From the IMG/VR virus record IMGVR_UViG_3300030380_001578, positions 1 through 29,269 of that record: DNA of 29,269 bases. One strand, 5' to 3'. The position numbers were made by a program, and so were the translations under genes. This DNA is from a virus. The notes under the pieces are model-generated. The model worked only from the letters and a program-made list of their open reading frames with translations, was not told the origin of the DNA and made no database searches. Positions within the stretch are counted from its first letter, which is position 1; the number at the start of each line of letters is the position of its first letter. Below, piece after piece: positions 1 through 29,269 of this stretch.

Positions 1-1
1 C

Positions 2-238
2 CTTGACAACAATGGTGTTTATTATCTTGCTGGTGTTGACAATGGCATAAGTGTAAATGGTGGAACATACGCACATGGTGGTGATGTTGCATTCACAGAC
101 TATGTTGGATATGTATTGCAAATGATTGGTTCAGAACCTTTTCCAGCATACAATTTGACAACATCTTCACCATTCAAATCATGGTCTGGTGGAACATTAA
201 CATTGTCAGCTACAACATACAACACTGCACAAATTTAG
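2..238 (+). CDS. Major tail tube protein, C-terminal part (5' end cut by window start)
   Basis: The reading frame is open from the first bases and ends in TAG at 236-238. It encodes the last 78 residues of the protein complete at 28197-28775. It differs from that copy by one Ser/Thr change (codon at 164) and two silent changes. It is a fragment only because the circle was opened here; it is not a pseudogene. See 28197-28775 for the function. Confidence 0.85.
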   Translation, partial: LDNNGVYYLAGVDNGISVNGGTYAHGGDVAFTDYVGYVLQMIGSEPFPAYNLTTSSPFKSWSGGTLTLSATTYNTAQI

Positions 239-261
239 TTTAGTTTGGTTGATTAATTTAG

Positions 262-294
262 AAAGGGTGGTGGTTTGTTCCATCACCTTTTTTT
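262..294 (+). terminator. Rho-independent terminator after tail-tube gene (left copy)
   Basis: AAGGGTGGTGG pairs with CCATCACCTTT across a TTTGTT loop, giving a stem of about 10-11 bp with two G-T wobbles. It is followed directly by a run of T. It lies 24 bases after the tail-tube stop. The stem is kept in the right copy, where the adjacent 2-bp indel falls just outside it. Confidence 0.75.
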
Positions 295-305
295 ATCTTT
301 AAATT

Positions 306-473
306 ATGAAAATAAAAAAAGAATTTATCGGTCATGTAATTCACAAAGGTAGAGTTAAAATCTATTTAAGTGAAGTTGTTTCAGAAGCAACAATGAAAAG
401 ATTAATTGCTGAATATCCACAATACCTGGAACAAGACAAACCAAAAAAGAAAAAGAAAGATGCTACATCTTAG
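306..473 (+). CDS. Small basic unknown protein, 55 aa (left copy)
   Basis: This short gene starts at ATG 306 after an A/T-rich leader that follows the terminator, and ends at TAG 471-473. The product MKIKKEFIGHVIHKGRVKIY... is lysine-rich and ends with a run of lysines before DATS. All three differences from the right-hand copy (positions 356, 401 and 425) are silent, which strongly supports real coding. It overlaps the next gene by 14 bases, so translation is probably coupled. It sits between tail-tube and portal genes, so it may be a virion or assembly factor. I do not recognise the family. Confidence 0.75.
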   Translation: MKIKKEFIGHVIHKGRVKIYLSEVVSEATMKRLIAEYPQYLEQDKPKKKKKDATS

Positions 474-960
474 AAGTTCAAATGGCTATCAAAATGTATT
501 TTCACTTGATGTTTATTCAAGTGTATATGCAAACACCATTTCAAACTTTGGAGTTGAAAATTCATCAACAAGACAATACACACCAAACTTTAATTCTGAC
601 TATACTGGTTTTTCTTATTATATAAAATTGATTGACCAATTAAGTCAAAAAGATTATTGGTCATTATTGTATTATAATGTTACAGAATCAAAATACCCAA
701 GAGCTCTTCAATTCAAAATATATCTTGATGATTATGTTGGTGATTATCATATCAACATAGAAACAACTGGATTGTTTGATTATGAAGTTTATCTTGGTCA
801 ACTTGGTGCAACAAGTTCTGATGATTCATTGATTAATGGTTTAGTTGCAAATGGAATTGCACTTGTTCACAATGACAACTTTGTGAATGATTATTTTCAA
901 AATTCTGAAAGTGGTGTGACTAAATCAATAATTTCAAATTCAATTTCTTACAATGGCTAA
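460..960 (+). CDS. Unknown protein in the head-tail structural block, 166 aa
   Basis: I chose ATG 460. An earlier TTG at 406 would add 18 residues that only read through the coding sequence of the upstream gene. The product (MLHLRSSNGYQNVFSLDVY...) is rich in Tyr, Ser and Asn and alternates hydrophobic and polar residues, so it is probably mostly beta-strand. A central LDDYVGDYHINIETTGLFDYEVYL-type stretch at about residues 90-115 looks like a small beta-domain. It overlaps the portal gene by 8 bases. Comparable proteins of unknown function sit near the portal in other flavobacterial phages, so a minor virion role is an inference. The right copy carries two amino-acid changes, Ser to Leu and Ser to Asn. 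Confidence 0.8.
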   Translation: MLHLRSSNGYQNVFSLDVYSSVYANTISNFGVENSSTRQYTPNFNSDYTGFSYYIKLIDQLSQKDYWSLLYYNVTESKYPRALQFKIYLDDYVGDYHINIETTGLFDYEVYLGQLGATSSDDSLINGLVANGIALVHNDNFVNDYFQNSESGVTKSIISNSISYNG

Positions 961-3292
961 AAAGAAAACACCATCAAATGAATATATGTTTGGCTCAATG
1001 GGTTCAAGTTATTCATTGACTGATTCACAAGAAATAGAAAAAAGAGGTTCAGAATTTATTTGGTATGGAATGGACAATCTATTTCCACAACATACAATCC
1101 AATTATATCAAAATTCAGCCACACAAAACGCATTAGTCAATTCAATTGCTGCCTGGATTTATGGTGGTGGAATTGATGCAGACAACAAAGAACAACATCC
1201 AGAAGATTGGTTAAAGTTCAATAAACTAATAAACCACAAGATTGGAAAGAATGACATTCAATTGATGTGCATGGATTTGAAACTTCATGGTGGTTTCTAT
1301 ATTTCATTAACATATTCAGTTGACAGAACAGAAATTGTTGAAATGGAAGTATTGCCATTTGAAACAATGCGTTCTGGACATACAGATGAAGATGGAAATG
1401 TTGAATGGTATTATCATTCACATGATTGGAAAGCTGGTTCAAGAGCAAAATATACAGAACACAGAGCATTTAATCCACATGAAAAAGCAACATATCCAAA
1501 TCAAGTTTTATGTGTTAAAATGAATTCTGTTGGTTCATATTACTATCCAAAACCAGATTGGATTGGTGCATGGAATTATGTTGAATTAGATGTTAATGTT
1601 GCTCAATTTCATTTATCACAAATTGAAAATGGTCTTGCTCCATCATTCATTATCAACTTTGCAAATGGTATTCCAGCAAGGGAAAAGAGAGAAGACATAA
1701 AAAGAACTATTGAAGCAGAACTTTCTGGTTCAAGAAATGCTGGAAAGTTTTTATGTACTTTTTCAGATGGTAGAGATACAACACCAGACATTCAAGCAGT
1801 TCCATTGTCAGATGCAGACAAGCAATTTCAATTCTTATCAACTGAAATAACCAACAAAATAATGGTTGGAAATCGAGTTGTTTCACCAAGATTGTTTGGT
1901 GTGAATGCTGATGGTGGTGGTCTTGGAAACAATGCTGAAGAATTACAAACTGCATCTGCTTTGTTTGAACAAACGGTTGTCGATCCATTTAGAGATGTGA
2001 TAATTGATGCATTAAAAATGTTAATGGCTGAAAGCGAAGTAAATCTTCAATTGTTCTTTAAGCCATTTGATATGTTCAAGACAGAATTTGCAGATACAGA
2101 AGCAGAAACAATTAATGAAGAAGTTGCAACAGAAGTAATTCCAACAATGACTGGTGACCATATTGAACCAACACTTGACTTGATTGCAAAAGTAAAAGAT
2201 GGAACATTGACACAAGAACAAGCAATTGTCTTCATGAATCAGTTCTTGAAATTTCCAATGGACATTGCACAAGGTTTTTTCAGTGAAACACCAGTTGCAA
2301 CATTTCAAGAATTGTCATCAAAAAAAAAAGATGAAAGACCAAAACTGACAGATGAAATGTCTGCATACTTTCTTTCAAAATTAGAAGAATGTGCAGAAAA
2401 GAATGATGATAATGCATGGGAATTGTTAATTGATGAAAAAGCATCTGAAGTAAGTTTAAAGACCATTGATGACATAGACAGAAAGCCAACAAAAAGAATG
2501 ATGGCTGAAGCGAAAAAAGGTCTTGAAATGCGAAAAGAATTTGGTCGAGGTGGAACAGAAGTTGGTGTTGCTCGTGCAAGAGACATCATGAATGGCAAAA
2601 ATCTTTCTGTTGAAACAATAAAAAGAATGTATTCATTTTTTAGCAGACATGAAGCATCAGTGAAAAAAGGCAAAGGATTTAAAAAAGGTGATGAAGGCTA
2701 TCCAAGTGCTGGTAAAATAGCGTGGTTGTTGTGGGGTGGTGAAACTGGTTTTGATTGGGCAAAAAGAAAAGTCAAAGAGATTGAAAATGTGCAACAAAAT
2801 ATGCACAAATTTGCTAATAAAATGCCAACAAAATCAATGGCTGATGCAGATGCACAATCACAACTTGATGTCGGTCTTTACAAAGTCAGATATTACTATC
2901 AAAAAACAAACAATGTTCCAAACAAACCTGGCAACAAATCAAGAAAGTTCTGTGACATCATGATGGAATGGTCTGGTCAAGGTCTTGAATGGACATTTGA
3001 AGACATTCAAAAGATGTCAGATGATGCAGTCAATGGTGAATTTGCAATGAAAGGTCAATCAAGATATGATTTGTTTGAATACAAAGGTGGTTGTTATTGC
3101 AGACATGGTTGGATGCGTAGAATATATTTCAGAAAAAGAAATCCAGATGGGACATTCATGCCATCCAAAGGTCTTGACAATGAAATAAGAGTAGGAAACA
3201 ATCCATTTATCAGACAAAAAGGATCAGAAGCAGTTGCACCTTACGATATGCCAAACCATGCAAAGGTGAATCCACCATTTATGAAAGACTAA
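953..3292 (+). CDS. Portal protein fused to two C-terminal modules
   Basis: The portal is the dodecameric ring at the capsid vertex through which DNA is packaged and ejected. Residues about 1-400 have the look of a portal core: an N-terminal region with WYGMDNLFPQ, then NALVNSIAAWIYGGGI, with RLFGV and GNNAEELQTASALFEQ near the end of the core. Two further modules follow. Residues about 514-615 hold GRGGTEVGVARARDI, LSVETIKRMYSFFSRHEA and KIAWLLWGGE, a module seen in several phage structural proteins. Residues about 640-779 hold FCDIMM (Cys667) and YKGGCYCRHGW (Cys714, Cys716, His718), resembling the C-terminal part of MuF-like minor head proteins. At 779 residues it is much longer than a simple portal, which fits absorption of the minor head protein. 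The next gene is a head-tail connector. The portal role is well supported by context and motifs; the roles of the extra modules are inferred. Confidence 0.83.
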   Translation: MAKKKTPSNEYMFGSMGSSYSLTDSQEIEKRGSEFIWYGMDNLFPQHTIQLYQNSATQNALVNSIAAWIYGGGIDADNKEQHPEDWLKFNKLINHKIGKNDIQLMCMDLKLHGGFYISLTYSVDRTEIVEMEVLPFETMRSGHTDEDGNVEWYYHSHDWKAGSRAKYTEHRAFNPHEKATYPNQVLCVKMNSVGSYYYPKPDWIGAWNYVELDVNVAQFHLSQIENGLAPSFIINFANGIPAREKREDIKRTIEAELSGSRNAGKFLCTFSDGRDTTPDIQAVPLSDADKQFQFLSTEITNKIMVGNRVVSPRLFGVNADGGGLGNNAEELQTASALFEQTVVDPFRDVIIDALKMLMAESEVNLQLFFKPFDMFKTEFADTEAETINEEVATEVIPTMTGDHIEPTLDLIAKVKDGTLTQEQAIVFMNQFLKFPMDIAQGFFSETPVATFQELSSKKKDERPKLTDEMSAYFLSKLEECAEKNDDNAWELLIDEKASEVSLKTIDDIDRKPTKRMMAEAKKGLEMRKEFGRGGTEVGVARARDIMNGKNLSVETIKRMYSFFSRHEASVKKGKGFKKGDEGYPSAGKIAWLLWGGETGFDWAKRKVKEIENVQQNMHKFANKMPTKSMADADAQSQLDVGLYKVRYYYQKTNNVPNKPGNKSRKFCDIMMEWSGQGLEWTFEDIQKMSDDAVNGEFAMKGQSRYDLFEYKGGCYCRHGWMRRIYFRKRNPDGTFMPSKGLDNEIRVGNNPFIRQKGSEAVAPYDMPNHAKVNPPFMKD

Positions 3293-3302
3293 AAACAAAA
3301 CT

Positions 3303-3863
3303 ATGGCACTACCATCACAAGTCATCTATATAGATGCAACATATATCAAAGCTTATTCACATCTTGATGGTTCAATTGATGAAAAGGATTTATTGCCATC
3401 AATTATTCAAGCACAAGATTCACAAATACAACCTATTCTTGGAACTGAATTGTTTGACAAGCTAAAAACAGACATAACTGCTGGAACTATTGCTGGTAAT
3501 TACAAAACACTTCTTCAAGATTATGTTCAAATGGCAACATTAAAATGGACATTGGTTCACTTTTATCCTTATTTACAAGGAAAGATTTTGAATGGAACAA
3601 TCGGTTCAAGAAATGTGGATAATATTACTGCACTTTCACAAGGAGAAGTGATGCGTTTGGTTGACATTGAAAGAAGCAATGCACAATTCTACACTGAAAG
3701 ATTGATTGAATACATGATGAACAATTCATCACTATTTCCAGAATACAATTCAAATAGTGGTGCAGATATGTTCCCAGAAACACAAACATATTCTGAAGGT
3801 GGTTTGACAATTTCTGGTTCACAAAAAGGTTACAACAAACTTTCAAACTGGAATTGTTGTTAA
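3303..3863 (+). CDS. Head-tail connector / adaptor (DUF6712-like)
   Basis: This 186-residue mainly helical protein begins with an N-terminal helical segment followed by LLPSIIQAQDSQIQPILGTELFDKL, then QMATLKWTLVHFYPYL in the middle, and a polar tail rich in Ser and Asn. That pattern is typical of the small Bacteroidota-phage connector family (DUF6712), which I would place with head-completion adaptors docking beneath the portal. It follows the portal by 10 bases, the expected position. The family assignment rests on pattern recognition without a search. Confidence 0.72.
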   Translation: MALPSQVIYIDATYIKAYSHLDGSIDEKDLLPSIIQAQDSQIQPILGTELFDKLKTDITAGTIAGNYKTLLQDYVQMATLKWTLVHFYPYLQGKILNGTIGSRNVDNITALSQGEVMRLVDIERSNAQFYTERLIEYMMNNSSLFPEYNSNSGADMFPETQTYSEGGLTISGSQKGYNKLSNWNCC

Positions 3864-3970
3864 TGGCTGGAAGGAAAAAAGGTTGCAAAAGCAATCAAGA
3901 AAAGAAGAAAATAAACAAGCAATTGTTGGACATATACTTGAAGAAAAGAAATGAAAAACACAATCAATGA
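3863..3970 (+). CDS. Tiny lysine-rich protein, 35 aa
   Basis: The ATG overlaps the upstream stop as TAATG, and the frame closes at TGA 3968-3970. The product (MAGRKKGCKSNQEKKKINKQ...) is very basic with a single Cys. The tight junctions on both sides support it as a coupled gene, but its length leaves room for doubt. No function is recognisable. Confidence 0.5.
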   Translation: MAGRKKGCKSNQEKKKINKQLLDIYLKKRNEKHNQ

Positions 3971-4106
3971 ATTAGTCAGTTTTAATACGGTTAATGTGTG
4001 TGCAATTTCAGTTCCTTTAATGGATGTTGAAAGTGTTCTGACAATACTTGTGTTGTGTTCTGTTTTGATATATAATATTAAAAAGATAATGTCTAAGAAT
4101 GGCTGA
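3951..4106 (+). CDS. Small single-span membrane protein, 51 aa
   Basis: It starts at ATG 3951 inside the previous gene and ends 8 bases into the endolysin gene. A hydrophobic segment VESVLTILVLCSVLIYNI at about residues 26-43 is followed by a basic stretch (KKIMSKNG), as in an inner-membrane protein with a cytoplasmic C-terminus. Its position directly before the peptidase suggests a lysis accessory (holin-like or spanin-like) role, but nothing in the sequence proves this. Confidence 0.65.
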   Translation: MKNTINELVSFNTVNVCAISVPLMDVESVLTILVLCSVLIYNIKKIMSKNG

Positions 4107-4458
4107 ATTAAAACACTTTAAAAAAGAAGAATTTGTATGTGGCCAGGTAAATTGTTTTGATAAGATGGACACAGAACTTTTATTTATGTTAGATGAAGCA
4201 AGAATCATTGCAGATTGTCCATTTAAAATATCTTCATCATGGAGAAGTGAAGAACAAAATGCAAAAGCTGGTGGAAAACCTAATTCAAGTCATTTGCGTG
4301 GAAAAGCAGTTGACATCGTTTGCACATCTTCACATCATAGACTTAGAATATTAGATGGATTGTTGATGGCTGGATTCACCAGAATAGGAATTGCAAAAAC
4401 TTTTATTCATGCAGATTGTGACAATACATTGCCACAAGATGTTCTTTGGTTATACTAA
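4099..4458 (+). CDS. Endolysin, M15-family zinc peptidase
   Basis: This 119-residue protein cuts the peptide part of peptidoglycan at the end of infection. It has the full metal-binding signature of the M15 D-Ala-D-Ala carboxypeptidase family: SSHLRGKAVDIV (His65, Asp72) and FIHAD (His104, Asp106), with the usual SSWRSEEQN motif upstream. It is a single catalytic domain with no signal peptide or separate wall-binding domain, so it would need a holin to reach the periplasm. Small hydrophobic proteins are encoded on both sides, consistent with a lysis cassette. Confidence 0.9.
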   Translation: MAELKHFKKEEFVCGQVNCFDKMDTELLFMLDEARIIADCPFKISSSWRSEEQNAKAGGKPNSSHLRGKAVDIVCTSSHHRLRILDGLLMAGFTRIGIAKTFIHADCDNTLPQDVLWLY

Positions 4459-4468
4459 AAAAATAGAG

Positions 4469-4630
4469 ATGGAAACAAACATGATTCTTGAAATTGTAGT
4501 TGGATTGATGGCTTTCTTGAAAGTTATATTTAATTATGTTCAATCAGAAAAAGCAGTGCGTATTTTTGGAAGGATTGATGATTTAATCAACTTCTTTGTA
4601 ACTGATAAAATCAAAGATGAAGAACATTAA
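4469..4630 (+). CDS. Small membrane protein, holin candidate, 53 aa
   Basis: I chose ATG 4469, just after the endolysin stop. Upstream in-frame starts lie inside the endolysin coding sequence. One hydrophobic segment (MILEIVVGLMAFLKVIFNYV, about residues 5-24) precedes a charged C-terminus (RIFGRIDDLINFF, then KIKDEEH). It overlaps the next membrane-protein gene by 14 bases. One span plus a charged tail beside an endolysin fits a type-III-like holin or an antiholin, but this is inference from context. Confidence 0.65.
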   Translation: METNMILEIVVGLMAFLKVIFNYVQSEKAVRIFGRIDDLINFFVTDKIKDEEH

Positions 4631-4850
4631 TATTTTAAAAGATGCGATTGGAATTTTACCAGACTTATTGAAAGACAAAAACAAAAAATGGTCTGCAAAA
4701 AGAACAATCAGTGGTGTCTTAGTGTATGTTGTTTCTAATTATCTACAATCACATGAATTGTCATGGATGGTTGTTGTGTTCACATTGGTTGCAGTTTTTC
4801 CACTATGTCTTTCATTCTTTGAAACAAAAAATAAATGTTGTAAAAAATAA
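4617..4850 (+). CDS. Small membrane protein, holin candidate, 77 aa
   Basis: A basic amphipathic N-terminus (NILKDAIGILPDLLKDKNKK) leads into two hydrophobic segments, about residues 31-44 (ISGVLVYVVSNYL) and 49-69 (LSWMVVVFTLVAVFPLCLSF). The protein ends with a Lys/Cys-rich tail (KNKCCKK). Two short spans with charged ends are typical of small phage holins, and it is the better holin candidate of the two genes after the endolysin. No family name can be assigned by eye. Confidence 0.68.
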   Translation: MKNINILKDAIGILPDLLKDKNKKWSAKRTISGVLVYVVSNYLQSHELSWMVVVFTLVAVFPLCLSFFETKNKCCKK

Positions 4851-4853
4851 ACT

Positions 4854-5123
4854 ATGGCTTTAACAGATAGCGAAAAAAAGAAAGCACACAGAAACAAATC
4901 TGGAAGCATTGCATCACCAGTGACAAAAAGTGATTCAAATGACTTAGATGTAAAGGATGCAAAGTTGTATGTTGGAACTGGTGGTGATTTAAAAATTGAC
5001 ACAACAGATGGTCAAACAATTACCTTAAAAAATGTGCAAGATGGTTCATATCTTGAATGGATCAGAGTAAAAAAAGTATATTCAAGGGGAACAACTGCAA
5101 GTGACATTGTAGCTTTTTACTAA
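4854..5123 (+). CDS. Small conserved virion-type protein, 89 aa
   Basis: The product has a charged N-terminus, then LYVGTGGDLKI, TTDGQTITLKNV, and a TTASDIVAFY C-terminus. The combination of YVGTGGD, a D-G-x-x-I/V turn and TTA-x-DIVA-hydrophobic-Tyr recurs in small proteins of many phages, usually within structural modules, where some act as spike or decoration proteins. It ends as TAATG with the phosphoesterase start. The exact role is not known to me. Confidence 0.65.
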   Translation: MALTDSEKKKAHRNKSGSIASPVTKSDSNDLDVKDAKLYVGTGGDLKIDTTDGQTITLKNVQDGSYLEWIRVKKVYSRGTTASDIVAFY

Positions 5124-6331
5124 TGCAATTCAGACCAAGATGGTCTGAAGCAATTAGACCATACATACAAGAATTCAGAAAACTTCCAAAAAACCAACAA
5201 CTGCACTTGCTAAAAACAATGTTGCAGTCAGACAAGATTGAAAGTTCTGAAAACAAGAAACATTTAAACATAGTTTCAAAATCAAGTTCCAGGATTAAAA
5301 CACTTGAACAACTTCTTGATGTTGCTGAAGTTGATTTGAAAAAGTATTATGTTGACAAATATAATGTCAATAAATGGGAAGTTTCTGCCCAAATAGATGG
5401 TCAAATGGTGACTGAAGAACTATTTCAAGTCAAAGCATCACTTGTCAGAAATAAAGCCATACAGACTCGAAAAAGAATTCTTGAAGACTTACATCAAGAT
5501 TTTGTCAATCATTCACCTAAGAAGATAAAACGCAAGTCATTCAAAGGTATTGGACAAATGCTTGAAGTCAACATCTTTGATTTGCACTTTGGAAAGTTAT
5601 GTTGGAATGGTGAAACTGGTGAAGACTATGACACAAAGATTGCATCAAAAAGATTTCATTCTGCAATAGATGACATTATTCAAAAAGCATCTGCACACAA
5701 TATTCAAAAAATAGTCTTTCCAGTTGGAAATGATTTCTTCAATTCTGACAGAAAAGAAAACACCACATCAAACAACACACCACAAGATGAAGACTTGCGA
5801 TGGATGAAGACATTCAGAAATGGAAGAAGATTGATTGTTGAAGGTATTGACAAACTCAAACAATTGGCTGATGTTGAAGTGATTATTGTTCAAGGAAATC
5901 ATGACTTTGAACGGTCATACTATTTAGGTGATTCACTGATTGGTTGGTTTAGAAATGACCAAAATGTTTCAATCAATAATGAAGCAACACCAAGAAAGTA
6001 TTTTAAATATGGTCAGAACTTGATTGGTTTGACACATGGGAACAATGAAAAGATTGCAGACTTACCATTGCTTATGGCATCAGAAAAAAAACAATTGTGG
6101 TCTGAAACAAAATTTCATGAATGGCACATAGGACATTTCCATCACAAGAAGCAAATCAAATTTCAAACAATAGATGAACAGAAAGGTTGTGTGATTCGTT
6201 TCATGCGTTCATTATCTGGAACTGATGCCTGGCACAATTTAAAAGGATACACACAAAATGTTCAATCTGCTGAAGCATTTATTTGGCATCCTACAGATGG
6301 AATGATTGCACACTTATTCTTTAACCTATGA
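5123..6331 (+). CDS. Calcineurin-like metallophosphoesterase (Mre11/SbcD-like)
   Basis: This 402-residue protein carries the complete two-metal phosphoesterase motif series: DLH (Asp153, His155), GND (Asp204), GNHD (258-261), a histidine in LTHG (His305), and GHFHH (His338, His340). Residues 1-120 form a helical region unlike the catalytic core, with a basic KKIKRK patch near residue 136. The fold is used by Mre11/SbcD nucleases and by many other phosphatases. A role in DNA end processing or host DNA degradation is therefore likely but unproven. It lies after the lysis block and just before the early promoter, so it is probably co-transcribed late. Confidence 0.88.
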   Translation: MQFRPRWSEAIRPYIQEFRKLPKNQQLHLLKTMLQSDKIESSENKKHLNIVSKSSSRIKTLEQLLDVAEVDLKKYYVDKYNVNKWEVSAQIDGQMVTEELFQVKASLVRNKAIQTRKRILEDLHQDFVNHSPKKIKRKSFKGIGQMLEVNIFDLHFGKLCWNGETGEDYDTKIASKRFHSAIDDIIQKASAHNIQKIVFPVGNDFFNSDRKENTTSNNTPQDEDLRWMKTFRNGRRLIVEGIDKLKQLADVEVIIVQGNHDFERSYYLGDSLIGWFRNDQNVSINNEATPRKYFKYGQNLIGLTHGNNEKIADLPLLMASEKKQLWSETKFHEWHIGHFHHKKQIKFQTIDEQKGCVIRFMRSLSGTDAWHNLKGYTQNVQSAEAFIWHPTDGMIAHLFFNL

Positions 6332-6480
6332 GAATAGAAATAGCAATCAACATCTTCAAAGGTCTATTAATAGGAATTAGACACTTCGATCCAACTGAAG
6401 AATTGCCATATTCAGAAGTGCATATCTTCTTTTTTATGTTTAGAGTAGACATTTTTTTCTTACCAACATCTGAAGAATAG
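6328..6480 (+). CDS. Small unknown protein, 50 aa, last gene of the late block
   Basis: The start overlaps the phosphoesterase stop as ATGA. The product (MRIEIAINIFKGLLIGIRHF...) has two hydrophobic patches, about residues 5-17 and 33-45 (VHIFFFMFRVDIFF), so it may sit in or on the membrane. It ends at TAG 6478-6480, immediately before the only clear promoter region. Function is unknown. Confidence 0.6.
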   Translation: MRIEIAINIFKGLLIGIRHFDPTEELPYSEVHIFFFMFRVDIFFLPTSEE

Positions 6481-6521
6481 CAATAGTTTCAAAGCGATTT
6501 GATAAAATACTTGTGAAATAC

Positions 6522-6543
6522 ATTGTTTAATTATTTGTACAAT
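6522..6543. promoter_or_regulatory. Candidate operator overlapping the -33 box
   Basis: TTGTACAA at 6535-6542 is a perfect 8-bp palindrome covering the -33 TTTG. The wider arms ATTGT (6522-6526) and ACAAT (6539-6543) form an inverted repeat across 12 bases. A repressor bound here would block the promoter. The small HTH protein at 9370-9576 is a possible ligand, purely by inference. Confidence 0.4.
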
Positions 6544-6564
6544 CAATCTTTTTTTATAAATTTG
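6534..6564 (+). promoter_or_regulatory. Bacteroidota-type early promoter
   Basis: TTTG at 6534-6537 and TAAATTTG at 6557-6564 are separated by 19 bases. This matches the Bacteroidota primary sigma factor consensus of a -33 TTTG and a -7 TAnnTTTG. Transcription should begin around 6569-6572, leaving a leader of about 20-25 bases before ATG 6593. It lies in one of the longest gene-free gaps (6481-6592) and faces the small-gene and replication region, so it is the likely early promoter read by host polymerase. Confidence 0.75.
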
Positions 6565-6592
6565 AAAATATTAATCAACCAAACAAAACAAA

Positions 6593-6856
6593 ATGACAAA
6601 TTTAACTTCAAACAAATCAACATCTTCAGCAACTACTTATATATCAAAATCATTTAACACCTTTACTCCTAAAGGTAATGAGATTAAAGTATCAGTAGTA
6701 AGAAGAATTGTAAATGTAACAACAAATCCTTTTGTATCTAAATATGAATACTTTATAGATACACCAAGTGAAAGTCTTAAGGCTTGGGATAAAGAATCAT
6801 TTCTTTACTATGTTAACTTTATTGATAAATACTACACTAATAAAATAGGGGCTTAA
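6593..6856 (+). CDS. First early gene, unknown protein, 87 aa
   Basis: It starts 28 bases after the promoter -7 box and ends with a stop codon inside the loop of a GC-rich hairpin. The product is rich in Ser and Thr at the N-terminus (NLTSNKSTSSATTYISKS), followed by a compact basic region (VRRIVNVTTNPFVSKYEYF). Its place as the first gene expressed makes it a candidate host-takeover or anti-defence protein. I do not recognise a family. Confidence 0.75.
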   Translation: MTNLTSNKSTSSATTYISKSFNTFTPKGNEIKVSVVRRIVNVTTNPFVSKYEYFIDTPSESLKAWDKESFLYYVNFIDKYYTNKIGA

Positions 6857-6863
6857 TGCCCCT
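6847..6863 (+). terminator. GC-rich hairpin around the first early stop codon
   Basis: AGGGGC (6847-6852) pairs perfectly with GCCCCT (6858-6863) around a five-base loop, TTAAT. The loop contains the TAA stop at 6854-6856 of the upstream gene. A short T run (TTT, then AA) follows. G/C blocks of this kind are rare in this AT-rich sequence. It could be a partial terminator or attenuator, or an mRNA-stabilising end. Confidence 0.5.
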
Positions 6864-6865
6864 TT

Positions 6866-6889
6866 AACTAAACAACTATAAATTATGAA
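6866..6889 (+). repeat. 24-base leader repeat, copy 1
   Basis: AACTAAACAACTATAAATTATGAA is identical at 6866-6889 and 7038-7061. In both places its last six bases hold the ATG start of the following gene. It is probably a shared translation-initiation leader, A-rich and without a Shine-Dalgarno sequence, or the remains of a small gene duplication. Confidence 0.8.
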
Positions 6890-7043
6890 TAAAGAACAAA
6901 AAATTACTTACTTAGAGAGATTACTTGTTAAGGCTGGATGCCCAATTTCTTTAAGAATACCCTACGCAATTCAATTATTAAATTATTGTAAGAAACACAA
7001 TAAGTGTGTAACTGAAGTCCAATTAACTAAATCAATCAACTAA
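6885..7043 (+). CDS. Small early protein, 52 aa
   Basis: It starts in the 24-base leader repeat and ends at TAA 7041-7043, inside the second copy of that repeat. The product (MNKEQKITYLERLLVKAGCP..., then KKHNKC) is basic, probably helical, and has three cysteines. It belongs to a run of tiny early genes. No family is recognised. Confidence 0.65.
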   Translation: MNKEQKITYLERLLVKAGCPISLRIPYAIQLLNYCKKHNKCVTEVQLTKSIN

Positions 7044-7061
7044 ACAACTATAAATTATGAA
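7038..7061 (+). repeat. 24-base leader repeat, copy 2
   Basis: This is a perfect copy of the element at 6866-6889. Its first bases carry the stop codon of the upstream gene and its last bases the start codon of the next. Related but imperfect A-rich leaders precede the genes at 7444 and 8647. Confidence 0.8.
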
Positions 7062-7281
7062 AAAGTATATTAGTAAAGAAGAAAGAGATAATACTAAAAC
7101 TTATTACAAATATGTTGATGTGTTAGTAAGATTTGAAGATGGTGGAAAAGAATATATAGAAAAAGCCACATCAACAAAATCAATGATGATGAGCCAAATT
7201 TATCAGATAGTAGGTACACGAAAAATTAAATCTATCGAAATAAAAGATACTTTTTTCAGACTAAAAGATAAGTGGTCTTAA
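7057..7281 (+). CDS. Small early protein, 74 aa
   Basis: The start lies in the second leader repeat. The product (MKKYISKEERDNTKTYYKYV...) alternates charged and hydrophobic residues, with strands such as YVDVLVRFEDG and KIKSIEIKDTFFRL, so a small alpha/beta fold is likely. No motif or family is recognised. Location in the early run suggests a host-interaction role. Confidence 0.7.
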   Translation: MKKYISKEERDNTKTYYKYVDVLVRFEDGGKEYIEKATSTKSMMMSQIYQIVGTRKIKSIEIKDTFFRLKDKWS

Positions 7282-7292
7282 CCAAAAATTAT

Positions 7293-7430
7293 ATGAGTAA
7301 CTACACAGAAGAAGAAATAGGTTCTGCAATAGCAGAGCTTATTTTATTACAACATTATCTTTGGGAGCATCCAAATGAAGATGCACAAGAAGTAATAAAA
7401 AAAAGAATTAACCAACTATCTAACAACTAA
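7293..7430 (+). CDS. Small acidic early protein, 45 aa
   Basis: It runs from ATG 7293 to TAA 7428-7430. The product (MSNYTEEEIGSAIAELILLQ...) appears helical and acidic, with a C-terminal EVIKKRINQL helix. It lies between two other small early genes with short gaps. Function is unknown. Confidence 0.6.
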   Translation: MSNYTEEEIGSAIAELILLQHYLWEHPNEDAQEVIKKRINQLSNN

Positions 7431-7443
7431 TCAATTAGAAATT

Positions 7444-7665
7444 ATGTACAATTTAGACCACATTTTTGGTGACATCACCAAGCAATTAGAATCACTTACT
7501 CCAGAAAAGATGTACAAGTATAAAATTGTTGGAAGCTATAAAGGTGGCAAGTTCAAGCAGATTGAACTTTGCAAAACTGAACAAGAAGCAATCATGACAA
7601 TGGAAAAAATTAGAAACAAGTATAGTCAAGATTGGGTTGTGACTTACTATAATATCGAAGAATAA
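7444..7665 (+). CDS. Small early protein, 73 aa
   Basis: The product contains KYKIVGSYKGGKFKQIELC and CKTEQEAIMTMEKIRNKY, a strand-turn-strand-helix arrangement that resembles a small single-domain adaptor. Its stop overlaps the next start as TAATG, indicating coupled translation. No family is recognised. Confidence 0.7.
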   Translation: MYNLDHIFGDITKQLESLTPEKMYKYKIVGSYKGGKFKQIELCKTEQEAIMTMEKIRNKYSQDWVVTYYNIEE

Positions 7666-7832
7666 TGTTTAAGAACTGCTTAATCAAACAAGTGCTGAAA
7701 CAAGCACACTGCAAGAAGGTATCTTTGGAAGTTGTCCAAAGGTATCTTTCTATTTATTACAACATCAATGCATCTATGAAGGTTTTAAGAACAAGAATGG
7801 TCTGGATCAAAATAAAAGATTCGTTATGTTAA
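7665..7832 (+). CDS. Small basic early protein, 55 aa
   Basis: ATG 7665 overlaps the upstream TAA, and the frame ends 7 bases into the next gene. The product (MFKNCLIKQVLKQAHCKKVSL...) is basic with three cysteines and many aromatic and long aliphatic residues. The tight overlaps support it as a real gene; its function is unknown. Confidence 0.6.
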   Translation: MFKNCLIKQVLKQAHCKKVSLEVVQRYLSIYYNINASMKVLRTRMVWIKIKDSLC

Positions 7833-8170
7833 GAAACTTTGAAGACAACACACACAATCTTTCTGATGAAGAATTGCATATTGCACAAGCAGTCATGAAA
7901 GGTTTAAAAAAGTACATTGGAAAATCAAATGCAATTCCTGGATCAAAGATTTGTTCTGGTTTTAATAACAACACTAAATTTAGATTGCAAGGTGTTAGAC
8001 TGCGTAAAATCATAAATCATTTAAGAAATCAAGGTGAACCAATTTGTTCAAGTTCAAAAGGATATTTCTATCCAGCAACAGACAAAGAATTGCTTGATAC
8101 TGTTGTGTCAATTAGCCAAAGAATAGATTCACAACTTCAAATTCTTAATCAACTAAAAAAACACTTATGA
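7826..8170 (+). CDS. Putative winged-helix DNA-binding protein, 114 aa
   Basis: The C-terminal two thirds contain RKIINHLRNQGEPICSSSKGYFY, which looks like a recognition helix followed by the beta-wing of a winged-helix domain. A helical tail (ELLDTVVSISQRIDSQLQIL) follows and would suit dimerisation. Similar small proteins occur in early regions of many phages. It may act in replication or early regulation. The DNA-binding call rests on the predicted fold pattern only. Confidence 0.65.
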   Translation: MLRNFEDNTHNLSDEELHIAQAVMKGLKKYIGKSNAIPGSKICSGFNNNTKFRLQGVRLRKIINHLRNQGEPICSSSKGYFYPATDKELLDTVVSISQRIDSQLQILNQLKKHL

Positions 8171-8421
8171 AACTAAGATTGAATAAAAATCAGCGTGTTG
8201 AAAGATGTGATACTGAAAAATCTTATGCAATAAAATATGGTGGCAATCAACTTGTGTTCTTGTCAAAGAAATACACAACAATTGATGAAAGCATTATTAA
8301 AAAGGATGGTGTCTATTGGTCAACTGAATACAATGTTGAATTTCCAGATTGGATGTTTCAACAAATGCAGTGGACAAATCAAGAATGCATTAAACTAATT
8401 TTAAAACAATGGCGGCACTAA
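8167..8421 (+). CDS. Small early protein, 84 aa
   Basis: It overlaps the upstream gene as ATGA and the next gene by 13 bases. The product (MKLRLNKNQRVERCDTEKSY...) has a beta-rich first half and a C-terminal FPDWMFQQMQW region with several tryptophans. It belongs to the coupled group 7665-8603. No family is recognised. Confidence 0.7.
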   Translation: MKLRLNKNQRVERCDTEKSYAIKYGGNQLVFLSKKYTTIDESIIKKDGVYWSTEYNVEFPDWMFQQMQWTNQECIKLILKQWRH

Positions 8422-8603
8422 TAAAAGTATATTACACTAAAGATGATGAAACAAAATGTGTTGCTCAATTCAATAGTGAATCTTTAATGGCAAGGTGTAA
8501 ACACATCATAAAACAAGATGCACATGAATGTGAAGCTAAACTTGAAATTTATCATCATAGTGTTGAAGAAATAGAATCTTCAATTAATTATAGTACAGAA
8601 TAA
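8409..8603 (+). CDS. Small early protein, 64 aa
   Basis: The product (MAALIKVYYTKDDETKCVAQ...) begins with a beta-hairpin-like segment, continues with SLMARCKHIIKQDAHECEAK, and ends with EIYHHSVEEIESSI. It has three cysteines and four histidines, so metal binding is possible but not shown by a recognised motif. A 43-base gap follows. Confidence 0.65.
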   Translation: MAALIKVYYTKDDETKCVAQFNSESLMARCKHIIKQDAHECEAKLEIYHHSVEEIESSINYSTE

Positions 8604-8646
8604 TTTACTATATTGCACAATAATTTAAACAACTAAACTTAAAACT

Positions 8647-8853
8647 ATGTCAAAATTATTTAATCAATTCGTTCAAGAAGTATTTGGTGGAAATCCACAT
8701 CTTTATGATGAAGCAAAACAAATTGAAGCTGAATCCCAAGAACACCAATGGCATGATGCCAGAAGCAAATGCAATCCAATAGATTCATCTGTCAAGGAAT
8801 GGGAGCAACTAAACAAACCAAACAATAAAAACCAAACTTTAAAAAACAACTAA
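8647..8853 (+). CDS. Small protein before the SSB-like gene, 68 aa
   Basis: It follows a 43-base gap with an A-rich leader (AACTAAACTTAAAACT) and stops one base before the SSB-like gene. The product (MSKLFNQFVQEVFGGNPHLY...) is polar and acidic, with a disordered Asn/Lys-rich C-terminus. No function can be read. The position suggests a replication-associated role. Confidence 0.65.
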   Translation: MSKLFNQFVQEVFGGNPHLYDEAKQIEAESQEHQWHDARSKCNPIDSSVKEWEQLNKPNNKNQTLKNN

Positions 8854-8854
8854 A

Positions 8855-9367
8855 ATGGAAATCAAAAAAGGAATTGTCAAAAGCGTTCAAGCAAATGGAA
8901 GTCTGAAACTACAACATGGAATCTTTCACAAATTTGAAATTGAAATTGGTGATGATGTTGGTGAATACTTATCAAAGTCAGAAGATGGTGGAAACAAGAA
9001 CTTTCCAGTTGGACAAGAAAAGGAATATCAATTGACAGAAAATAAGTTTGGTAAAAAAATCAAACCACATTTTCAGCAAAAGTCTTTCACACCAAATCAG
9101 TCATTTACAGAAAATCCAGACAAACAAAGAATGATTGTCAAGCAGTCTTCAATAAAAGTTGCACTTGATTTTATGGTCGCAAAAAAACCACAAAATTTGT
9201 ATGTTGATGATGTCATAAAAGTTGCTGACAAGATTGTTTCTTGGGTAATGGATGACAAACCAGTTCAAGATGATAATGAAAAAGCAAAAAAAGAATATGT
9301 GAAAGAAGCAGAAAAATTTGCATCTGCATCTGGTCAATCTTTACATTCTGATGACTTACCTTTTTAG
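8855..9367 (+). CDS. Single-stranded-DNA-binding-like protein
   Basis: The 170-residue protein begins with a beta-rich domain (KKGIVKSVQANGSLKLQHGI..., FKIEIGDDVGEYL-like strands). It has a helical middle and ends exactly in the acidic-hydrophobic tip DDLPF (residues 166-170), preceded by SGQSLHSD. That tip is the hallmark of bacterial and phage SSB proteins, which use it to recruit partner proteins. The N-terminal domain is not a textbook OB fold by eye, so it may be a divergent SSB or SSB-like replication factor. It sits just before the replication initiator. Confidence 0.65.
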   Translation: MEIKKGIVKSVQANGSLKLQHGIFHKFEIEIGDDVGEYLSKSEDGGNKNFPVGQEKEYQLTENKFGKKIKPHFQQKSFTPNQSFTENPDKQRMIVKQSSIKVALDFMVAKKPQNLYVDDVIKVADKIVSWVMDDKPVQDDNEKAKKEYVKEAEKFASASGQSLHSDDLPF

Positions 9368-9369
9368 TT

Positions 9370-9576
9370 ATGAATTGGATTCCTAAAAATAAAGCAGAAT
9401 TGTTGTTCAAAAAATTGTTTGAATCAAAATCAAACATGGCTAAAGAGCTCAGATTGTCAAGAGTAACATTAGACACTTATCTTGCCGATCCAGGAATGAT
9501 GAATTCACAAATCAAAAAAATTGCTAAATTGAAAAACATTTCTGAACTAAAACTTTTCAAAGCAATTAACAACTGA
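9370..9576 (+). CDS. Small helix-turn-helix regulator, 68 aa
   Basis: Residues about 20-40 (NMAKELRLSRVTLDTYL) read as a helix-turn-helix, the second helix carrying the DNA-recognition residues. A basic helical tail (IKKIAKLKNISELKLF) follows. The size matches Cro-like regulators. It lies between the SSB-like gene and the replication initiator and its stop overlaps the initiator start. It could regulate the early promoter or the origin; the target is unknown. Confidence 0.65.
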   Translation: MNWIPKNKAELLFKKLFESKSNMAKELRLSRVTLDTYLADPGMMNSQIKKIAKLKNISELKLFKAINN

Positions 9577-10334
9577 TGGAACATTCTTTTGACATACATC
9601 TTGCAAAAGAAATTGGTCTTGAAGAATCAATCTTGATGAAACATTTCATCTTTTGGATTCGTAAAAACAAAGCCAATGACAAACACTTTCACAAGGGCAG
9701 ATTCTGGACATACAATTCAGTTTCTGCTTTTGATGAACTTTTTCCTTACTTCACCAAAAGTCAAATCAGAAGAATTTTGAAGTCTTTAGTTAGTCAGAAA
9801 TTAATCATTGAAGACAACTTTAATTCTGCTAAATACGACAGAACAAAATGGTTTGCAATTGTAGACACAGAAAGATTTGTTGATTCCGACAAATGGAATT
9901 GTTCAAATACACAAATGGATTTGTCTAAACACACAAATGCAATTGTTGAAACGCACAAACCTATACCAGATACTAAAACAGATACTATAACAGATACTAA
10001 AACCATTTATAAGATGTCAATAGACATCTATCACAAGTTTTGTTTATCTCAATTAAATGCACCAGCAAAGATTGATGGTGTTCAAGGTAAAGCAATGAAG
10101 ACCATTTTAAGTTATTTAAAGACACTTTGCAAACAAAAGGGTGATGATAGTCAAGAACAAATTCTAAATGCTTTAAAATACATATTTAACAATTGGAACA
10201 AACTTGAACCGTTCTTGCAAAAGCAAATTAAATTGTCGCAAATAAATTCTAACTTGGTGAACATCATTCAAGACTTAAAAAAAGAAACAACCACAAACAA
10301 CATTGCTGATGACATCCTTGCTAAATATAGATAA
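9576..10334 (+). CDS. Replication initiator / replisome organiser
   Basis: This 252-residue protein has an N-terminal winged-helix domain with IGLEESILMKHFIFWI and YFTKSQIRRILKSLVSQKLI, the pattern of phage replisome organisers and DnaD/RepA-N-like initiators. A low-complexity linker of Asp-Thr-Lys/Ile-Thr repeats (about residues 131-142) follows, then a helical C-terminal domain with SYLKTLCKQKGDD and FNNWNKLEPFLQKQIKLSQI. The linker is encoded by three 12-base direct repeats, as expected of an origin carried within the initiator gene. It probably binds those repeats and loads the helicase. Neighbouring SSB-like and conserved replication-block genes support this. Confidence 0.75.
   Translation: MEHSFDIHLAKEIGLEESILMKHFIFWIRKNKANDKHFHKGRFWTYNSVSAFDELFPYFTKSQIRRILKSLVSQKLIIEDNFNSAKYDRTKWFAIVDTERFVDSDKWNCSNTQMDLSKHTNAIVETHKPIPDTKTDTITDTKTIYKMSIDIYHKFCLSQLNAPAKIDGVQGKAMKTILSYLKTLCKQKGDDSQEQILNALKYIFNNWNKLEPFLQKQIKLSQINSNLVNIIQDLKKETTTNNIADDILAKYR
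9967..10002 (+). repeat. Three 12-base iterons, candidate replication origin
   Basis: CAGATACTAAAA, CAGATACTATAA and CAGATACTAAAA follow one another without gaps; only one base differs in the middle copy. They encode the Thr/Asp linker of the initiator. Tandem repeats inside the initiator gene are the arrangement seen at the lambda origin and at many phage origins, so this is the best origin candidate in the genome. Confidence 0.6.
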
Positions 10335-10815
10335 AAACATTCTTTCACCAGTCAATCCCAAATTCAACAGACAGATTCTGAAAATGAAGATGAATGATGT
10401 GGTTGAGTTGCAATTGAATTCACCACCAATTTCATTGTACAAATCATTTAAACAAAATGAAGAAATGTCTATTGATATTTTGATGTTGATGATGCTAAAG
10501 TTCCAGGATTTTTTCAATTGCAAATCAAAAATGAACAAAGAACAAGTTGAAGAAACTGCATATTTGATTGTTCAAAAATTTAGGGGTTTGACTTATGTCG
10601 ACATCGGAATGTGTTTGAAGCTATCAAAGATGAATGAAAAAATCTATGACAGAATAGATGGCAATATGATAATTGGATGGCTTGAAAAATATGATGCAAC
10701 TAAAACAAACATGATTGTTCTGGAAAGACAAAAACAAAAAACAAAACAAGATTCAGAATGGTCTGCACTTGGTGAAAGAAGTTCTGTTCAAAAACTTAAA
10801 GACTATTTGAAATGA
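10309..10815 (+). CDS. Conserved replication-block protein, 168 aa
   Basis: I chose ATG 10309, overlapping the initiator by 26 bases; a TTG two codons earlier is also possible. The conserved half is AYLIVQKFRGLTYVDIGMCL, then KIYDRIDGNMIIGWLEKYD, a pattern I associate with small proteins near replication initiators in Bacteroidota phages and mobile elements. Its position immediately after the initiator suggests a helicase-loader-type or accessory replication function. That is inference; no catalytic residues are evident. Confidence 0.62.
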   Translation: MTSLLNIDKNILSPVNPKFNRQILKMKMNDVVELQLNSPPISLYKSFKQNEEMSIDILMLMMLKFQDFFNCKSKMNKEQVEETAYLIVQKFRGLTYVDIGMCLKLSKMNEKIYDRIDGNMIIGWLEKYDATKTNMIVLERQKQKTKQDSEWSALGERSSVQKLKDYLK

Positions 10816-10952
10816 AAAAAAAGTTAGTTACAAAAACAATGTATGAACTACAATTTGGAATTAAAGACTTTGGTCAATATTATGTCAGACAAAAAGAATA
10901 TTATATTAAAAGGTCTGATAAAACAATAAATGGTCAAAAGTTATATGCGTAA
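10812..10952 (+). CDS. Small basic protein, 46 aa
   Basis: It overlaps the upstream stop as ATGA and the VRR-NUC gene by 8 bases. The product (MKKKLVTKTMYELQFGIKDF...) is very basic with several tyrosines (QYYVRQKEYYIKRS). It could bind nucleic acid, but no family is recognised. Confidence 0.6.
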   Translation: MKKKLVTKTMYELQFGIKDFGQYYVRQKEYYIKRSDKTINGQKLYA

Positions 10953-11346
10953 ACAATCAGAACAAGAATTGCAAAAAGCAGTCATCAAGTATATGAATCT
11001 GCAACATCCATCTATTTTTATAAATGGATCAATGGGTGGAATATATATCAAGCATCAATCTCAAAGAATAAAAGCAAAACTTTGTGGCTATCGAAAAGGT
11101 TTTCCAGATTTGTTCATATATGAACCAAGAATCATTCATGGTAAAATAAGACATGGACTTGCAGTTGAATTGAAAGTCAAGGGAAACTATACAACTGAAC
11201 CACAAAAAGTTGTTCTGAACAGACTTGATTCATCTGGATATGTTTCAATGGTATGCACTGGATTTGACCAAGCCATTGAAACAATTGAATGGTATTTGAA
11301 TTGCACCGTTCCAGAAGTTGATGTGAATTATACAATCAAGGAATGA
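10945..11346 (+). CDS. VRR-NUC domain nuclease
   Basis: The product has the VRR-NUC core of the PD-(D/E)xK superfamily. GFPDLFIYEP supplies the metal-binding Asp, AVELKVKG the E-x-K pair, and TTEPQKVVLNRLDSSGY the following Q-x-x-x-L helix. Phage proteins of this type act as structure-specific nucleases, often resolving Holliday junctions during replication or before packaging. I chose ATG 10945 because MRKQSEQELQKAVIKYMN is the usual N-terminus; ATG 10930 would add five residues. It overlaps the sigma-like gene as ATGA. Confidence 0.85.
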   Translation: MRKQSEQELQKAVIKYMNLQHPSIFINGSMGGIYIKHQSQRIKAKLCGYRKGFPDLFIYEPRIIHGKIRHGLAVELKVKGNYTTEPQKVVLNRLDSSGYVSMVCTGFDQAIETIEWYLNCTVPEVDVNYTIKE

Positions 11347-11876
11347 AAAATCAATGGCATCCAATTGAATGGATATACAAAGACTTCAAATACTATCTTG
11401 GTTTTGCTATAAATAAAACCAAAGACAAAGATTTATCTGAAGACTTAGTCCAAGAAACATTTCTTCAATTGATGACCATGAACCAACATAAACTTTTAAT
11501 CATCATTGATTCTGGCAAGATTAAAACTTATGTCTGCAAGATTATGATGGTAAAATATTATTCAAACAAATCACAATTCAACAAAAAGATTGTTCAGTAT
11601 AAAAAGAAAAAGATTGAAAGCAATGATTCATTCCTGGAACACTTGGTTAATAAGAATGCTGAATTCGATGAAGATGCAAATGAACATCTAAACATAATGA
11701 ACAAAAAAATTGATGACTGCTTAAAAACATTTGATGAATATGACAGAAAGTTGTTTCAATTATATTATGAAACTGGTCTTTCAATAAGAAGACTATCTGA
11801 AGAAACTGGAATCACTTTTAAAAGTATTCAATACACAATTGACAAAGTAAAAAAGAACATTAAAGATTTGATATGA
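11343..11876 (+). CDS. Sigma-70-family (ECF-like) RNA polymerase sigma factor
   Basis: The 177-residue protein has a region-2-like motif DLSEDLVQETFLQL (residues 30-43), a charged linker, and a region-4-like helix-turn-helix (DEYDRKLFQLYYETGLSIRR, then LSEETGITFKSIQYTIDK) at about residues 130-175. This two-domain layout matches ECF sigma factors. A phage sigma factor would redirect host RNA polymerase, plausibly to the packaging and structural block starting about 2.3 kb downstream. The alternative is a sigma-like transcription regulator. It overlaps both neighbours as ATGA. Confidence 0.8.
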   Translation: MKNQWHPIEWIYKDFKYYLGFAINKTKDKDLSEDLVQETFLQLMTMNQHKLLIIIDSGKIKTYVCKIMMVKYYSNKSQFNKKIVQYKKKKIESNDSFLEHLVNKNAEFDEDANEHLNIMNKKIDDCLKTFDEYDRKLFQLYYETGLSIRRLSEETGITFKSIQYTIDKVKKNIKDLI

Positions 11877-12511
11877 AAATTACAAATGAAGACAACATGG
11901 AAATGATGTCAAGGTACGATTATAATCATTTCGATTTGGCTATTGTTGACCCACCTTATGGTATTGGAGATTTTAGAACTTCTGATTCACAAAAATTACA
12001 TAAGACAATCGATTGGAATAATTCGATACCCAATAAAGAATATTTTGATGAACTCAAAAGAGTATCAAAAAACAGAATAATATTTGGTGTGAATTATTAT
12101 TCAAAATATGTTGATGATGTAGGTAGAATTGTTCACGATAAAACTGGTGGAGGTAAAAGAAATAGTCCAAAAGCAATATCTGATTGTGATATTGCATCAC
12201 ATAGTTTTGGAGTTAATATGAAGATATATCATTATACATCAATCGGTAATGTTATTGGAAACAAGATTGATTGGGAGAATAATTTAAGATGGCATCCTTG
12301 TCAAAAACCAATATCACTTTACGAATGGATATTAATGAACTATGCAAATGAAGGTGATAAAATTCTTGACACACATCTTGGTTCTGGTTCAATCGCAATA
12401 GCTTGTCATAACTTAGGATATGATTTGACTGCTTGTGAACTTGACAAGGAATATTTTGATGCATCAATGAAGCGTTTAAAACAACATCAATCACAACTTA
12501 GAATTATATGA
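11873..12511 (+). CDS. Orphan DNA methyltransferase (beta-class, m6A or m4C)
   Basis: The 212-residue protein has the catalytic DPPYG (motif IV, residues 26-30) before the S-adenosylmethionine-binding motif DTHLGSGS (residues 166-173). That order is characteristic of beta-class amino-methyltransferases. RWHPCQKP at residues 139-146 matches the family's usual HPTQKP element, with Thr replaced by Cys. The small size leaves little room for a separate target-recognition domain. No restriction endonuclease is encoded nearby, so it probably protects phage DNA against host restriction or marks it for regulation. The target sequence cannot be read from here. Confidence 0.88.
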   Translation: MKITNEDNMEMMSRYDYNHFDLAIVDPPYGIGDFRTSDSQKLHKTIDWNNSIPNKEYFDELKRVSKNRIIFGVNYYSKYVDDVGRIVHDKTGGGKRNSPKAISDCDIASHSFGVNMKIYHYTSIGNVIGNKIDWENNLRWHPCQKPISLYEWILMNYANEGDKILDTHLGSGSIAIACHNLGYDLTACELDKEYFDASMKRLKQHQSQLRII

Positions 12512-12915
12512 TTCCATTCAAAGCTGACAAAGAACTTGCAAAGAAAAGAATTGCTATTTGTGAAGAATGTGAATACTTTGTAAAAAAGACAAGGACTTGT
12601 GGAACTGCAATATTTGGAGATAAGATTGGTGACAAGAAAACTTGTGGTTGTTTCATGGATGCAAAGACAAAACTATCTTTCAGCAGATGTCCATTTGACA
12701 AATGGGAATTTCTTCAAGTCACTGAAAATGACTATCTTGCCATCAAGAATTTATTGCATGAAGTAAAGAACACAATCAATCCAAAACAGAAAGAACTTTT
12801 GTTTGATATGCAAAGAAAATACATTGGTGGAAATACCAAGACCAGCAATTGTGTTCCTTGTTTAAAATCAGCATTGAAAGAGCTCGAACAGATAGTTGAA
12901 GAATATGAAAAATAG
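12508..12915 (+). CDS. Cys-rich zinc-ribbon-like protein, 135 aa
   Basis: The N-terminal half holds a series of cysteines: CEECEYF, then RTCGTA, TCGCFMDAK and RCPFDKW, the pattern of small zinc-ribbon proteins of Bacteroidota and their phages (DUF6171-like). A helical second half contains a further CVPC pair and ends with ALKELEQIVEEYEK. It probably binds zinc and perhaps nucleic acid or protein. Its role in the phage cycle is unknown. It overlaps the methyltransferase gene as ATGA-type coupling. Confidence 0.7.
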   Translation: MIPFKADKELAKKRIAICEECEYFVKKTRTCGTAIFGDKIGDKKTCGCFMDAKTKLSFSRCPFDKWEFLQVTENDYLAIKNLLHEVKNTINPKQKELLFDMQRKYIGGNTKTSNCVPCLKSALKELEQIVEEYEK

Positions 12916-13126
12916 AACCAAACCTAAATACTACACAAATAAATCAATCAAGAAAAAGATTGACACAATGCTTGAACAAAATGCAAGAAATCAATCTGCA
13001 CTTGGAACTGGATCGAAATATGACATTGGTGAAGAAGAAACAAAAAAATCTTGGAAGCAGTTTGAATCAGACATCAAAGAAATTGATGTTGACTTTTATA
13101 ATATAATCAAAACACAAGATGACTAA
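12905..13126 (+). CDS. Small basic/acidic protein, 73 aa
   Basis: I chose ATG 12905; an upstream TTG at 12896 lies in the previous gene. The product (MKNRTKPKYYTNKSIKKKID...) has a basic N-terminus and an acidic C-terminus (FESDIKEIDVDFYNIIKTQD). It overlaps both neighbours and is probably translated by coupling. No family is recognised. Confidence 0.65.
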   Translation: MKNRTKPKYYTNKSIKKKIDTMLEQNARNQSALGTGSKYDIGEEETKKSWKQFESDIKEIDVDFYNIIKTQDD

Positions 13127-13493
13127 ATTAGTTCTTCCAGTAAGTGTTGAAACAATAGCAACAAGACATGATGGTTCAGTCAAAATTGTCATGGGAACAT
13201 ATGAACTGAACACACAATCAGCAGTCAAGTTGTTTGATTTACGCAAATCAGAAGCGTTGATGTATCTTTCAAGTGACAACATATCACAAGAAGAATTGGA
13301 TGCATTAGATGGCTTTAAATTAGATTCAGAAAAGACAGATGGAAAAACACCATCTCAAAGACTTAGAGCAGTTTTATATGTGTATTGGAAACAACACAAA
13401 CAAAAAGACATTGAATTTGATATTTTTTATCTGAAGTATATGAACAGATTGATTGAGAATATCAAAGACAAGTTGGATGCAGAAACATACTAA
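13119..13493 (+). CDS. Conserved phage protein of unknown function, 124 aa
   Basis: A beta-rich first half (VSVETIATRHDGSVKIVMGT) leads into helices with SQRLRAVLYVYWKQ and FDIFYLKYMNRLIENIKDKL. The Leu-Arg-x-Val-Leu-Tyr-x-x-Trp and Phe-Tyr-x-x-x-Met spacing is familiar from proteins of Bacteroidota phage early regions, but I cannot name a function. It is followed immediately by the HNH gene, overlapping it by 17 bases. Confidence 0.68.
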   Translation: MTKLVLPVSVETIATRHDGSVKIVMGTYELNTQSAVKLFDLRKSEALMYLSSDNISQEELDALDGFKLDSEKTDGKTPSQRLRAVLYVYWKQHKQKDIEFDIFYLKYMNRLIENIKDKLDAETY

Positions 13494-13731
13494 GATATAC
13501 TTAAACTTTTTTGACTACTTTGGTGATGAATTTATTCCATGTGAAATGTGTGGACAAAAAGCAGTTGACATCCATCACATTGAACCAAGACAATCTGGAG
13601 GTTCTAAATTAAAAGACACAATTGACAATCTGATGGCACTTTGCAGAAGATGTCATCTGAAATATGGAGATAAAAAACAATACAAAAAGCTATTATATGA
13701 AAGACACAAAGAAAGAATTCAATCCAGATAA
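13477..13731 (+). CDS. HNH endonuclease, 84 aa
   Basis: I chose ATG 13477; a TTG at 13453 would add eight residues from the upstream gene. The domain is complete: CEMC, then VDIHHIEPRQSGG with the catalytic His-His pair, an Asn in TIDNLMALC, and CRRCH providing the second half of the zinc site. Small HNH proteins encoded just upstream of terminase, as here (about 0.5 kb), often assist the terminase in cutting DNA at packaging, as does HK97 gp74. A free-standing homing-type role is the alternative. Confidence 0.88.
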   Translation: MQKHTKIYLNFFDYFGDEFIPCEMCGQKAVDIHHIEPRQSGGSKLKDTIDNLMALCRRCHLKYGDKKQYKKLLYERHKERIQSR

Positions 13732-13873
13732 TGAAAAGCATGAAGAAATTCTGAAAGAAACAGAACAAGCACTGAATGATTCATTTGATGAATTCTTGAA
13801 AGAGTTGTCAGATAGAGAACAACCATCATGTGACATCGACAATCAAGAAGATTGTGATTCATGTGGTTCATAA
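13697..13873 (+). CDS. Small acidic protein, 58 aa
   Basis: I chose ATG 13697, inside the HNH gene end; ATG 13664 would add eleven residues. The product (MKDTKKEFNPDNEKHEEILK...) is acidic and helical, ending in CDIDNQEDCDSCGS with three cysteines in a possible metal-binding tail. Overlap of 35 bases with the HNH gene is larger than usual, which lowers confidence in the start. Function is unknown. Confidence 0.58.
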   Translation: MKDTKKEFNPDNEKHEEILKETEQALNDSFDEFLKELSDREQPSCDIDNQEDCDSCGS

Positions 13874-13885
13874 ATTAAACTAAAT

Positions 13886-14194
13886 ATGGGAAAGATTAAA
13901 AAACTAAATCAAGACAAGCAACAAGAACAAGAAGTTCCAAGACTTAAAGATGGTCGAGTTGACTTCATGCAAATGATTGTGAATATGTTTCCAGGTCAAA
14001 TTGGTGTTGCATCATATGTCAAAGGTATATGCAAAGGATATGCACTTGATATGTCAATGAAGACTGCATTGAATTTCGTTGAAACTTTAGAATCAAGCAA
14101 AGAAGGTGAAAATGAAATAATTTTGCACAAGTTAATACCAGATGAAATCAATCCAGATAAACAAGACACAGTGACACAAACTGACATAAACTAA
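13886..14194 (+). CDS. Unknown protein upstream of terminase, 102 aa
   Basis: The product has a disordered Gln/Glu-rich N-terminus, then a compact region VDFMQMIVNMFPGQIGVASY, followed by KGICKGYALDMSMKTALNFV, and an acidic disordered C-terminus. The Gly-Ile-Cys-Lys-Gly-Tyr segment is distinctive, but I cannot name the family. It begins 12 bases after the previous gene and ends 10 bases before TerS, so it belongs to the packaging run by position. Confidence 0.68.
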   Translation: MGKIKKLNQDKQQEQEVPRLKDGRVDFMQMIVNMFPGQIGVASYVKGICKGYALDMSMKTALNFVETLESSKEGENEIILHKLIPDEINPDKQDTVTQTDIN

Positions 14195-14204
14195 ATATCA
14201 ATAA

Positions 14205-14492
14205 ATGCCATTTGAAAAAGGAAATCAACTTGCTGGTAGTAGAAAAGGAATACCAAACAAGACAACTGCTGAAATTAGAAATGCTTTTCAATTATTAGTT
14301 GAAGATAATCTTGACAACATGAAAGTGTGGTTGTCTGATGTTGCAGCAGAAGATCCAGAAAGAGCATTGGAAATCATTCTGAAGATGTCTGAATATATTG
14401 TTCCAAAACTATCAAGAACAGAAGTCAAAGCAGACATCACAGATAAATCAATTGTGATAAACTTGAACAGACTGAATGCCAAAAACAATTGA
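14205..14492 (+). CDS. Terminase small subunit-like protein (DUF5681-like)
   Basis: The 95-residue protein begins FEKGNQLAGSRKGIPNKTTA, a strong signature of the DUF5681-type proteins found before phage large terminases. A helical EDPERALEIILKMSEYIVPK segment follows, then a short polar tail. It directly precedes TerL and overlaps it by 17 bases. The small subunit normally recognises the packaging site and stimulates TerL. The protein is shorter than classical TerS, so it may be a reduced version. Confidence 0.72.
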   Translation: MPFEKGNQLAGSRKGIPNKTTAEIRNAFQLLVEDNLDNMKVWLSDVAAEDPERALEIILKMSEYIVPKLSRTEVKADITDKSIVINLNRLNAKNN

Positions 14493-15792
14493 CATAGATT
14501 TGTTTGATAAACAAGCTGATTGTTTTGCATACCTTGAAGATGATGTCACAACAGAAATCTTGTTTGGTGGTGGTGCTGGTGGTTCAAAAACATTTACTGG
14601 TTGTCTTTGGCAAATACACAGAAGACTTGAATATCCAGGAACAAGAAGTGTGATTGGTCGAAGTAAACTGAAGAATCTGAAAGCAACAACATTGAACACA
14701 TTCTTTGAAGTTGCACAAGACTTTGTTGGTTTAAAAGCAAATGATGATTTCACATACAATGCACAAGATTCAACAATCACTTTCTTCAATGGTTCAATCA
14801 TATATCTAAAAGACTTGTTTTTATATCCATCCGATCCAGACTTCACATCACTTGGTGGTCTTGAAATCACAGATGCATTTGTTGATGAATGTGCTGAAGT
14901 ATCACACAAAGCAATCAATATTTTAAATTCAAGAATTCGTTTTAAGTTGGACAAGTTTGATTTGATTCCTAAAACTTTGATGACTTGCAATCCAACTAAG
15001 TCATGGTTGTATTCTGAATTTTATAAACCAGCAAAAGAAAACAGATTGCCAGAACATAGACAATTTATTCAATCACTTGTTACAGACAATTCTGCAATAT
15101 CTGAACACTACATCAAACAATTAGAAAAACTTGACAAGGTTTCAAGACAAAGACTTCTTCTTGGTGATTGGGAATATAACGAAGATGATGCACTTCTATT
15201 TGATTATGATTCAATTCATGATATGTTCACAAACAATGTTGAAGATGGAATGAAACACATTACTTGTGATGTTGCCAGATTTGGTTTAGATAAAACGGTC
15301 ATCATTCTTTGGAATGGTTTACAAGTGGAGCAGATTTCAACACTTGCAAAATCATCAGTCACAGATACAATTCAAGCAATTAAAACAATGGCACTACAAA
15401 ATGGCGTACAAAGGTCACACATCATTGTTGATGAAGATGGTGTTGGTGGTGGTGTCAAAGATGGTCTGTCTGGTTGCAAAGGTTTTGTCAATGGATCAAA
15501 AGCACTGAAGTCAGAAAACTTCCAGAACTTAAAGACACAATGCTACTTCAAACTTGGTGAAATGGTTAATGCTGGAAAGATAGCAATCAAAGACACAAGA
15601 CACAAACAAACCATTATTGAAGAGCTCGAAATCATCAAAAGAGATAAGATTGACAAAGACACACAGAAACTTTCTATTGTTCCAAAAGATACAATGAAAG
15701 CATTGCTTGGAAGGTCACCAGATTATGCAGATGCTTTGATGATGCGAATGTGGTATGAAGTAAAAGGAAACTATGGTGTGTATGCATTTTGA
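14476..15792 (+). CDS. terL: Terminase large subunit
   Basis: The 438-residue motor-nuclease packages DNA into the prohead. The ATPase domain has Walker A GGGAGGSKT (residues 31-39) and Walker B AFVDECAEV (Asp137, Glu138). The RNase-H-like nuclease domain has CDVARFGLDKTV (Asp265), IIVDEDGVGGG (Asp319/Asp321) and SPDYADALMM (Asp416, Asp419), so its metal-binding acidic residues are present. Length is typical. The start at ATG 14476 overlaps TerS and leaves a short N-terminus before Walker A, as usual in this subgroup. A 37-base gap follows before the tail genes. Confidence 0.96.
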   Translation: MPKTIDIDLFDKQADCFAYLEDDVTTEILFGGGAGGSKTFTGCLWQIHRRLEYPGTRSVIGRSKLKNLKATTLNTFFEVAQDFVGLKANDDFTYNAQDSTITFFNGSIIYLKDLFLYPSDPDFTSLGGLEITDAFVDECAEVSHKAINILNSRIRFKLDKFDLIPKTLMTCNPTKSWLYSEFYKPAKENRLPEHRQFIQSLVTDNSAISEHYIKQLEKLDKVSRQRLLLGDWEYNEDDALLFDYDSIHDMFTNNVEDGMKHITCDVARFGLDKTVIILWNGLQVEQISTLAKSSVTDTIQAIKTMALQNGVQRSHIIVDEDGVGGGVKDGLSGCKGFVNGSKALKSENFQNLKTQCYFKLGEMVNAGKIAIKDTRHKQTIIEELEIIKRDKIDKDTQKLSIVPKDTMKALLGRSPDYADALMMRMWYEVKGNYGVYAF

Positions 15793-15829
15793 AAGGAAAT
15801 AATAAAAAAATAAACTTTAAAGTATAGAA

Positions 15830-16429
15830 ATGAAGAAGACAATTGAAATAAACATTCCAACTGATTGGTCTGATGTTAGCATTGAAAAATATGTGAAATA
15901 CAATAAATCAATGAAAGACTTAGATGATGAAAAAGAAATCATCGTTAAGACTATTTCAATTCTGTGCAATGTACCTGGCCAAGTAGTTGAGGTCATGAAA
16001 TTAAAAGATTTAAAAAAGATTCAAGAGAATCTGCAAAAGCTAATCAGCAAACCAGTAAACAAAGACATCATAAATAAAATTGACATCAATGGTGTCAAAT
16101 ATGGATTCCATCCAAATCTTGATGAAATGACAATGGGCGAGTTTGTAGACATTGAAACTTATGCAAAAGAAAATGACATTGCTAAAATGATGTCTGTACT
16201 TTATAGACCAATAACAAAGGAAACTGGAAACAGATACAATATTGAACCATATGACTTTGATAAGCATCAAGACAATGCAATTCAATTTCAAAAATTATCA
16301 ATTAATATAGGTAATGCAATTGCAGTTTTTTTTTGGACTTTAGGAAAAAAACAACTCAAAAGTTTCCATCAGTCTTCAAAAAAGGAACTAAAAAATCAGT
16401 CAGTTCCAATTATGGATGGTTTGCAATAA
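15830..16429 (+). CDS. Tail assembly chaperone, short (frame 0) product
   Basis: The 199-residue protein begins with a beta-strand region (TIEINIPTDWSDVSIEKYVKY), continues with helices, and holds a family-like MTMGEFVDIETYAKE motif at about residues 100-114. Such proteins wrap the tape measure during tail assembly. Near its end, the frame crosses a T9 run and an A7 run and then drifts into a 36-residue tail that ends as NQSVPIMDGLQ. The conserved continuation lies in the -1 frame at 16333-16587, so a longer fused product of about 252 residues is expected from ribosomal frameshifting. Confidence 0.8.
   Translation: MKKTIEINIPTDWSDVSIEKYVKYNKSMKDLDDEKEIIVKTISILCNVPGQVVEVMKLKDLKKIQENLQKLISKPVNKDIINKIDINGVKYGFHPNLDEMTMGEFVDIETYAKENDIAKMMSVLYRPITKETGNRYNIEPYDFDKHQDNAIQFQKLSINIGNAIAVFFWTLGKKQLKSFHQSSKKELKNQSVPIMDGLQ
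16327..16351 (+). promoter_or_regulatory. Candidate -1 ribosomal frameshift sites
   Basis: In frame 0 the codons read GTT TTT TTT TGG ACT TTA GGA AAA AAA CAA. They give two correctly phased slippery heptamers, T_TTT_TTT at 16327-16333 and A_AAA_AAA at 16345-16351. A -1 slip at either enters the open frame that ends at 16587. A 6-bp inverted repeat GGAACT/AGTTCC (16384-16389 and 16402-16407) lies downstream but is farther than usual for a stimulator. Confidence 0.65.
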
Positions 16430-16587
16430 TTGATGGACTATCAAATGGTGATGTGTTAAAAATTGATGCAATCACAAAACTTCCAATGATGTTGTGTTTG
16501 ACCAAACTTTCACTTGATGCAGATAGAAACATTGAAAGAGAAAAAGAAGCAAGACAAAATCAGAATAAAAGCAAAGCAAGAAGATGA
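16333..16587 (+). CDS. Tail assembly chaperone, -1 frame extension
   Basis: This frame has no good start of its own and begins inside the T run. Its content is protein-like and conserved in style: NYGWFAIIDGLSNGDVLKID and LPMMLCLTKLSLDADRNIER resemble the C-terminal half of Bacteroidota-phage chaperones, where a Gly-Trp-Phe/Tyr segment precedes a Gly-Asp-x-x-x-x-Asp segment. It is therefore read as a fusion to the upstream chaperone. Either programmed -1 frameshifting or a sequencing error in a homopolymer would explain it; tail chaperones favour the first. Confidence 0.7.
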   Translation: MDFRKKTTQKFPSVFKKGTKKSVSSNYGWFAIIDGLSNGDVLKIDAITKLPMMLCLTKLSLDADRNIEREKEARQNQNKSKARR

Positions 16588-17789
16588 TTACTTATAAAAC
16601 AATTATACAATACTTTGATTCTATTGCCGACCAACATCAGCAAATCAATTCTTTCAGCTATGGTGAAATGAACTTCTTTGACAAAGATAAATTCACCGAA
16701 TATCCAGCACTTCATTTAACACCAACTTCAACTTCAATAGATGACCAAGTTGTTGTATATGGTTTTGATGTAATAGTGTTTGACAGATACAATGTTGAAT
16801 CAAATAAGATGCGTAATGAAGCACAATGTTTGTCTGATGCACTTTTGATTCTTCAAGATGTATGCAAAGAAATAACAGATGGAAAATATTTCATAAATGC
16901 AGACACTTTGATTTCTATGGAGATGCCTATTCTTGCAGAACCATTTATTGACACACAACCAGACAATTGTTCTGGATGGGCAACATCATTTAATGTCATA
17001 ACACCAAATGAAGCATCAGCGTGTTTGATTCCTTACTTCAATCCAGAAAGACAAAATGCTTTAGTTTATACATTACCTAAATCTGCACCAACATCACTTG
17101 CTTGGTATTCAAGAGAACAGATACATTCAAAAGCAACATTTGTTGGTCAAGAATTGAACCATCTTTCTCCAGTTGTTGATACTTTACCTGGCGCAGATAC
17201 ATTGACTTTATTTGGTAGTTCAGTGACTTGGAATCCACAAAAGAATGCTTTTAGAATGTATGATGTTTCTCAAACAAATTTAATGACATTAAGACATGAT
17301 GCAGTTATAGAAACAGAAGCAACTTTTTTTATAAGAATTAAAGATTTTGGTAGATATTCATTCAAAGCAGAAGCAAATTCAATCTGTTATTTTGGTGCAA
17401 TTTCATCTGGTGTTAATGGGTTTGAATTAACAACAAATAGTGTTGGAAAATTAGTTTGTACATCATTTTCAGATAGTTCTTTTATGACAAGTGATTTTGC
17501 TATTTGTCCAACTAATGGAAATAGTGAAGAAAATGCACACAAAAGACTTGAATCTTTAACAATATGCATTCAATTGACTGAAACAAAAATCATTGTTTGG
17601 TATGGAAGCACTTCAAATGATAAAATGGAAATGACTACTTCTTTTGTTTTAGACAATAAATCATTTGGCATTGGCAACACAGATGTTGCAAATAAGTCAA
17701 ACTTTTATCTTCAAGAATATTTGTACACACCAACTGCAATGTCAAACTTAGACATTGAACAAACAATGGAGTGGTTAAATTATAGGTAA
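16584..17789 (+). CDS. Minor tail protein with C-terminal lectin-like domain
   Basis: The 401-residue protein has an N-terminal domain of about 165 residues (TIIQYFDSIADQHQQINSFS, then VVVYGFDVIVFDRY) that looks like a tail-completion or terminator fold. The C-terminal 210 residues look like a concanavalin/LamG beta-sandwich, with RHDAVIETEATFFIRIKDF in the middle and FYLQEYLYTPTAMSNLDIEQ near the end. The ending resembles lectin domains added to phage tail proteins that bind surface glycans. It probably sits on the tail and contributes to host adhesion. It overlaps the chaperone extension by four bases. Confidence 0.65.
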   Translation: MITYKTIIQYFDSIADQHQQINSFSYGEMNFFDKDKFTEYPALHLTPTSTSIDDQVVVYGFDVIVFDRYNVESNKMRNEAQCLSDALLILQDVCKEITDGKYFINADTLISMEMPILAEPFIDTQPDNCSGWATSFNVITPNEASACLIPYFNPERQNALVYTLPKSAPTSLAWYSREQIHSKATFVGQELNHLSPVVDTLPGADTLTLFGSSVTWNPQKNAFRMYDVSQTNLMTLRHDAVIETEATFFIRIKDFGRYSFKAEANSICYFGAISSGVNGFELTTNSVGKLVCTSFSDSSFMTSDFAICPTNGNSEENAHKRLESLTICIQLTETKIIVWYGSTSNDKMEMTTSFVLDNKSFGIGNTDVANKSNFYLQEYLYTPTAMSNLDIEQTMEWLNYR

Positions 17790-18371
17790 ATGATTCCAAC
17801 AACAAAACAAGAACTTCAGAAGTTTGGTGCAAGGGTGGTCAAACTTGCAAGAATCAATCTTGGTGCAGCCAGAATGATTGATGGTAAAAAGCGTGTGACA
17901 GATAACACTGGAGCTCTGCGAAATTCACTTGGTTTTAGACTTAGACAGAAAAGAACAAGTGGTGGAAGATTTGCAAGTGGATTTGACATTGAATTTACTT
18001 CTTCAGTTGATTATGCTCCATTTATGGAACAAGGTGTTCAAGGTTCAGAAAGCACAAGACCAAGTGCAAGAAAATCACCATTCAAATTCAAATCAAAGAA
18101 TTTACCAAAAGGAGTGATGGCTGGATGGATCGAAAGCAAACCAATAAGACTTCGTGATTTGGGAACTGGACAATTTACAAAGAATACTGAATCAGCAAAG
18201 AAACAACTTGCATTTGTACTTGGTAGAACTATTGCAACGAAAGGTTTGTCTGCAAGACATTATTTTAAAGATGCAGTTGAAATGGCTATTCCACAAAATG
18301 GTGGTGAAGTTGCAGTTGCAATGGCTAATGATTTTATAAAACAAATAGTAAAAGAAATAAAATTGAATTAA
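17790..18371 (+). CDS. HK97 gp10-like tail completion / neck protein
   Basis: The 193-residue protein has TDNTGALRNSLGF, a stretch ending in SVDYAPFMEQGVQG, and a basic middle. Thr-Gly-x-Leu-Arg-x-Ser-Leu followed by Tyr-Ala-x-Phe-x-Glu-x-Gly is the signature of the gp10-like head-tail joining family. It starts directly after the previous stop. It should join head and tail, although it lies far from portal and connector on this map. Confidence 0.78.
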   Translation: MIPTTKQELQKFGARVVKLARINLGAARMIDGKKRVTDNTGALRNSLGFRLRQKRTSGGRFASGFDIEFTSSVDYAPFMEQGVQGSESTRPSARKSPFKFKSKNLPKGVMAGWIESKPIRLRDLGTGQFTKNTESAKKQLAFVLGRTIATKGLSARHYFKDAVEMAIPQNGGEVAVAMANDFIKQIVKEIKLN

Positions 18372-18372
18372 G

Positions 18373-19884
18373 ATGGCTTTAACAATAGAAATGAACGATG
18401 GTGGATTCAATGTTTCAAATGGAATAAATGTTGCCTATGTGACAACATCAACAACTGGTGTTTTTAAATTCAGATTTCTTCTTGAATTGACATACAACAT
18501 GACCAATCAAAATACTATTCCACCAACAACAAAAACCATTTCTTTCACACAACAACAAAATCAAGATGGTCAAGCAGTTTTTAATTTATCTGAAATATAC
18601 AAGTCTATTGTCACACCAATGAATCTTGCTGCAAAAAAAAGTGATTCATCTGGATTGGCTGCACCTACACAAAACACTTCAATACATTTTATGCCATTTA
18701 AAAATACTGGAAAATCAATTTTGTATTCGTGGTCAATTTTAGAACTTTCAAATGGATATGAAGCATTTAAGGGAAATGCAAATGTGATGACTTTGAAGTT
18801 CTATGAAATGTATTCAACAACTGCTGATGGTATACCAGTAAAGCAAGATGGAACTGGTGGAACGGTTGACACATTAAAAACAAGAACAATATTCTTGTTA
18901 AATGGTAGAGGTTTAGAAAGTGAAGGTGTCATCATTGACTTCAGTGATTATGAATTGACAACATTCACAAAAAAACTATTATCATCAAATTACAACATAG
19001 ACACAACACCAACCGTTCCAATATCAACAATTGAAATTGGTAAAAACGAATATCACACTCTTGCTTTATTAAATAGATGTGCAAACAATACATCTGCTGA
19101 ACCATATTCAATTCATGTTAAATACTATCCAGAATTGAATGCTGGTGGAACTTCTTTAAATGCTGCGACACCATTAGTTGCTATAAATCAAAGTGCATCT
19201 GGTGGAGCATATTATTCAACTGCTGCAGATGGGGTTGATGAATCTTTTATTCTTCATTTTGGTGCTGGTCTTGAAAACTTGCAAAAGATAGACACAAGTG
19301 ATTCTTCATATTCTGGAACTTTGCCAGATTCAGTTGCTGGTGGAAGGGATGCAATAAAATCATATACTATATTTGTTAGAGATTCTGTTGCTGGAACTAA
19401 GTCAATTCAATACACATTTAACATTGTCAACTATTGTTCAAGATATGAGCAATCAAGACTTTCATACATGAACAGATTTGGTGTTTGGGAATATATCACA
19501 CTAAACAAAGAAAGAACTGAAGAACTAAATGTTTCCAGGGAATATGTGACAAAACCATTGGTTGTTCAAAATGTAGGACTTTCTCAATTTGTACCAGAAG
19601 CAATCAACACTGCCTATCCATTAGATGTGGCAAAGCAAGGAAAGATGACCACATCAATGAAGGCAACTGAAACATTGACTTTGTTCACTGATAATTTAAA
19701 AGACTATCAAATAGAGCAAATCAAAGACTTGATGATGTCACCACAGATTCATTTATTGGATGGAGATAATGCCAAAGCATTAATTCTTTTAACTGCTAAC
19801 ATGAGATTGAAAGGAGATAAAAACAGAGGTCTTTATTCTTATGAATTAAAATTCAATTATGCATCACCAAAAAATAGATTGTAG
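18373..19884 (+). CDS. Large tail protein, 503 aa
   Basis: The protein is beta-rich throughout, with many Thr, Ser and Asn. The C-terminus contains TLFTDNLKDYQIEQIKDLMM, followed closely by GLYSYELKFNYASPKNRL. The latter type of ending is common in tail proteins of flavobacterial phages that precede the large adhesin. It runs directly into the 1321-residue protein, so the two probably assemble together at the tail tip. It could be a distal-tail or baseplate component; no specific family can be named. Confidence 0.65.
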   Translation: MALTIEMNDGGFNVSNGINVAYVTTSTTGVFKFRFLLELTYNMTNQNTIPPTTKTISFTQQQNQDGQAVFNLSEIYKSIVTPMNLAAKKSDSSGLAAPTQNTSIHFMPFKNTGKSILYSWSILELSNGYEAFKGNANVMTLKFYEMYSTTADGIPVKQDGTGGTVDTLKTRTIFLLNGRGLESEGVIIDFSDYELTTFTKKLLSSNYNIDTTPTVPISTIEIGKNEYHTLALLNRCANNTSAEPYSIHVKYYPELNAGGTSLNAATPLVAINQSASGGAYYSTAADGVDESFILHFGAGLENLQKIDTSDSSYSGTLPDSVAGGRDAIKSYTIFVRDSVAGTKSIQYTFNIVNYCSRYEQSRLSYMNRFGVWEYITLNKERTEELNVSREYVTKPLVVQNVGLSQFVPEAINTAYPLDVAKQGKMTTSMKATETLTLFTDNLKDYQIEQIKDLMMSPQIHLLDGDNAKALILLTANMRLKGDKNRGLYSYELKFNYASPKNRL

Positions 19885-22800
19885 ATGGCAACACAGATAA
19901 GAGTAATTGCACAAGATGATGACAGAGTTGTCTATTTAGATGTATCTGAAGAACAACCGTTGACTGCTAATTTTCAATTTAAAGATATTCAGTCAATTGA
20001 TAAAAACAAAGGAAATCACACTTACAACTTTAGACTACCATCAACACCAAACAATGACTTGTTTTTCAATCAATATTTTGAAGTTACTCAGCAAGGGAAT
20101 TTCAATCCTAAATTAAAAGCTGAAGCAACAATCACAAAAAACACAATTGATGTGTTCAATGGATATTTGCAGTTGACAAATGTGATTTGTTCTGATGATG
20201 TCACACATCATTATGAATGTGTAGTGTTTAGTTCTGTTTCTACACTTGGACAAGTTCTTGATGGAAAGTTTATTTCAGAATTTGATTGGTCTGGTTTAGA
20301 CCATACTTTGAATTTAGCAAATGTCACATCTTCTTTTAATCAAGGTTTGTTGTCTGGTGACATTGTGTATTCATTATATGACTATGGGGCATCACCAATG
20401 TATGGTGGTGACATTGATGGATCAATCATAAATGATGCAGACAATCCTTTGAATGTTCGAACACTAAAACCACAAATAAGAGTTAAAAAGTTACTGAAAG
20501 AAATATTGAATCAGTCTGGCTTTACTTATGAATCAACATTCATAGACACAACAATGTCTGACTTATATGTTGACTTAAATAGTGGTGGAAATGGTGACAA
20601 TGGTTTAGTTACTAACTATTATGATGCTTTAGTTTATGCAGATGGTACACAAACATTCACATTGACAAATGGTTTTCACACTATAATTAATACAGACACA
20701 ACTATTGCACTGGCAACAAATATTGCTGGTTTATATAATACAACAAACGGACTTTATTCTCCACCATCTGGTTTGTTTGATATTGTAGAAATGGATTGTG
20801 CAGTAATTATCAAAGGTCAATCAAGTGGAAGTGGTGCAGATGCTCCAGGTTTTGAAACAACATTTCAAATTGCTTTAGTAAATGAAACAACTGGTGAAGT
20901 AATTGCACAAGGTGGAATTCAATCAATAACACAAGATTTTGATGGTGTTGGTTTTACTGGTTTAGAACAAGCATATTTCACTGCTCAAATCATTGAAGAT
21001 TTTAATTCATCAGACACTTATAAATTTGTAATAAATGTTTTAGACACAACAGATGCAACTGCAACATATACAATTGAAGAAAGCTGGGTTAAATTTAGAC
21101 CATTATCGGGATTTTATACAAGTGGTTCTGGTATTCTCTACAACGCAACACAATCATTTTTTGTTAATAGAAATATTGCAAAAATCAAAGCAATTGATTT
21201 TGTCACTTCTTTAGCAAAAAAATTCAACTTGGTTATTATACCAGATGAACAACAACCAACACATTTGTATATATCAACATATAAAGATTGGATTGAACAA
21301 GGAAATGAAGTTGATTGGACAAGTAAACTTGACACTTCAAAAGATGTGCAGCTAAATCCAACTACTGAATTACAAGCTAAATCATTAAAATTTACTGATG
21401 CAGATTCGAAAGATGGAATTGGAATAGAGTTCAAAAATCAATATGGGAAAACTTATGGAACATTTAATTTAGAAAACGACAATGACTTTGGAAAAGACAA
21501 ACAAGAAATAAAAACAATCTTTCAACCAACAATAACTTCATATATACCTAATACTGGAATTCGTGGTTGTGTATGTTATGAAGGCGAAGGAGAAGACATA
21601 AGCAATCCAGAAGGAATGAGAATGTCATTCTATTGTGGAAGTGTTGCATCAGATGTTTCAACAGAAAGCATTTTTATGACTGATGGAATATTGACAACAA
21701 CTGACATTGAAGTTTCTTCTTTTCCATTATTTCAAAACTACAATCAACAAGTCTTTTCAACAACAACTGAATGCTTAACATTCAATGGAGAAATATCAGA
21801 CACAAGTTTTCCATCACCATATTTGAATGCATTCTTTGTTTATTGGCAAAGATTTATTGAAGAAACATATTCAGAAGATGCAAGAATATTGACTGGAACA
21901 TTTTTCTTGTCTGCACTTGACATCATGTCAATGAATTTTAATGACTTGATTTTAGTCAAGAACACTTGGTTTAGATTAAACAAAATATCAAACTATCCTT
22001 TAACTGGTAGTGGTTCATGTTCTGTTGAGCTCGTAAAAGTTGAAAGAGTTAACATGGTTGATGATGCACTTGTTCCATGTACTTCTTCACCAGCATATTC
22101 ACTTGTTTCTGGGGAAATTATATTCACAAACACAGACACTGGTGTGGTTGAAGCAACAACACAAGGATGTTGTGAAGCGTTTGGTTATTTATATAGTTTT
22201 TCAAAGTGTTGGAATATTACAAATAATCCAAATAGCCCAGAACAACCAAATACTTATGGTCAAGAAAGAATTGGGAACAACAATCAAAATATGTTTGGGA
22301 TTGTTCGAGGAATACAAAACACAAATTCTGATTTTGGTGAAATTATTGGTGTTAGAAATAACATTGATAAAACTTCAAAAAATATTAGAATAAAAGGTTC
22401 AGACAATCAAGTCAAACCGTTTGTGTCAAATTCATCTATTCAAGGTAATTACAATTCTTTAAATCCTTATTCATTAAACTTTGATGGTTTGCAAGTTAAG
22501 GTGTTTTCAAGACAAACATTTAAAAGCAATACAATCACTGGTGATTATGGAATCACACTTGGAAATGGTGACACATTCATTTCTGGTGGTGCTGATTCAA
22601 TATATAATGAAGTAGGAAGAAGTGGTTCTGGACACTTTGTGAAACATTGTTGGACTACACTTGAAGAACAAATCAACATTGGTCAAAATGGTGAATTTAC
22701 AATGGGAAGTGGAAATGCTGCTTTTATAAATCAAGCAAACAATCTTTTCAGACTTCAATATCCATCAATGATTTCATTTGAAGTTAATGTCGTTGGTCAT

Positions 22801-23850
22801 GATAGGGGTTCAGTTGCAGTTAGAAATCAAGCCTATTCATTTAGAAAATATTCTGGTGTTATTAATAACACAAACAATTCAGCTAATGTGAGCATTTTAA
22901 ATGTCACTGCTGATTCAGTAAAAGAAACATCTGAATTTACAAATTATGATTTTGAAATATTAAATGGATTTGGTTCATTTCAACCAATAACTGGTGGCAA
23001 TGAATATGTGAATGATGGAATGTTTTATTTTTCTATTGACACCAACGGATGCAGCAAACTTGAAAATGTAGATTGGACAATTGATTTTAGATATACACTT
23101 GTAGGTTTGCAGAATATAACAAGAACACCTGGAACAATTATTTTCACACCTACAAGCATAAGTGGTTGTTTATTGTGGGTTGATGCTGCTGATGTTTCAA
23201 CAATCACTGAATCTTCTGGCGATGTGTCAAAATGGGATGATAAAAGTGGAAACAACCATCACTTGACACAATCAACTTTATCATATCAACCAACTTATTC
23301 ACTTTCAAACTTTGATCCATACATTGAATTTGATGGCTTGAACAAAGTTCTTGTTAATACAGATGCAAACTTGATAAATGTTTCAGATTCTACAAATACC
23401 ATGTTTGTTGTTTTTAAATCAGATAACACAACAACATCAACATCTGGTCAATCTGTAGCTGGTGTAAATTATAGAGGTCGACAACTATATGGTATAAACA
23501 TAAACACAACAATAGCTGGTGCTGGTGGAACTGCATTCATGAACAAATCAACACAAGAATATTCATGCAACAATTCAACAATTGCATCAACAACAAAACA
23601 AGTTGTAATTGGAACAAGGGATGGAACAGACAGAATCATTTATGACCAAAATGGGAACACTGACACTGCAACAAATTCATCAAACACTGCACAAGATACT
23701 TTTTCAATTGGTGCAACTTTTGAATCTGGTAGAACACCAACTGCTGATTTTAGTGGAAAGATATATGAAATAATTATTTATGATAATGTTTTGAATGATG
23801 CAGAAAGAAATCAAGTTTTAAACTACTTACAGACTAAATGGAACACATAA
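19885..23850 (+). CDS. Tail-tip adhesin with C-terminal lectin domain (receptor-binding candidate)
   Basis: The 1321-residue protein starts with a tail-hub-like domain (about 1-400; for example QPLTANFQFKDIQSIDKNKG, then HTYNFRLPST). A middle region has CVCYEGEGEDISNPEG and other loops. At about 840-1080 lies an Asn/Gly-rich, probably beta-helical section with IRIKGSDNQ and SIQGNYNSL. The last 235 residues form a concanavalin-A-like lectin domain: LLWVDAADVSTI, VSKWDDKSGNNHHL, YIEFDGLNK, and the terminal KIYEIIIYDNVLND and NYLQTKWNT. That terminal domain type is widespread in Bacteroidota surface proteins. It most likely recognises host surface glycans. Confidence 0.8.
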   Translation: MATQIRVIAQDDDRVVYLDVSEEQPLTANFQFKDIQSIDKNKGNHTYNFRLPSTPNNDLFFNQYFEVTQQGNFNPKLKAEATITKNTIDVFNGYLQLTNVICSDDVTHHYECVVFSSVSTLGQVLDGKFISEFDWSGLDHTLNLANVTSSFNQGLLSGDIVYSLYDYGASPMYGGDIDGSIINDADNPLNVRTLKPQIRVKKLLKEILNQSGFTYESTFIDTTMSDLYVDLNSGGNGDNGLVTNYYDALVYADGTQTFTLTNGFHTIINTDTTIALATNIAGLYNTTNGLYSPPSGLFDIVEMDCAVIIKGQSSGSGADAPGFETTFQIALVNETTGEVIAQGGIQSITQDFDGVGFTGLEQAYFTAQIIEDFNSSDTYKFVINVLDTTDATATYTIEESWVKFRPLSGFYTSGSGILYNATQSFFVNRNIAKIKAIDFVTSLAKKFNLVIIPDEQQPTHLYISTYKDWIEQGNEVDWTSKLDTSKDVQLNPTTELQAKSLKFTDADSKDGIGIEFKNQYGKTYGTFNLENDNDFGKDKQEIKTIFQPTITSYIPNTGIRGCVCYEGEGEDISNPEGMRMSFYCGSVASDVSTESIFMTDGILTTTDIEVSSFPLFQNYNQQVFSTTTECLTFNGEISDTSFPSPYLNAFFVYWQRFIEETYSEDARILTGTFFLSALDIMSMNFNDLILVKNTWFRLNKISNYPLTGSGSCSVELVKVERVNMVDDALVPCTSSPAYSLVSGEIIFTNTDTGVVEATTQGCCEAFGYLYSFSKCWNITNNPNSPEQPNTYGQERIGNNNQNMFGIVRGIQNTNSDFGEIIGVRNNIDKTSKNIRIKGSDNQVKPFVSNSSIQGNYNSLNPYSLNFDGLQVKVFSRQTFKSNTITGDYGITLGNGDTFISGGADSIYNEVGRSGSGHFVKHCWTTLEEQINIGQNGEFTMGSGNAAFINQANNLFRLQYPSMISFEVNVVGHDRGSVAVRNQAYSFRKYSGVINNTNNSANVSILNVTADSVKETSEFTNYDFEILNGFGSFQPITGGNEYVNDGMFYFSIDTNGCSKLENVDWTIDFRYTLVGLQNITRTPGTIIFTPTSISGCLLWVDAADVSTITESSGDVSKWDDKSGNNHHLTQSTLSYQPTYSLSNFDPYIEFDGLNKVLVNTDANLINVSDSTNTMFVVFKSDNTTTSTSGQSVAGVNYRGRQLYGININTTIAGAGGTAFMNKSTQEYSCNNSTIASTTKQVVIGTRDGTDRIIYDQNGNTDTATNSSNTAQDTFSIGATFESGRTPTADFSGKIYEIIIYDNVLNDAERNQVLNYLQTKWNT

Positions 23851-24098
23851 AAACAATTGTAGAACTTAATTGTTCAAAAGCTAAAAAGAAAAGTTTAAAA
23901 GGTTTTAAAGTATTAAACTTCACACCAATGTTTGAATATTGGCAAGGTGCATTCAAAATAATACCAGAAGCACTTCAGAACTTGCCAAATGAAAACTATG
24001 AAAACAATAAATGTTTGACTTGGTATGAAAGACAAGAAATGAATCATGATAAAGTGATGAAAGAATTTAAAAGAATATTCCAATGGCAGAAAAAATAG
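23838..24098 (+). CDS. Small protein between adhesin and tape measure, 86 aa
   Basis: It overlaps the adhesin end by 13 bases and the tape-measure start by 16 bases. The product (MEHIKTIVELNCSKAKKKSL...) is basic and has several Trp and Tyr (FEYWQGAFKI, CLTWYERQEM, FQWQKK). A chaperone or tail-initiator role next to the tape measure is possible. No family is recognised. Confidence 0.68.
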   Translation: MEHIKTIVELNCSKAKKKSLKGFKVLNFTPMFEYWQGAFKIIPEALQNLPNENYENNKCLTWYERQEMNHDKVMKEFKRIFQWQKK

Positions 24099-25723
24099 TT
24101 GTTGACATAGAGTTTCAAACCAATGTGAAAAAGATTTCTACAGACTTAGAATCTGTCAAAGATGCTTTGTCTGAAACTAATGAAAATCTTGAAGACATTA
24201 AGAATACTTCAAAAGGGACTGAAAGTGCATTGAAGAAAGTTGGAAATGGTTTCAAAGGTGTTGGTCTTGCTATGAAGACCCTTGGAATTGGTCTTGTGAT
24301 TGAAGCATTTAATTTCTTGAAAGAAATAATGATGCAGAACCAAACGGTGATGGATGGTGTAGCAGTTGTCACAGAAACACTTGGTGTCATATTCAATGAA
24401 GTCACAAGTGTTGTGACTGATGTGTTTAATGCAGTTTCAGATTCAACAGAAGGTTTTGAAGGTCTTAAAAATGTGATAAGTGGTTTAATTACTATTGCAG
24501 TCACACCATTAAAACTTGCATTTTTTGGAATTACACTTGCAGTTCAAGAAGGTCAATTGGCATGGGAAGAATCATTCTTTGGTGATGGCGATCCAGAAAC
24601 AATTAAACAACTAAATGAAAAGATAGTTGAAACAAAAGACAATTTAAAAGAAGTTGCAACAGATGTTGTTGATGCTGGAACGCAAATAGTTTCAAATTTT
24701 AGTGAAGCAGTCACAGAGCTCGGTTCAGTTGTCACAATAGCAACTGAAGTTGCCACAGAAGGAATAAAAGAAATATCAATTGAACAATCAATTGCAACTG
24801 GTAAAGCATTAGCAGATGCAAAGAAAAATGAAGAACTTCTTGAAGTCATTAGAGCAAAACAACAATTGCAAAGTCAATTGGAAGCAGAGCAACAAAGACA
24901 AATTCGTGATGATGTCAGATTGACTTTTGAAGAAAGGATTGCAGCCAATGAAGAGCTTGGAAGAATACTTGATGAACAAATAATGAAAGAAAAAGAAGTT
25001 GCAGATGAAAAAGTCAGAATTGCAGCACTTGAACTTTCAACACAACAAGATTCAGTTGATTTACAAATAAAATATCAACAAGCACTTCTTGAACAAATTG
25101 ACATTGATGAAAGGATTGCTGGTCAAAGGTCTGAGCAGTTAACAAATGAAGCATCACTTCAACAAGAAGCATTTGACTTCCAAGTGGAACTTGCAGAACA
25201 ACAAAAAGAACTTGAACAAGAAGCACTTGACCATCAAGTTGAAATTGCAGAAAAGAAAAAACAACTTGCTGCTGAACAACTTGATGTGATACAAAATTCA
25301 ATCAAGATGGCTGGTGAATTATTTGCTGAAGGAACTGCTGCATCAAAAATTGCTGGTGTGACATCAGCAACAATTGACACTTATAAAGCAGTAAACATGG
25401 CATTAGCATCTGCACCACCACCATTGTCTTATGTGTCTGCTGCACTAACACTTGCCACTGGTTTAAAAAATGTAAAAGAAATATTAGCAGTTAAAACAGA
25501 AAAACCAGTAAACTTATCTGCTCCAGGTGGTGAATCAATTCCAAGTGGTTCTGCTACACAAAGTGAAACAATCACTGACTTATCAGACATTCCATCAATA
25601 ACAGAACAATTTAATGCACAATTTAACCAAAACACACAACCAATTCAAGCGTTTGTGGTAGAACAACAAGTGACAAATTCACAACAGATTAACACAATGA
25701 TTCAACAAAAAGCAACACTTTAA
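24083..25723 (+). CDS. Tape measure protein, 546 aa
   Basis: This protein spans the tail lumen and sets tail length. Features are a helical N-terminus (KISTDLESVKDALSETNENL), a hydrophobic stretch at about residues 52-85 (FKGVGLAMKTLGIGLVIEAF), and a membrane-like helix SGLITIAVTPLKLAFFGITL. A long Gln/Glu coiled coil covers about 250-415. The C-terminal third is Gly/Ala-rich, ending with IQAFVVEQQVTNSQQINTMI, a typical ending in Bacteroidota phages. At the usual 1.5 angstroms per residue the tail would be about 80 nm, a short siphovirus tail. Position just before the protease and after the adhesin completes the tail block. Confidence 0.85.
   Translation: MAEKIVVDIEFQTNVKKISTDLESVKDALSETNENLEDIKNTSKGTESALKKVGNGFKGVGLAMKTLGIGLVIEAFNFLKEIMMQNQTVMDGVAVVTETLGVIFNEVTSVVTDVFNAVSDSTEGFEGLKNVISGLITIAVTPLKLAFFGITLAVQEGQLAWEESFFGDGDPETIKQLNEKIVETKDNLKEVATDVVDAGTQIVSNFSEAVTELGSVVTIATEVATEGIKEISIEQSIATGKALADAKKNEELLEVIRAKQQLQSQLEAEQQRQIRDDVRLTFEERIAANEELGRILDEQIMKEKEVADEKVRIAALELSTQQDSVDLQIKYQQALLEQIDIDERIAGQRSEQLTNEASLQQEAFDFQVELAEQQKELEQEALDHQVEIAEKKKQLAAEQLDVIQNSIKMAGELFAEGTAASKIAGVTSATIDTYKAVNMALASAPPPLSYVSAALTLATGLKNVKEILAVKTEKPVNLSAPGGESIPSGSATQSETITDLSDIPSITEQFNAQFNQNTQPIQAFVVEQQVTNSQQINTMIQQKATL
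25157..25264 (+). repeat. Two imperfect 54-base tandem repeats in the tape measure
   Basis: Bases 25157-25210 and 25211-25264 encode LQQEAFDFQVELAEQQKE and LEQEALDHQVEIAEKKKQ, 11 of 18 residues identical. The repeat keeps the coiled-coil pattern. An in-frame unit of this kind could lengthen or shorten the tail in discrete steps. Confidence 0.7.
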
Positions 25724-25733
25724 AAAAAAGAAA

Positions 25734-26588
25734 ATGACAAAAATTGTAGAACTAATTATTTCAGAAGAAGAAAAAGATGAACAAGATGGTGTCTTTGCCA
25801 TTAGTCTTGTTGAAGATCCAGCAATTGATGAATACTGGGTTGCATTAAGCAAACAAAAAAAAGAATTAAAGTTTGCAAAAGTTGATGAAGACAAAAGGCT
25901 TCTGATTGCACCAGCATTAATTCCAAACAAACAGATATTTAGATTGGCAGATGATGGTTCTGATTATTATGTTTACTTCTCAAAAGACACAATTAAGAAA
26001 GCATCTGAATTGTATATGAAAAGAAATCATTTGCAGTCAGCTACACTTGAACATGAAAAAGACATTGATGGTTTATGCGTGGTTGAATCATGGATTAAAG
26101 AATTTGAGATTGACAAGTCAGTCAAATATGGTTTTGAACATTGTCCAATTGGAACATGGTTTGTGACAATGCGTGTTGACAATGATGAAATATGGAACAA
26201 AGTCAAAGAAGGTGAAGTTCTTGGTTTTAGCATTGAAGGTTTCTTCACTGACAAACTAAACAATTTTGCAAAAGTTAGAAAGAACAAAGATTGTGCAGAT
26301 GGGTTCGAACATCAAATGCCAGATGGCACATGGATGTGTGGAAAAACAATGAACTATTCTGATGAATCTGAACAACTTGATAAAATAAAAGATATAATAG
26401 TTGAAGCAGAAACAACATACCTGGCTGACTATCCTTGGGACACTTGCATCAATGACATGATGAAAGAATATGGAAACAAAGAAACTGCACAAAAGGTGTG
26501 TGCAGCAATTAAAAACAGAACAATTGCATATTCAGTTGTGCCTAAAGCAAAGGCAATCTTAGAAGGCGAAAGGAAAAAAACTAAATAA
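25734..26588 (+). CDS. Capsid maturation protease (XkdF-like) with C-terminal module
   Basis: The 284-residue protein resembles XkdF-like phage serine proteases that trim capsid and scaffold proteins. Residues 1-180 contain DGVFAISLVEDPAID, LEHEKD with a likely catalytic His107, GTWFVTMRVDNDEIWNKVK, and GFSIEGFF with likely catalytic Ser166. A C-terminal module at about 185-275 has CADGFEHQMPDGTWMCG and YPWDTCINDMMKEYGNKETA (six or so cysteines). Similar segments occur at the ends of other phage structural proteins. The position before scaffold and capsid genes fits. The catalytic residue assignment is by pattern only. Confidence 0.82.
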   Translation: MTKIVELIISEEEKDEQDGVFAISLVEDPAIDEYWVALSKQKKELKFAKVDEDKRLLIAPALIPNKQIFRLADDGSDYYVYFSKDTIKKASELYMKRNHLQSATLEHEKDIDGLCVVESWIKEFEIDKSVKYGFEHCPIGTWFVTMRVDNDEIWNKVKEGEVLGFSIEGFFTDKLNNFAKVRKNKDCADGFEHQMPDGTWMCGKTMNYSDESEQLDKIKDIIVEAETTYLADYPWDTCINDMMKEYGNKETAQKVCAAIKNRTIAYSVVPKAKAILEGERKKTK

Positions 26589-26628
26589 CATCTATTAACT
26601 TACGGAAATACTATTCAAAAAACTAAAA

Positions 26629-27216
26629 ATGGAAAACATCTACAAAAAAATGAAAGGTCTTCTTGGTATGACTGAAGAACTTTCTGAAGAAACAAAAATG
26701 ATGGCTGAAGCCTATCTTGTTGATGGCACAACTATCAAAACAGAATCAGACAGATTTGAAGAAGGATCAATGGTTTTTGTTGTTGGTGAAGATGATGAAA
26801 GAATGGCACTTCCATCTGGGACATATGAACTTCAAGATGGTGCAGTCATAGAAGTTGTTGATGGAGAAATCACAACTTTGCGTTCACCAGAAGCATCAGA
26901 AGACGCAGTTGAAGAAGACTTGTCATCAGAAAAAGAAGAAACTGAAGAAAAAGTTGAAACACCAGAAATTGATTTGTCAAGTTACATGACAAAAGAAGAT
27001 GGTTTTGAACTTGGGAAAATGATTACAGAAGCAATTGACTTGAAGATTGCAGATTTAATATCAGCACACAACACAGAACTTGAAAAAGTGAAGAAGTTGT
27101 CTGCAACAAAAACATTTAAAAACACACCAAAGTCACAACCAAAGACTGAAGTGAAAACAGAACTATCTACAGACGATAGAGTATTTGCAATCTTTAACAA
27201 AATTAAAAACAAATAA
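26629..27216 (+). CDS. Scaffold-like capsid assembly protein, 195 aa
   Basis: It lies between protease and major capsid genes, the classic scaffold position. The product has a beta-rich centre (MVFVVGEDDERMALPSGTYE, then LQDGAVIEVVDGEITTL), an acidic Glu-rich segment at about 88-115, a helical region (MITEAIDLKIADLISAHNTE) and a basic Lys/Thr-rich C-terminus. Acidic and helical composition with a basic tail suits a scaffold cleaved during maturation. It starts after a 40-base gap. Confidence 0.75.
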   Translation: MENIYKKMKGLLGMTEELSEETKMMAEAYLVDGTTIKTESDRFEEGSMVFVVGEDDERMALPSGTYELQDGAVIEVVDGEITTLRSPEASEDAVEEDLSSEKEETEEKVETPEIDLSSYMTKEDGFELGKMITEAIDLKIADLISAHNTELEKVKKLSATKTFKNTPKSQPKTEVKTELSTDDRVFAIFNKIKNK

Positions 27217-27218
27217 CA

Positions 27219-28142
27219 ATGGCAAATCCCGTTTTAAATACACCAACTTATGCTGGTGAATTAGCTTTACCATATATTCATGCAGCAGTTGTTTCTGCTC
27301 CAACTTTACATGGTGGAAATATAACACTGATTGATGGTGTTCGATATAAGGCAGTTATACCAGTAATGTCTTTCGGGGCAGTTGGTGGTGAAGCAGCACT
27401 TATCAAACCAGCAGCTTGTGATTTTGACACAACTGCAACAACTGATTTAGATGAAACTATTTTAACGGTTACAGACCAAATGGTAAATCTTCAGTTATGT
27501 AAAAAGAATTTCAATACTTGGTGGCAAGGTGATGCATATTCAATCAATTCTGGTGTGCCAGATGATTTTGCTGATGCAATTCTTTTATATGTTGCAAAAT
27601 ATGTACAAGCAGACATTGAAAACACAATTTGGAATGGTGAAGTAGGTGGTGCAACTGGATATGCAGCGTTTGATGGTTTCAAACACTTATCAGCAGACAT
27701 CGGTGCAGCGACTGCATTAGCAAATCCAATTGATGCAAGTGCAACGGTTCTTGCTGGTCTTCAAGAAATTATCACTGCAATGCCAGCTGGACTTGTAGGT
27801 GATTTTGAAAACACAAACATTTATGTGAATCCATCAGTTATTTCTGCATACAATCTTGCAGTTGGACAAACTGGTGATGGTTACAATTCAGCAGTTGCGA
27901 ATGCTCCCCAAACAAGATTCTTGGGATATAAACTTGTATCTTGTCCAGGTATTCCAACTGGTGATGCAATGTGTTCATCTAAGAACAACTTGTTTGTTGG
28001 TATTGGAACAGAAGATTCTGATTCATTAGCACAAGCAATTGACATGACACCATTAGATGGTTCAGACAATTACAGAATCACAATGCGTTTTGCAGTTGGT
28101 TGTGCAATTGGAGTTGGAGCAGACCAAAAATATTTCGTTTAG
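27219..28142 (+). CDS. Major capsid protein
   Basis: The 307-residue protein forms the icosahedral shell. It follows the scaffold by two bases and is followed by a terminator, which is the expected position and suggests high expression. It has Ala/Gly-rich stretches (AVGGEAALIKPAACDFDTTA), a helical DAILLYVAKYVQADIENTIW like the spine helix of HK97-fold proteins, NTNIYVNPSVISAYNLAVGQ in the A-domain, and MRFAVGCAIGVGADQKYFV at the end. No separate delta domain is obvious. The HK97-fold reading is inference from context and pattern. Confidence 0.87.
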   Translation: MANPVLNTPTYAGELALPYIHAAVVSAPTLHGGNITLIDGVRYKAVIPVMSFGAVGGEAALIKPAACDFDTTATTDLDETILTVTDQMVNLQLCKKNFNTWWQGDAYSINSGVPDDFADAILLYVAKYVQADIENTIWNGEVGGATGYAAFDGFKHLSADIGAATALANPIDASATVLAGLQEIITAMPAGLVGDFENTNIYVNPSVISAYNLAVGQTGDGYNSAVANAPQTRFLGYKLVSCPGIPTGDAMCSSKNNLFVGIGTEDSDSLAQAIDMTPLDGSDNYRITMRFAVGCAIGVGADQKYFV

Positions 28143-28149
28143 TATATTG

Positions 28150-28171
28150 AAGGGTGATGAAAGTCACCTTT
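28150..28171 (+). terminator. Hairpin after major capsid gene
   Basis: AAGGGTGA (28150-28157) pairs with TCACCTTT (28164-28171) around a TGAAAG loop, with one G-T pair. CATTTTAA follows, which is a weak T run. It lies 8 bases after the capsid stop and before the tail-tube gene, so it may reduce downstream transcription or stabilise the abundant capsid mRNA. Confidence 0.6.
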
Positions 28172-28196
28172 CATTTTAACCTTTAAATAATAGCAT

Positions 28197-28775
28197 ATGT
28201 CATGTTTAATCGCATCTGGTCGTGGACATTTTTGTCAAGGACAAGTAGGTGGAATTAAGAAAATATATCTTGCAAATTGGTATGATGCAAACAGAATCAC
28301 AGATGTGACTGCATCTGCAACAACTGGTGCAGTTTCAGACATCACAACTGCTGGATCATTAGACTTTTTTGAATTTAGTCTTGACAGACAAACATCATCA
28401 TTCAATCAGACAATAACAACTGGTGGTGGTGGTGCAATAAACTATGAACAATCACTTGACTTGCACATGAGTCATGATTCAGAAGAATCTTGGGCAAGAA
28501 TGCAGAATGTAGTTGAATCAGTATTTCAAGCAATTATCCTTGACAACAATGGTGTTTATTATCTTGCTGGTGTTGACAATGGCATAAGTGTAAATGGTGG
28601 AACATATGCACATGGTGGTGATGTAGCATTCACAGACTATGTTGGATATGTATTGCAAATGATTGGTTCAGAACCTTTTCCAGCATACAATTTGACAACA
28701 ACTTCACCATTCAAATCATGGTCTGGTGGAACATTAACATTGTCAGCTACAACATACAACACTGCACAAATTTAG
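28197..28775 (+). CDS. Major tail tube protein (complete copy)
   Basis: The 192-residue beta-rich protein begins MSCLIASGRGHFCQGQVGGI and continues with KKIYLANWYD. It then has FFEFSLDRQTSSFNQTITTG and ILDNNGVYYLAGVDNGISVN, ending in a Gly-Tyr-x-Leu-x-Met-x-Gly-x-Glu strand (GYVLQMIGSEPFPAY). I recognise this as the common Bacteroidota-phage structural protein with Cys near the start, Gly-Gly-Ile-Lys-x-x-Tyr, and Asp-x-Asn-Gly-x-Tyr-x-x-Gly, which I judge to be the tail tube subunit. It lies after the capsid gene between two terminators, consistent with an abundant virion protein. A decoration-protein role is the alternative. Confidence 0.72.
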   Translation: MSCLIASGRGHFCQGQVGGIKKIYLANWYDANRITDVTASATTGAVSDITTAGSLDFFEFSLDRQTSSFNQTITTGGGGAINYEQSLDLHMSHDSEESWARMQNVVESVFQAIILDNNGVYYLAGVDNGISVNGGTYAHGGDVAFTDYVGYVLQMIGSEPFPAYNLTTTSPFKSWSGGTLTLSATTYNTAQI

Positions 28776-28797
28776 TTTAGTTTGGTTGATTAATTTA

Positions 28798-28831
28798 AAA
28801 AGGGTGGTGGTTTGTTCCATCACCTTTTTTT
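28798..28831 (+). terminator. Rho-independent terminator after tail-tube gene (right copy)
   Basis: This is the same hairpin as at 262-294. One base just outside the main stem differs (G to A), slightly lengthening the A run, and two extra bases (AT) follow the T run. The stem itself is unchanged. Confidence 0.75.
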
Positions 28832-28844
28832 ATATCTTTAAATT

Positions 28845-29012
28845 ATGAAAATAAAAAAAGAATTTATCGGTCATGTAATTCACAAAGGTAGAGTGAAAAT
28901 CTATTTAAGTGAAGTTGTTTCAGAAGCAACAATGAAAAGGTTAATTGCTGAATATCCACAATATCTGGAACAAGACAAACCAAAAAAGAAAAAGAAAGAT
29001 GCTACATCTTAG
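28845..29012 (+). CDS. Small basic unknown protein, 55 aa (right copy)
   Basis: This is the second allele of the gene at 306-473. Three third-position changes leave the protein identical. It supports the reading frame as truly coding; the function is unknown. Confidence 0.75.
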   Translation: MKIKKEFIGHVIHKGRVKIYLSEVVSEATMKRLIAEYPQYLEQDKPKKKKKDATS

Positions 29013-29269
29013 AAGTTCAAATGGCTATCAGAATGTATTTTCACTTGATGTTTATTCAAGTGTATATGCAAACACCATTTCAAACTTTGGAGTTGAAAAT
29101 TCATTAACAAGACAATACACACCAAACTTTAATTCTGACTATACTGGTTTTAATTATTATATAAAATTGATTGATCAATTAAGTCAAAAAGATTATTGGT
29201 CATTATTGTATTATAATGTTACAGAATCAAAATACCCAAGAGCTCTTCAATTCAAAATATATCTTGATG
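28999..29269 (+). CDS. Unknown structural-block protein, N-terminal part (cut by window end)
   Basis: This is the second allele of the gene at 460-960, truncated by the end of the window after 90 codons. Ser to Leu and Ser to Asn changes (the latter by two adjacent base changes, TCT to AAT) distinguish it. Two further differences are silent. Confidence 0.8.
   Translation, partial: MLHLRSSNGYQNVFSLDVYSSVYANTISNFGVENSLTRQYTPNFNSDYTGFNYYIKLIDQLSQKDYWSLLYYNVTESKYPRALQFKIYLD

Follow-up and report, generated by a model that had tools for sequence, protein, structure and literature searches.

How might a phage gene lying directly behind the large terminase gene give two proteins from one start, and which polymer would slip for the longer one to be made? 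This question is raised by a stretch of 29,269 nucleotides of viral DNA (IMG/VR record IMGVR_UViG_3300030380_001578, positions 1 to 29,269), which was analyzed as a whole and is called here the window. In the initial annotation, this locus was described as a tail assembly chaperone gene with a programmed -1 frameshift carried by two alternative slippery runs. The features on which the argument depends are the following:

14476..15792, + strand: terminase large subunit (Pfam Terminase_3, 2e-14), directly upstream; the same neighbor is found in phage P12024S
15830..16429, + strand: ORF of the frame-0 product, 199 aa (N-domain, residues 1-168, and a 31-residue unconserved tail past the slip)
16326..16334, + strand: putative slip site, a homopolymer of nine T's (T9) holding T_TTT_TTT in phase at 16327-16333
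16333..16587, + strand: -1 C-terminal extension, 84 codons after the two Phe codons (FF), TGA stop at 16585-16587
16345..16351, + strand: A_AAA_AAA, in phase, 18 bases past T_TTT_TTT; proposed second slippery run, incidental
16584..17789, + strand: next gene, 401 aa, whose ATG overlaps the -1 stop by four bases (ATGA)
24083..25723, + strand: candidate tape measure (phrog_3336 tape measure, 2.6e-7), about 7.7 kb downstream

The layout initially described was correct. Frame 0 reads ...GCA GTT TTT TTT TGG ACT TTA GGA AAA AAA CAA... at the junction, and both heptamers are phased for a -1 slip with the spacing claimed. The -1 frame, open from 16315 to 16587 and said to run for about 80 codons until four bases into the next gene, indeed provides 84 codons and ends in the TGA/ATG overlap, an arrangement which suggests translational coupling between the -1 stop and the next start. 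As announced, the fused product has a computed length of 252 aa (168 residues of N-domain followed by 84 of C-domain), against 199 aa for the unshifted one. The AlphaFold2 model of the N-domain reaches a pLDDT of 90.5, and the C-domain is predicted to be helical (pLDDT 81).

Relatives were gathered by conserved peptide patterns, the best 80 matches being taken from each scan. The N-domain search gave 18 IMG/VR loci at first, and profile searches with the C-domain and the N-domain several hundred further ones; loci were located through either domain, the slip site itself being no part of the query. The combined set, from which the locus L361 was left out, amounts to at least 400 loci, 301 distinct proteins and 139 lineages (clusters at 80% identity), lineages being the fairer count since contigs are repeated among the loci. 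About 400 IMG/VR loci and the cultured Nonlabens phage P12024S share with the window its N-domain, slip run and -1 extension. The extension and the T run are present in all but one of the roughly 400 loci covering the junction, at identities down to 21%. Relatives with a single continuous frame, named initially as a finding that would count against recoding, were searched for among these related loci, and neither such a frame nor an in-frame fusion was found.

Regarding the frame under selection, close pairs compared over the dual-open stretch have 712, 394 and 316 substitutions at the third, first and second positions of the -1 codons, respectively, the third position of -1 codons being the second position of frame 0. 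Among relatives, the frame-0 tail varies in length from 17 to 88 codons, and in 45/116 lineages the ATG of the next gene overlaps the -1 stop in the -4 (ATGA) configuration. The third-position excess, the variable frame-0 tail and the ATGA overlap together indicate that selection at the protein level acts on the -1 frame and not on the frame-0 tail. The content of the -1 frame, which had been called conserved-looking, is hence kept and selected across relatives. What is established is the sequence, how far it is conserved and which frame is selected; this conservation lends strong support to a programmed -1 recoding event that extends the C-terminus, without in itself establishing a ribosomal mechanism. 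A separate C-protein made from an internal start was considered and rejected, since most relatives either lack a Met in the domain or have their first one past residue 30 of it.

The stacked arrangement, in which the T run and A_AAA_AAA would give two alternative junctions, has in its favor the correct phase of both in the window and a seven-A run that also lies just downstream in the distant L018 clade. Within 60 nt downstream, however, A_AAA_AAA occurs in 2/116 lineages, a T run of at least nine being universal, and close relatives have AAA GAA or CAA GAA at this position. In-phase copies of A_AAA_AAA are moreover common, with 74 in 333 other genes and about a dozen other sites in the window, and it is on account of the latter that we regard this heptamer as background. 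The alignment with related phages, recommended as a check, thus upholds the T run and the -1 extension, both conserved in about 400 loci, and goes against the A run: as a conserved feature the stacked sites are already refuted, two junctions are very improbable in this gene, and the T run is the site. Still less probable is a frameshift in the DNA itself, the T run then reflecting phase variation, a pseudogene or a sequencing error. Such an event could be recognized in L361, where a T8 at 2397-2404 is the sole difference from L357 over 1.2 kb and turns the arrangement into +1, and some viral database models, e.g., A0A6J5N0W0, seem to unite the two domains in a single chain. Nevertheless, about 400 separately assembled loci and one isolate genome agree on the -1 arrangement, and the T8 of L361 may be either a true variant or an artifact of assembly.

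The T run measures 9 bases in 121, 10 in 16 and 11 in 2 of the 139 lineages. The arrangement is -1 in all loci having both domains (171/171), of which 159 have T9 and 12 have T10; retrieval by the N-domain only gave T9 (66), T10 (11) or T11 (2) in 79/79 usable loci, and in a further set T9 is found in 157/158 loci, the exception being L361. A T is present 5' of the heptamer in 97/116 lineages, with TT 3' of it in just 8 of these 97, whereas the 19/116 lineages without this 5' T have TT or TTT on the 3' side in every case (19/19); one lineage uses the register TTT TTT TTT CTG. When both run ends are shuffled, about 15 lineages with fewer than nine T's are expected and 0 are observed, a contrast inflated by kinship. 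Along the tree, there are about six changes of the 5' T and about 12 register changes overall, the run never falling below nine, and a phylogenetic pair test of register compensation, which is low in power, gave a median p of 0.25. TTC at the second Phe codon is found in 0 of 116 lineages, about 24 being expected.

In the other genes of the same loci (333 genes, 232 kb), a run of at least nine T's occurs in none (about 2 expected), T8 occurs once (5 expected), and T_TTT_TTT is found in phase 21 times against 37 expected. T7 is depleted there in every phase, out of phase at least as much; for a similar all-frame depletion in E. coli, transcriptional slippage or mutation has been offered as a possible cause (PMC4066793). 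Runs of A9-A10 are only mildly depleted in these other genes. Apart from T9, no T run in the window reaches eight bases, and a further in-phase T_TTT_TTT lies at 17324, inside the next gene. An A10 at 2320-2329 is found in a 779-aa portal-containing ORF, where both other frames are closed and no recoding site is thus present.

From DNA alone, the ribosomal and the transcriptional models are inseparable, each T9 holding a phased T_TTT_TTT. With a probability of about 0.55, we favor programmed slippage of RNA polymerase at T9, adding one extra U, over ribosomal -1 frameshifting. Among the matches listed, 9 to 11 T's are kept in all 139 lineages, and, as a slippery heptamer needs just seven, this length rule better fits transcriptional slippage. 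According to a review (PMC5009743), runs of nine A's or T's induce efficient slippage of bacterial RNA polymerase in vivo, and the RNA-DNA hybrid spans 9-10 bp. The classical alternative, tandem tRNA-Phe slippage on U_UUU_UUU at 16327-16333 operating without a stimulator, is a serious contender that we hold to be somewhat less probable. It has to account for the fact that 7 or 8 T's, although sufficient for the ribosome, are seen in 0/139 lineages, that each loss of the 5' T is matched by extra 3' T's, and that the other genes, devoid of T runs of nine or more, tolerate in-phase T_TTT_TTT, as does the next gene at 17324. Folding of 28 lineages revealed no stimulatory RNA structure upstream or downstream (mean z -0.16 to 0.19), such structure being common and not obligatory; a downstream hairpin or pseudoknot was likewise rejected, the window alone giving weak hairpins and the mean z over the 28 lineages being about 0.

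A phased heptamer is nevertheless present in all lineages, though any T9 run contains one, and the shift direction is -1 in all loci except L361. This speaks against polymerase slippage, constant direction having been proposed as a sign of ribosomal frameshifting (Antonov et al., PMC3711429); both directions among homologues are often seen with transcriptional realignment, without being required, and here only L361 is +1. The tail-chaperone precedents studied are ribosomal, some of them without stimulators (PMC5009743), and P2 gpE, the namesake of Phage_TAC_7, slips at T_TTT_TTG. Moreover, UUC in the A site could slip less, which would account for the missing TTC. The A10 run without an alternative frame in the portal-containing ORF indicates that long runs are not always avoided, and the register compensation amounts to about six independent events; residues flanking FF could also covary for protein reasons, weakening the register argument. 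Ribosomal and polymerase slippage may both be acting.

If RNA polymerase is the main actor, usual expression would give the 199-aa frame-0 protein, and a share of expression would shift to -1 at T9, linking the 168-residue N-domain to the 84-residue helical C-domain. The main source of this shift would be the polymerase slipping on T9 and adding one U, the U10 mRNA then being translated normally into the -1 frame, and ribosomal slippage on U_UUU_UUU may contribute too. If lambda gpG/gpGT is a guide, coating of the tape measure would fall to the short form, and the fusion, made in smaller amounts, would bring in the tail-tube subunits. The production of the fusion, the identity of the slipping polymer, the product ratio and the chaperone role are all what we infer from these comparisons.

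Regarding the chaperone role, the initial assignment is plausible: the family matches are weak and the arrangement is G/GT-like, while a fold search against the PDB with the N-domain model gave no significant match. The N-domain matched PHROG 32199, of unknown function, in 56/56 members, PHROG 166 (tail protein) in 18/56 (best 4e-5) and Phage_TAC_7 (PF10109) in 10/56 (best 3.5e-4; 0.054 for the window), all of the latter under the Pfam cut-off. The trait of G/GT systems, two products sharing an N-domain, fits the conserved and selected -1 extension, both products here being predicted. On weak homology and analogy, a tail assembly chaperone is hence likely. The gene is not directly upstream of the tape measure, the usual and not obligatory place of chaperone genes, and the candidate tape measure scores better with phrog_21537, a virion structural protein (3e-13). 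This gene order, a chaperone-like gene right after the large terminase and far from the candidate tape measure, is unusual, and P12024S is alike. Two other genes were considered as relatives and rejected. In the 180-aa post-terminase gene of Elizabethkingia phage TCUEAP1, a candidate continuous-ORF relative, C-terminal similarity covers just 44-46 residues and profile search detected no N-domain; its HMM score is not independent, the sequence having been part of the training set, and this gene neither supports nor refutes recoding. In gp10 of Flavobacterium phage 6H, a weak fold relative, the -1 frame closes at once after T_TTT_TTC. This gene corresponds to L182 10352-10927 (minus strand), in which a long open -1 stretch starts only past the immediate stop.

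The ends of the window (1-730 and 28538-29269) match at 98.1% over about 730 bases; on this ground the genome is probably either circular or terminally redundant, about 28.5 kb long, with small differences between strains. The ORF at 11343-11876 has weak matches to sigma-70 regions 2 and 4, and in P12024S a sigma-like protein is encoded a short way upstream of the terminase. The phage is marine, and both its kinship with P12024S and its terminase relatives, Flavobacterium phage 11b (46%) among them, point to a host that is probably a member of the Bacteroidota. A scan of genome contigs returned one short, probably spurious match, which suggests that such phages are rarely prophages.

The G/GT frameshift is among the most widely conserved viral recoding events and is treated as ribosomal; to our knowledge, all known tail-chaperone precedents are ribosomal. 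We put at about even the chances that a widespread clade of marine Bacteroidota phages sets the ratio of its two chaperone products by RNA-polymerase slippage on an invariant T9-T11 run, in place of the ribosomal frameshift on which other long-tailed phages rely. If true, a homopolymer-length rule in one clade would mean that transcription, too, can fix the ratio of these two proteins. No report of slippage in tail chaperones was found in open-licence PubMed Central, where absence is weak evidence. For annotation, a T9-T11 run close to the 3' end of whichever gene follows the terminase would serve as a simple signature of genes now listed as hypothetical proteins. Moreover, the isolates P12024S/L make the slippage question directly testable.

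Among cultured phages, Nonlabens phages P12024S/L are one of the closest parallels, gene P12024S_38 having a homologous N-domain (3e-12) and, as in the window, the terminase directly upstream. Its T9 is read as CTT TTT TTT TAT, with which two IMG/VR copies of P12024S agree, and its -1 extension is recognized by the C-domain profile, although it is distant in sequence (28% identity to L077) and annotated as a hypothetical protein. In lambda, the G/GT slip site is a GGGAAAG-type heptamer. Low-level shifting without obvious stimulators is known for lambda gpG/gpGT and related chaperones too, whereas here the slip site would be an invariant T9-T11 and the gene directly follows the terminase, about 7.7 kb from the candidate tape measure. 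P2 gpE/E+E' (Phage_TAC_7), matched weakly by profile, likewise slips on a poly-T site, located shortly before the stop codon of E; read directly, it is GGT TTT TTG, with six T's against nine here. Finally, Thermus thermophilus dnaX has a nine-base A/T homopolymer as well, longer than the ribosomal seven, and, while this gene is unrelated, its transcriptional slippage has been experimentally shown.
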